NCBI GenBank assembly: GCA_900095095.1
Contig: FMBT01000522.1
Coordinates: 1 to 64,000 of the forward strand
Length of the DNA: 64,000 nucleotides
From: Fragilariopsis cylindrus CCMP1102
Taxonomy: Eukaryota; Bacillariophyta; Bacillariophyceae; Bacillariales; Bacillariaceae
Direction: 5' to 3'
The notes under the pieces are model-generated. The model was not told the DNA's origin. It saw only the letters and a list, made by a program, of their open reading frames with translations, and made no database searches. The position numbers were made by a program, and so were the translations under genes. Positions 1 through 64,000 of this stretch are shown here, piece after piece (the first letter of the stretch is position 1; each line of letters opens with the position of its first letter).

Positions 1-57
1 CTAGCAAGAGTCATAAAGATTGCCTGATTACGGTAGTGGTGATAAATCTAACGAGCA

Positions 58-232
58 GAACTGACCATTTCATCTCACGAAGTAGAAGCAAGATACAAAA
101 TACAAACAATGGATGAAATACTGGCGAAAGCAGAAACGAGTAGAATTGATCATTGATCATTTCACGAAGCAGAAGCAAGATACAATATGCATACATTTGA
201 TGAAATACTGGCGGAAGCAAAAAGCTCGTCGA
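58..232. repeat. two-copy tandem repeat, period about 87 bp
   Basis: Two imperfect copies lie head to tail. The segment ACGAAGTAGAAGCAAGATAC at 77 recurs at 164 with one change, and the rest of each unit (ending in TGATGAAATACTGGCG) also matches. The unit is short and no convincing coding frame runs through it. No function can be assigned; it sits upstream of the decayed LRR gene. Confidence 0.8.
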
Positions 233-457
233 CGAGAGAGGTTATGAGTTCGTGGGGTACCTCCCAGACAATATGAATGGAAGATAAATGCATATTGTTT
301 TTCTTGATGTATAAGGCAGGTATATTAGACTATTTACCGTTTTAGATGCTTAAACGAATGACGGGAAGAGCGAGGATTGGTATGCTATAGAACCCCATGA
401 TTTGTTGATTTAGATCCACATTAAGATTGATCCAAAAACTGGCAGGATTACATCTTT

Positions 458-1560
458 GTGTCTGAATGTTTGGGATCACAAATTCAGAGGCATCCCTTTC
501 GCCTGCCACGTATTATCGAATGCCTTCAAAGCCTTGAACGTATTGAGTTGCATCAATGTATACATATTCCAATTGAGTTGGGTAACTTACCGAAATTGAA
601 AAAATTGATTCAGTTTTGTTTTTCGATACCATGTTTGAAATCATTCCAGCTGGACTGCATCTTCCTTCAGTTGAAAAATTGACAATTTTTGAGTCGAATT
701 GGTTCTTCAATGTCATCTTTTTGAAGATATTTTCGAATAAGCTGAAAACTGTGGTTAGTTGGAGCAAAAAGAGCACAATCAGATGGGATTTTAGATTGTC
801 TAACATTAATGATGATTTTGCTTTCGAAACACAGTCTAAGAACAATTAAGATGGCGCGATGTAATCTGAACGAAATTGATTTGGAACGATTGATGTTTGA
901 AGTTCGTCAACGATTTTACTAAACTTCGCACGATTAACATAAATAGGAATGATGTAAAAGTCTTCGAGGTATTGAAGATAGAATCAAGCGTATATCATCA
1001 TCAGCGTCATCATCAGGATCTATAATGATTCCGTGATAATAACCTACGCAGCTTAGGTCTTGGTAGTAACCCTGTCTTACAAGTGCAACGGAATCCAATT
1101 CTGTAAGTGCTACGGAATCAATTCTGTACGAATCCAATTCTGTGTCGAGTCAATGGTTGTCACGAATGATCCAAAGGAAAAAGTAGCATTGCTAACTATC
1201 GTTGATGCATTTGGAATTTCAAGTCTTGATTTGTCACCGGACCAGATTTACGAACAGACGTTGAGCATATCTTACGAATCAACCACGCCGGAAAGAAATT
1301 TATTATGGAAGCTGAAGAGATAACAACAGGTGGTCCAAACAATAATGATGAATCGACTACTATCATAACCATGCATTATGGCCAAAAATACTAGAAAGGG
1401 CGTACAAAAAGTCCTATGAAATTTATCATTATTACGATTGGCATGTACAGGAAGTGAAGGATCGTGAAAGTGTTCATCTGGAATGTTCCATTAGTTCGTC
1501 ATCAAATTCCACTACTGCTTGCAGAAGATCCTGCAAGTCGATTTCGATCTTACGATGATA
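458..1560 (+). pseudogene. decayed leucine-rich-repeat protein gene (diatom type)
   Basis: Three or more frames carry pieces of one LRR-like protein. From about 510 the frame reads L-Q-S-L-E-R-I-E-L, then I-P-I-E-L-G-N-L-P-K-L-K-K-L. A frameshift near 610-625 leads to I-P-A-G-L-H-L-P-S-V-E-K-L-T-I in the next frame. After stops at about 845-960 more fragments follow: D-P-K-E-K-V-A-L-L-T-I at 1170 and W-P-K-I-L-E-R-A-Y-K-K-S-Y-E-I-Y at 1380. LRR proteins in diatoms often end with a tail of this kind (recalled from the family, not searched). Several stops and frame changes, not only homopolymer slips, indicate a real pseudogene. Confidence 0.5.
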
Positions 1561-2174
1561 ACAAGGATAGTGATCGTGAAGTCAAACAAAACAAATACAA
1601 AACGAAACACAGTACGTAATTACTGTAGCACTACCGAAAAGTCTACCTGAAATATTGTCGATGGCGGCATTTTACCAGCGTGTGCCCAACAAAAAGATCT
1701 TGCACACAGGCTGTCGTCGATGTCATCGCTATCAATTATCGTTATAATTCCGGTATAAATCATATGTATGATTCTCGACAACGTTTAATTGTAAACGCAA
1801 AACGAACATATTACCATCCGTTACTATTTGCTAAAGATCTACTATCAACAATTCTTTAGCTACAAGCTACAATGATAAACACTGCTACTTTTTGAAGACA
1901 TGTATTTGCTATTATTATTGTTATTTTTTTTAATTATAAACATTTTGTCTAACTACTATCCATAATACAGTAGGATCTGGCACACCTATTGCATGTCACA
2001 TTCTCGTTCGCATCGCGTCTCTTTTCCTCTATTTTTTTCAAGACCACCTTCCTATATTTCTGAGAGGAGATGCCATCACCTCGCACCTTCTTCCCTCATT
2101 CTTGATGTATTATTTTCTTCTTTTTACTACAAAAATTCAATATCGTTCTTTATTTTAGTTAGCATATCAATATT
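1561..2174. other. intergenic, no gene seen
   Basis: AT-rich sequence with frequent stops in all frames. It holds T-rich tracts near 1910-1940. I see no coding or repeat structure. Confidence 0.5.
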
Positions 2175-2831
2175 TTGTGCTGCCTTAGATCGTTCGATCA
2201 CTTCGTTTTTATAGCATGGTACCCTCAATCTACTTTAGATCCCTTTGGATTACTATTATTTTTCTACGGCGCCAAGGCCAGTGTTTCATTCCCTTTTGGG
2301 GAATATCCAAGTGTGGCAAATTGCGCTGTATGGAGGGTGGATGACGATATCCTTCTCTTCCAACATTTCCAATATTTACAGAAAAGCGATGCCAATCCAT
2401 TCGAATTTGATGCTTGGCTCGTTGTGACTGGCCCAAATGCTGCACGTCGCATGGCTCCAGAATTATTCCACACCCATTTGCCCGTGGATAGGAGTAGAAA
2501 AAGCTTACTCGACGAAAGGAATAGGCGGCAGATTCGGCCAACGGGAAGACTAGCACGAAAGCTTGCCAGACAAGAATGATAGTGACATACAGTTGCCAAG
2601 AAACTCCATGTTCCCGAGTAGTTCGAATTTAAACAGTCGTGTCATCGACATTTGTCGTAGATGAGATCGTCGAGCAAGATAGAGAGCGTTGGCACCAACC
2701 CAGTAAGCAGCCGCTCCTGCGACGGGAGGAGATGTGAGCACGGCGTGTGCTGAACATGCTGCTATCGACGGGTAAAATGCTGCTGCACTTGTCAAAGCAA
2801 GAGGACCCATCATGTTACTGACAGTGCACAC
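2175..2831. other. overlapping open frames, coding strand unresolved
   Basis: A plus-strand frame is open over 2175-2579. Minus-strand frames are open over 2599-2264 and 2831-2550. The 2831-2550 frame is hydrophobic and Ala-rich (P-L-A-L-T-S-A-A-A-F-Y-P-S), which could be a membrane segment. None matches a family I recognise, and none starts or ends with clear gene signals. Base composition is less AT-rich than the flanks, so a small or broken gene is possible. Confidence 0.2.
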
Positions 2832-3504
2832 GGAGACGAGTTGAATGTTGCTGGTACATTCCGAACAAATTTAAATTATGTCGTACACATCCTCATATGC
2901 ATTTTGCCCTTCGAACAAATTTAAAATTAAAGGATAAGCATTTTGCAATGGGACAGACTTAGAGCCCTATTTTCCCACGATTGGCATCCGAAGTGATGAT
3001 GGGCGAACGAGATTGCAAACTACATTTTACAAACTAAAGCATCAATTCGAGGTTTTCGTGAGAAGCCCAAATCGTGGAGTCACCGAACGTTGAACCAATA
3101 AAACTAAGCGAGCCGCCCTTTAAGATGGTTCATTATGAGCAGAGCGTGGGTTTTCAGGTTTTCCTTGTGTCGGTGGTTCCGATTTCTCTGGTTGCCATAC
3201 CGTATCGCACATACATGTCATACTAACGTTGACCCATACTCATGCGTAGAAAGGAGTTTCAACTGTTATTTTATAAATATTGTTAACATCTAACACGCCC
3301 TACCTGTCTTCACACAAGCACAAGCATACCCTTATATTTTCAACAACAAGAACCAGACCCACAACCCGAAACGAAGCGCCAATATCCCCACCCTTTAACC
3401 ATTCGTGTATCCTGTAATACCTTCCTACATATAACACTTACTTATACCCCAACACTTCTTCTGTGGTAATAGCAAATCTTCATACAAATAACAATTTTTC
3501 AATC
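2832..3504. other. intergenic and upstream region of the 3505 gene
   Basis: No open frame of note. The last 200 bases are pyrimidine- and CA-rich (CACAAGCACAAGC, ACCAGACCCACAACCC), which fits a 5' leader of the next gene. No TATA element is assigned. Confidence 0.4.
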
Positions 3505-4014
3505 ATGTGCGTGAATAACAATAATAGCGTACAATCCGATACCCACGTCGTCGTTGGGGTCACCAGTAGAGGATATCACTGTAAGGTTTGTCAGAAGAAA
3601 GGTGGATATGAACAATGTCATCATAACCATAAAATTCACGATCTTGTTGATGCTAATTCAGGTACGACTACTCCTATGACAGAGTTAATTGATGAAATTA
3701 CCAGATTGGAACAAGAAATTTCTACGATGGAAGAAAATCATCAGCAGCAGCAGCAGCAGCAGCAGGGTTTGACCACCCCCACCTCAATTACTGAAAACCG
3801 TAATAATCCATTTGCTTCGACTAATTCTACGATGGGTAATATTCGTGTCAATCGTCATGGGTTAGCACGTGGTTACATTACCATCGATAACTTTTCTAAT
3901 ACGATCGCGCCATCCACCCGATCGTCATCGTCGTTGACGGCTGGTAGTACGAGCGTAGAAGATCCTGATGACAGTCTTCTCTGCAATCTCATGGAAAAAT
4001 GTGGGTTGGAATGA
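3505..4014 (+). CDS. small Cys/His-rich hypothetical protein
   Basis: 169-residue protein starting with M-C-V-N-N-N-N; the longer frame upstream begins only with GTG, so the ATG at 3505 is preferred. Near residue 22 a cluster reads G-Y-H-C-K-V-C-Q-K-K-G-G-Y-E-Q-C-H-H-N-H, that is C-x2-C-x8-C-H-x2-H, which looks like a metal-binding knuckle. A short acidic helix (L-I-D-E-I-T-R-L-E-Q-E-I-S) and an eight-residue Gln run follow. The rest is Ser/Thr/Asn-rich and probably disordered. The family is not recognised. The gene is single-exon and convergent with the POLD3-like gene. Confidence 0.6.
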   Translation: MCVNNNNSVQSDTHVVVGVTSRGYHCKVCQKKGGYEQCHHNHKIHDLVDANSGTTTPMTELIDEITRLEQEISTMEENHQQQQQQQQGLTTPTSITENRNNPFASTNSTMGNIRVNRHGLARGYITIDNFSNTIAPSTRSSSSLTAGSTSVEDPDDSLLCNLMEKCGLE

Positions 4015-4185
4015 ATAAATAAAGATGATCAAGTAAATAGGAGGGATAGATCGATGATTAATTCGACTCGACTCGACTCGAGACCGAGAACTGCGTTGTA
4101 CGGTCAAGAATAGATATGTAATGTTGATGATAATAATTTCGTAATTTGGATATGACCGAACGAATTTACGAATCTCACATGACAT

Positions 4186-4722
4186 AACGAGCTAACGAAC
4201 TAATTAAAGAACTAACTAACTAAATAACTTAACATCTAAATAACACAAATAACTATCACTAGTAATTTCACATGCCAATAATCCGTCATAAAGCTCTTTT
4301 TATACACACATAATAGGATTGGAGTACTAATACATTTCACGTAGGTTAGTGAAACTGCTCTTTTGTTGTCCGTTTCACAGATTGTATGTCCTCCTAATAT
4401 CTACAGTACTACCATACTTGCATGAAATAAATACTGGAGCGAGAATGAAGGTAGGAATCATTGATAAGTTTTATACATATAGGATAGAATTTTGGTTATG
4501 CAGTTATGGACTACATTTTATGTGTTTTATAAATGCATCTTATTTTATTTTTTATTATAGTGTTTTTTTCTGCTACTATTGATTTCCCCGTACATGTAGT
4601 ATCTGGTGTGGGGTATATTGTATCGTGTTGTATATTCTTGTTTTGCTTATTTCTGCTTCTTCTTTTCTTTCTTTTTCATTTCTTTTCGTTCCGTTCCACT
4701 ATTAATTCATTATATTCGTTCA
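4186..4722. other. convergent intergenic region
   Basis: Lies between the 3' ends of the 3505 gene and the POLD3-like gene. The (CGACT)n run at 4066-4081 just upstream, and AT- or T-rich stretches here, are the only structure. Short open frames in the T-rich part (4533-4821) are low-complexity and are not believed. Confidence 0.5.
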
Positions 4723-6499
4723 TTATTTCTTTTTAACTGCAAAGAAACCAGAAATAGATCCCTGTTTCATATCACTTGCAGCTTTTTTCTTTGTAACATT
4801 AATTATAATTTTACTTTCTGAGTTTGAAGATTTTGATGATGTATACGACGACGACGATGTTTTATTCTTTTGTTTTTCTTCTTCATCATCATCAGTATCA
4901 ATTTCAATCCAAACTTCTTCTGTGGTTGTTACTAAATACCCTTGTGCATTTACAGCAGTTTTTTTCTTTAATCGTTTTACGTTTTTTCTTTTTTCGACCA
5001 CCATTACCATCCTCATTATCTTGACTTGCACTTGCATTTGCAACTTTCTTCTTGGTAATAGCAAATGCATCCATTGCACCACGAACTAATACTGGTTTGT
5101 TATCTTCCATATTGTCATCTTCTTCATCACCTAATGCATCAATCATAGCATCCTGTTCAATTTGTTTTTTAATAATTTCTTTTGATTTTATACGTCTATT
5201 ATTCATTTCATCTTCATCCTCCGAATCTTCATCTTCATCACCAATAAAATCATCTGCTGTACCAACAACATTTTTCTCCTTCTTTTTCATATCATCATCA
5301 TCGTCATGTGACTGTGATGATGATACTGATGGACGAGTACGTTTCGTAAATGCAGCTGGAATTTTCTTCTTCTTCTTATCATTATTACTATTGACGTCAG
5401 CAACATCAACAGCAACAGCAACGGCAACAGAGGTAGACTTTTTTTCTACAGACTTCTTTTTCTTGACGACAGCAGCAGTAGCAAACATGTTCTTCTTTGT
5501 TTTTCCTACAGCAGCAGTTTTTGTAGTAGCAGCTTTTGTAGTAGAAGTATCTTTATCTTTGTTATTAAAGAATGTTTTTCGCTGTGGTTGGTTTAGAAAT
5601 TTTATTACTTGTGGCATTATTTGTAATTTTGACACGTTTATGCCATGTTTTTTCAATTGCTGTTACTGGTTTATTATCATCCTTTACACCTAATGCCGAT
5701 GAATGTTTGATATAACATAATTCATTATCATAATACCAGACAATATTTTGATCGGAAATTTGATCTCTTAAAAATGACATATCTTGTTCATGGATGGAAT
5801 CTATTGGATCTAATGATTGAATTGATTGAAGTGCAAATATTATTGCATTATCAGGAATAGTATTTGTATTATCATGCTTACGTTTTGAATTTAGATTGAA
5901 TTCTTTAGAAAAAAGAAAAAATGAACGAAGAAAAAAAAGGTGAGTGTTGGCATGCATTTCATTTAGGAGAATCTAAAACAAAACACAACACAACGCCAAC
6001 GCAACGCAACGCAACCACAAACACAGATACATTCCATTCCATTTGTTTTTTGTTGTTCAACGTAACGGTAACGTAACGCAACGCAACGCAACGCAACGGT
6101 AACGGTAACGTAAACGTAAAACGTACCAGTCGTTTTGTATTCATGTGGAATACCACCTTTATTATCCGAAGATACAGGAGTTGTATATTCCTTAATAGTA
6201 CATAATGTTGGAATATATTTATTATTATTATTACTATTATTATTACTACCATCTCCTTGTCGTCGTCCATCCATAAATAATTCACGTAATAATTGTGATC
6301 CTTCATAACGACTTATCGCATGCCCATCATCATTATCGTCATTGTTATCATTGTTGTCATCATTATTGTCATTATTATAATGACGACAATGTTGTTGAAT
6401 CCGTTGACTTGTTACTAATGATTCCTCATCATGTAACCATGATAAGACTTGTTCTTTTACTCCGCTGCTGATGCTGCTGCTGTTGCTGGTGGACATCAT
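4723..6499 (-). CDS. POLD3: DNA polymerase delta subunit 3 (p66/Pol32)-like; two apparent frameshifts
   Basis: Accessory subunit of replicative DNA polymerase delta, nuclear. Exon 1 (6499-6127) encodes a small helical domain (V-K-E-Q-V-L-S-W-L-H-D-E). A GTACGT...AAAG intron (6126-5903) follows. Exon 2 (5902-4723) has I-I-F-A-L-Q-S-I-Q-S-L, then long Lys/Asp/Glu-rich disordered sequence. The extreme C-terminus is Q-G-S-I-S-G-F-F-A-V-K-K-K, a canonical PCNA-binding PIP box (Q-x-x-I-x-x-F-F) placed as in POLD3. Two one-base insertions break exon 2: near 5565-5572 (reads CTT-TAA) and in the 7-T run at 4959-4965. With both corrected the length is a multiple of three, about 516 residues. Identity rests on the PIP box, architecture and size; the N-terminal match is weak. 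Confidence 0.65.
6030..6126. repeat. (ACGCA)n / (AACGGT)n microsatellite inside the POLD3-like intron
   Basis: The intron of the minus-strand gene contains runs such as AACGCAACGCAACGCAAC near 6000 and ACGCAACGCAACGCAACGCA near 6075, plus AACGGTAACGGTAACG next to the donor. It also creates spurious open frames across the intron on the minus strand. Confidence 0.8.
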
Positions 6500-7021
6500 A
6501 TTTTATAGTTAGCTAGCTTTTAAAAAAGGAGGGAGTTTGTTTGTTGTTGTTGTTGCTGTTGTATTGTGGCTGTAATCATAAAATGAGACAGCACCACATT
6601 GTTGCTTTTTTGCATATCCACTACTAGGTAAGCACTAACGGTAGTTAGTTGAAGTGTACTTTGCTGAATGTCATTTTTATTGCTTTTTTTTTATTAGAAA
6701 AACGAAGCGCGTACAATGTACTACCGTACGCGCCAAAAAATTAATAATGATTGAAATTGAATTGATTCTTTTGACAGGGCCAAATATATATGCCAATAAG
6801 ACACTAAGCTAGCTCAAAAATATAATAGTCCTACTGTACTAGCACTACTTTTCATCATAACAGTATACTCCGCGATGAAACATCTCACCACGCACGACTC
6901 CCTCACGTGAAAGACATCACAAGCCAAGATCAAAGATCCTAACAAGCATGAGAAGTAGGATAGAAGAAGTGATCATCATCAGTCGTCGTACATATAATTA
7001 TACTCAGCATAAAGATAAATC
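6500..7021. promoter_or_regulatory. divergent intergenic region, POLD3-like / 7022 gene
   Basis: About 520 bases separate the start codons of two divergently transcribed genes, so both core promoters should lie here. The sequence is AT-rich, with a T-rich block at 6678-6693 and GCGCGTACAATGTACTACCGTACGCGC at 6707-6733, an imperfect palindrome around the GTACNGTAC core. No named element can be assigned. Confidence 0.4.
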
Positions 7022-7642
7022 ATGACGGAAAAGATGATTATTGCAGATGCAGAAGTAGAAGCAGAACCAGTAGAACCAGTAGAAGCAGTAGAAGCAGTAG
7101 AAGAAGACTTTGTGAAGTTACTTCCCGATAATATGAATAGTAGTGGTAGAAGTTCAAAAAACAAAAATTGTGTTCGATTCGGTACAGTGACAGTACGTAA
7201 TTATGGTATGACATTAGGTACAAATCCAGCAACATCGATTGGATCACCGGTATGTTTAGAATGGAAATATGAACAACTCCAATCTGTATTAATTGATGAC
7301 TATGAGACTACCAAGAATTTTGGTCGAATACAGATACAAAATTTGAAAACAGGTAAAGTAAAAAATAGATCACCCAGAGAATTTTATTTAAATTATTATA
7401 AACGACGTGGTATATTAGAAAGAGCAGGATTTACCGACAAAGATTTTACATCTACTGAACGTCAAATTAAATATGAAAGATTACAACGTAAGATAACGTT
7501 ATATCAAAGTTTTCCAGTACTATATCTGAAATCATGGAAAATTGCCAGTGCTCAACGAAAATCCAAAACATTTGTTCGTAACTATCGTAAGGAACATCAA
7601 TACTTCAGAAGTAAGCCACCAGAAAAAAAAAATCAAAAGTAA
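7022..7642 (+). CDS. diatom-family hypothetical protein (V-R-F-G-T-V type)
   Basis: 206 residues, single exon, ATG at 7022. The N-terminus is acidic with an E-P-V/E-A-V repeat (residues 9-27). The core at about residues 50-80 reads V-R-F-G-T-V-T-V-R-N-Y, then L-G-T-N-P-A-T-S-I-G-S-P-V-C-L-E-W. I recall a diatom-expanded family with a V-x-F-x-x-V-x-I-R-x-Y ... L-G-D-N-P signature of unknown function; this is recollection, not a search. The C-terminal half is basic (R-K-I-T, K-S-W-K, F-V-R-N-Y-R-K-E) and probably helical. No signal peptide or membrane segment. Function unknown. Confidence 0.75.
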   Translation: MTEKMIIADAEVEAEPVEPVEAVEAVEEDFVKLLPDNMNSSGRSSKNKNCVRFGTVTVRNYGMTLGTNPATSIGSPVCLEWKYEQLQSVLIDDYETTKNFGRIQIQNLKTGKVKNRSPREFYLNYYKRRGILERAGFTDKDFTSTERQIKYERLQRKITLYQSFPVLYLKSWKIASAQRKSKTFVRNYRKEHQYFRSKPPEKKNQK

Positions 7643-8327
7643 ATAATTAAATAACAGGAAATATACATACGTCCGTCCATACGTACACTACTACTACAAG
7701 AAAAGCATATCCAAATGAAGAATGAGAATCCCTCATCATCCTCATCATTATCTGGTAATAATAATCTAAGAAAGTTGAATGATATATTGGTGCAAATCTT
7801 GTGTATTTAAAAAGTTGTAAAAGATGACCCACACGAAAAAGAAGCATTATTGACATTTCTCAAAACTTTTACCAGGATTTCAAGTTTTGGGGTATCAATA
7901 AGCTTTGAAGATCCTTATGACTCGGACGTTGGGTACTTGTTCAGGATAATCTGGAAGCGGTAATATAGTATTAATTCTTGGGAATACAATGCAAACGAGA
8001 GAATATGACGAATTAGCAAAATGAGGAATGTGGTTTGGAACATAATCTTCACAAATATTACAGTACTGGGAAGTTAAAAAGCGGATCGAATTGATATAAT
8101 CATCAGGCACGTCCCGGCGATGGAGACTACCGGTAATATCCGTTTCGATCGAACGCAGTGGACCTGCTATCTATAACACGGGGGTTGGTATTCAAATACG
8201 TTTTTACTATGAAAATAAATCATATCTAACAGGTATCCAACAAATGATTGTATAATAGTATATTTGTATTCTTCTTAATAAAATAGTTGCACAGTTATAT
8301 AATATATTTGTGCGTATCTTGCGCCAT
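7643..8327. other. intergenic, possible decayed sequence
   Basis: Open frames here are short and lack recognisable domains. A minus-strand frame at 8110-7895 (71 codons) has a nearly normal composition with several Cys and Pro, but no family is recognised. Confidence 0.35.
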
Positions 8328-9376
8328 CTATAATCGTAGATGAGATGTGATAATCTTGTAGATAAGATCGCGTACCTTGATGTTTTCGTATTCGCCAGTC
8401 TTCTTCAGAACCTCCAAACATTTTGAGAGAACATCTTGATCTTGAATGTATATCTTTGTCACGTAATCATTGAGAACAATCATACGAAGAGTAATAAATG
8501 CACGTCCGAGTGAAATTGAAGCGTCATCACCGTCAGCAGATTTGAACCGGGAGACAATATCGATTCTCGCATTGAATAAGGCGATTGCTCGATCATTACT
8601 TATCAATATCATTCATCGCACACTTTCTACAGTTGACATCATAATTTGCATTTACTATACTTTCTAAAGTATAAGATACGTCTTTTCGTAGTCTTTGAAG
8701 CAAAAGCATCGTCAGCAGGTACGGATTTGAGTCGAGAGATGACATCAATTTTCGTATCGAACAAGGCAACTGATCGATTGTTATCGGCTCAGTGTATCTT
8801 TCTTCGCATTCTTTTTAAATGTGATGTTCCGTAAGGCTCTCCATATAAAGTGCACCGCGGTTAGCTGCGGAACGTCTTCCCCCCTCAGTGTATTCTTCGC
8901 TCGCATCAAAGATGAAGCTACAAGAAGTATTGTTTTCTTATTCTTTTTCCCCAAGACTTTTATTAGCAATGGCACCGAGACTTCTCTTTTTTCTCGACGA
9001 AAGGCGACGACGGGAGACTATCGTGACAACTTCCCACCCTCAATTCGTCACTTTCAGTGTTGTGGTAACAAATCTGTTCCATAGAAAAAAAGTCTGGGAC
9101 AACAGCAAAAAACACAACCTCTTCCTCGCTCGTAGCTCGGTTCAAAGGTAGGAATTAATCAACAAACAATAAAACAACAGTATCGGTATCACCCAGTCGT
9201 GTTTTCAGACACGACTCAGAAAACTTTTTAGTTGAAGTAAAATCGACGTAGCCGGGATTGATTTGAATAGAAAAAGCGAAAGATCTCGTAATCTCTGCTT
9301 CTTCGGTAAACGTTAAATATGTACGTGAACAAGAAAGTGAACTCTTTTTAAGATCTCGACGATTGCTACGACGCAC
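8328..9376 (-). pseudogene. possible decayed minus-strand gene, family unknown
   Basis: Several minus-strand frames follow one another: 9376-9155 (begins M-R-R-S-N-R-R-D-L-K-K), 9145-8963, 8975-8781 and 8612-8328 (ends V-R-D-L-I-Y-K-I-I-T-S-H-L-R-L). The last is helical and could be an armadillo-like or regulatory helix bundle. Frame changes between pieces do not fall at clear splice sites. An internal duplication is visible: the stretch at 8536-8610 recurs diverged at 8711-8790. Either a diverged multi-exon gene or a pseudogene. Confidence 0.25.
8527..8795. repeat. diverged tandem duplication of about 85 bp
   Basis: The stretch beginning CGTCAGCAGATTTGAACC at 8530 is repeated from 8711 as CGTCAGCAGGTACGGATTTG. 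Both copies continue with GAGA-rich sequence, then TTCGNATTGAAYAAGGC and GATCGATTGTTA-like text. Divergence is roughly one base in four, so the duplication is old. It supports the view that this region derives from a repeat-containing protein. Confidence 0.55.
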
Positions 9377-9541
9377 TACTTCAAGTAGTAGCTATTATGT
9401 ACCGTAGCCTTCCATATTGCACAATGCCAAGAGTTCTGAGTTGTGACTCTTGTTCGTATCACTCAACAGACTAACAAACTTATACAAACATCACAAACAA
9501 GCTAATCACCCTTTTTAAATAGCATCTCAAAATAAATCATC

Positions 9542-10609
9542 ATGTCAACATCAGCAGCAGCAGCAACTGGAACTACGAGTACAGGTAAACAAGATTTAGT
9601 TACAATTCGAGAAGGAAGTGAAGAAAATATTATCATTCCAACATTTAAATTAGCATCTGGATATGAAATGCCTGTGGTCGCATATGGAACATTTCGATCA
9701 AATCCAGGTGAGGTGTATGAGTGTATCATGAATGCAATTAAAATTGGTTATCGTCATTTTGATTGTGCACATGTGTATGGGAATGAAAAAGAAATTGGTA
9801 AAGCATTTAATGATGCAATCTTCGGCGAACAAAAATTAGTCACACGTGATGAATTATTTATTACTGGTAAATTATGGAATTCTGATCATGGAACAGATAT
9901 TGTATCAAAGGCATGTGACTATTCATTAAATAATTTAGGTATTGACTATTTTGATTTATATTTAATACATTTTCCTATTGCATGGAAGCATACCGGTATC
10001 GATACACCGGGATGGGGTAAATCAGAATTAGATAATGATACATCCCTTATTGATACATGGCGTGAAATGGAAAAATTAGTGGCATCTAAAAAATGTCGAT
10101 CCATTGGTGTATCAAATTATCCATTATTATTATTACATGACTTAACATGTCAAGCAAATGTTCCGGTGAGTTGTAATCAAATTGAAACACATGTTTATTA
10201 TCAACGTGAAAGTTTAATCAATTATTGTCTATCAAGAAATATTTGTGTCACGGCCCATACGCCATTAGGTGGTGGGAATGCAAATGAAGTATGGACAAAT
10301 TCGTCATCACCAATAGATGATCCAATTGTAAAAGAAATTGCTGCCGGAAAAGACAAGAATGTAACACCAGCACAGGTACTATTGCGATTTTTACTACAAT
10401 CTGGTGTAGTTGTTTTACCTAAAAGTATTAAAACATCAAGAATGGAAGAAAATATTACATTATTTGGTATGAATTTATCCGATGACGAGATGAATAAATT
10501 ACGTACATTGGATAAATATGTTAGTTATAAAACAAATCCAAATCCGTTAGAAAGTTTTATAGGTGGACCAGATTGTTTCACTGATAAAGGTACTGATATT
10601 TTTGATTAA
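9542..10609 (+). CDS. aldo/keto reductase family protein
   Basis: NAD(P)H-dependent oxidoreductase that interconverts carbonyls and alcohols. 355 residues, single exon, ATG at 9542 (a Ser/Ala/Thr linker precedes the barrel). The AKR catalytic tetrad is visible: D74 and Y79 in R-H-F-D-C-A-H-V-Y-G-N-E, K110 in T-G-K-L-W-N, and H143 in L-I-H-F-P. Further family marks are R-S-I-G-V-S-N-Y, the barrel strand S-C-N-Q-I-E, and the cofactor-binding segment V-V-L-P-K-S-I-K near residue 303. Length fits the family (about 300-340) plus the N-terminal extension. No targeting peptide is obvious, so it is probably cytosolic. The exact substrate cannot be told. Confidence 0.93.
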   Translation: MSTSAAAATGTTSTGKQDLVTIREGSEENIIIPTFKLASGYEMPVVAYGTFRSNPGEVYECIMNAIKIGYRHFDCAHVYGNEKEIGKAFNDAIFGEQKLVTRDELFITGKLWNSDHGTDIVSKACDYSLNNLGIDYFDLYLIHFPIAWKHTGIDTPGWGKSELDNDTSLIDTWREMEKLVASKKCRSIGVSNYPLLLLHDLTCQANVPVSCNQIETHVYYQRESLINYCLSRNICVTAHTPLGGGNANEVWTNSSSPIDDPIVKEIAAGKDKNVTPAQVLLRFLLQSGVVVLPKSIKTSRMEENITLFGMNLSDDEMNKLRTLDKYVSYKTNPNPLESFIGGPDCFTDKGTDIFD

Positions 10610-10965
10610 TAAGTGTAAATGAAGCGAGAGTCAACGTAAAAGTAAAATATTCAACGTAATATTTAAGAGAAATTAAATAGTTATTGATATAACTACAATA
10701 TCAGCTAATAATATTTTTCGTGTGAAGTCTTTCTTTTTCTTCTGGGTAATTCTCCTTGTGTTGTTTTTATGAATCTAATATTCCCTGTAAAAGATAGGAG
10801 AAATCATGACGTCTTCAAGTCATGTTCTCCCGAATTGATGATAGCTTATGATCTATGTCGAATATATCGTATATATGTAATATCATGCATAGCATTGTAG
10901 CTATAGTTATACTGTTTGTACATAATGTAATACCATCCCTTACTGGTACATACTGTTTAAACTAC
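10610..10965. other. convergent intergenic region
   Basis: AT-rich spacer between the 3' ends of the aldo/keto reductase and DUF6824 genes. AATAAA-like motifs are absent in exact form. No repeat or open frame of note. Confidence 0.5.
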
Positions 10966-13900
10966 CTAATCTAAACCGGCCGATTGGACAACAGCCATAA
11001 TCAATGCCAACAAGTTTGTACCAGCAAAAGCATCCCCTGATGGGTATTCCTTTTCGAGATACGCAACGGCCCTTGCTGCTTCCAAAGCTTTGGAGAGCGG
11101 AAAATTCGAAGGCGGCGCTCCCCAGTTCGGTGTTACCTTCTCTCGTAGCGCCTGTGATGCCTTCTCGACGGCACTTTTATAGTTGATTGGTGTCCACGTA
11201 CTACTTATTGACCCATCATCTGTTTTGGTCTTTTCTAGAAATCTTCCCGGTGGATTTCTCTGGTTCCGTTGGACCGCCTGTACAATTGCCTTCGCAACAA
11301 GTAATTTGGTGTGTTTGGGACAGCTCCGATATAATTGCCGATTACTACGAACCAATCTACGGAACCTGTACGAAAAAGGAGAAATTGTTAGACTGATTCA
11401 TGCATTCAATTTAAGGAAGATGGAAAAGCATACCAAAAAAATAATACACAGCAAAATAATCACTCACCACTCATTACCTGGGTGCTCGTTGGTCAGAGCC
11501 CCGCGACCACAAAGAACATCCTGGAGATGAAGGAAAGAATGTAGGGGAATGAAATCACATCAAAAATTGCCGTACAAAGTGAGATGAAATGTTGTTGTTT
11601 TAATGAGAAACACGGAAAACAGGGTCGAGTCGAGATCAGTCGAGTCCAGTCTAGTTGGTCACTGTATCTTTGTGGTCATCGTAGTAAATTAAGAGTACTT
11701 ACATGTATATGCGGATCGGTAACTGGTGATTGTCCGTACAAATATGTTTCCAATACTTGACCATTAATTTCCATAGGTGCACTCAGAATTTTGCCATTAT
11801 GAAGTATGTTGCTATTGTAATTATGGTTGGGTGAGATTTCTTGTTCCTGCTGTGTATTTTGTTGATTTTGATTAGTACTTGCTATTTGGGGAGGAGGCTT
11901 GGTGTTGTTTTCGTTACTTTTGCTGTTATCAGTCTCGTCTTCGTCTTCGTCTTCGTCTTCCTCTTTTCCTTGGGCTTGCTTTTTCTTAAGCGGTAACTGT
12001 CTTCTTAGTCCACTCGGTGACGACTTTCTCTTCTTTTTTGAAGACGAAGATCCGTCTTCTTCATCTATTGAATCTACTGATGGAGATTCTTCGCCAGTCG
12101 ATGGTGGTGCAGGAGGACTCGACGATGTCGATGGAGATTTGCCAATTCCGAGCGCCAGTAGAGCCGCTACGGCATCGCCATCATCCGATCTTATAGCTTT
12201 AGAAGCGACTCCTTTACCTGTCGATTTTGTCGCCGGCGCAGTCTTACTTGTCTTCTTTTTCTTCTTCTTGGTACCACTAGTTGTTTTGCCCGAAGATTTT
12301 TTACTATTTGATGTACCGTTCGATGAAGAGGATTGAGTCTTAACGAATGGAACCGGAGGAACAGTGTGATTTCCCATGCTATTGTTGCCATAAGCATGAT
12401 TATTATTGTTGTTGTTGCTATTATTATTACTTGCGTTGGTGGCAGCATGTGCGTGTTGGGCGGCGGCAAAAGCGGCAGCATGGTGATGATGTTGATTGAA
12501 TCGACCACTGGTATCGTAGTTGTTCATAACACCCCCATCAACACCACCACCCCCACCAATATTAGCACCGGCAGCAGCGTAACTTTGTAATTCCTTTACC
12601 ATTGCAGCAGTAGCGTTGATGTTTGCAACAGCAGCAGCAGCGTGATGCTGATTGTGTTGTCCTCCCGGCCCACCGGGCGATGACATTGGACCACCATGAC
12701 CCCCACTGAAGTTATTAGTATTTCCGTTGTTGTTGTTATTGTTGTTGTTTTCGTTTTTGTTGTCGCCGTTGTTTTCTCCCTCGGGCGAAGTTGGTGGCGC
12801 CAACAAGATATGCGAGCATAAAGTTAATAGTTGACGTTCTTGTTGTTGAATCCGATCCTGGAGATGAGAAATGTACACGTCTTGATGTGGCTCTCCTCCT
12901 CCACCTCCGCCGCCACCACTGCCTCCTCCAGCATTTGTTGGTGGAGGGAACGGAGGATGAGGAGGAGGAAAATCGCCACCCCCACGTCCTTCCGGTCCCA
13001 TACGATTGTTATTCTGATTGTTATTCTGATTGTTATTCTGATTGTTATTCGGATTGTTATTCGGATTGTTATTCGGATTGTTATTCTGTTTGTTCCAATT
13101 ATTCGTGCCACTACCACCACCACCACTATTCGCGTTCGATGGACCATATGATGGAATACCATTATTTCCACCACCACCGCCGCCGCCACCTCCCCCACGT
13201 TGTTGATTCATTATGTGTTCTAATAGGACTGGATTAAATGTCCCGGCTGCGGCGGCAAAGGCGGCGGGATGATTACTAAAATTACTGCTATTACCAACCG
13301 ATGGGTTGTTCATTCCTCCTCCTCCTCCTCTACCACCACCAGGACCATAGCCTCTGGTTTCATTACTGTTGTTGTTGTTATTATTATTACTAGTATTATT
13401 ATTATTATTGTTGTTGTTATTATTGGCGGCACTCGCGGCTGCCATCCTAACAAATTGAGCGGCATGGTACTTCATTGCCTCATCGGAATTGGAGGGAGGG
13501 GAAAACTGAGAATGAATAGGAGGATAATTCGATGACGGTGGGTGTTGTTGTTGCTGTTGTTGTGATTGTGGCGTCATCGGTTGTGGCGGTGATGGACCTT
13601 GCTTCTTCTTATTATTATTATTATTATTCGATTTTGTTGTTTTGAATGTTACGCTATTCGAAGTAGGCACCGTTGCATCACTATTTGATAGTACATCCGT
13701 AACAGCGGTAGATGATGACGCGCTGCTGCTATTTACACCATTATTTACACTCGTAGTATTCGTATTATTATTATTAGGCAATGCTGACGATGATGAAGGT
13801 GGTACTGGTGATGTTGGTCCTCTTCCTCTTCCTCCTCCTCCTCCAGCAACAATATCGGCTGCGTTGTAATACGGATGATGGACCATCCTACTGTGCGCGG

Positions 13901-15664
13901 CGGCCATGGCGGCCATTTCAGCAGCACTATTCGCATTATGAAAGGGATGACCACTCGGTGAATGGTTAGGAGGATGACCACGATGTTGTCCTAGATTGTA
14001 AGTACCATCGGGAAGAGCACCACCACTTTCACCACTAAAACCACCTGCCTCTCCTCCGACCATAGCTGCTGCCACAGCTTCGACACTGACTGTTGGATTA
14101 AATCCTTTGGAGAGCATCAGACCCGCCACGGTGGCCGGTGCACCTTCTCGTAATGCCTGTCTAGTTTTATCTAATGCCTTTTGTGTACCGATATTGTACC
14201 ACAATTTAGAGGATCCATTTTGTTTTAGGAATCGACCCGGTGGTTCACGATCACGTACGGTAGTAACAATCAATTTCGAAAATTGTTCTTTTTGTGGCTT
14301 GGGACATCGAACATATGCCAATTTATGATGCCGAACAAGTGAACGAAACTGTGTATTATTTTATTTATTTAAAGTAGTTTATGCGAACCATGGGAAAAAA
14401 GAAAGCGAAACAAGTGAAAGACGACGAAGATGAGATAAACGAAAAAAACGGTGAGTGTTTGCTTTTCTGGTATGGTAATAATTTATATAACAAATCCTTA
14501 GCGACAGTGAATCAAAAAAGGATTGATTATATTATTGATTGATATGAATTTTTTGTTAAATTAATTACTTACGTATTCATTACCAGGATGATGATTCACA
14601 GAATTTCCACGTCCCGATAAGACATCATGATCGTGTGGAGTTGCAATCCCACCGGTACTATCTTCCGCTCCCACCACTGCATCATCATCGGTGGAGGATG
14701 ATGATACGTTTTTTTGGGAGGAGGATGGTGGTGGTGGTGGAGGAGGTGGTGGCTGTGGTGGTAATGGTAATGGTAATGGTGGTGTTGTTGATTTCGATTT
14801 CGATTTTGGTACCACTCCTCCTGCACCGATAATAGCCGAAGCCAACAAAACCGACTTGGATGTTTCTTCATTTTTATCCTCCCCCTTCTTTTCAGTAACA
14901 TCATGTGTAGTACTCTTGGTGGAGGAGAGTGGAATCGGTACCTGTGTCGATGGAATAGAAGGATTTGTTGCTGTTGCTGCTGTTGTTGCTGCTGTTGAAT
15001 TAGTAGTAGATGTAACTTCTAGTGATTTTTCGTAGGGTGATTTTTCATTTTTGGTGGTTTCGTCATCCTCCGTTCCTTGATCTTCCTTTTTAATGACATC
15101 ACTACTAAGTTTCTTGATTCCATCAGCAGCTGCCTCAGATGTTATGGATAAGTCTTGCTTTTTAATAGAAGGTATAGCAGCAGCTGTGGTTGCTGTAACT
15201 GTGGTTGCGGCTGTAGCTTTTACAGCGGATAATGTCGTGGATGCTGCTGCTGCTGCTGTTGTACCTACTGCTGATATTTTTTCATCTGCAGGAGGAGTAG
15301 TTGATGCAGACGTTGCCGTTCCTGATTCGACTACGGATGCCGGTTTCGGAGCAGCAGCTGCTGGTTCCTGTTCTTTTTTATCTTCTTGGTGTTGTTTTGG
15401 GGAGGATGATTTTAGTGGAGGCGGCTGTTGATGAGATAATGTTGAGTAGTCCTGTTCTTCTTCTTCTCCTTTTGATGAGTTTGAATCCTTGTTGGTCTTG
15501 ATAATGTCGCCATTGCTATTGCTATTGCCATTGTCAACAACAACAACAACAACAACACCGTCACCGTCCTTCTTCGGCTTCGGAGTAGTATCGGTAGACG
15601 CGGTAGCAGAAGCGCTTGTATCCGGTGAGTTGTTGCCGGTGGGAGGTGGCAGTGGCGATGACAT
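10966..15664 (-). CDS. protein with two DUF6824-type domains, four exons
   Basis: Exons 15664-14573, 14348-11703, 11520-11468 and 11365-10966 join in frame with GT-AG junctions (4191 nt, 1396 residues). Domain 1 spans the first junction: D-V-L-S-G-R-G-N-S-V-N-H-H-P-G-N-E-Y, then F-R-S-L-V-R, ending P-P-G-R-F-L-K and K-T-R-Q-A-L-R-E-G-A-P. Domain 2 is near the C-terminus: D-V-L-C-G-R-G-A-L-T-N-E-H-P-G-N-E-W, then F-R-R-L-V-R, and P-P-G-R-F-L-E and A-S-Q-A-L-R-E-K. Between them lies about 850 residues of Gly/Asn/Gln/Ser-rich low-complexity sequence. DUF6824 is abundant in diatoms and has no proven function; a nuclear or nucleic-acid role is a guess. The start is the ATG at 15664; the frame further upstream opens with GTG. 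Confidence 0.85.
13010..13090. repeat. 12-bp coding microsatellite (Asn-Asn-Asn-Gln/Pro array)
   Basis: Seven tandem copies of a 12-base unit (TGATTGTTATTC, with a CGGATTGTTATT variant) lie inside exon 2 of the DUF6824 gene. On the coding strand they give repeats of N-N-N-Q and N-N-N-P. The unit keeps the frame, so length changes would not break the protein. Confidence 0.85.
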
Positions 15665-17033
15665 CTTAAATGTATTCACACCGTTATTTATCTTTCTATT
15701 ATTTGTTGTCTGAAGAGCCCATAATATGATTTAACAGTAGTTAGTTGTTATAATAGTAGAAGAAGGAAAATGAAGTGAAGAGATGGTATTAGTATTAAAA
15801 GATATTGGTACACACAACCCTGTATGACAATAAATACCAAGACTCGATTTTTCAAATCCACCGAACCGAAGGAAACTAACTGATCGTGTCAGCGGAACCA
15901 ACCTGCTTACTACTGTACTGGCTAGAAGGAGTAGTGTCCCAAAACTAATTACTTACTTTTTTATGGATAGGTATACTGGTAACTTTTATAATGTTGTGTA
16001 GGTTGTATAAGAGGGAGATAGAAAGAGTGACTTTAAGGGAGATAGAAAGAGTGACTCTAAGGTGTGTAACAGTGTGTGCGAGTGAACATGCATGCAATGT
16101 TTAGTAGTGTACAGTAGGCGAATGCGCAAACAATAAAAGCCTTGTTGGTTAAACGTGAAACTATTTATTTACGCACGGTAATTATGAATCGAATCACAGT
16201 GCGCAACTACGAAGTGTGAAAAATCACGTACAAATAACACGCTGATTACTTTACGATCTGTCTGTTGTCTGTGATGAAAAAAAATTCTGCTCGTTTCTGC
16301 TCGTAAAGACACCGAACTGTCTTGAAATGTGAATTATGGATGGAAATTGCTGTCCGGCTCCCGTGATAAATGACGAAGAAGAACCAAAGTAATTCATCGC
16401 TCGTGCAAAAATGCGTCAAAAGATCGTCGAGTCACGCATGAAATTTTTGTTTTGTTAAGCCTACGCACGACTATGGTACATTTTGTAATCGTGGTGAGAT
16501 CATGAAATAATAGCACGTTGAGGTTGGCTGACCGGTGCGAATGAGAGGCGATGAGTCGAGTGAGTCGGCGAAAGTTGAGTCAGAATGCATTCTTCTGCTT
16601 CCCTACTAGTACAATGATACAGCAGTAGAGTAACTACAAAGCTATTAGGCTATGATAAGGTGTATTCTCGGCGTCATGTTTTGCTACTTCGTACTCTTTA
16701 TTCTGTGTTATAGGTTTTTTTTTATTGAAAAGAGGATATCATAGAAACAAACATAGAGTCGGCAACACGTTTTATTGCATGTCATCCATTGAGTAGTAAT
16801 AATAGGCAAAAATATTGTAGTAGTTATGATAATAATATATAATATGTAGTAATAAATGATTTTTAGTATTTAACTTTTATTTAGATTTTTTTAACGTTGT
16901 TTTGGTTGTGAATCAATAAATGCTTGTTTCCCACTGGAAGTGAGTGGGTGCGGTGGGGGTGGGGGTGATGATGGTGTAGTGATGGTCACATGATGCGTAT
17001 TCATTCATTCATTCATTACTGCTACTTATTTAT
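15665..17033. other. long intergenic region with GAGTC-type motifs
   Basis: 1.37 kb upstream of the DUF6824 gene and downstream of the decarboxylase gene; both are on the minus strand. A short direct repeat, GGGAGATAGAAAGAGTGACT, occurs at 16010 and 16037. GAGTCGAGTGAGTC-like text is at 16553. AT-rich sequence near 16790-16880 and a (CATT)n run at 17000-17018 are next to the decarboxylase stop. No gene is seen. Confidence 0.5.
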
Positions 17034-18704
17034 TTACAATGAAGCTACGCGATCATCATTATTCTCGTCGTCATCAGTAGTGTTTGCTGCTTCCGGTGCA
17101 TCCCATGGTAATAATGTACCACTATATCCTTCACTTAAATATGGATTGGTACGTGGACTCATTTGAATTAAAATTTCCGAATCACGATCGACACCAATCA
17201 CTTGTGGTACTGTTCTGGAACAATGTCTGGACCATAATCCGTAGGCATTGGATCCGGTATTTAACAGTAAAATTTCATCCTCTTCTTCTAATTTAGGAAA
17301 TTGTATTTGTTGTTGTAAATAATCACCCGCAAAGCATAATGGACCAGCAATATCCGTTAATGTATGTGGTCGTAATGCGGCAGCACCCATTGGTAAAAAT
17401 TCAATGCCACGTCCATTTCCGGTATAGATATCACGTAAAAACATATCCGCACCTAAATGGATATAACAAACACGTGTCTGATCACGTTGTAAGGTATATT
17501 CAATCTGTGAATAGACATATCCAGAATAAAAATACGACCATTGTCCAAATTCTGTCACTAATTTCATATTATTTTCCCATAAGGCGGGTGCCGCTTTTTT
17601 TAATTCCGAAACATAATATTCCATCCTCGAGGTCTCTTCTTCGGTCGGTGATTCGTGATTTTCTAATATTTCTGGACGTAATCCACCACCAATATCTACA
17701 CCCACAATGGATCGATCCGTGATACCAGCCTCTAATAACATAGTATTGGCTTCGGTGGCAAAATCCACCACCGAGGCAATCGCACCCACCGCCACCGTTA
17801 AATCTTCCATTGCGGTACCCGAATGGACATGTAATTGTGTGACAGGATACTCTCGAATGGCATCTAATATTGCTTGCTTACTACAAATGGGTGTACCAAA
17901 TTTCGATTCATCTCCGGATACTTGAAACATTTCGGGTGTACCAGTATCGACTAAGGGATTAATCCGTAATCCTACGACAAAATTCGGATTTTGGGGAATT
18001 CGATCTAATTCTTCTAAGGAATTCACATTTAATAAGATACCATGCAATTGTGGATTTTCATGACAAATACGTATTTCATGTCGTGTCTTCACCGGTGAAT
18101 CAAACACAATGTTCGGTCCTGGACAACCAGCATTCATGGCTAAATACACTTCCTCCATGGAGGCACATTCTAACCCAAATCCCCATTCGACCAATTGCCG
18201 TAGTATGGCAGGATGTGGATTGGTTTTCACGGCAATGGCATGCAAACAATTCTGATGATCTGTTTTTGTAAATGCTTGTTTTAAATGTTGTAAATATTTT
18301 CGATGCTGTGTCCAGGAATGAAATATTAATGCCGTATCTTCTGGACCAATCATATCTAGTTTCTTGGCTTGTTCAATGGCCCAATAGGCTTCCTCCTTGA
18401 CAGGACTACTTTGTGCAGCAGCAGGGGTGGACGACGACGACGACGACGACATATTTCTTGTTGTTGTTGAAAGAATGCTAGTGGTCGATGCCGAGGGATG
18501 ACGACAACGATCAAAAGAAATGGAGCTACTCTTCGTGGTCGAGGAGGATGCGTTGTTTGTTGATGATAAAGATGACGACGAATATGACGCGAAGGTACGA
18601 GATGCGGTAGAAACAATGCCTTTATGACTATTCTTGGTAATGGCAGTAGCAGTAGTATAGGAATTGATCAAGGCGGCTCTTGTCGTCAATAATTTACTCA
18701 ACAT
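17034..18704 (-). CDS. PLP-dependent ornithine/diaminopimelate-type decarboxylase
   Basis: Fold-type III PLP enzyme that decarboxylates a basic amino acid (ornithine, arginine or diaminopimelate), feeding polyamine or lysine metabolism. 556 residues from the ATG at 18704; the longer frame begins with GTG. The PLP lysine is K160 in A-I-A-V-K-T-N-P-H-P. Other family marks are L-H-V-H-S-G, the phosphate-binding V-D-I-G-G-G-L, E-F-G-Q-W in place of E-P-G-R, G-P-L-C-F-A-G-D (the C-x-x-x-D substrate motif) and N-A-Y-G. Residues 1-100 are Ser/Thr/Arg-rich with few acids and could be a mitochondrial or plastid presequence. Substrate is uncertain: the changed E-F-G-Q-W motif argues against classical diaminopimelate decarboxylase. 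Long-chain polyamines serve silica formation in diatoms, so an ornithine-type role would fit, but that is inference. Confidence 0.85.
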   Translation of the reverse strand: MLSKLLTTRAALINSYTTATAITKNSHKGIVSTASRTFASYSSSSLSSTNNASSSTTKSSSISFDRCRHPSASTTSILSTTTRNMSSSSSSSTPAAAQSSPVKEEAYWAIEQAKKLDMIGPEDTALIFHSWTQHRKYLQHLKQAFTKTDHQNCLHAIAVKTNPHPAILRQLVEWGFGLECASMEEVYLAMNAGCPGPNIVFDSPVKTRHEIRICHENPQLHGILLNVNSLEELDRIPQNPNFVVGLRINPLVDTGTPEMFQVSGDESKFGTPICSKQAILDAIREYPVTQLHVHSGTAMEDLTVAVGAIASVVDFATEANTMLLEAGITDRSIVGVDIGGGLRPEILENHESPTEEETSRMEYYVSELKKAAPALWENNMKLVTEFGQWSYFYSGYVYSQIEYTLQRDQTRVCYIHLGADMFLRDIYTGNGRGIEFLPMGAAALRPHTLTDIAGPLCFAGDYLQQQIQFPKLEEEDEILLLNTGSNAYGLWSRHCSRTVPQVIGVDRDSEILIQMSPRTNPYLSEGYSGTLLPWDAPEAANTTDDDENNDDRVASL

Positions 18705-19850
18705 AATATTTGAGTAAGCTTGCACTTTTCGTTTAGCTTTGCTTGCACTTTTTTCTTGTTGGTTACCGTACAGTAATGATTTCGGCGGTCTCGTATTATT
18801 TAATGCCTTGCTTGTTATTAATGTCTGAGAACGAGGTGAATGATGAGTCGAAATCGAGTCGTCGAGTCAATATTACCGTATGGTGTTCAGAGAAGTATTT
18901 ATTGTACGAAGACAACAATGCTGCCAGCAACAGATTTTTGTGTTTGTGCGCTTATACTGTTTTTCGCGGTAGTATCATTTTTAACACAAAGAATCTGTTG
19001 GTTTTGCAGTGGCGACCCATCCGATGTTGTGTTCTCATATTTTTAAATACTTTTTTTGTATTTCACGATTGTTTACGACCTCGTAAATAATAATATACGA
19101 AGTCGCAAATTGGACGCTACTACTAGTAGAGCTCGAACTGAGATTCTTATCACGATAATTTCACGAAACGAGTGGTCGTAAATGGGTTTCCTCAATTCCA
19201 AGTGTGGAAATTTCATGCTTTTCTCTTATCTTTTGATACTTTTTAGCCTTCTTTCTTCTTCTCCCTCCAACCAATCAATCAGAACAAATAATAAAAGGGC
19301 CTTACCGTACGTGGAAGAAGTCAATCCGAACTTTTCGCGCATTTATTTTATGATCAATGTTACTACGCGCGTTTTCGATATTTGGGGAGGGGTCAACAAG
19401 GGTTAAGGTTTTGTGAGAGATGGCAGGCGATATTTTCAGTTTTTTGCTAGTACGTTGAACGCATCATGAAAAAAGTAGAACACACTTTTTTAGAATGAAG
19501 GAATCGAAATCGAATCAAGAATTTTGTGTTGGAAGAAAACGGTAGATTTTTCTTTAGAACAGAGAGAGAGAAAAAGCAATGATCAATGAGCGAGTCGAGT
19601 CAAGTATCGAATACAATTGGTAGCTAGATTAACAGAATCGTCAGTGTGTGCAGAATCGAATCGAATCAATCTACAAATTAATTGCAGCGTCTCAGTGGTT
19701 TTGTCCTAATCCGAACGTCCAGTATTGCTGAGCTATTAGCTGAAGAAAGATATATATATATATATCTTTAAAAAAAGGAAAAGTCCTGTCTTGACTATAA
19801 CACGTACCAACTGTGCTGTACTGTACTGTACTGTACTGTACTGTACTACG
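18705..19850. promoter_or_regulatory. divergent intergenic region, decarboxylase / J-domain gene
   Basis: 1.15 kb between two divergent start codons. It holds GAGTCGAAATCGAGTCGTCGAGTC at 18845-18868, GAGCGAGTCGAGTCAAG at 19587-19603 and GAATCGAATCGAATCAATC at 19653-19671, a (TA)n run at 19751-19764 and a (CTGTA)n run just before the J-gene ATG. The small frames at 18743-19090 and 19182-19406 lack family features; the second has a hydrophobic start but is not believed. Confidence 0.5.
19813..19847. repeat. (CTGTA)n microsatellite before the J-domain gene start
   Basis: Six or so tandem CTGTA units end four bases before the ATG at 19851, so they lie in the presumed 5' leader. Repeat length could affect the leader or the transcription start, but this is inference. 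Confidence 0.85.
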
Positions 19851-22800
19851 ATGGCCACCGAATTATTCAAAAATATCCTCAACAATGGTGTTGGTGGTAG
19901 GAGCATGAGTAGTATTGGAAATGACAATGACAATGACAATAATGACCAACAACAACATCTTGTAGCATTATTACAGGCATCTATACAATGCATTCACCAA
20001 CAACAACAGGGGAAGACGACGACAACGTGTCATTATCCAGTACTATATCAAACGATGGGAGCGTTACATCAATATACTGCTGCGATGTATGCAGGTATTT
20101 CTTCACAAGAATCAATGATGCAACCACAACCACAACCACAACAGCAGCAGTCAACAATCATTAATAATAATTCTTTTTCGACATCATCGTCGCGACCAGC
20201 ATTTGTGATACCAATAGTAGCTGCTGCTGCTACGGCAACTGAATCAAAGAAGGACGGCAATTATAATGATAGTAATGGTAACAACAACAACAACAACCAC
20301 CAAGAAGAAGAAGAAGAAGAAGACGACGATGATGCACCTCCTTTGGCCTATGGATGGGTAGAAGAATTATCACAATCACAATCTGCTAGTAGTAGTAGGA
20401 CAACAACTACGGACATTGTATGGAATCCAGTGTTGGCACTACTCGTTCAAAAAAAAGAACAACAAAATGATGATGAACCATGTTTGTGGATCACAAAAGA
20501 AGTTGTCTCGTCATCATCATCATCATCATCATCATCGTCATCATCATCATCATCATCATCATCATCGTATGTGGAGGAAGAGAATGATACAGAAAAAGGA
20601 AAAGAAACTACTAATAATAAGACCACAGAATTAGAAACAGTATGGAATATTCCATTACGAACAAGATTACAATCCTGTCACTATTTGAATTTTTATGGTG
20701 ATCATCGTGTTCTATTACAACTGAAGAAGAAACAACAACAACGACCACCAACAGCAACATCAACATCATCACAGCAAAATCAACAACAACAACAACAGCA
20801 GCAACAGCAGCAACAAATTGTGTTACGATGTCCATCCGCCTATACCGCTCAATCCTGGGTGGACTATTTAACAACGATAATAATGACGAACACGAAAACG
20901 AAAACAAAAGCAACACATCATGATCCAAATAATGATGATGGTATTATTCATCAAGGTATCGAATTAGAAATGATTGAATCATCATCATCGTCATTCCCTG
21001 CGTCGTCGTCATGTGATGATGATGATGATAACGATGATGACAATAACGATGACGTTGGTGATAATGAACATGATGATTCTTCCTCGTGTCATAGAAATGA
21101 TGATGATGGTAATGATCCAAAGAATCGTCCTACTGCTGATCGTCATCAACGTCGTCGTCGTCGTACCCGTATAATTAATGTTATTGATTCCGACGATGAT
21201 GATCAGGAGGAAGGAGGAGATTACAATGAGGATGATGATGATTTGATCTTGTCGAGGAGGATGACGACGACAACAACAAGAATAACAAAAAAATACGATT
21301 AGTGGTACAACTTCAAGAAAAAGCTGAAGATAGAAAATGTGCACAAAAAAAAATTGCGGAACAGGAAGTAGCAGCTATCGAACGACGACAAAAGAAGGAG
21401 CAAGAAGAGGAAGAACAACAAATCGAACATGCTGCTGCTGCTGCTGCTGCTGTACAACCTCCTACAATACCATTATTAACGGCAGCCGAAAAACAAAAAC
21501 AACGACTGGAACGTGAATTGGTAGCACGACAAAAAGCAGAAAAGGAACGTCGTCGTATTGAAGTGGAATACGAACAGGCAAAGAGGGATCGTACCGAACA
21601 ACGACGTCGTGACTTAGAGGAACAACGGAAGAAGGCACGAGAAGAACAACGGAAGAAAGATTTAAAAAGGAAACAAAAGTTTTTAGATTCGGAACAACGG
21701 AAAGCTGAAATGAAGGCATCGGCATTGAAAAAAATTACCTTGCCGCCTACTGCTAGTGGTGTATTTGTCTCTCCCGCGATGACGACGAAGGCGAAGACCA
21801 TGACAATCAACAATGTCGATGTTGACAAAAAGAAGGACGTCGTCAAAGGAGGAAGTGGTGGTAACAAAGATGGCGATTCTAAAACAAAGGGTAATTTATG
21901 GTTTAGCCTTGATAAGCAGATGTCGGCTTTTGATAAATCTGATAAAGAAAGAAAACAAGTGGAAGAAGATAAAAGGAAAGAAGAAGAAGAAGAGAAACTG
22001 AAAGCGAAAGCTACTGCTGATGAAGATCGAGAAGTAGACCCTGAACAAGTTAGAAAGAGAATTGCCGAAGAGGCACGTCAACGATTGATTCAAGAGGAAG
22101 TTGGAAAACGAGCAAAGGATGTCGCAGAAGCAAAGAAACAAGCAGAAGCTGCGAAACTTGCTGCTGTTCGTCCACAAACGGAACAGCAACGTCAAACGTG
22201 GATGGCTGTAAAGCAACAGCAAGGTGCTGGGGCTGGGGCTGGGGCTGCGACTCATCCGCAGGGTATCTCCTCGCCAGCGTATCAACAACATCAAAAACAA
22301 CGACCCCGATCTATATCTCCGACTCCTCCTGTGTATCATCAAAAACAGCAGCAGCAGCAGCAGCAGAGTTCAGCTTCCAGTCCTTATAATCTGACTCCTC
22401 CTTCTCATATGCACACTCAGTCTTGGGATCAAATAGGACAGCCGACGCATCAATCCCAGACTCTATTTCAACAGCAACAGCAACAAGCATCAGCTCAATA
22501 TCATCCAACGGCGCATGCAGCATCACAAAATCATCAGAACCAACAGCAACAACAACAACAATTCCGGCATGATTCAACCCAGCAAACTGAATCTTATGGT
22601 AGTGATCAATTACCTCCCTATCAATCACATCTAATACATCATCATCATCAACAACAACAACAAATGCATACGCAAGCTCCCACTCCGCATGCATCAAATC
22701 AACACGCACCTTCTCCCACGCCACCTCCGCAACAACAACAACAAGATACGGTCCAGCAGCATCAAAGTAATGGAATATCGACGGAATCAGTACTGAAGAA

Positions 22801-23161
22801 ACATATTCTCCTACAGTGGGGTCTTCAACCACCGGCGATGCAAATTCTGAAACCAGTTGGTCAACTTCTTTGTACCATCCAAACGGTTTATCCACCTGCA
22901 TTTGGAGTTGCTGCTCATAAATACTTCACAGGATGGACTGCTGTATCACAATCCGATATCTTATCATCTCCCTCCTCCGGAATTGTAGATGACGATAAAA
23001 TGAAGAAGACGGTACGTAGATGTCGTTTCTTTTTACATCCTGACAAGCTACCGCATGACTTGACAGACGATCAACGATTTATGTGCAAACTCTTGTGGGA
23101 TGTTATTAACGATGCATATGAAGATTATAAAAAGTCGAAAGAGGACTTAGATTGGTTGTAG
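19851..23161 (+). CDS. PH-like / coiled-coil / C-terminal J-domain protein; one apparent frameshift
   Basis: About 1103 residues. Residues 170-365 have a split PH-like segment (Y-G-W-V-E-E-L, L-C-W-I-like strands, then I-V-L-R-C-P-S-A-Y-T-A-Q-S-W-V-D-Y-L) interrupted by Ser and Gln runs. A Lys/Glu/Arg-rich coiled coil covers about 480-750, then a Gln/Pro-rich linker. The last 100 residues resemble a J-domain: R-R-C-R-F-F-L-H-P-D-K-L-P, then F-M-C-K-L-L-W-D-V-I-N-D-A-Y. This HPDK plus C-terminal position is like auxilin, which recruits Hsp70 to uncoat clathrin; PH plus J is a plausible membrane-trafficking protein, but that is inference. The reading frame breaks in the TTT run at 21242-21244: adding one T links D-D-F-D-L-V-E-E-D and makes the total divisible by three. 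Confidence 0.7.
20515..20568. repeat. (TCA)n coding microsatellite (poly-Ser)
   Basis: A run of TCATCA/TCG triplets inside the J-domain gene encodes about 18 consecutive Ser. It interrupts the PH-like segment and would be expected to vary in length between alleles. Confidence 0.85.
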
Positions 23162-23440
23162 TGTAAGAATCAAAGTTGTGTGGTCTATACATTGAATAGT
23201 CAAGGCATGTGATATCTATTAGAATAAAATAAAACCATATTAGATACAGGGTTTTTGTATAGAAGCTATCCAATAAAACAAGAACAAATCATTTTATTGG
23301 TGCAAGCTTATGTGCAGCATCTATCTATACTATACTATAGAATGAATCCATGTAGACTCTAAAACAAATAGAATGTCTTTCTAGATTGGTTCAAGTAGGG
23401 TATAATGGAGGTGTACGTCGTACTTTCTATTACCAAACAT
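23162..23440. other. intergenic, no gene seen
   Basis: AT-rich sequence downstream of the J-domain gene, with AATAAAATAAAAC at 23223, which may serve 3' processing. No repeat was found. Confidence 0.4.
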
Positions 23441-23655
23441 CAACAGAACTGGTTTCTGATTGGTCATAGTTAGTACTTGCACCTTAAAAAATGACATGAG
23501 GAGATTTGATTGCTGCTAGTTAATAACTAACTATTTCATAATTATTAACCAGTGCATTTGTGCAACCAATTGGGTGCCTAGACGCCATTGATCATAGATT
23601 TTCTCCCTAAGGTGGGGATTTTCTGATAGATATCTGCCACACTCTGAGATGATCC
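23441..23655 (-). mobile_element. diverged LTR-like fragment, inverted relative to the copy at 27.5 kb
   Basis: Read on the minus strand, this segment begins with GATCATCTCAGAGTGTGGCAG and continues with CCCCACCTTAGGGAGAAA, then TTATTAACTAGCAGCAATC and GTGCAAGTACTAAC. The plus-strand sequence at 27514-27700 has the same series of blocks (GATCATCCCAGGGATGTGGCAG, CCCCACCTAAGGGGGAAA, CTATTAACTAGCAACACC, ATGCAAGCACTAG). The two are therefore homologous repeat ends in opposite orientation. No retrotransposon coding sequence adjoins it. Confidence 0.5.
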
Positions 23656-25149
23656 TTAACAGGATTCCGGTTATAAGGTATTTTTCGGCTTTTTAATAAT
23701 TTTTTTACGCAAATTTATGCGTTAATTGCGTACATGTCACGGGACTGGTTCACTAGTGATTCATCGCTAAAAGACAATCAATCGCTAACGAACCTGCATC
23801 CATTAAGAATGGATACATCTCTAGAATAGAACTAATGCTTATATTATACATTATCACACACATGAAAGCCTCTTCCCTATATACTAGTCTAGGGCATGGC
23901 ACAAAAGCTTCCAGTACTTAGGATGATCTAGATTGACTTAAACTAGAAACCTCATTCAATAATTACATAATTATAGGCAAATCCCTTGGAATCCAGCTAA
24001 ATTAGTACGTGCGAAAGTAAGTATATAAATAATAATAGTAGTAAGAATAATAATAAGATACCATACCAGTATGTACACATCAATGATTGTATATCTCCTA
24101 AATATTCCATCAAAGATACTATAATCATGACTTCCTTCTTCAATCTGTAATGTACACATAATATGAATTATCACTTCTCCATAGTACACTGCTCACATAT
24201 TTACTCTGATGTGTAATAGGCTCTTGGTCTCTTTGCCGCAGTTTTCAAACTGGGACATTTGCTGTACTTACAATACCAGCCTCTTAAATTGTCAACTACC
24301 ACTGGTACATATATATGATTACTCCATGGTTGGTAGCTCTTTAGTCGGTTAGAAGCAACTTGGCGGTAATGGAGTGCTCTGGAAGTGATACCAGACACTG
24401 GTGTTTGAGGGGTTCCAGTTTGTACTGTAGCAGTAGGGGAGGTAAATGATTGTCTCACTGAATCAGATCAAACTTTTTGGCTGTCACTAGAACAAGTGGC
24501 ACTGGGTGGAGCTCCCATACCTCTCTATCTAATGTCAGGTCCTTGTTGAAGGAGGGAGGAAGTCAAATTTTTCATACATGGTTTCAGTAGCATTGCTTCC
24601 CATCCAGGATGGCATTTATTGTAAAGCCATTTGTACATCTTGTAAGAATTATTTAGATTCATACTGAAATAACAGGCTACTAATTTTGCACTTCATCCAT
24701 GCAAATGAGATTCAGTAGACAGATAGAGTATGTCAATGCCTTGTCCTTGTGTTGATAGAGATCACTGTAGTGCAAGCATGAAGTTAAATCCTCTAAAGCA
24801 CCTGTTGGCATTGATGCTTGAATTAGTTGTACAGCATTCACTATCTCTCTTGTATCAAATATCTGTTCAATAGATCTACCACCATGGTTCATTCTACAAA
24901 GACAAGCACCATAGAACCTAGCTACATGATCAGCGGTTATTACTTTGTTTCCAGTGTAGTATCTTGGTTTGAATCCATCTTCAAGGACCCTTTTCTTCAT
25001 ATAATTTTGCATCCTAGCAGCTTGAAACTCAAATAAAGTTTGATCATCATTAGCACCATATCTTGCTAAGCACCATTGAAATACCTTCTCATACCGGATC
25101 TCACCTGCAGCATCCTTCAACAAGGCCACCTCTTCCTTGGTTATCTTAA
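23656..25149 (-). mobile_element. piggyBac-like transposase relic (3' part)
   Basis: The minus-strand frame 25129-24680 encodes F-E-F-Q-A-A-R-M-Q-N-Y-M, then Y-Y-T-G-N-K-V-I-T-A-D-H-V-A-R-F-Y-G and R-S-I-E-Q-I-F-D-T-R-E-I, and A-L-E-D-L-T-S-C-L-H-Y-S-D. This matches my memory of the N-terminal part of DDE_Tnp_1_7 (piggyBac-type) transposases. A second frame, 24458-24201, has a C-terminal-like segment (Y-V-P-V-V-V-D-N-L-R-G-W-Y-C-K-Y-S-K-C). The catalytic middle is missing, so the copy is dead. At 23656 TTAACAGGATTCCGGTTATAAGG carries the same end sequence as the TTAA element at 25150, and TTAA is the piggyBac target. The family call rests on recollected motifs, not a search. Confidence 0.55.
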
Positions 25150-25681
25150 CAGGATACAGGTTATAAGGATTTTTTTGCGATTTTGTGCGTGTTAATAAGA
25201 CGCGATAATTTCCATCTAAAAAAAAGTAAAAAAAATAAAAAACTTTGGAAGCTGATAATTATAAAAATACTAGCACAAATTAATACGTATTTGACGCATG
25301 TAAGGATCGAACCAAGGCCTGTCTACCAAGACCGGTGGGGCAGTGCCAACTCAACCACATCAGTAGTTACGTAATGAATATTTTGAGTATATGCATAAAC
25401 TAAAAAATCGCGCAGCATACTGAACGTGATACTTAGCGCAAACCGCGAATTTTCCTACTATGGCTTTTCCGTACATAATTTTTTGGGCTTATTACAGCGT
25501 AGGTACGTCCTATACAACGAAATTTCTGCGTATTTTCACTGAATAAGAAAGCACGTGCCTTTATTCAGAGACGCGCTGTGTCTCAATAGGGGGCTGTAGG
25601 TCCATTTTTTGAGGGAGAAACACCCCCACAAAAATTGACCCCAAAAAGTGGCGCCCCGCGGGCGCCATAACCTGAATCCTG
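25150..25681. mobile_element. 532-bp non-autonomous TTAA-flanked element (piggyBac-type MITE)
   Basis: TTAA stands at 25146-25149 and 25682-25685. The left end is CAGGATACAGGTTAT and the right end, read inverted, is CAGGATTCAGGTTAT: 15-bp terminal repeats with one mismatch. The right end also has a palindrome, GGCGCCCCGCGGGCGCC, at 25650-25666. No long open frame of its own. Deleting the element and one TTAA joins minus-strand codons G-D-E-D-F-S-V to K-I-T-K-E-E-V-A-L-L-K-D, so it appears to have inserted into the transposase frame. It holds tRNA-like promoter boxes (separate entry). Confidence 0.7.
25300..25375 (-). ncRNA. tRNA-like pol III promoter boxes inside the TTAA element
   Basis: On the minus strand TGGTTGAGTTGG (25357-25346) fits the A-box consensus TRGYNNARNNGG, and GGTTCGATCC (25313-25304) fits the B-box core GWTCRANNC. 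The spacing, a little over 30 bases between boxes, fits tRNA genes. The sequence does not fold into a full cloverleaf with paired acceptor and T arms by eye, so it is a tRNA-derived relic or a chance pair. Confidence 0.4.
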
Positions 25682-25685
25682 TTAA

Positions 25686-26045
25686 CAGAGAAGTCTTCAT
25701 CTCCAGTACATTCAATTGGTTCAATCCACTATCACCATTGTCGATAACAATCTCCTCCCATTCATCCTCAGTTGTTCCTGTGTATTGTGCTGTCTCTGTC
25801 TCTATTTCCTCATCACCAAATCAAACAGGTTGATGGGTCAGTTGGTATTCAGGATAAGTGAAGCATCCTCATCCACATACAGATATACAGCCTCATATAC
25901 CATTAAATACAGATCATCACTACTATGTTTTACCATCACAAAGCATCAAAAGCGTATAACCCATGTAAACATCCCACCAGTACTCAGGACCTTCATCAAC
26001 CGTCCTATCAACAGCTGCGCCCATTCTAAATCAATTAGTGGTTGA
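25686..26045 (-). pseudogene. 5' part of the piggyBac-like transposase relic
   Basis: On the minus strand above the inserted element short open pieces read Y-W-W-D-V-Y-M-G-Y-T-L-L near 25960 and T-E-D-E-W-E-E-I-V-I-D-N-G-D near 25750, with stops between. They run toward the frame that resumes below 25146. The acidic linker before the transposase core fits the family. The sequence is decayed, so its start cannot be set. Confidence 0.35.
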
Positions 26046-26597
26046 TTAGAAGGCATATTACACCATTGTACTGTAATAATGTGTATTGTATTTGGTGTGG
26101 CTTTTTAATCTATGAATAATACGGAAAACTTGTGGTAAAGTATCGTATCCAACTAGTGAATGGAATATTCAAGCTAGTAGTTATTTAACATGAAAATTGA
26201 AATTATTCTTCTTAAAAAGTGTTTTATCCCGTTATTTTCTATGCGTTGATTCCCACTTTATCTTCAGAGTTGACCAGTTAATTTTTCAAATTTGAGTCTT
26301 GGATGTGAGTCACATACTAATATTGGTCCAAAATGAGCATTGTGGGGCTCATTTCTGGTCATAAGACAAATCCAACACTATTTTTGACCAATTCCGCTAT
26401 TTTGCGCACACCAAATCCACCATTTCCCCCCCTCTAAAACATGCGTATTTACTATTCTTGCCCAACACCCATTAAACTTCACATCATGAGAAGCGACATT
26501 CCGTCAAATCTTTGCGTCGATCACCTGTTACACTGTAGATTGAACATGTATCTAAAAAAACTCAAACGCAGTACATGTTATTTATGTGACTTTTTTA
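26046..26597. other. intergenic, nothing recognised
   Basis: AT-rich sequence without open frames over 60 codons. A C-rich patch (CCCCCCC) lies at 26427. No repeat pairing was found. Confidence 0.4.
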
Positions 26598-26904
26598 GGC
26601 TGGCTATGTGATAATTGTAGAACAACGACTAGTATGATTAAAAAGTGTGATTCGAGCAAACAGAGTTTTAAATTGAGTCCTACCTAACGCTCAGTAATTG
26701 AAAAGCATGCACACCGGGATTGAACCCATTGTGACTGTATCAAAGAAAATTCCGGAGACTGTTATTAGACAAGCTCCAGTCCGTTGAAGACAACACATAC
26801 AATGAAAGCTGTCATTTCATCTGAGTAATCAAGTACTATTGCCCATAGAAAAAAGGGCTTTTTTATCTGAAAAAACTTGTTCTACAATTATCACATAGCC
26901 AGTC
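26598..26904. mobile_element. 307-bp MITE with 27-bp inverted ends and TTA flanks
   Basis: The left end GGCTGGCTATGTGATAATTG (26598) continues TAGAACAA. The inverse of the right end (26904 backward) is GACTGGCTATGTGATAATTG, then TAGAACAA: 28 bases with one mismatch. TTA lies directly outside both ends (26595-26597 and 26905-26907), as in PIF/Harbinger (Tourist-like) elements, which duplicate a TWA trinucleotide. No coding capacity. Confidence 0.7.
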
Positions 26905-27513
26905 TTATTAATTTGTGTATAACTAAAGTATAGGTATATTGTACACTTGTATTGCTGCTGCATTGAAAGAAAAAGAGCACATAGCTGTTGGAGATGAGGA
27001 TACGTGGTAACTGGGTACTACACAATAAATTCCAATAGTGGGAAATTTTTAGAATCAAGGCTCTGGTTGACAAAAACAATTATAGGATCATCATCAGAAC
27101 AAATAATTTTACTATGCAGCTTCAATGACAACCTTAGTAAAGCATACTCTCACATTCTACTTGACGAGGTTTTATGTGCGTGCTGCTAGAGTATTTTTGT
27201 TTTTCCAATATTAAAAGGTAATTTCTACTGCAGGCTGCTCCACAGTATAAAATATTGTCGTTTCGTCTCATATTCTTGCCTTCCTACTAGCCATAGATCT
27301 TTAGCTAGTTATATATATAACTTATTATCCAATTATAGTAGCTGCCTCTTTGCTCAACACAGCCTTAGAAAGGCTTGCAAGTCAACAGACAACCCGCCAC
27401 TGTACTACACTACTACACTGTATTGATTACTGATTAGAGTGCTCAACAGAACAATGGCAACACAAACTATACATAGCATGGCCTAAAAATAACTCCACCA
27501 CTCAGCAGTTGAA
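26905..27513. other. intergenic, nothing recognised
   Basis: Short frames at 26891-27079 (minus) and 27004-27189 (plus) have no family features. A (TA)n run lies at 27311-27319. TTCCTACTAG at 27282 also occurs at the end of the LTR-like sequence at 28348, possibly by chance. Confidence 0.4.
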
Positions 27514-28357
27514 TGATCATCCCAGGGATGTGGCAGGAAAACTCCCCACCTAAGGGGGAAATTCCATGAATAATGTTGGAATAGAAACCCAAAATATGTG
27601 CTGTTGCAACAGCACTAATTGACTATGAATAGCTATTAACTAGCAACACCTGAATCACGCCATGGCATCAAATGCAAGCACTAGTCAACAGTCAAGGAGC
27701 TAATCATATCAGGAGCATCAATCATCTATATGAATACAAAATGTGTGTGGTCCATTCACCTTTGAATGGAGGCTTCTCACAAGGCAGATAGGGTCATACT
27801 TACTAGATTTTGCTACTACTTCTGTCCGTTTCATGAAAGGATAATCAGAAATAATATGCTCTCCTAGCTTGTATGTGGGTCTCCTTCTAACTACCATTTG
27901 GTCCTGTTGCCAGCCACTTACCTATGTAACAGTTTCACTGCGCGCTTGTGCTATCCCAGGAGTGACCTATGAGCACGGACTTAGTCCCAAGCTGGCTGTT
28001 TCCTTAGTCGTATGTAATCCATTTCTGTTTCACTGATCGCACGGACTTAGTCCCAAGCTGGCTGTTTCCTTAGTTGTATGTAATCCATTTCTGTTTCACT
28101 GATTGCGCACCAGGAGTGACATAGAAGTACAGGCAGACCTTGAAAATGGTGTCATCACTTAGTCAGTGTACTGACAGACCGGATGTGATAAACAGAAGAT
28201 CCCATGGTGGACGATCAATGCACCTTTGCTTTGTGTTGCCCCTGCTAACCTCTATTTAACTTGTACTCCGCACCTCACCAGGGTGAGATACAGGACGCTG
28301 TTACAAGCTAACAACCAACATTTTTCTCCTGTTCTTTCAACCATACTTTCCTACTAG
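27514..28357 (+). mobile_element. LTR-like sequence followed by a tRNA primer-binding-like site
   Basis: Begins with GATCATCCCAGGGATGTGGC, homologous to the inverted fragment at 23441-23655. It ends with CTTTCCTACTAG at 28346-28357, followed at once by TTGGTATCAAGGC (28358-28370), close to the TGGTATCAGAGC primer-binding site used by copia-type retrotransposons (initiator tRNA-Met). No gag or pol frame follows, so this is a solo or truncated LTR with a leader remnant. The exact 5' boundary is uncertain and terminal TG...CA is not clear. Confidence 0.4.
27973..28104 (+). repeat. two-copy 66-bp tandem repeat inside the LTR-like sequence
   Basis: GCACGGACTTAGTCCCAAGC begins at 27973 and again at 28039. 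The two units differ at very few positions (for example TAGTCG against TAGTTG), so this is a recent duplication within an older LTR. Confidence 0.9.
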
Positions 28358-28691
28358 TTGGTATCAAGGCACACACAGAGTTCAACCGGTCGAAACAAGG
28401 GACCGGATACGGATCCCTTTTCGATTTTCCACGCGCAGAATTGTGATCTTTAGCTAGTTAGTAAATTCCACAAATGGTTTTTTTTTTTTAAAACACGTTG
28501 TGTGTGTGTGTGTGTGTGTGTGTGCCCCCCCCCCCCCCCCCTAAACACCCTAAATATCATTATAACTATGTGTTTAAAATTGCAGTGTGAGAGGATTTTA
28601 GGCTTGTTTTGTTGTTCCTTTATTTAATAGATTACTGGCTAGGAGTTAAAGAAAGAGTAAGCAAAGACTGCCTTGGATCTTTTCACCCCTT
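28358..28691. repeat. leader remnant with (TG)n and poly-C tract
   Basis: After the primer-site-like sequence comes T9 at 28474-28482, then (GT)n at about 28499-28524, and 18 or so consecutive C. It is the longest simple repeat of this kind in the window and probably unreliable in length. Confidence 0.8.
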
Positions 28692-29181
28692 ATGTTGTCA
28701 TATCATCACCTCCTAATCACAGATGATGATTTTGCATTTATAGAGATACATACTCACATGTGCGCTTACATTCTGATTCATGAAAGAATAGTGTTCCAGG
28801 TGAAATTTGCCCATCAAGAAGTGGTTTTTCTTTATTTTGTAGGCTTGATTTGCCCCTTCTTAGTGTATTCTTTGAATAATAAAGCAAGTCTATCCTAACC
28901 AAATTTTTGACTCAGTGATTTTTACAGATGGAGGCTACCATTGTAAGTACATGACATTCATTCTTCTTCCCACATACATGGCAAGTGTGTATGGATATGA
29001 GACCAAGTTGGAGATGTTGTGTATATTACTGAAGGAATGCCATATTGAAAAAAGGAAACATGCAGATGAGGTGTGTCTTGATTTGTTATACCCTTCCTTC
29101 AACTTTACTCAACACAGTTCATGCATGAGGATACAAGTAAGTATACAATTACCTGTACCAAGAAACACTATGTCATTCTAA
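28692..29181 (+). pseudogene. degenerate open frames, possibly a transposase relic
   Basis: Two plus-strand frames (28692-28898 and 28915-29181) have normal amino-acid composition. The second starts F-T-D-G-G-Y-H, a string that resembles the D-G-G-Y-H block near the second catalytic Asp in PIF/Harbinger (DDE_Tnp_4) transposases, but what follows does not clearly match. The identification is weak. Confidence 0.25.
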
Positions 29182-30060
29182 ATGCAAAGGGTCATGACTT
29201 GCTGATGTTTCTCCTTTCATATTTTTATTTGGTGATGATGAAGAATAAACACACGCACATTAACATATTAAAATAGATAAACGCAATCATCATAAAATGT
29301 TGATACACACCAAAATAAGATGCATTGCATACACACCAAAAAACAAGCAGGGAATTTGGGTGTGCACCTCCTCCTCCTGTAGGACCTACAAATAATACTT
29401 CATCAATAAATAAACTTTGCTATATTGAATTTATAATCTCCTGGCAAGTGATAGATGTAAACGGCCCACCACTGCACACGAAGATCCAGCACACGTTAGG
29501 GGCATGAGTAGTCTATGTTAGTCTATTTTTCTATGTTGTTACACAAGGATTGCAAGCTTGTCTTAGTGTGACTGTTCAAATAGCCACCATCCCACACATA
29601 TTATAAATATCTGTTGAATAATACAGTGGAAGTATCAATGTATTAGACAACCACACATAATCAATTCCCTACTATAGTAGTATCTAATTTGAAGCTGCCT
29701 GAATCAAATAATGAGGCACACAGGACAAAATCTTGAGCTATTCCATCCACAGAGTCCTCCAAATACCTTCCCTTATATTTTGTCAAGTTCAATAGGCAAA
29801 GTCATGGTAGATAATGAATGCTTTACTTGAGTGTGACAATTACTCTAGTAGTATTAAACAAGTGATGGTTTGGCATCTGTCACTGTGGTGATTAAACAAC
29901 TACCTGGTGGAAGTAATGTTGTTGAGATAAAGGCAATCTAATGAACGTTGAATTACGTGAAACAGAATGTGGGCTGACCCATTGTACAAATAATAATTAT
30001 AAGTGAGCACACATCAGGGCTACCATCAGGGGCATAAAGAGTAACCAAGCATGTTTCGAC
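29182..30060. other. intergenic, nothing recognised
   Basis: AT-rich sequence with short frames only. No inverted or tandem repeat stood out. Confidence 0.4.
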
Positions 30061-30650
30061 ATTATTTAAACAACCTAAAGGATACTTCAATTATATATTT
30101 TTTAATGATCAGAAATGATATTTTTTGTGTTTAATGCAATTGCAATAAGTGTTGAAATACAATAATCACCCGACTGACATTTTTTTAATTCCGATGCGCT
30201 ACAGCAGTACTTACTGTACTTCGTACTAACATTGTGCATTTCGCTCAATAAGAAGAACATAAATGTTCAGCCGAATACCTTTTTCTTTTTGGTAGCGCGA
30301 AACTAGTTATTCTTTTGTCATACTGCCCGTCTTATTTAAACAACCTAGAGGATATTTCAATACAGTAATACAATATTTTTTAGTTGATCAGAAATGATAT
30401 TTTTTGTGTTTAATGCAATTGCAATAAGTGTTATACCTTTTTCTTTTTGGTAGCGCGAAACTGAGTTATTCTTTTGTCATACTGATTATGTTTAGTAAAA
30501 TTTAACCCGACTGACAATTTTTTATTATTCCGACGCGCTACAGCAGTACTAAGTTACTAACATTATGCATTTCGCTCATGCTTTTGGTAAAATCCCAGTA
30601 ACCTTAAGTAGCGTGAAACTGAGTTATTTTTTTGTTGTCATACTGATTTT
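30061..30650. repeat. diverged direct repeats of two blocks
   Basis: Block A (TTTAAACAACCTA, then GATCAGAAATGATATTTTTT and GTGTTTAATGCAATTGCAAT) occurs at about 30065-30155 and 30335-30430. Block B (ATACCTTTTTCTTTTTGGTA, then GCGCGAAACT and TTCTTTTGTCATACTG) occurs at 30276, 30432 and, more diverged, at 30600. A third motif, CGACGCGCTACAGCAGTAC with variants, occurs at 30193 and 30532. Together they indicate repeated partial duplication about 270 bp apart, upstream of the Pro-Ser gene. Confidence 0.75.
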
Positions 30651-30743
30651 TACGGTGAATTGTAACTATCTGATTTTATGATTTTATTTATACCACCGCT
30701 TTTACGTACAATATGCCAAATGTCGTCTCATTAATTACTTGGT

Positions 30744-31259
30744 ATCTAAACGGGATTGTAGCAAATGTTTCGAACTATCATCTTCAGCCAAACGAAAAAG
30801 CTACCACATACTAAATATTTCAAAGCAACAAGGAATCTTGGCTTCACCTGACTATTTATAAACGGCTCTCACATAAGGAAACGTTACGATGTAATCGTGC
30901 AGTAATCGTACAGTGATCTAAACGGGATTGTAGCAAATGTTTCGAACTATCATCTTCAGCCAAACGAAAAAGCTACCACATACTAAATATTTCAAAGCAA
31001 CAAGGAATCTTGGCTTCAACAGACTATTTATAAACGGCTCTCACTTAAGGAAACGTTACGATGTAATCGTACAGTAATCGTACAGTAATCTAAACGGGAT
31101 TGTAGCAAATGTTTCGAACTATCATCTTCAGCCAAACGAAAAAGCTACCACATACTAAATATTTCAAAGCAACAAGGAATCTTGGCTTCAACTGACTATT
31201 TATAAACGGCTCTCACATAAGGAAACGCAGTAATCGTACAGTAGTCGTACTGTAATCGT
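30744..31259. repeat. 172-bp tandem repeat, three copies
   Basis: Units starting ATCTAAACGGGATTGTAGC lie at 30744, 30916 and 31088, an exact period of 172 bp. Sequence identity is very high (a few substitutions, such as CACCTGAC, CAACAGAC and CAACTGAC). Each unit has CTCACATAAGGAAACG or CTCACTTAAGGAAACG, the motif also repeated upstream of the 62.1-kb gene; in two units it continues as TTACGATGTAATCGT. This argues for a regulatory rather than a random array. Confidence 0.95.
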
Positions 31260-31677
31260 TGATTTCATATTTATATAAGGATACACGGTTTTTTCTTCTT
31301 CTTTATTTTTGATACCTTCATATTTATATAAGGATACACGGTTTTTTCTTCAACTTCATTTTTGACATCATAAGTACAACATAAAACACCATACCGATAT
31401 GTACTACAATCCGTAGGATTTGTATTGTCATGTTCTGCGATAATACGGTCAAACAAGAAAATGAAAAACAAGAGTCTAACTCATAATACACACTAAAGTA
31501 GTGTATTGTCGTGTAATAGTGTGTGTAAAAATTGCAAAATGTATTTACAACAATCTATCTTCTCACAATTCAAAAATCTACTCATAATAATTCATTTACA
31601 AACGCCTCGCTGAACTAAGTATTCATCATCGTCAAGCATAATAATCAAGAAAAAGCAACAGAGCAAGATAAGGAGAG
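31256..31677 (+). promoter_or_regulatory. upstream module of the Pro-Ser gene, homologous to 61763-62015
   Basis: Shared blocks, in the same order as at 61.8-62.0 kb: TTTATATAAGGATACACG, then AAGTACAACATAAAACACC, ACCGATATGTACTACAATCC, GTAGGATTTGTA, AAGAAAATGAAAAACAA, GTAGTGTATT, AGTGTGTGTAAAAAT and CAACAATCTATCTTCTCACA. The first block is duplicated here (31269 and 31321). The homology stops a short distance before each ATG, so it is 5' leader or promoter rather than coding. A minus-strand frame, 31471-31271, is not conserved in the second copy. Confidence 0.85.
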
Positions 31678-34600
31678 ATGTTCATCCCAACTACTATAAG
31701 ACACGACCGTCTTGAAGACAACATGAAGCAACTACGACAACGTCATGATGACGAGGATGCAGAGGTCGATGATGATCATCAAGAGCATGAACATCGATCG
31801 CGTTGTCCTGAAGGAAGTAATGCGTTGTGTCTATTTCTACTGCTGCTAGTAACAGTATTAGTTGCATATGTAGCTGGTCAGATTTCTTTTTTGCCAACAT
31901 CCTACGTTCAAGTGAAAACATTCATCCCATTATAATTGATAGCACCACTACTACTACTACTACTAGCACCAACGACAACAGTAGTAGTAATGGCAACAAT
32001 AACGGAGGAATGTTTTCCATTACCACCAAAACAAGAGAATTTGTCATGTTATGCAAGGATAGTGTTCGAGAGTTGTTACAAACACATGGCAGTGCACGTG
32101 AATACGAATACGACGGTGTCTATGCTGACGGAAACTATAAGAACGAAATCTCCGACAAAGGCGAAGGATTAAAACGCAAACTACAGGACAAAGAAGGAAA
32201 AGGATCCAAGGGTGATGACTCTTGGGCTGGCTACTACGATGACAAAGGAGGAAAAGGATCCAAGGGTGATGACTCTTGGGGTGGCTACTACGAAGGAGGA
32301 AAAGGAGAAAAAGGAGGAAAAGGATCCAAAGGTTATTACTCATGGAATGGCTACTACGAAGACAAAGGAGGAAAAGGATCCAAGGGTGATGACTCTTGGG
32401 GTGGCTACTACGAAGGAGGGAAAGGAGGAAAAGGAGGAAAAGGAGGAAAAGGATCCAAAGGTTATTACTCATGGAATGGCTACTATGGAGGAGGAAAAGG
32501 AGGAAAAGGCAAAGGAGGCGGAAAGAGTAACGGAAAAGGCAAAGGAGGCGGAAAGAGTAACGGAAAAGGCAAGCCTACATCAAGTCCAACTGATTTTCCA
32601 ACGTTTTTTCCAACCGGGGAGCCCAACTAATTCTCCATCGTTTGCACCAACTGGAAGTCCATTTGAAGAAACATCACTCGCACCAACACTTGAACCAATA
32701 ACAAGACCAACAGATGAACCAACAGATGAACCAACAGATGAACCAACAGATGTACCAACATCACAACCAACACGAACTCCATGTAAGAACGATGATCGTG
32801 GAAAGTGTGAAGACTGTGATACTTTCTTTTACAAAAACAATGAAAAGAAGACTTGTGCTAATTGGGTTAAGAAAAAAAGCAAGAAGCGATGCAAGAAAAA
32901 AAAGGTCAAATTTTTCTGTCCTTCTATTTGCAAACCGAAATGTCAACCAACATCAAGTCCAACTGATTCTCCAAAAACACGAGAACCAACATCACAACCA
33001 ACACAAGAACCAACACCAACTCTACCATGTGAGGACGATGACCGTAAAAAATGTGAAGACTGTGATGATTTCTTTTACAAAAACAATGAACAGAAGACTT
33101 GTGCTAAATGGGTTTCGAAAAAACCCACAAAGCGATGCAAAAATAGAGAGATCCAATTTTTCTGTCCTTCTATTTGCAAGCCGGAATGTCAACCAACACA
33201 AAGTCCAACTGAAACTCCAACATCTGCACCATCGCAACCTTCAACTGAAGATACCACAGATCCACCAACCCCCCCACCAACACAGAGAAGACCAACACCA
33301 GATCCATCTGTGTCCCCAAGTAAAGATCCAAGTTCTAATCCTAGTAATAATCCTACTGGCCTTCTAAGCGCTTTGCCTAGCCTTGTTCCTAGTGGTCTTC
33401 CAAGTGGTGCTCCCAGTTCTGATCCGAGTGCTTTGCCTAGCTCTGTTCCAAGCGCAATTCCTAGTCTCGAACCAACTGGTGATCCGATTGATTCTCCTAG
33501 CTCTGTTCCCAGTTTTGATCCGAGTGCCGCACCAAGTTCTATTCCAAGTCACATACCTAGTTTTGATCCGAGTGGCGCACCAAGTTATATCCCTAGTTCG
33601 GAACCCAGCTTTATGCCAAGTGCTAATCCGACTGGTGATCCAAGTGCTTTGCCTAGCCTTGTTCCTAGTGGTCTTCCAAGTGGTCTTCCAAGTGGTTCTC
33701 CTAGTTCTGATCCAAGTGCTCTGCCTAGCTCTATTCCAAGCACAATTCCAAGTCTTGAACCAACTGGTGGTCCGATTGATTCTCCTAGTTCTGTTCCTAG
33801 TTTTGATCCGAGTGGCACACCAAGTTCTATTCCAAGTCACTTACCTAGTTTTGAACCAAGCGGTGCACCAAGTTATATCCCTAGTTCGGAACCCAGCTTT
33901 ATGCCGAGTGCAAATCCGACTGGTGATCCAAGTGCTTTGCCTAGCTTTGTTCCTAGTAGTCCTCCAAGTGGTGATCCAAGTGGTTCTCCTAGTTCTGATC
34001 CAAGTGCTTTGCCTAGCTCTATTCCAAGCGCAATTCCAAGTCTTATACCAACTGGTGATCCGATTGATTCTCCTAGCTCTATTCCTAGTTTTGATCCTAG
34101 TGGCGCACCAAGTTATACCCCTAGTTCGGAACCCAGCTTTATGCCGAGTGCAAATCCGACTGGTGATCCAAGTGCTTTGCCTAGCCTTGTTCCTAGTGGT
34201 TCTCCAAGTGGTCCTGCAAGTGGTTCTCCTAGTTCTGATCCAAGTGCTTTGCCTAGCTCTGTTCCAAGCGCAATTCCAAGTCTTAAACCAACTAGTGATC
34301 CGATTGATTCTCCTAGCTCTGTTCCTAGTTTTGATCCGAGTGGCGCACCAAGTTATATCCCTAGTTCGGAACCCAGCTTTATGCCGAGTGCAAATCCGAC
34401 TGGTGATCAAAGTGCTTTGCCTAGCCTTGTTCCTAGTGGTCTTCCAAGTGGTGATCCAAGTGGTTCTCCTAGTTCTGATCCAAGTGCTCTGCCTAGCTCT
34501 GTTCCAAGCGCAATTCCAAGTCTTAAACCAACTGGTGATCCGATTGATTCTCCTAGCTCTGTTCCTAGTTTTGATCCTAGTGGTGCACCAAGTTTTAGTC

Positions 34601-37266
34601 TTAAACCAACTGGTGATCCAATTGATTCTCCTAGCTTTGTTCCTAGTTTTGATCCTAGTGGCGCACCAAGTTTTATCCCTAGTTCGGAACCCAGCTTTAT
34701 GCCGAGTGCTAATCCGACTGGTGGTCGAAGTGCTTTGCCTAGCTCTGTTCCTAGTGGTGATCCAAGTGGTTCTCCTAGTTCTGATCCAAGTGCTCTGCCT
34801 AGCTCTGTTCCAAGCGCAATTCCAAGTCTTAAACCAACTGGTGATCCGATTGATTCTCCTAGCTCTGTTCCTAGTTTTGATCCTAGTGGTGCACCAAGTT
34901 TTAGTCTTAAACCAACTGGTGATCCAATTGATTCTCCTAGCTTTGTTCCTAGTTTTGATCCTAGTGGCGCACCAAGTTTTATCCCTAGTTCGGAACCCAG
35001 CTTTATGCCGAGTGCTAATCCGACTGGTGATCAAAGTGCTTTGCCTAGCCTTGTTCCTAGTGGTCTTCCAAGTGGTGATCCAAGTGGTTCTCCTAGTTCT
35101 GATCCAAGTGCTCTGCCTAGCTCTGTTCCAAGCGCAATTCCAAGTCTTAAACCAACTGGTGATCCGATTGATTCTCCTAGCTCTGTTCCTAGTTTTGATC
35201 CTAGTGGTGCACCAAGTTTTAGTCTTAAACCAACTGGTGATCCAATTGATTCTCCTAGCTTTGTTCCTAGTTTTGATCCTAGTGGCGCACCAAGTTTTAT
35301 CCCTAGTTCGGAACCCAGCTTTATGCCAGGTGCTAATCCGACTGGTGATCGAAGTGCTTTGCCTAGCTCTGTTCCTAGTGGTGATCCAAGTGGTTCTCCT
35401 AGTTCTAGACCGAGTGCTAGTTCTATTCCAAGCTCAATTCCAAGTCTTGAACCAACTGGTGATCCAATTGATTCTCCTAGCTCTGTTCCTAGTTTTGATC
35501 CGAGTAGCTCACCAAGTTCTATTCCAAGTCACCTACCTAGATTTGATCCTAGTGGTGTACCAAGTTTTATCCCTAGTTCGGAACCCAGCTTTATGCCGAG
35601 TGCAAATCCGACTGGTGATCGAAGTGCTTTACCTAGCCTTGTTCCTAGTGGTCTTCCAAGTGGTTCTCCTAGTTCTGAACCGAGTGCTAGTTCTGCTCCA
35701 AGCGCAATTCCAAGTCTTAAACCAACTGGTGATCCGATTGATTCTCCTAGCTCTATTCCTAGTTTTGATCCGAGTGGCTCACCAAGTTCTATTCCAAGTC
35801 ACTTACCTAGTTTTGCTCCAAGCGGTGAACCATCATTAATTCCATCTGAAACTCCATCATCTGTACCATCGCAACCTTCGACTGAAGATACCACAGATCC
35901 ACCAACCCCCCCACCAACACAGAGAAGACCAACACCAGAACCATCTACATCCCCAAGTAAGGACCCAAGTGGTACTCCAAGTAGTTCTCCAAGTAGTTCT
36001 CCAATTTCTTCCCCTATTGGCCAATCCTTTACTCCAACTGGTACTCCAACTGGTACTCCAACTGGTACTCCTAGCAAAGGCAAATCAGATAAGAGCAAAT
36101 CCGGCGAGAAGAGCAAAGGCAAATCAGATAAGAGCAAGTCCGGCGAGAAGAGCAAATCCGGCGAGAAGAGCAAAGGCAAATCAGATAAGAGCAAGTCCGG
36201 CGAGAAGAGCAAATCCGGCGAGAAGAGCAAAGGCAAATCAGATAAGAGCAAGTCCGGCGAGAAGAGCAAATCCGGCGAGAAGAGCAAAGGCAAATCAGAT
36301 AAGAGCAAGTCCGGCGAGAAGAGCAAATCCGGCGAGAAGAGCAAAGGCAAATCAGATAAGAGCAAGTCCGGCGAGAAGAGCAAATCCGGCGAGAAGAGCA
36401 AAGGCAACTCAGATAAGAGCAAATCCGGCGAGAAGAGCAAAGGCAAATCAGATAAGAGCAAGTCCGGCGAGAAGAGCAAAGGCAACTCAGATAAGAGCAA
36501 GTCCGGCGAGAAGAGCAAAGGCAAATCAGATAAGAGCAAGTCCGGCGAGAAGAGCAAAGGCAAATCAGATAAGAGCAAGTCCGGCGAGAAGAGCAAATCT
36601 GGCGAGAAGAGCAAAGGCAAATCAGATAAGAGCAAGTCCGGCGAGAAGAGCAAATCCGGCACTTTTACTCCAACTGGTACTCCAACTGGTACTCCATCTG
36701 GTACTCCATCTGGTGATAAGGGTACCGGTTTTTCCTGTATTCAACCTGATAGCTGTAATATTATGGGACCTGGTCAATGCCAACTTGTTAGTAAGGATGC
36801 TGTAGAGGCAAGTTGTGGTCCAGGTGTTCCAGAGGGCTATTACCCTGATCTTACACGTTGTGATGCCTACTGTTTCTGCACGGGGACAAAAGATCCATCA
36901 CGCTATGAAATTGTCAATATTGGATTGGAATGGGATACTTTTCAACAGGGATCGAATATACAATATCTTGGTGGTGAAATCTATGGTAAGAATGGTGCGT
37001 GGGGAACCAATGGCGGTAGCGCTGGTTTTAATTACCAAATGTCTGTAAAAGGTAGAGAGCGCCCACCTGTATGTGGTTCACCTGCATGTCCAAGTGGCTT
37101 TGTAAATAACCGATTATACGGTGCTGAAGGATGTACGAAGTTTTATACCTGTATCAATGGGTTTATTGGTACACCATTAACTCCTTGCGGTCCTGGTACA
37201 TTGTTTGATGAAAGTATCCAAGGTTGCAATTTCTCGGATGTAGTTGATTGTCCGAGTGGGTCCTAG
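31678..37266 (+). CDS. giant membrane-anchored Pro-Ser repeat protein with CBM14-like C-terminus; two apparent frameshifts
   Basis: About 1862 residues in one exon. N-terminal 46 residues are cytosolic-type and acidic, followed by a membrane segment (about 47-70), so a type II anchor with the bulk outside. Next come Lys/Gly-rich repeats with S-W-G-G-Y-Y and S-W-N-G-Y-Y, then two cysteine-rich modules of about 54 residues (C-E-D-C-D, K-K-T-C-A-N-W-V, F-F-C-P-S-I-C-K-P-K-C), resembling diatom ShK-like domains. About 900 residues of P-S-x-x-P-S repeats follow, then about 200 residues of K-G-K-S-D-K-S-K-S-G-E, then a C-terminal Cys-rich domain resembling CBM14 (C-P-S-G-F ... C-T-K-F-Y-T-C ... G-P-G-T-L-F-D-E). 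Frame breaks lie at the A-run 31915-31918 (one missing) and the G-run 32616-32619 (one extra); the corrected total is divisible by three. Probably a cell-wall or surface protein. Confidence 0.75.
32190..32570 (+). repeat. K/G-rich Tyr/Trp repeat region in the Pro-Ser gene
   Basis: Five or so units of G-K-G-S-K-G followed by D-D-S-W-G-G-Y-Y or Y-Y-S-W-N-G-Y-Y, then G-G-K-S-N-G-K-G-K-G repeats. Lys-rich and aromatic-rich segments alternate, which recalls the cingulin proteins of centric-diatom girdle bands (comparison from memory). Confidence 0.8.
33300..36070 (+). repeat. Pro-Ser repeat array with 306-318-bp higher-order copies
   Basis: Codes for degenerate P-S-x-x-P-S units such as D-P-S-A-L-P-S-S-V-P-S-A-I-P-S-L. 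Larger blocks recur: AGTTTTAGTCTTAAACC is found at 34591, 34897 and 35215, giving units of 306 and 318 bp (102 and 106 residues). Nearly identical copies imply recent duplication or gene conversion, and the length is likely to vary between alleles. Confidence 0.9.
36070..36660 (+). repeat. Lys-Ser repeat array (57- and 39-bp units)
   Basis: Units of 57 bases (K-G-K-S-D-K-S-K-S-G-E-K-S-K-S-G-E-K-S) alternate with 39-base units lacking one S-G-E-K-S-K. About 14 units are visible. The Lys and Ser spacing gives many K-x-x-K and S-K-S patterns, as in silaffins and related silica-precipitating proteins. Confidence 0.9.
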
Positions 37267-37560
37267 TTCTGAACCTAATTAGAAAATTTCAATTGAATCC
37301 TCCTCCATTGTTTGATGAAATTAGTCAAATTTGCAATTTCCCGTACGAAGTTGCCTGTCCAAGTCTTGAACCGACTGGTGATCCGAGTGGTGCACCCAGC
37401 TCTGTCCCTAATTTTGATCCAAGTGGCGCACCAAGTTCCATCCGGAGTGAGGTTCCTAGTGCTCTGCCTAGTTTTGCGCCAAGTTCTTTCCTCAGATTGA
37501 ATGTTGCACCATTTCCAGTGGTGCTAGTCCCAAAAGTAATATTACAACTAAAAATCCATA
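37267..37560 (+). pseudogene. second, partial CBM14-end plus Pro-Ser fragment
   Basis: Just after the stop, remnants of the same protein continue: G-P-S-S-E-P-N-like text with a stop, then L-F-D-E-I-S-Q-I-C-N-F-P-Y-E-V-A-C-P-S at about 37300-37360, which parallels L-F-D-E-S-I-Q-G-C-N-F-S-D-V-V-D-C-P-S in the upstream domain. Pro-Ser units (P-S-G-A-P-S-S-V-P-N-F-D-P-S-G-A-P-S-S) follow, up to about 37490, and then a hydrophobic tail. Best read as a partial tandem copy that is now a pseudogene, or an alternative 3' end. Confidence 0.55.
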
Positions 37561-38058
37561 AAAATATAACGAAGATAAATATGACTAAACTTAACTTTCT
37601 TACCACTGCACACACTCAACATAGTACTATACTATATTTAATCGTAGGAGAAATAGTTGTTTCGGTACGCGATGCGGACAAAAATAACATACACAAGTCC
37701 GTATTACGGTACATGAATTTATTTGGAAACACGATGCTTTTATTTTGGAATAAATTTGTTAACTATAATTCGATTTTTATTCCAATAATATATATATATA
37801 TATATCTATCACTATAATACAGATACTTACTTGATACCTTATATGGAGTCACAAATTTCATGCAAAAAAATTGTGAATTGTCGATTCGATTCGTGCAACG
37901 AAGTGTGTATGCTATTACACGCGTTGTTGCATCACCTCGGTTTCTTCCGTGTGAATCCAGAAAATAATTATATTCAATCCAAGTAATGGATGAAGACAGC
38001 AAAGGCAAAAACAGCAGTAATTCCATGCTTGTTTTATATTTACTTGTTTTGCTTATTT
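37561..38058. other. intergenic, convergent gene ends
   Basis: AT-rich spacer with a (TA)n run at 37790-37803. No gene. It lies between the plus-strand Pro-Ser gene and the minus-strand large gene. Confidence 0.5.
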
Positions 38059-41000
38059 TTAACAAGCTGCACGGAAACAAAATGTTCCAACCCGTCCATC
38101 ACGACGATTGTCTGAATCTGACATTAATAATACAATTTCTGCTCCACCTTCAACAGCAGAATATCTCATAACAGCATCGACAACGTAATGACCAACATTT
38201 TCTTGTGCGATCAATTCAAGACCAGTTTCTGCTAATTCATATGCAATAACAAGACCTTTACGACGGACGATAACAACCACGGTCGTACCCAATGAACAAC
38301 ATAAAATTTCAGGATACGTTCCTACATTTCATAATATATGGTATTGCAAAAATTAACAAATGAGTTTGTGGTGTTATTTTGGCAAAAACAAAAAAGGTAA
38401 CTGTAAAACTTTATCCGTGATTTGGATTTTAATTTCGATGTAGTGATAAGGTACACGTACCCATTGCAAGTGTAGGAGGTTCAAAATCAAAAGAATGATA
38501 CGGACCCTGTTCGATCAAGGCATCGGTCATGACATCGGTGATGGCAATAGAATCGTCGCCATCCTCCGTAATAGCAGAGACGCAAACGATTAATTCATTG
38601 TGTTCTTCCACAACAAACAACATCAAAGGCATGAATGGTTCGTATTCCATACCAGGTGGTTGGCAAAGACAGGCACCCAAGGTGTCACTTTTTCATTATG
38701 AGTTTGTTTTTGAGATGATAGCGATACAGTAGATAACAATAGAGTAAGGTAAAATAAACATAATATAAATGTGAGATCATAGGTAATTTTACAACACTAA
38801 GAGCAAGCAAAGCAAAGCAAAAACACAAGGAGCGACTTCATTCCATGTGGTACTTACGAAGAAGCACATATAGCTTGTGAATCGCCACATATCGGCACGA
38901 GCCAAGCCTCGAGATTACCTCCCCCGACAGCGTCCACAGAATCAGTCGCCAAAAGCAACCCCACCTTAGAAAGCATATCTGGTCCATCAAATCCATTTGA
39001 CCCACCTTCCTCATAACAAACAATCTTCTTGCCTTGTAATTCGTCGCCACGTTTCCAAACCTGACGGGGACGAGGAGATTCGTCCAGTGGCATCCAGTGA
39101 AAGCCACCAACGGGTGTAATTAGCATGAAACATAACGTATCTTCGCCGGCTTCTGGTGGTAGAAATCTCCAGTAGTTGAGTTTCGTCGTCATTTGTAGCT
39201 CAACGACAACAGTTCGTGTCGATAATTCAAAAACAACCATGCGTTTGTCTTTTGCCATGAAACAGCACAAAAACTCGCTACCATCTCCGTCCATTTGGTC
39301 ACTAACAATAGCCCCACTTGCACCAATGGGGTATGTAAGACCGGGTGGCACTTGATCATCTCGCCAAACAATAGTCTTTTCGGATCCACATATTGATATT
39401 GCACCAACTCCGAAACGATCCAATTCGCGATAATCGGGTAATCCGCCTCTATTTCCTCCCAAATGGCGCGTTGCGGGTGGTCCTCGGATCAGTGCTGCAG
39501 CAGCCGACGAACGGACTTGTTCAGAAAGTGGGATTGCACTTTCCCAAAGTGGTGAAATTTCAATCGATTCTTCTTCTTCTTCGTCCAGTCTATCTCCATC
39601 CATAGCCTCATCGATACCTTCTTGAAAGGGTGTGTTATCAGCACGACTATCGGGAGATGCAAGTAACAAATTTTCCCCGTGCAGTTCACTATCAAATGTG
39701 CTACCACTCATTCGTCCTCCAAAACCATCAGAACCCGCAAACGAAACTGGTGTCGTCACAGCTGCTCCTGCAGTAGGAGATTCCCCGAAACCTCCAAAAC
39801 TGTTACTAAAGCCGCTGGTACCAAATGTGATACCTTGTTTTGGTGTTGTTTCGGATATTTTGACTGGACTATCTTCCTTAATTTGTTTCGGAGGTGCAAG
39901 CAGTCCAAACTTCTTGGTAGGACTGGATCGACGGTTACCTTCACTAGATGCTTTAAGGCCTCCAGGAGGTGCTAATAGTCCACCTTTTGGGGGAGCAAGA
40001 TTGATTCCTGTGCCCTTTTCGTTTCCACCCTTCTTCTTAATTTTTACTTTGAACTTCCTCTTTATCTCTGCGCATTCAAGATATTCTGTCATTAGTGCCC
40101 TGATATCGTCCTTCTTTCTTTCTAAAGCCCAAACTCTTAACTCTGTCATCCTGAAGCCTTTTGGGTGATTAAGTCCATATATTAAGTGCGAATTTTCAAG
40201 CATCGGATCTAACGCCGACGCACCAGAGAAGTCATCTACTTCAAAACCTGGTGGCGAGAAACTGAGAGAGCTCGAATTTGCCTTTTCCGTGCCCCTGGCA
40301 AGCAGCGAGACTATAGAACTGGTAATTGATTCTTGCTTCATAATGATACATATATGATTCCATCGAGAGAAATGAATGGTACTTGTTGGATCATCATTGT
40401 CGTCATCGTCGCTCTTTTCTTTAGGTTTCGTCCTGATGGATTTTCCCGCAATTGTTCGGAACTCTAATTCGCCATTCGTTTTCAGGCCAAGTTCCCACAA
40501 TACATTACTTTTGTTGGTCGCTTTGCAAACATTGTCGAAATCATCTGCTGATGATCCAAAAGTTCTACGAACCAAAATGATTTCTTTTTTAATACTTTCT
40601 GGTACCCATACCCAAAATTCAATTGTGCATTTTTGTCTCGATATATGGTCGGGTCCATGCATTAGACCTAAATCTAAGCTACCTCCGCCTACCAAAAGTA
40701 GAAAATTGGAAAATGAAGGAGCAACAATTAAAAAAGTTAGATGAAAATTTAAATAAAAGACCAATCGGCGTAACAACATGATAAAGCATTCATACGAAGA
40801 GAAAGAGAGGCAGACAGACAGAGTAGAAAGACAACGTACGAGGAGAAGGAATCACTAATGCAGATGCGTGTCCTACACCAGACTTCTCAAACACTAAATC
40901 ATATAGAGCTTTGACTTTTCCATTTTCGCCTTCGTCAACACTAGACGTCGACTCTTGGAGGATGAACGAATCGGTATTTCCTACAACAACAGCGGTGTTC

Positions 41001-44000
41001 TCGAATTTTGTGATGTCACAGAATCCTTCTCGTTTTTCCGCATCCTCATCTTCGCCCTCGGAGAATCGAAAGTAGGCTGATAGTTTATCTTCGTCTGTAT
41101 AGAATGTGTGGAATATAAAAGGAGCAAGAACGAAAATTGAAGAAAACAAGTTGTTAGAAAACTCTTATACTTGTTAAGTAGATTATGTTATCATCGAAAA
41201 CAAGAGAAAATAGAAATTACCTTTCAACCCTTCACCAATTCCATCAACCCAACCATCCTTAAAATCGTCATCGTTTTCGCCTCCAAAGGAATCGTCGTCC
41301 TCGTCATCGTCGTCATTGGAATGCAAAATGCCCGCCAATGTCGAAGCACCTCTTTCCTCGGCACTCTGTGCTCCTTCTTTTCCTAAAATTATCGGACGAG
41401 AACGACCAAACCACTCTTGAATATGATCCAGCATCAGTAAATTCTCTTTCTCACGGTTGGGTCCTTCATTCCATACTAATTTGGATTCCGGAAATTCTTT
41501 TAAGAAATTTTTACCATTAATCTGATCCTTTGCTCCGACCGTGGAGAGTGAGGACTCGCCTATAATACGAGATCGGTGCCTTCCGCTCTTTCTACTCCGT
41601 TGAACGGATGGCGCAAGTGACTGTATCCATTGCTGAGTGAACTCATTAGATGGTGCCTTGCCTTTCTTAAGTTCCGAGGCAAGTGCTGCAAGCGATGCGA
41701 CCGCAGATGGTGCTATTCTCGTTTGAGAATTGTGTTGATAAAGAGAATCGATAACAGGCCAAACATCTTTCGATGAATCCAATTGCAATGCCAAGGATAA
41801 TTGAAGAATAATTGCGTCGGTAGATTGAGTTCCTACAATATCTAGCATTTTGACAGCATCTACAAATCTGCCGTCCTTGATAGCGTCCTCCGCAGATTGT
41901 TGACACAAAGCAGCTACTGGATCGCTTGGACGCGGCAACATGCATGACATGTTGTTGTCAGGAGATTTCACGTATTCTGTTAGGTACTGATCTCCGTTTG
42001 CGATAAGATGTAAATGGGTATCGGTATCGAACGCAGCCTTAATTTTAGCCGTAATTGGTAAGTGTGAGGGTAGTAATCGACTATTCGCCGATCGACCAAA
42101 GTCAACTATTCCTGTGAGTAGCCACGATGCTGCTGGTTTCAGATTATAGTATTCCAGTAGCTCGAAAACCTGTGAAGTCATTCCAGCACCGTAATTTCCG
42201 ATGCCCTCACCCTCGCCATGCGACATGGTAGCAACCTTCCTGCCAAACTTTTCGATGATTGCTCTTAGAAAAGGTTGCGCAGCAGTCTTATTACCTCCTA
42301 AGGCTATGGCATTAGCAACCATCGGCTCCAAAAGTAGAGCAGGTCGGGTAATAGCTAGAGGTAACAAAAATGAGTTACTCGATTGCCCTCGTTCTACTAA
42401 ACGGGTTCCATTGTGGAAAGTATTGTATATGAATCGATCCGGTCTAATAGCAACCAAAAACATTGTATAGTAACTTGGAATTGGAACCGAAATACTAGCG
42501 ATTATGCCAGATCTTCCAGTACGATCTGGTAAACCACTGAGATATCGAACCTTATGGTCGCCATGAGAACAATACGCCACTGTATACGATCCCATCGGTA
42601 CCAAAGATCCAGGAGGTGGAAAATTTTCAATCGCAGCCATGATATTGAGATCCGGTGATAGAATAAAGATTCTTTGCGTCGTAGCAACACCAAATCCTCC
42701 TCTAATAGAGCCTTCACTAGGAAGAGGCACCACAAGAGAAACCTGTTCTCGTTCATCGAGCCACAATACCGGATCCTCTTTTACATTCGGTAACAGTGAA
42801 GACCAAACCGGATCACCTTTTGAAACTAGGTGGCCAGCAATGAGACAACACTTGCTGTTGGATCCGGAGCCTGACGCAACTGCCAGTAAGGAAACTTGGT
42901 CCTGAAAACGAGTCACAACGAATTGCCGAAATTCCACAAAGTCTTCTAGTGATTTCGAATTTTCTTTCTCCATACCCAAAATCGGTCGGTAGGACGTACC
43001 AGGAACTTCCTGCCACGGGGACTTGAGAGTATCACTCGTACCATTTCTTCGCCACAGAGAAACTGAGCCTCCGTTGCGACTAACAATTAGTGCTTGAGGT
43101 ATACTTGTACCTATCGTATCGTTGCTAATAGTTGTACTTGTTCCGTCATCTTCTACCAAAGGGTTTTGATTTGGTAAGAATACCATATCGCGTCCTTCAA
43201 TCAATTGTATTAAACAATACCTCCCATCTTGTGTATCTTTTTCGACTAGTCCAATGTTCTCCGGTTCGGAATTACCATACAACGGACGAAACCAAACAGC
43301 TATATGCTGCGTACAAGTAGCCCTATTATACTTCGATCCCTCCCCTCCTGAGAAAGGATTTCGCGAAATGCGATAGGGGTACAATTTTTGTATCTTTGGT
43401 CGTGTCACAAGCTCGCACATGACGATCGATTGTGATCCCCCCAAAACGATATCGTCGTTTTCCTTTTCTTCTCGAACGCGTGTACTGCTGCTTTTGCTTC
43501 CATCAATAACATCATTATACTTTGATTCCTTTGAATCTCCGGAAAATGTTTGAACCAGCCAATGCCGACGACTAGGTGACGTCCATTCTAACAAAGCTGG
43601 TGCAGACGAATCTGATGACAATGACGACGTAGATTTGTATCGTTCACAATGAAATGTGGTGTATATACTTAAGACTCCCACCCCAGCCGACGTGCTACTA
43701 TCACACCAATAATTTGTTCCACTATTTGTAAGACCGGCGGGAATGCTTCCATTTTGAACATATGGTAAAAAACGAGTGTTGGTGCGATGTTCAATTTCTT
43801 GAACGGTCGTATCGGTGTAATACAAAATACCTCGAGTTCTGTGCAATGTCGATGTTATCAGACCACGGGGTAGATGAGATAATCGTTTTGTCCATTCGTT
43901 TGTATCCCATATATGGAAAGCAAGTTGATCTTCTTCTCCTCTTCCTCCTCCTGAGTTCTTGCTACTTTTGCTCTCTCTATACGCTGGCAATGGGCAAGTT

Positions 44001-47000
44001 ACTAATGCCATTCGAGCATATTCCGAATTTGTCTTCAGTCCAGTCAATAGGACCACCAAGCTAGGAGGTACGTGTGGACCTAAATCTACAAAGGAGCATG
44101 ATGATTTATGATGCATCGATGTCCATTTGGAAAGACAGAATGGTTTGATAGTAAATGTTTGACTAAGAGTTGTCTTTTCCGTCGGTGCCTTGATATCAAC
44201 GTACGATCCTCGCTTGGATGAACTACCGCCACCATTTTTGTCTTGAATCTTTGGTAAGGCTACGTGGTATAAGCAGAGCGCACCTTGAAAGGATGCGGCC
44301 AATAAGAGTAATTGCTTGTATGATGATAAACGGTATGGAACCCATTCCAAATGCGTACAATATCCTACTCCGTCATCCTTACTATCAGTAGTAGCAGTAG
44401 TTTCCGAGGATTGTTTTTCCTTCAGCGATTGATAGTCTTTGGCACCCCACGATGTAGTTGCACACGTCTTCAGCGCCTTTGTAGAATCGAGGCGGCAAAG
44501 TGGGAAGAGAAGTCTTCGGACAGTCTCTGTTGTCTTTCCATTCAACTTTGTGGCCGCCTCATACGTCCATAAACTCAAACTACCGTCGGTCAAAGCGATA
44601 GCCATGTATGGAAGACGCTCTTCACCACTGCTGTCATCGTTATTTTTATCACTGCCACTATCCGGATCTGGAGGACTTTTTGGACAGGTTGCTATTGCCA
44701 TATGTGCAATACGATAATCTGTATTTTTACCGACAAAATTCGCCGACCATGTCTCTCTCACATTTGGTTTACTTAAAAAGACACATGGTCCCTTCGTAGA
44801 GGCACCGGCAACAAAGATACAACCATCACAAACTAATAACGATTCTGTATCGTACGTAAAATCTGATCCACTCGGTGGACTAAGTACCGATTGTAATTGA
44901 ATTGGATTATTTTCACCACCACCACCACCGCGATGACTACTTTCATCGCTGTATCCCCAATGCCAAATAGCAATGACACGTAATACTTCTTTGTTACGAT
45001 CACCTAGTATAGTTAAATCAATTAATGCTGCCACCCGTACACGTTCATACCCATTCTTTGCTTGATGTACACCAGCACGAATAGCCCAAACATTATCAAC
45101 AGCACCAGGTGTGACATGATACTTTTGGACGATTTTGTTGGTCAATTCCTTCGTTAAAATAGATGTACCAGTAATTTGAGTTTGATTTTGAGGATTCCAT
45201 TCTAAAATATCATACGATGATGATGTTGACGACGACGACGATAATGACTGTTTACATACAATTAAATTTCCATTCAATGGATTCGACACAGGTGATGGTA
45301 TTTTATTCTTTTTTATTGATGACGAGGATGATAAAATCACATTCGGACGTGGTGCTATCCATTTGATCTTTATCGATGACGATTCGACTTGATTAATAGG
45401 TGGTTTTCCTATCGGTGATTTGTCATACATTATTTTAGTTGTAGTTGGAAGTGGTTTTGAAAGTGGAGTTGATTTTGATGTTGATGATGATGATGCTGTT
45501 GACTTCGAACCACGAAAGTCGGCGTTAGCAAATGATGGAGGTTCGTAATCCGCACCACCACCACCACCATCGTCATCATCATCTACTGTAAATGGATTAC
45601 TTTTATCTTTTGTAGGTGTCGTTGTGTTCTTGTGGCAGGAAACGATCCAAAATCTGTGGAAAAGCTAGTATCAAACTCCTCAGATTCTAATTCCGCTGCA
45701 CTACTACTCGTAGTAGTGGTGAAATCAGCAGCTCGAGCTACAACTTCTACTCCAAATGGATTACTTTTATCTGTTGTAGGTGTCGTGGTTGTTGTAGTTG
45801 TTCTTGTTGCAGGAAATGATCCAAGATCTGTTGAAAAGCTAGTATCAAACTCCGATTCTAATGCCGCTGCACTGGTACTACTAGTAGTAGTGAAACCAGC
45901 TCGAGCTACTTCTCTATCGTCCTTCGTAGTTTCGTTATTATTATTCTTATTCTTATTCTTGTCATCGACTTGAGCCGAATCATCGAATATACTACTTGTC
46001 GTCGTTACTGAATCGTTGCGAGGAAGAACAGCAGCAGAAGGAGGAGACGATGACGACGATAACCGCAATTCGGCAGATGGACCATCATCATGATCATGAT
46101 CATCATCAATCCGTTGTTGTTGTTGTTGTTGTTGTGGAGATCGCGCCTGTCTATTTTTATTATGGTGGCTCTTGTTCTTGGATCGAGAAGATGATTTACG
46201 ATTACGATTACGATTATTATTATCATCATCCTTTTTGCTGCTGCTGCGATCATCCGAGGCTGCAACTAAAATATCTAATTCATCTTCCGACAAAGAAAGA
46301 TCATCCTCATCCTCATCATCATTATCATCGTTATTATTATTGTTCTTATTATTGTGGTCGTTATCCATCCTATCCGATGATAAAACGGATGTTGTTGTAC
46401 GTTTCTTGTGATGATGATTCGTAGGATGATGATTGGAAGAAGAACTAAGAGATCGATTTTTATGTGGTTGTTTCTTAAGAACAGCGGATTTTGCGGCGGA
46501 GGTTGCTGCTAATAATTCGTCTTCGGAGACAAGACCACCACCACCCCCACTGTTAGTAGTAGAATCCGATGGTGGTTGTTTGGGGGGTGGTGGTGGTGAT
46601 CGTCTCTGATGTGTGGAAGTTCGTCTTCGTGGTTTTGGTAGATTTTTTTCTACTACTTCCGTGGATGTTGCTGTTGATGTTGCTGTTTCTCCACCACCAC
46701 GATACTCTTCACTTCGGTGGTGGTGTCGAGAGGAAGATAGTTTATTACTATTGCTACTACCACCACTGCCACTGCTGCTGCTGTTCTGCGATCGTCGTGG
46801 ATTAGTAGCAGCAGCACCAGCACCACTACCACTTGTACTTACATTACTACTACTAGAAGGAGTAGAAGTACTTCTTACTCTTGATTGAGTCGTCGCGGGG
46901 AAGGAACTACGAGATGGCGGCGGTGGCGGTGGCGGTGATTGAGCTGATACTGATGCTGATGATTTTGTTGGTTTTTTGTCACCACTACTAGTACGACTGA

Positions 47001-47724
47001 TCTTCTTTTTATTAGAAAGAATAATAGGATCCTCCTCCGTAGAAACCGATTTTGATGTTGTTGCGGCGCCGTCTTTTAGTTTTGGTGCTGTCGTCATTCT
47101 TTCCATTTCAATATCATTATCAATATCAGTATCAGTATCTTGTTCGGGTTCAATAGTAGTAGGCAACGAAGATGAGGATGTGGATGGATATTTTTTTCCT
47201 ATGCTTGGGTTAATAATTTCTTCTTCTCGTAGAGGTGAAGGTGAAAGAGACGATGATGAAGGATTATTCTGTTCTTGTTCTTGTTGTGTAGGTTTAATAG
47301 CTACTACTGTTTCATCATCATCATGATCATCATCCTCCTCTTTATTAGAAGTAGAAGAAGAATAATCATCAGAACCCGTCGTCGATACTGCCGATGATAT
47401 TATTTCTCCCTCCGTCGTCGTCCTGGTCGTCGTTGTTGTTGTATCAATGGATGGGGATGATTTTATTCTCGTCTTTTTTGATCTGCTTTTATTTTCAGTT
47501 GTTGTTTTTGCCGTCGAGGATGAGGATGAAGATGATGATTTCTTTTTCGGTGGTGGTGGTGGTGGAGGAGGGGTGTTCTGTTGTGTTGTTGCAACCACGG
47601 CAGAGGAAGGATCAGTATCAGTAGTAGTAGTAGTAGATGGTGTCGTCGGCGTGGATGAGGATGATGCTGTTGTATCAGCTGCTCGACGTCTTCTCGCCAT
47701 TAATTTAGCTAATTGTGGATCCAT
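38059..47724 (-). CDS. very large protein with possible beta-propeller, helical and LamG-like regions; one apparent frameshift
   Basis: Exons 47724-41221, 41094-40840, 40688-38858, 38687-38461 and 38321-38059 join in frame with GT-AG introns; about 3030 residues. The start M-D-P-Q-L-A-K-L-M-A-R-R-R-R-A-A is preferred to a TTG- or hydrophobic upstream start. Residues 1-760: Ser/Thr/Asp-rich linker with two tandem repeats ending D-K-S-N-P-F. Then W-x-x-x-x-Y and G-x-L-x-L-W stretches (about 780-1700) that suggest WD40-type propellers, an alpha-helical part (about 1750-2050) and a LamG-like segment (C-T-I-E-F-W-V-W-V-P) in exon 3. A 10-base length difference between the two repeats shifts the frame near 45616-45632; adding 10 bases gives a total divisible by three. 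A membrane-trafficking scaffold is possible but unproven. Confidence 0.6.
45640..45890 (-). repeat. tandem coding repeat with two NPF motifs
   Basis: Two copies, each about 50 codons: A-L-E-S-E-F-D-T-S-F-S-T-D-L-G-S-F-P and the matching E-L-E-S-E-E-F-D-T-S-F-S-T-D-F-G-S-F-P, each followed by a Thr run and S-N-P-F. NPF binds EH domains of endocytic adaptors in animals and plants; here that is inference. The second copy has 10 fewer bases in the Thr run, which is the frameshift noted above. Confidence 0.75.
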
Positions 47725-48354
47725 TTTATTGATTTGATTTTGACTTTGATTTGTAAAAGTATAATATCTATGAAATTGAAGTAAGATAAAATAAAATAGA
47801 ATATAGAATACTGTAGAATAGATTTTAAAATCCAAATCCAAATCCAAATTCGAATCTCATACGACGCAATACACAAAATGTAATGGTTGCTGCTCTATTC
47901 TATTCTAGCTACAGTAGTTCAAGTCAAGTCGAGTGTAAGCGGATAAGACGGGGATGTTCGCCTTTTTCCTACTCTTCAATAAGCTAATGAAATGTTGTTC
48001 AAAAATCAAGTAAGTAGCTTCGGTAGCGTGTTGATTTGCATTGTTTCTCAAAGTGACATCATGATCATGTGCATGCATCATTGCAGTCATGTCTCGTTGT
48101 TTGTTTTGCTTTTAGCTGAATATGCATTAGTTCTCCGTACCGTGCGTAGGATGGTCCAGTCACCTATGTTGTAGCCGTGTACTAATTACAGAAGGAATGA
48201 TTTAGTCCCAATTTAAGAAATTAAGGATTTATCACACAATAGAGGATTTAGGTACAGTACTGTATGCGAATAAAGACCTTAAATCAGGCGAAGGCACGCT
48301 CACTAAATTGGCAAAGCTCAGCAAGTTCTGTTGGTGCTTGGATAAAATCGGAAA

Positions 48355-48428
48355 TGCCATGACTGTGAATCAAACACACGGCCTTCAGATCTTCAGTCTG
48401 ACACTCTCATCCCAACTGAGCTATTGAG
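48355..48428 (-). tRNA. tRNA-Phe(GAA)-like pseudogene or SINE head
   Basis: On the minus strand: TAGCTCAGTTGGGATGAGAG (D arm with an extra AT), then T-C-A-G-A/C-T-G-A-A-G-A/T-C-T-G-A, a five-pair anticodon stem with loop CTGAAGA and anticodon GAA, then GTGTTTGATTCACAG (T arm, weak). Eukaryotic tRNA-Phe has almost the same D and anticodon arms. The acceptor arms do not pair (5' ACCTCAA with 3' TCATGGC), so it is a pseudogene or a SINE-like relic and should not be counted as functional. Confidence 0.6.
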
Positions 48429-49559
48429 GTGTGTTTTGTTGTTACAGTATTGAGCGAAAATGCACTCCTACTTTCATTTATGCCCATGTATATTCTCACT
48501 CCATTCCAGTCATACCCACAGTGGTCACCACGTTGGAATCCCAAGTGTTGTTCTCATTATTGTTTTGTCTTTATAATTTCAATTTGTTTCTCTTCTATTT
48601 TGGAAGGCATTATTTGTTTATTCAAGGTCGTCATCATCTATCTTCTTCCTCCTTCTCCTCCTCTCTTCCGATTTACATAAACCACCCCTCATATCCTATC
48701 ATTCACTGTCTAAACAACTATTTGGTTGGATTTACCTGGAACAAATTTTACAACAATTAACAATATTTTACTACCGTGAATGAATACAAAATGCACATGA
48801 GATATCTGCTGCATTGTTGATGAATGGATGAATGGATGGATGGATGGATGGATGTGGTGTTGTTTGTGTTGAAGGACAGGATTGCTATATAAATGTACTA
48901 ATGGATGGATGTGTTGTTGTTGCTGTTGTTGTTGTTGTTGTTGCTGTTGCTGTTGTTGTTTGTGTTGAAGAAAAGAAATGATGTACAAGTATACTAACTA
49001 AATAATCTTCATTTTAAATAATAGAGATGTTTCAGTACAATATGTTGTGCAACCAATTCATTCAGGTGATTTGTGGGTATTACCTTATATCTTCTTCATA
49101 GATTCCATACTTGTGGTATGTATCACTATAATTTGTTGAAGGGTTTGCACAATTAAGGCACTACCAATATTCTTCTTTTTCCTCATATTATTCCACCTGC
49201 TTTACTAGTTAGTTAATCCCTAATTTGAAGTTGTCCACAAAAATATCAAAATGTATTCCAATTTCATCCACTACAAAGACAACATTTAAATTGACTCTGA
49301 AACAAAATTTATGATGCTATCAATGAGTAGTAATGCTACCAAAATATTGTTGTAATTCACATAACGGTTGATTGGATTGATTCTATTCCGATCATGTCCA
49401 AGAAGTATGGCTTCACAATGTCACCACCATTGTTGCATCGTTGTCCCTAAAACTTGTACACAACACAATGTTGTTTTCTCTCTTGATATACAGTACTCCT
49501 CTAACTAGCTACAAAAGCAAAAGCCTCCTTCTACTGTTCATTTCCTTGGTTGTTTGTGT

Positions 49560-49720
49560 ATCTCCATCCAATCCAATCCAATTCAATTCAATTCAATCCA
49601 ATCCAATCCAATCCAATCCAATCCAATCCAATCCAATCCAATCCAATCCAATCCAATCCAATCCAATCCAATCCAATTCAATTCAATTCAATTCAATTCA
49701 ATTCAATTCAATTCAATTCT
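49560..49720. repeat. (AATCC)n / (AATTC)n pentanucleotide array
   Basis: About 30 tandem pentamers in runs that switch between AATCC and AATTC: AATCC at the start, AATTC at 49579-49594, a long AATCC run, and AATTC at 49675-49720. All three plus-strand frames stay open across it as Ile/Gln/Ser/Asn-rich strings, which are not genes. Confidence 0.95.
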
Positions 49721-50077
49721 TTTATTCTTTTACTTACTTTAGATGTTTAAAATAGAGAGGTGCATTCGAAAAACATTCATTTGAAATTTTGATTTTCTCT
49801 TCTCTCCTCGACTATTTTTGTCCAGTCGTGTTACAAGTGTGAATGAATCGAATGGAATCCATTGGACTGGGCTGACGACGTACGGCCCGGCCCGCCCTCC
49901 AATACTATGAAAAAAGCGAAAAAAAAGCGAAAAAATGATGACAAACAGTCAAACAGACTACAAAAAAGAAAAGAAAACAAATCAGACAAGGAGACATACA
50001 TACACACGACAACAAACAAACAAGCAAACAAACTCTCTGAACGAACGAAGATAAAATATCACTACGGCGATTATAGT

Positions 50078-51888
50078 ATGGTGCAGCGGCAGCAGCGGCG
50101 GCAGCAGCGGCGGTGGCCGTCGAACAAGGAGAGCATCATAATGCCAGCAATTACTACTACACGTTCACGTACTAGTAGTCCTACTTTCTTCGTTGCTAAT
50201 CGTCATAATAAGAATTCATCAGCATCCTATTCCTATTCTAATTCTGATTCAGACGAAGCTGGTGTCGTCACAAGTACTTCATTATCAAATCCATCATTAT
50301 CAAATCCATCAGATTCATCATCAGATTCGTCTGGTATTTATGGCAATGAAACAATGTCGGTACTGGATCATCATAAAAATTATCTATTAAGTCAAATTCA
50401 AGACAAAGGCTCTGATAATAATACTAATACTAACATTCATAATAATAATAAAGATGAAAAACGAAAACGACGACGACGAAAGCGAATGTGTCGTTATTAT
50501 CTTCCATCAGGTTGTCATCTAGGAAGTAATTGTTTTTACTCCCATTCCCATTCCCATTCCCATTCCCGTAATCATTGTTCACATAACGAGGAAACAACAA
50601 CAACGGCAACGGCAACAACGACGACCACCACCAACCTCCTTTCATCAGATAGTAAGAATATGAAAAAAGTATTAAAAGCTGCACCTTGTCCAAATTATTA
50701 TAGAGGAACATGTCAATATGAGGACGATCACTGTCGGTTCGGACATTTTGATTTTGATTTTGATTTTGATTCTGATTTTGATTCTGATACAACATCTAAT
50801 AATACTACTCATAATAGTACCACCAAAGAGGAAAAGAAAATGGATGACGAGAAAAAGAAGAAGAAAAAGGAAATGGCATTAGTTGCTGCTGATGTCGTCT
50901 TTCCATTACCATTACCATTACGATGGGGTGTGATTGGTGCAACAACCATTGAAATTCCTGCTGGGATTGATTTTGGTTCAATGATTTAATTCGCATTGGC
51001 AAGAATAAATATGAATTACAGTTTAGAAAAATTAGACCATCCGAGCATCGTATACCACCCGAGCATACTAGTATTATTGATGTTACTACTACAAAAACGA
51101 ATAGGAATAGTATTGATATACCACCACCATCCGACAGCAACAGTAGCGATGGCGGAGTAAAAGTAGTCAAAGTAAAAGGGGGACATTGGGGAGAATATAC
51201 ATCAAGAAATGGAACAACATTCCTGAAGATATGTGGATGGGAAGATATTGTGAATAAATTTTCAATTAAAATGAAAGAATTTTTAGTATTGCTGGTTACT
51301 ACTAAACAAGCACAAACACAAACACAAACACAGAAACAGCAGAAAGATAATGATGACAAAACAACAACATCGACAACACTATCGACGTCGTCCACCTCTG
51401 GTGTCTTGTTACCAACAACACTAGATGTAATTACGGGATTGCCATTTGATATAGATACACTTGGTCGACAATGTGGATTTTGGCAACTTATTGTTCGACA
51501 TCAACAGCAACAGCAAAAACAACAACAAAAACAACAACAACAACAACAACAACAAGAGAAGCATGAGAATACGAATGAAAAGAAAAACGACAACAGGAAG
51601 AAGATGAAAAATATCAAATTAAACCTTCAACGTAGATCGAAACAATGTGGGAATCGTATACGATTAGATTTTATTATTGACAGTGATAGTGACGGCGACG
51701 GCGCCATTGTTAATGCTAAAGATAATGCTAATGATAATGTCGACGCTAATGCTAATGCTAATGCTACTAGTAGTGATTCAATGAGGATTAATTTGATGAG
51801 AGTAAAAGTAGCAAGACAAAATTATCGCAATGCTATAATTACAGCTAAAAAGATCACAAAAGAATTAGATGTATTCTTGTCATTATAA
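50078..51888 (+). CDS. CCCH zinc-finger protein; one apparent frameshift
   Basis: Probable RNA-binding protein. Two CCCH fingers: C-R-Y-Y-L-P-S-G-C-H-L-G-S-N-C-F-Y-S-H (C-x7-C-x5-C-x3-H) and C-P-N-Y-Y-R-G-T-C-Q-Y-E-D-D-H-C-R-F-G-H (C-x7-C-x6-C-x3-H). The ATG at 50078 is chosen because the open frame above it looks like leader sequence; the ATG at 49907 is in frame and possible. The C-terminal part resumes in another frame after 50984. Adding one T to the T-run at 50971-50974 gives G-I-D-F-W-F-N-D-L-I-R-I-G-K and a total of 604 codons. The C-terminal region is Gln- and Asp/Asn-rich and ends in a helix. Function in the cell is not known beyond RNA binding. Confidence 0.75.
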
Positions 51889-52178
51889 TAATGATAATAA
51901 TAATACACGCAGTTCTTGTGATTTATGAGTATGATTATAATTATTACTATTATCGTATATCAGAACATGACAGAATGGAATAACATAACATGAATAAATG
52001 CTGCGCCATGTGGAGGAGGAGAAGATTTATACGAATACGCTGATCAGCGATTGTATCCTATCATCCAATAATACAGTATAACTACCCTGCCTCCCACCCG
52101 CTATATTAATACTGTAGAGTACAAAGTAATCTTTTTAAAATAAATGTTTACTCTCTTTTTCATATATACTATCTGTAC
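51889..52178. other. convergent intergenic region
   Basis: AT-rich spacer between the 3' ends of the CCCH and CS-domain genes. Nothing else seen. Confidence 0.5.
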
Positions 52179-53429
52179 TTATTCTTCAATCACATAATTC
52201 CATGTCTGTCCATTATTTGCTTTTTCTAATGAGATACATAATTCTCTCTTCGAATTTTCATTTTGTAATGTAAATGTCGATCCATCAATATCAATGTCAT
52301 CCCATAATTCACCATTACATAAAATACCATCATTGTCGATGACAGCACTATCTAATCCCACCAATGAGACCTTCAATGATTTTTGACCAAATTTCACTTT
52401 CACATTTTTTGATTTTGTGTCATTTGGTACAATAAATTTAATTTCAATTTCATCATCAGTTTGTGTCCATGTATATTTACTATCATTATTATTGTCTTCC
52501 TCTTCCATAGTCGTATCTCCTGCAGCTGCTGCTGCTGCTGCTGTATTAGTAGTCGTTGTAGCTTGTTGTTGGATTTGATTACCACTACCTTGTTGTTGTT
52601 GTTGTTGTTGTTGTGAGATTTGCTGTTGTTGCTTTGAAAAGTTTTTTAATGTATTACTTAAACTTGCTGCTTGTTTCCCACCCTGTCCACCTCCACCACC
52701 TTTTTTACGTGCCACTTTACACCATTCAATTTGATTTAATAACTGTTGTTCGGTACCATCTCCACCCACCTCTGCTGGTACTATATCAATACGTTCCCAG
52801 ATATCTTTCACTTCATCATCAATACACCGTCCCACAAAGACATCACCATAGATACCATTTTGTTTCCCATCATTACTTTCATCATTAATAATATTATTGG
52901 CACCACCAGCACTAGCACTCGTAGCAGATTGTGGAAAGGCATGTCCGGCTGCCATCATTAATTTGGTAGCTCTGACATTGTAGGGTAAATTCTTGGTACG
53001 TGCTGTATCATCACCATACATTGAGACAGCAGTTTGACCATTGACTGGTGTTGGTATGGTTAAACAGGTAATTTCACAGGCGGACGATGTTTCTTGTACT
53101 TTTAATAATGAAATAATTTGTTCATCGTCCATCGCACAAATTTTGGAGGAGGCACTACTGCTGTCGTCATCAGGTCCACTAAGAGATGAGGAATTATATT
53201 GTTCACGAATTTTATCTGCAATTTGTTTTTTTTCAATGGTGGTGGCTGCTTCTAATAATTTTGCACGTTTTGAACCACCACTTTTTTCAAAAAAATATTG
53301 TTTGGCATTCTTACTTAATTCATCATTGGTTAATCCACCGGATTTGGAAGCTTCTAACACAGAAATTGGTTCCGACTCAATTGCTGGTACTAAAACGTAT
53401 TTAAAATTCTTCTTATTGTTGTTACTCAT
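52179..53429 (-). CDS. CS-domain (p23/NudC-like) protein
   Basis: 416 residues, ATG at 53429 (M-S-N-N-N-K-K-N-F); the open frame above it lacks gene-like content. The C-terminal 100 residues match a CS domain: Y-T-W-T-Q-T-D-D-E-I-E-I-K-F, then K-V-K-F-G-Q-K-S-L-K-V, G-E-L-W-D-D-I and a tail with W-N-Y-V-I. CS proteins are Hsp90 cochaperones or NudC partners. The N-terminal half (residues 1-230) is conserved-looking, with I-S-V-L-E-A-S-K, but is not recognised. A Gln-rich linker precedes the CS domain. Single exon and intact. Confidence 0.85.
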   Translation of the reverse strand: MSNNNKKNFKYVLVPAIESEPISVLEASKSGGLTNDELSKNAKQYFFEKSGGSKRAKLLEAATTIEKKQIADKIREQYNSSSLSGPDDDSSSASSKICAMDDEQIISLLKVQETSSACEITCLTIPTPVNGQTAVSMYGDDTARTKNLPYNVRATKLMMAAGHAFPQSATSASAGGANNIINDESNDGKQNGIYGDVFVGRCIDDEVKDIWERIDIVPAEVGGDGTEQQLLNQIEWCKVARKKGGGGGQGGKQAASLSNTLKNFSKQQQQISQQQQQQQQGSGNQIQQQATTTTNTAAAAAAAGDTTMEEEDNNNDSKYTWTQTDDEIEIKFIVPNDTKSKNVKVKFGQKSLKVSLVGLDSAVIDNDGILCNGELWDDIDIDGSTFTLQNENSKRELCISLEKANNGQTWNYVIEE

Positions 53430-54008
53430 CTTAGTACCGTATATACTCGTTCTTTGTTTGTTTAGGATATTAGTTGGATGTTCGTTCTGATCCGTGTGAC
53501 GCAATTGATTGATTTGATTTGATTCGATTCCAAGTACAGTAATGGTAATGATAATGATAAAATGGTAAGTTTTCTTTTTGGTGTCGCAAGTTGCTTCGAT
53601 GAACAAAAACAAATTGTACTGTCTAGTCTGTCCCCCCCAAATGGTTGGCTCTGCAAAGAAGGGATGTAATTTCAAATTGGGGGGAGCAGATGAGGCGTTC
53701 GTTTTGCTCGACGTGTACTTTGTATCTTTCGAATCTTCGATCAATCGTAAAAACAATAATAAAAATCAACGAATAATTTTAACACATCATATGCAAAGTT
53801 TCTCGCAACGTCCTCGAAAATTTGAAATAACAGATCTCATCAAAATCGCTTCTCTAAAAAAAAAAAATTGTAATATTCCACAGCACTCTCATCTACTGTA
53901 GTACCATCTACCATAATACCGGTAGAGTTTTCACGCTTCACACTCAACCTGTCATCTACACATAGTAAACAAAAACACTCCGTTCGTATGCGTCTCTATA
54001 ATGTGCCA

Positions 54009-54060
<52 letters not shown>

Positions 54061-54162
54061 AGAGGCAGTATATTCCATACAATCAATAATCAATCCGACA
54101 ACGTCTACACGACACAAATCTAAGACAAATTAATCTAGCCGACAGAACAAAAAGAATTAATC
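53430..54162. promoter_or_regulatory. divergent intergenic region, CS-domain / ankyrin-MYND gene
   Basis: About 730 bases with two divergent starts. It contains a (GA)n run at about 54006-54058, which may be a promoter-proximal element, and an A/T-rich leader before the ATG at 54163. The frame at 53578-53901 is antisense and not believed. Confidence 0.5.
54006..54058. repeat. (GA)n microsatellite
   Basis: Nearly perfect (GA)n run, about 105 bases before the ankyrin-MYND start. Purine-rich runs at this position may influence transcription, though nothing in the sequence proves it. Confidence 0.9.
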
Positions 54163-56387
54163 ATGTCGGAAAACAATGAAATCGATTTACCCCCCGACGT
54201 CCATGTTGTTAATGCAAACGATATAGAGCCAATCGTCGTGAAAGCCTTCATAACAATATGTAGCCACCAAGATATGGATGTAATAAGTGCAGCCCTTTTT
54301 CACATGTTGATTAAGAATCTTTGCAGCACTTCGTCGGACATCGATATTGAGCGTTTAGTTAATGAACGCAACTTGCAACCTGGTTCCGACAGATCTTCTT
54401 CATCGGATGGATTAGGTGCAATTCATTATGCGGCCCAGTACGGCCGGCAATCATAAGATTATCAGTATATTATTAGATGCTGGTGCGAACCCAAATTTGA
54501 TTAAAAATAATGGCTGTGGCCCTCCACACTGCAGTATTTGCTGCCGGGTACGATCAATTTCGTAAGGGTCGATCTATAGACGTCTATCTAAAATGTATTG
54601 ACATTCCTATGGAACATGCAAACTTTGAACTACCTCGACATGATCAACACGACGATGACAAGATTGCTGTAAGTTTTGGAATACCTATATTTGAATACAT
54701 TTCGATATTCTTTAGGACGGATATGCATAACTATTTATCATCGTCACTTTTATCTTTGTTTTTTTATCCTTCTCACTATTTTTTTATATTAGGCTTGCGG
54801 TAATGAACACCACGATAGACGGGGCAGAAGTCCCGTATGGATTTGTGTCAGAGTGAACAACTCGCGCCCTAATATTTTACTCCCTATACTGAAAGTTCTT
54901 CTTGCACGGGGATTTGATGCAAGTGGGATACATCAAGGAGTATCATCCCTTCAAATAGCTTTGCGGAATGGTCACGATGAGTGCGCCGTAGAACTAGCAC
55001 GCGCTGGTGTAGCTGTTTCGGAGCTTCAACCAACAGAGCTTAGCGATACAAGTGATGGCCGACCAAAAACTGCACTTGACGTTGCAAAGCAATTGTACCC
55101 CGGAAGTGGTCTTGCAAAAAGGTTACAGGATACTGCAGCCACCGCCTCAATCATATCAGATACGATCAAACGACGAGATCTTCTCCGTCTTGACAAAGGA
55201 AAGGGAGCAGCTAAACTTGCTAAGCGTGCCATGGAAGCTAGTAATAGTATGTTAAAAATTGCACGATGGAAAGAAGCTGAGGGTCTATTGATTCAAGCGT
55301 TGTCCTACAACGATACCAGTCGATCATTCCCAAGTAAGGACCTAAGTTTGTCGGCATATCAACTTCAAAGTGGAAGAGGGGCGCTGGCTGAAGAAACGGC
55401 GAGGAATCTTCTTATCAAATTCCCATCAGCTCCCCTAGCAATGGTTCAACTAGGAGTTGCCATCTCCCATCCCGGCCGTGACAGTATATCTGCTGAGCGA
55501 TGGAATGAGGTCGAAAGTCTAGCTCATTCTGCAGAGATATTGATGAAGACACCACCCCCACTAAGATCGCCTCTACGCGAGTTGTACGATCTAGAACCCC
55601 ATAATGAATTCAAATCGTCGTGTGAGTTCACTTTTAGTGCATGTCGAAACGAGTCGAAAAACGTCAAGTCCCGTCCTTCAAGCATGCCAGAAGGCACTTA
55701 ATGAGTTGTACTCCTATGGAGATTACGAAAAGGCGGCAGATGCAGTAGCAAGAATGATTTTTTCACAGAGAGCATATGATCACATGGAAACGGTATCTAG
55801 AACGATGGAAGTATCGTCTATGTCATCTTTTGATAGCAGCTTGGAAAAAGTTCTGAGGATGATCCTTTGCTCAAGGACGTTCTTCAGCAGGCAGTAGATC
55901 TTGATCTCCTTGGTCGATCGTCTGCGGACAAAATTTTGAGGTGGTTTCAGGATGTTAATTCCGATTTTAGTAGTGATGTAAATAAGGAGAAAATCACTAT
56001 TGATGCTTGGAATATAGCTGTCAAAGACACCGGAGACCTGAAGATAGCCACCCACGATCTAAGAGTCAATACAGCTAAATTGATAATGGACCACGTCGTA
56101 AAGGCCTACCAAAAACAAAAAGAAGGCGATCTGTCAAAAAGGGTGATTGGTTCTATGATTAAGGAACCACTCGAGTGGGATGCAAACGCTCAGGCTCCAT
56201 CTACCCTCCAAATACTTATCAAAAGGTGACAACAAAGTATTGCAATAATTGTAAAATTTCCAATTCTGACAAAAATTGTTCTTGTGGTATGAAATATTGT
56301 TCGAGGCAATGTCATCTCGACAGTTGGAAGGAACATAAGAAGACATGCAGTTATCAAACACAACGTAGAATCAATAAAGGCGAGTAA
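54163..56387 (+). CDS. ankyrin-repeat / MYND-finger protein; five apparent frameshifts
   Basis: N-terminal ankyrin-type repeats (G-A-I-H-Y-A-A-Q-Y-G-R, then I-L-L-D-A-G-A-N-P-N-L, and A-L-R-N-G-H-D-E-C-A-V-E-L-A-R-A-G) are followed by a helical TPR-like part and a C-terminal MYND zinc finger (Y-C-N-N-C, C-S-C, C-S-R-Q-C-H, W-K-E-H-K-K-T-C). One GTAAGT...TTAG intron, 54670-54792, is in phase. The frame changes at 54445-54449, 54520-54522, about 55597-55604, 55845-55849 and 56197-56198. Each is a single-base change; three fall in C or A runs. Corrected, the whole region reads through without stops. Such ankyrin-MYND proteins (for example ANKMY2-like) mediate protein contacts. It may be a recent pseudogene, but the lack of other decay argues for sequence error. 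Confidence 0.65.
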
Positions 56388-56527
56388 TATAGGATTATTG
56401 TCCTTTTTGCCTCAGTTTAGGGATAGAACAACAACTCTACATTTTATCAAAGAATTGAGCCACTACTATTAATAGATCGACCATTCGATCAGAGAAATAA
56501 ATAAACTACAGATGCTTCTTATTCTAT

Positions 56528-59195
56528 TTAAAATACTAAATCATCGCCATCACTTTCAACACCACCGTCAACGTCATCACTACCATCCTTAGTATTGCTA
56601 ATGTTTTCGTTTTTGACAGTTGCCATTATTTCATCATGACTCGAAATCATCCCACTACTAATGCATTGTTGCTGTCTCTGCTCTACACCGTTACCGTTAC
56701 CATTATCGTTACAGTTATCTTCGCCATCAATATTTTTCCTGTTGCTGTTGCTGTTCTTGTTCTTCTTCTTGTCGTCATCATCATCATCATCATCCCATTG
56801 TATTGTTCCACCTAATAATTTAACGAATGTATCGATTACAGTTCGATCACATTTATATTTACTTCGAATTAATTTTGATGATAACAATCCATCACCCCCA
56901 CCTGCATTATTACTAGATGATGATATTGTAAGTGGTGGTGGTGGACGTTGTTGTTTCGTTTTTTTCATATCATATATAAATTGTTGTATATCATCATTTG
57001 TTGGATCAGTTGGTATATTATGCATCGTTTGCGGTGTTCGAGCAATATTAATAGTACGAGTATAATAAATACGATCGATTATATCTTGTTTCAATGTATT
57101 ATTCCATCGATTTCTTATTTCGGTATTGGTGCGCTGACTATTGCTATTAGAAAACATAGGATGTTTTGCCACCATTTTCCATTTTTGTTTCAGCCCCTGA
57201 AGATGTATTATACTTTCTAATATACATTTATCTTCCTCAAACGTCCACCTTTTTGATTTTGGTTTTGATTTTGCTGCTTTTGTTGGACTTCTACTACAAC
57301 TAGTACTATTCTTACTCCTATTATTGTCATTGTCATTGTCACTGTCATTGTCGTTGCTGCTGCTGCTGCTTTTATTAGACGAATGATTGTCGTCATCAAC
57401 AACGCTATTGTTATCGTATGGATTTGCATACGGAATATAAGCACCTTGCTTCACATCCTCGTCATCATCACCATCATCGTCCATTATTTCGCTATCATTG
57501 TCATCGTCGTCGTCGTCGTCGTCGTCTATGGCTTCGTCCATGTCGTCGTCATCATCATCGTCATCATCGTCATCGTCGTCATCGTCGTCATTATCATCAT
57601 CATCATCGTCATCGTCATCGTCATCATCATCGTAATTATAATCGTTCCTTGTGAACTGCAAATCTTTTAATCTTGAATTCCAACGATTTTTTACATGTGT
57701 ATTTGTTATAATACCAGGTTTATTTAAACTTTGTACAATCTGTACCCAACTAATAGATGATTCACTTTTTTGCATTTCTTTGACACGTTGTATAATATGC
57801 TCATCTTCTTCTTTGGTCCATTTGGAATTTTTATTTTTATTCTTACGTCGTCTGTACTTCTGTTTTTTTTCCAACAAATTTCGTTGTTGCGCCTTTGCTG
57901 CTACTATCGCCTTCGTTACAACGTTAGTAGTAGTAGTGTTTCCATTACTAGTACCAATAGTAGTTCTAAAATTAGTATTAGTTGTAGCAGCATCGATATT
58001 ATGACCATACCTTAGAAAAGGCACACTAGTACTACTGCTAGCAGTAGCAGCAGGAGTATTAGTATGATACGCAGGATCATCAATATTGGTATGTAATACC
58101 TGTTTTAAATAGAGTGCCATATCCAATCGAGTGGGATTTTTGATTGGTGTTTTAATATTATTATTAATATCATAATCATCATCATTGTTGTTATATCGAT
58201 ATTTTAATATTAATTTTTTTATTTTATTATGCCAACGATTTTTAATACATCGATCCGTATATGTTTTAGTTTTATAATTGTTAATACTACTAGTAGTAGT
58301 AGCATCAGTATCTGTCGCCCTTTTATTTGCTTGTTGTTGTAGCATTGGTATAATATCTTTCCATGATATTCTACCATCCTTATCTCCATACATATAACAA
58401 CCTTGGATGAGTATAATATGTTCTTCGTTCGTCCATTGTTGCATATTAGATTTATATACTCTTGTACTTTGTTGTTGATATTCTGAAAGAGAAGAGTAGG
58501 AATAAGGGAAGAGAGAGAGAGAGAGAGTAAGATGTGAGGATGGACACTGTAGTGAAGAAATAACGAATGGAAATCATAAATCGAATGTGAATCGAATCGA
58601 ATCGAATTGAATCACCAAGATTTTCCTTCCTTCTTCACTTTTTTCAATTTTTTTTTATTGTTGGAAATTAAATATACAAATCTACAATAGAAAACAAAAC
58701 AAAAAAAACCCGGCACGGTACGAAGTACGTATTACGGTACTGTTATCGTGATAACGAACGATAAACATAGAGATTAAAAAACACATTTGTGTATATATTT
58801 CGTATAGGAGTACAGTACTTACCGGGATATTTTGACTTGGCAGCGGCGTAGTCGGAATGCTGTTGCTGTTGTGGCTGTTGTGGCTGTTGCTGTTGCCGAT
58901 AATCAGGATTATTGTGATTAGATGTCATCGTTGTCGTCGTCGTCGTTATTGTATTAGTTGCTGTTGTCGCCATCATCTGTCGCTGTTCCGACTGAACAGT
59001 GTCTGGTTTGGGTTTTTTTATTGATGGCAATAATATCTGCTCTTTATTATTATTAATATTATTATTATGATTACTAATGTTATTATTAATATCGTCCATC
59101 AGTGAAGACAGTTTGGTGGGTTGTTGTTTCGGACACCTAACAACAACTCTTCTTGAACAGTTACTTTTGCTCAGGTATTGAGTATTGGAGGTCAT
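56528..59195 (-). CDS. three-repeat Myb/SANT transcription-factor-like protein, two exons
   Basis: Exon 1 (59195-58823) and exon 2 (58482-56528) join in frame (K-Y-P-E-Y-Q-Q-Q) at GTAAGT and TTTCAG; 775 residues. Three Myb-like repeats are visible: R1 at about residue 138 (W-T-N-E-E-H-I, I-K-N-R-W-H-N-K-I), R2 at about 345 (W-T-K-E-E-D-E-H-I, V-K-N-R-W-N-S-R-L) and R3 at about 537 (W-T-F-E-E-D-K-C-I, I-R-N-R-W-N-N-T-L). They are far apart, separated by Asn-, Ser- and Asp-rich linkers (an Asp run near residue 420), unlike the tight R1R2R3 of c-Myb. Presumably nuclear and DNA-binding, target unknown. Intact. Confidence 0.85.
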
Positions 59196-59667
59196 ACCTA
59201 GCTAGCTAGCAGTAGCATGAAAGATGTGTTTTTTTTTTATTCGCTTCCTGTTTTTTTTTAAATGTGCAAGGTTTTGCTGTTTATTTTAAAAAAAATATAT
59301 ATCCATGATGGTAACTTACGGTAAGTTAGTACACTGCACACGTTTTTGTACGATTTAGCCGTTACATTACTTGGGAACTGTTACTTAAGAACCCCTGATC
59401 ACTTTCTCAAATTGCTTCGGGTACAGTGGAGAATGCCTACAGACTTCTGCGAAAATTGCACATTATATACAGTAGCTTGGGAGTGCTCGAGCTATGATTT
59501 TTGTACAAGTACAAATCGGGTGACTGTACCATCCGCGCAGCCCATAATATGGATCAACCCACGATTCGATTATTTATCTCTAGGGTGCACTTTTCGTTGC
59601 TTGCCAGTAGGAAGCAAAAAGCGTTTATGCATAATATCTAAATCTGTCGTGTTTTATTACAGTAGTA
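59196..59667. other. intergenic, upstream of the Myb gene
   Basis: AT-rich sequence with T8 and A8 runs near 59230-59260. A plus-strand frame at 59346-59687 ends in the MITE and shows no family features; rejected. Confidence 0.4.
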
Positions 59668-60014
59668 CTTCCTCCAGCGAGCGCTAATTGTCGCGCGGGC
59701 TATCGGTTGAATATTAAGACGCGCTAAAGCACGCTATCATTAAAAAACTAAATAATGCCTAGCAAATACTAGTAAAACTATACATCATTCAACTGTGTGC
59801 AACTCTATCAATAAAGAATATTTTTCAAAATTTGAAGGTTCCATCTAGACTATTATTCTACTCAGATTTCATATATCAACATCCTGAAGTTTTATATCTC
59901 CTGCTGAAATTGGCAACCTGATAGACTAAATTAGCATGTGTGAAATGCACGTTAAAAAAATCGCAAAATCTTCAACCGATAGCCCGCGCGACACTTTGCG
60001 CTCGCTGGAGGAAG
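59668..60014. mobile_element. 347-bp MITE with 48-bp inverted ends and TA flanks
   Basis: The left end CTTCCTCCAGCGAGCGCTAA starts at 59668; the inverse of the right end starts CTTCCTCCAGCGAGCGCAAA at 60014. Both continue GTCGCGCGGGCTATCGGTTG, then AA-ATT, so about 48 bases with three mismatches. TA lies outside both ends (59666-59667 and 60015-60016), which fits Tc1/mariner-type elements. The interior is AT-rich without coding capacity. The element lies just downstream of the truncated membrane-protein gene. Confidence 0.75.
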
Positions 60015-60154
60015 TAAGCACTACAGATCATTTTTATTTTACTCACGAATACACTCTCAAACAAAATTATTGACTGATTGATGAATTCAAATATAAGTTG
60101 GCCGTGGAACACTTTTTAAAAATAGTTGTCAGAATGAAAGAGGTTCAAATCTTG

Positions 60155-61032
60155 CTAGATACATTTCAAACAGTACAAGGTTAAACTCGCCCCAACAATA
60201 AATGATCCTTCGAGTGTATTTGCTATGGACGTCCTCCATTGCAAATTTATAATGACCCCGTTAAAGTATACATCGTATACTTGGTTTACATAGCTGCTAT
60301 ACATCACCAGGATATAGAAGTTAAGTGCCAGATCAGGAATGGCTAAGTACACTAGATATAATGTATAGCTACTGTAGTTATTTTTTGATGGTTCTTTTAA
60401 ATGTGCCACCAATGGAACCTGAACAAAGCGATAATCAAGATCGTACATGATAACACTGCAAGTGAACTGAGAATAATTTGGGGATATAACGTTGCATAGA
60501 AAGCAGCGTCTTGGACAAATGATTTCGTTCCCTTGTGTTGTGTTTTGCAGCATTTATAATAAGTACTTCCATCAATATATTTTGGATATTGAAAATCAGA
60601 ACCCATTTCATCATTCTCACAAGAAATGGGACGTAGGCTTGCATAAAAATTAAGTGCATACGCCTCAACATAGCCTAGGTGATTGGGAACACATTCTGTA
60701 CTATTTGAAAAATTAGTTGCTCCGTTGTCGTTGTAATCATCGATTATTGTGTCACAGCATACATATGATTGTATACTTGACAATCCCCCGTTCAATTGGT
60801 TGAAAGTTTTGTTCTTCATCATACGCATATACGGTTGCATACTATCATTACATCCCGTAACGTTATTATCACTGATACTTCTATTCGATTCATCATCAAT
60901 GACGATAGGGATCCGAACAATGTCGTTGTATGGGTTTAATGGCTGGTAGAATGGTGGGTGGGCAGCACGTGAAATAGTGCAACTGCTTAAAATCTTCCGC
61001 ATCGTCACCGTCATCATCATACAATCATTCAT
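60155..61032 (-). pseudogene. receptor-like (7TM-type) membrane protein, truncated, one apparent frameshift
   Basis: The N-terminal 165 residues are extracellular-like with several Cys (C-V-P-N-H-L-G-Y-V-E-A) and N-x-S/T sites. Three probable membrane helices follow: L-Y-P-Q-I-I-L-S-S-L-A-V-L, Y-T-L-Y-L-V-Y-L-A-I-P-D-L-A-L-N-F and G-S-F-I-V-G-A-S-L-T-L. This resembles the start of a diatom GPCR-like family (from memory). The frame breaks at GG 60414-60415: adding one base gives F-R-F-P-L-V-A-H-L-K. The frame then stops at 60155, after the third helix, so the gene is truncated unless an unseen intron continues it; the MITE begins 140 bases further on. Confidence 0.45.
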
Positions 61033-61299
61033 TTCATTCTTCGCATTGATTCATTCTTCGTGCCTTTCTGTTTCGCTTTTCGCCCTTGTTTTTCATTTGA
61101 CCCCTCCCGCGTAGGGTAAGTTAGTGGCTTCGCTGGAACACAGCCATTACTGTAGGATTACATGAACCCCTGTGTGCGCGTACTGATTTCGCTATCACAA
61201 TACAGTAGATGACCACCTGCGTGTGCGTACTAGTACTGGCTTTCGATACAATACCACATTACATCAGCATGACCACATCATGATTTACAAAAAATCGAT
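61033..61299. other. intergenic, divergent start region
   Basis: Upstream of the receptor-like gene. Contains TTTCGCTTTTCGCCC near 61075 and GTGTGCG runs. No element named. Confidence 0.4.
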
Positions 61300-61760
61300 A
61301 AAATTGAAACATATAAGGAAACGTTACGAATTATCATGCTGTCATGATGTGTATTTTAATAACGTGGCTTAAAAGGACTAATTAAGTATGAATGATTTAA
61401 CTCTCACATAAGGAAACGTTACAAATTGCAATTGGTAATGGGTTTTAACACATGACTTAAAAGGACTATTTATGTATAAAAAATGGATCTCACATAAGGA
61501 AACGTTACGAATTGCCCTGTCAGATCCATCTTTTTAACATCGTGGCTTAAAAGGACTAATTAAGTATGAATGGTATGAGTCCTCTCACATAAGGAAACGT
61601 TACGAAATTGCAATTGATAATGGCTTTTAACACTTGACTTAAAAGGACTATTTATGTATATAAAATGGATCTCACATAAGGAAACGTTACGAATTGATTC
61701 ATTTTTTTAACAACGTGGCTGAAAAGGACTATTTGAATGGCGAAACGTTACGATTTGAAT
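61300..61760. repeat. six copies of ATAAGGAAACGTTACGA-type motif with spacers
   Basis: AGGAAACGTTACGA (or close variants such as AGGAAACGTTACAA) stands at about 61316, 61410, 61497, 61591, 61678 and, partly degraded, 61740. Two-thirds of the copies have CTCACATA before them. Between copies a second motif recurs: TTAAAAGGACTAATTAAGTA or TTAAAAGGACTATTTATGTA. The repeat period is about 90 bp. The same core motif is in the 172-bp repeat at 30.7-31.3 kb. Confidence 0.9.
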
Positions 61761-61762
61761 AA

Positions 61763-62091
61763 TGGTTGATTTCAAGTTTATATAAGGATACACGATTTTT
61801 CTTCTTTTTCATTTTTGTATCTTTAAGTACAACATAAAACACCCTACCGATATGTACTACAATCCGTAGGATTTGTACGGTCATGTGGTCAAGACAAGAA
61901 AATGAAAAACAAAAAATCTACTCACATTATACACACAAAAGTAGTGTATTATGGTGTGAATAGTGTGTGTAAAAATGGTAAAAGTTATTTGCAACAATCT
62001 ATCTTCTCACAATTTACAATTCGATCAACACTCGAACACTCTCAAAAAATAAAATAATATTAATAAATCAAATCAACTCAAATCATCAATC
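61763..62091 (+). promoter_or_regulatory. upstream module of the 62.1-kb gene, homologous to 31256-31620
   Basis: The shared blocks TTTATATAAGGATACACG, AAGTACAACATAAAACACC, ACCGATATGTACTACAATCC, AAGAAAATGAAAAACAA, GTAGTGTATT and CAACAATCTATCTTCTCACA occur in the same order as upstream of the Pro-Ser gene. Divergence of about 10-15 percent by eye (not computed). Homology ends about 80 bases before the ATG, which marks the module as leader or promoter sequence. Confidence 0.85.
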
Positions 62092-63171
62092 ATGAAGCTT
62101 TCATTAACCTTCCTTGCTCTCGCTGTTGCCACTGTTCAAGCTGATCTATCCACGAAATGGAATATTGATGAGGTCGTAGCAACTTCAGAGGGAGATTTAT
62201 ACACTTTCACTTATAGTGGCATTGGTGCTGAGATGGCATTAAGTAACATGAGATCTAATATTATAGGCGGTGACTGTGATGGAACTACCTACGCCTCGAA
62301 AGGTTATGGAAACGCAGATGTCAAATTAGTTCCAGTTGACGATCTGACAATTGATTTAGATTCTGGAGTAGCGACTGTTGAAGTTGATTTGAATACTAAA
62401 GCTGCTGCAGAACAAACCGATCTGTGGACTTCAGACGGTACAAATGGAGGAGGTGGTATACTTAAATACTGTCTCCGTTATGGTTTATGGGCTGGTGTTG
62501 GTGCTGGTGTTAATGAAATTAATTTCTCAGAAACTCTTGTTACAGTAACAATTACAATGGAGGGTGGGTTTGAAGTTTCGTCTATTCAAGTAACAGAAAA
62601 GGAGAAAGAAACAAGCAGTCAAGCACAAGCGTACACCGTCAATGCTGCACTATGTGACGGAACAGAAGGTACTGATGGGGTGGCTGGTAATGCCTTCCTA
62701 CAGGGTTCATTAATTTGTGTGAAGGTAACACCATCTAGTGCTGATGTTGAAATTAGTACCATCGCAGGTTTCACATGGACTAACAACAATGATCCAGATG
62801 CCCCTGACCCTAACTTTGTAGCTACCACTCAAGTTGCATTACCTAATGCAGATGGTTTAACATCGTATGATGATGTTGCGGCAGCCGATACATTTTCCAC
62901 TATCCTTTATGCTCAATTTTATGAATCTGGTAATAAAGTTACAGGTTCTGGTACTGCCAATTTAGGTTTCAAAGCCCGTCGTCTTGGTGCAAGTGGTAGT
63001 GAAATGAACGGTCGTGTTCTTCAAGATATTGATGCTGTACAAGAATTTGATATTGTTGCTGATATTGTTAAATCAGATGACAGTCCAACTGCATTACAAA
63101 CTGCTGGTGGTGCAACTGCGTCATTTGTTGTTACTATTGTTGGTCTTGTTGGTGCTGTTCTTCTTGCATAA
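62092..63171 (+). CDS. secreted, probably GPI-anchored surface protein of unknown family
   Basis: 359 residues, single exon, ATG at 62092 in CATCAATCATG. N-terminal signal peptide: M-K-L-S-L-T-F-L-A-L-A-V-A-T-V-Q-A, with cleavage likely after Q-A-D region. The C-terminus is a hydrophobic stretch (F-V-V-T-I-V-G-L-V-G-A-V-L-L-A) directly at the end, preceded by small residues, which suits a GPI signal or a C-terminal membrane anchor. The middle is Thr/Ala/Gly/Asp-rich beta-type sequence with two to four Cys (for example G-D-C-D-G). No domain recognised. Shared upstream module with the Pro-Ser gene implies joint expression. Confidence 0.75.
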   Translation: MKLSLTFLALAVATVQADLSTKWNIDEVVATSEGDLYTFTYSGIGAEMALSNMRSNIIGGDCDGTTYASKGYGNADVKLVPVDDLTIDLDSGVATVEVDLNTKAAAEQTDLWTSDGTNGGGGILKYCLRYGLWAGVGAGVNEINFSETLVTVTITMEGGFEVSSIQVTEKEKETSSQAQAYTVNAALCDGTEGTDGVAGNAFLQGSLICVKVTPSSADVEISTIAGFTWTNNNDPDAPDPNFVATTQVALPNADGLTSYDDVAAADTFSTILYAQFYESGNKVTGSGTANLGFKARRLGASGSEMNGRVLQDIDAVQEFDIVADIVKSDDSPTALQTAGGATASFVVTIVGLVGAVLLA

Positions 63172-64000
63172 TCAAGATACAGGAAACGAAAAAGAAATTA
63201 AGAGGAACGGAAACGAAAAAGAAAGAAAGAGGAACGGAAACGAAAAAAAGGAACGAACTATAATATATATATACATATAATTTGATAATTTAAAACAATG
63301 TTGTTTTGAAGAAAATGGTAGAAAATATCGTAGCTCAATGGATAAATGCATACAGTAATATAGTTGTATGTGTGTGTGTGTTCATTATTCTAGCTAGCTA
63401 CTCTCTATTATAATTTTTTACTCATGATTTAGTCGATTCATTCGAACGCGATGTTTTTTCTTCTTTCAGTGAGGATGTGTAGCGATACTGTATATATTTG
63501 GTGTGTGTGTGTGTGTGTTTCAACTTCCTAGTAATTACGTTAGGCAAATTAGGTAAAATTCCATTCACATATTATTAAAACATAAATTTAAATATAATAT
63601 AAGCTAGCTAGGGCATGCCATTTTAGAGGCATGTCGTAAATATCTTCTTTCAGTGAGTGGATTACTTAGGTGCGCCAATCGTAGCATGTGTGTGTGTCTG
63701 TCTGTGTGCGTGCGTGCTGTACTTTGCTTTACTAGAATAATACAAAGCTGCAGTGGTGGTTTTCTATTCTTTTTTCTTTCTTTAAAAGTTCAACCAATCC
63801 ATATAATTGTCGTATATATTATTATTATGATTTGGTTTTCCTTCGGTAGTGTTGTTGTTGCTGCTTCCTCTTGTTTGTTTCTCATTGCCATTCTGTTGTT
63901 TTTGTTGCTGTTGTTCGTCGTCATTTCCATTTTATTAACACCATCAATTGCCGTAACTTGAGTATTGGTTAAAATCCATTCTTCATCATTATTATTAGAA
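63172..64000. other. 3' flank, no gene seen
   Basis: Starts with a tandem of GAAACGAAAAAGAAA / AAGAGGAACGGAAACG units (about 63182-63260), then AT-rich sequence with (GT)n runs near 63370 and 63500. The open frame 63653-63961 is T/G-rich and without family features. The window ends in AT-rich sequence. Confidence 0.5.
63181..63260. repeat. tandem repeat after the 62.1-kb gene
   Basis: Roughly three imperfect units of GGAACGGAAACGAAAAAGAA follow the stop codon and lie in the presumed 3' UTR. They are not shared with the Pro-Ser gene. Confidence 0.75.

Follow-up and report, generated by a model that had tools for sequence, protein, structure and literature searches.

The window analysed here is the stretch of 64,000 nucleotides at C614:1-64000 in the searched Fragilariopsis cylindrus assembly (67.9 Mb, 818 contigs). 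Its plus strand carries a gene whose product reads as 1862 residues, provided that two one-base differences cancel, through three frames (one from the ATG at 31678, one over 31821-32630 and one over 32173-37266). The gene and its parts are as follows.

31678-37266, plus strand: whole gene, 5589 bases, ATG at 31678, stop at 37264-37266
31678-31818, plus strand: acidic N-terminal tail, presumably cytosolic, 47 aa, pI 4.9 (acidic in 7 of 10 relatives)
31819-31881, plus strand: the only hydrophobic membrane segment, resembling a signal anchor (KD19 in the allele reaches 2.78; allele alignment)
31882-32174, plus strand: Ser/Thr/Asn linker with a VYADGNY stretch (similar stretch in 6 of 10 relatives)
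32175-32183, plus strand: R-K-L, putative R-x-L processing site directly before the Lys-rich region (allele residues 167-169)
32199-32573, plus strand: cingulin-like K-G-S-K / S-W-x-G-Y-Y repeats (TRF; K-x-x-K counts)
32574-32781, plus strand: Pro/Thr linker, Pfam PT repeat in part, with the second one-base difference near 32616
32782-32943, plus strand: Cys module 1, 8 Cys
33028-33189, plus strand: Cys module 2, 8 Cys, starting 82 residues past the start of module 1
33361-36069, plus strand: Pro-Ser repeat spacer, 903 aa, 28.9% Ser, 24.4% Pro, pI 4.1, differing in length between alleles
36073-36660, plus strand: Lys/Ser/Gly/Glu/Asp repeats, 196 aa, 36.2% Lys, 31.6% Ser, pI 10.1
36718-37263, plus strand: Cys-rich C-terminal domain, 182 aa, 14 Cys
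37108-37251, plus strand: CBM_14 (Peritrophin-A), C-x14-C-x5-C-x11-C-x12-C-x7-C

One gene on two haplotypes

The other haplotype, C303, carries an allele at 223607-218751 on the minus strand as a single unbroken frame of 1618 aa, from Met to stop. It shares with the window protein the initial Met, the PSGS end and the order of parts. With this frame intact, the one-protein reading no longer depends on assumed indels, and introns are needless for explaining the frame breaks in the window; many GT-AG joins are formally possible across the first break, but the allele is open without introns, and we rejected that origin. The parts between 31678 and 37266 belong to one gene. The preliminary description had proposed a single reading of about 1860 residues after two indels; its coordinates and parts are right, and the observation of one large protein with these parts in this order is confirmed by C303, which encodes all of them in one frame.

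Three C303 stretches (28.9 kb) are collinear with window positions 23971-46760; the large blocks are 92.8-99.3% identical, a gap lies at about 25153-25681, and the repeats give many cross-matches. The two one-base length differences of the window copy, both in G runs, lie near 31875, within the membrane segment, and near 32616, and are absent from the C303 allele, while a +4/-1 pair at 33227-33247 nets to a multiple of three. The alleles differ in length by 244 residues, chiefly in repeats; difference counts there came from overlapping alignments and were not used. Across four non-repeat pieces summed, with the gapped KGSK piece (0.62) excluded, pN/pS is 0.75 (6 synonymous and 17 non-synonymous differences), so that coding constraint between the alleles is weak and is not demonstrated by this test. 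Diverged haplotypes are described for the published PacBio assembly of F. cylindrus, which comprises 745 primary (59.7 Mb) and 288 alternate (9.1 Mb) contigs (PMC5634323).

Several other features of the window and the genome were observed along the way. Just upstream of the gene, 30744-31257 holds three tandem copies of a 172-base unit. An ornithine/arginine-type decarboxylase (Pfam PF02784 and PF00278) is encoded at 17037-18725 on the minus strand; this family includes enzymes of polyamine synthesis, and long-chain polyamines act in diatom silica formation, but its proximity to the gene at 31678-37266 is probably coincidence. At 41186-45664, also on the minus strand, an open frame spans 1493 codons in the window versus 1957 in the C303 allele; besides a probable intron indel at 41210, there seems to be a frame difference between the haplotypes upstream of 45664. 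In the assembly, Ice_binding (DUF3494) has 53 matches, counting fragments, and PDB chain 6a8k, an F. cylindrus protein, is matched at 100% over 98 residues.

The N-terminal module, cingulin-like repeats and Cys modules

The protein has one strongly hydrophobic stretch, in agreement with the TM segment noted earlier. By hydropathy alone, 19-residue windows with KD > 1.4 start only at allele residues 43-58, and the segment covers roughly residues 48-68 of 1618. The first 174 allele residues match 20 places in the genome, 17 of them outside the gene and its allele, and some of these 17 are probably alleles or copies of one another. Ten of the 17 were compared; C52, C425 and C631 were read separately, and C29, C768 and two on C108 were left out. 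All ten relatives contain a hydrophobic stretch with KD19 of at least 2.1, preceded by an acidic stretch in seven, by a basic one in C459 and by one that is not acidic in C807 and C608. An R-x-L motif stands at the corresponding place, directly before a Lys-rich stretch, in 7 of the 10, and is replaced by L-E-L in the other three, which are near-identical to one another. C52, C425 and C631 likewise have R-E-L, and no R-x-L is readable in the C144 relative. An N-terminal module with a membrane segment, usually an acidic tail and usually R-x-L recurs at many loci.

In precursors of silica proteins, R-x-L is a proposed cut site (PMC5647440, PMC5525289, PMC4557024), and its cutting is described as still to be proven (PMC5647440). 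The motif is short and its role here is unproven, yet its place after the anchor makes permanent membrane anchorage doubtful. The hydrophobic N-terminal segment of the proposed membrane-anchored protein stands, while the permanence of the anchor does not follow, and the R-K-L at 32175-32183 suggests that the anchor is possibly cut away, so that a protein embedded in silica and ending in a chitin-binding part would remain.

The repeats that follow, with the region KGGKGSKGDDSWGGYY, have the cingulin pattern, which is also found in a separate predicted protein on C61. In published descriptions, cingulins alternate between KXXK regions and regions rich in W/Y (PMC4557024), and CinW2 and CinY2 contain lysine-enriched regions (PMC9650480). 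That alternation is present here: positions 32199-32603, which include a short Pro/Thr tail, contain 13 K-x-x-K motifs against a shuffle mean of 4.7, a count reached by 0 of 500 shuffles in one run and 1 of 5000 in another, and 14 strict K[SG]2-4K motifs. The K-x-x-K excess and the K/W/Y unit shared with C61 bear out the description of the repeats as cingulin-like. Cingulins also carry a signal peptide, against which the 47-aa acidic tail ahead of the hydrophobic segment argues, on hydropathy only. The C61 protein (about 70780-71535) has 323 aa, 13 W-x-G-Y-Y units, 30 strict K[SG]2-4K motifs, a hydrophobic N-terminus (KD19 1.92) and R-L-L at residues 52-54, and is apparently a stand-alone pennate cingulin-like protein.

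Two Cys-rich modules had been predicted and are found at 32782-32943 and 33028-33189. They are members of a large unnamed family: searching the genome with the two modules together gives at least 108 matches (counting the gene and its allele, and with several matches per gene; 150 of the 241 candidates were scored), and a regular expression run on related loci collects 50 distinct modules. In an alignment of twenty chosen modules, eight columns are invariant (C, C, V, R, C, C, C, C). The modules match no Pfam or NCBIfam family, with three other Pfam rows falling below cut-off; a profile scan of the 20 sequences returned only a weak AID match and a weak DSL match, and no solved-structure chain was matched by the module profile. 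For ShK in particular, neither the two-module stretch nor any of the 20 module sequences gives a match at E<=10. The last Cys pattern of the module, CPxxCxxxC, resembles ShK and made the initial ShK assignment a reasonable guess, but with no profile support and no solved relative we reject that identity at the level of sequence.

Two related loci, C52 and C144, are probably two alleles of one locus, judging by flanks that are 93% and 88% alike. Both contain K/W/Y repeats, one Cys module and a P-S spacer; their C-terminal ends consist of P-P-T repeats with a short basic tail and lack CBM14. In C52, which counted from the first Met is 1673 aa long, the membrane segment and R-E-L are present as well; C144 is split into two long frames. 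The gene at 31678-37266 is set apart from them by its Lys/Ser tail and CBM14.

The spacer, the Lys/Ser region and the CBM14 end

The Pro-Ser spacer, at 903 aa, has the length of about 900 residues originally estimated. P-S or P-T repeats occur in all six related loci read, so they carry little information on silica. The Lys/Ser region behind it matched only the gene and its allele among 115 scored genome candidates. It had been called silaffin-like, and this holds for one aspect only: the region of about 200 residues is rich in Lys and Ser with dense lysine clusters of the silaffin kind (5 Lys in 12-14 residues), since 160 of 183 windows of 14 residues contain at least 5 Lys. Its K-x-x-K arrangement is depleted, with 10 motifs against a shuffle mean of 25.1 and a minimum of 15 in 5000 shuffles, and strict K[SG]2-4K motifs number 0 in 36073-36660. 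We reject a silaffin-like K-x-x-K character for this region.

At the C-terminus, the predicted CBM14-like domain is upheld by HMM search: CBM_14 (PF01607) scores 32.2 bits against a Pfam curated cut-off of 22.1 (E 1.1e-7), 36 bits on a 61-aa piece (E 7.6e-9) and 34.5 bits in the genome search. The six-Cys spacing, which we take to be the rule for peritrophin-A and applied to the C-terminal domain, is present here and also in 16 of 5000 shuffles of these 182 residues. Within the genome, where the search reads exons unjoined, CBM_14 occurs only in the gene and its allele, as do the first 130 residues of the domain. One scan counted two CBM14 stretches in the domain, but its first half alone gives no match. 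Pattern matches to the domain in viral contigs (4) and in prokaryote genomes (11) were none of them confirmed. CBM_14 is reported as common in diatoms, with 1,395 sequences in the Tara Oceans diatom metatranscriptomes (PMC10134812). Past the stop, at 37299-37490, another frame reads LFDEISQICNFPYEVACPS and then P-S repeats; it is open in the allele too, with a length change there that is a multiple of three. This stretch could be the relic of a second CBM14 end and spacer, or an alternative 3' exon; possible splice joins onto it are present and none is favoured.

The ligand of this domain may be a polysaccharide other than chitin. Chitin_synth_2 (PF03142) has 0 matches in the assembly, in a search of exons only and with no eukaryote control, and in a study of five species N-acetylglucosamine was reported in one matrix only, that of T. 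dubium (PMC3633991). GH18 gives 4 rows in the assembly, 3 of them above cut-off. In F. cylindrus, an annotated chitin synthase allelic pair is reported with expression raised in one phase, and amino sugars are reported in all EPS fractions, their role being described as unclear (PMC5932028).

A candidate silica-polysaccharide tether

In our preferred reading, which we hold at about an even chance, the gene encodes the type II membrane precursor of a frustule (cell-wall) protein that tethers silica to the organic coat. It builds on an intact frame with ordered parts, a CBM14 domain, a cingulin-type repeat, and N-terminal and Cys modules that belong to families. The signal anchor would keep the precursor, its acidic tail facing the cytosol, in a membrane of either the silica deposition vesicle or the secretory pathway, and proteolysis at R-x-L may release the lumenal part. 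The Lys/Trp/Tyr repeats would then join silica or an insoluble protein matrix in the manner of cingulins, as their pattern suggests. The Cys modules would be folded, disulfide-held units, and the stretch of about 900 P-S residues a long disordered spacer that is probably glycosylated. The Lys/Ser stretch would make a further polycationic contact, again with silica or the silica matrix. The CBM14 end, to judge from its family, would hold a GlcNAc-containing or other wall polysaccharide. The earlier proposal of a protein bridging silica and chitin or polysaccharide at the membrane keeps its outline, one protein with silica-type and chitin-type parts, but loses ShK and the K-x-x-K tail, and its lasting anchor is doubtful.

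Known wall proteins resemble this protein in part. The cingulins CinW and CinY of Thalassiosira pseudonana share its alternating K-x-x-K and W/Y-rich repeats and R-x-L, but in our protein such repeats form one section of a far longer chain that also has an N-terminal signal anchor, Cys modules, a P-S spacer and CBM14. Pleuralins of Cylindrotheca fusiformis, also of the Bacillariaceae, are modular, with Pro-rich and Cys-containing repeats of 90 residues, compared with a period of 82 residues here, and have variable C-terminal domains (PMC4557024); the comparison with the Cys modules is by description, and that description mentions no membrane anchor or CBM14. The girdle-band proteins p150 and p130 of T. 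pseudonana likewise place chitin-binding domains in a wall protein (PMC4557024), but are described as highly acidic, with no cingulin repeat or Lys/Ser tail in that description. Silicanin-1 and the SAPs are single-span silica-vesicle membrane proteins, reported cut, with the lumenal part in silica (PMC5525289, PMC5647440). Unlike our protein, whose one hydrophobic segment is N-terminal and type II-like, they have a signal peptide, a later helix and a cytosolic C-terminal part. T. pseudonana CBM14 chitinases share the CBM_14 domain (PMC7874618), whereas no chitinase domain was matched in the five protein pieces scanned here. Our literature search, of open-licence papers, found no report of such an architecture, which is weak evidence of novelty.

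The same parts could instead make a cell-surface or exopolymer glycoprotein of a sea-ice diatom, lying outside the silica, with a mucin-like P-S stretch and a CBM14 that holds exopolysaccharide. The abundance of the Cys modules, the P-S/P-T repeats that adjoin them in the six loci read and the amino sugars throughout the EPS fractions (PMC5932028) all fit this account, which we regard as unlikely given that cingulin-type K/W/Y repeats and R-x-L are described for silica proteins. If the anchor is never cut, the protein would be a lasting link from silicalemma or plasma membrane to wall polymers. The constancy of the hydrophobic segment among the ten relatives, the acidic tail before it in seven and the three lacking R-x-L favour such a link; we judge it improbable because R-x-L adjoins the Lys-rich region here and because the silica-vesicle membrane proteins silicanin-1 and TpSAP3 are reported cut (PMC5525289, PMC5647440).

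A further alternative takes the one-base differences as real, the window copy being a dead allele, or the gene decaying, with expression from C303 only. Consistent with this are the occurrence of two such differences here versus 0 indels in a neighbouring ORF of 641 aa, the single and apparently intronic indel within 41183-45430, the pN/pS value and the similar splitting of the C144 relative into two frames. Both differences lie in G runs, however, whose length differences are a common long-read consensus error, and the downstream frame is still open for 1697 codons. The PacBio assembly of this species also showed 0 to 135 indels against Sanger fosmids in 13 rows of Table 3, perhaps including haplotype differences (PMC5634323). 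We consider this alternative very improbable. Single-nucleotide differences elsewhere were set aside as proof of assembly error, because the 41210 indel follows a GT, is intron-like and hence uninformative.

Returning to the type II precursor as a silica tether, we put forward tentatively, at a little short of even confidence, that pennate diatoms have a family of such precursors that combine one N-terminal delivery module (usually an acidic cytosolic tail, then a membrane segment, a VYADGNY-like stretch and an R-x-L cut site) with varied wall payloads. Here the payload would end in a chitin-binding domain and form a single-chain silica-polysaccharide tether, and, until cleavage, the tail could sense position on the cytosolic (cytoskeletal) side. 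A protein with an anchor, a cingulin-type region and a carbohydrate-binding end, whose relatives share the N-terminal module, would offer concrete tags and cuts for studying, in a pennate diatom, the attachment of the organic coat to silica and the transfer of pattern information from the cytosol to the silica vesicle.
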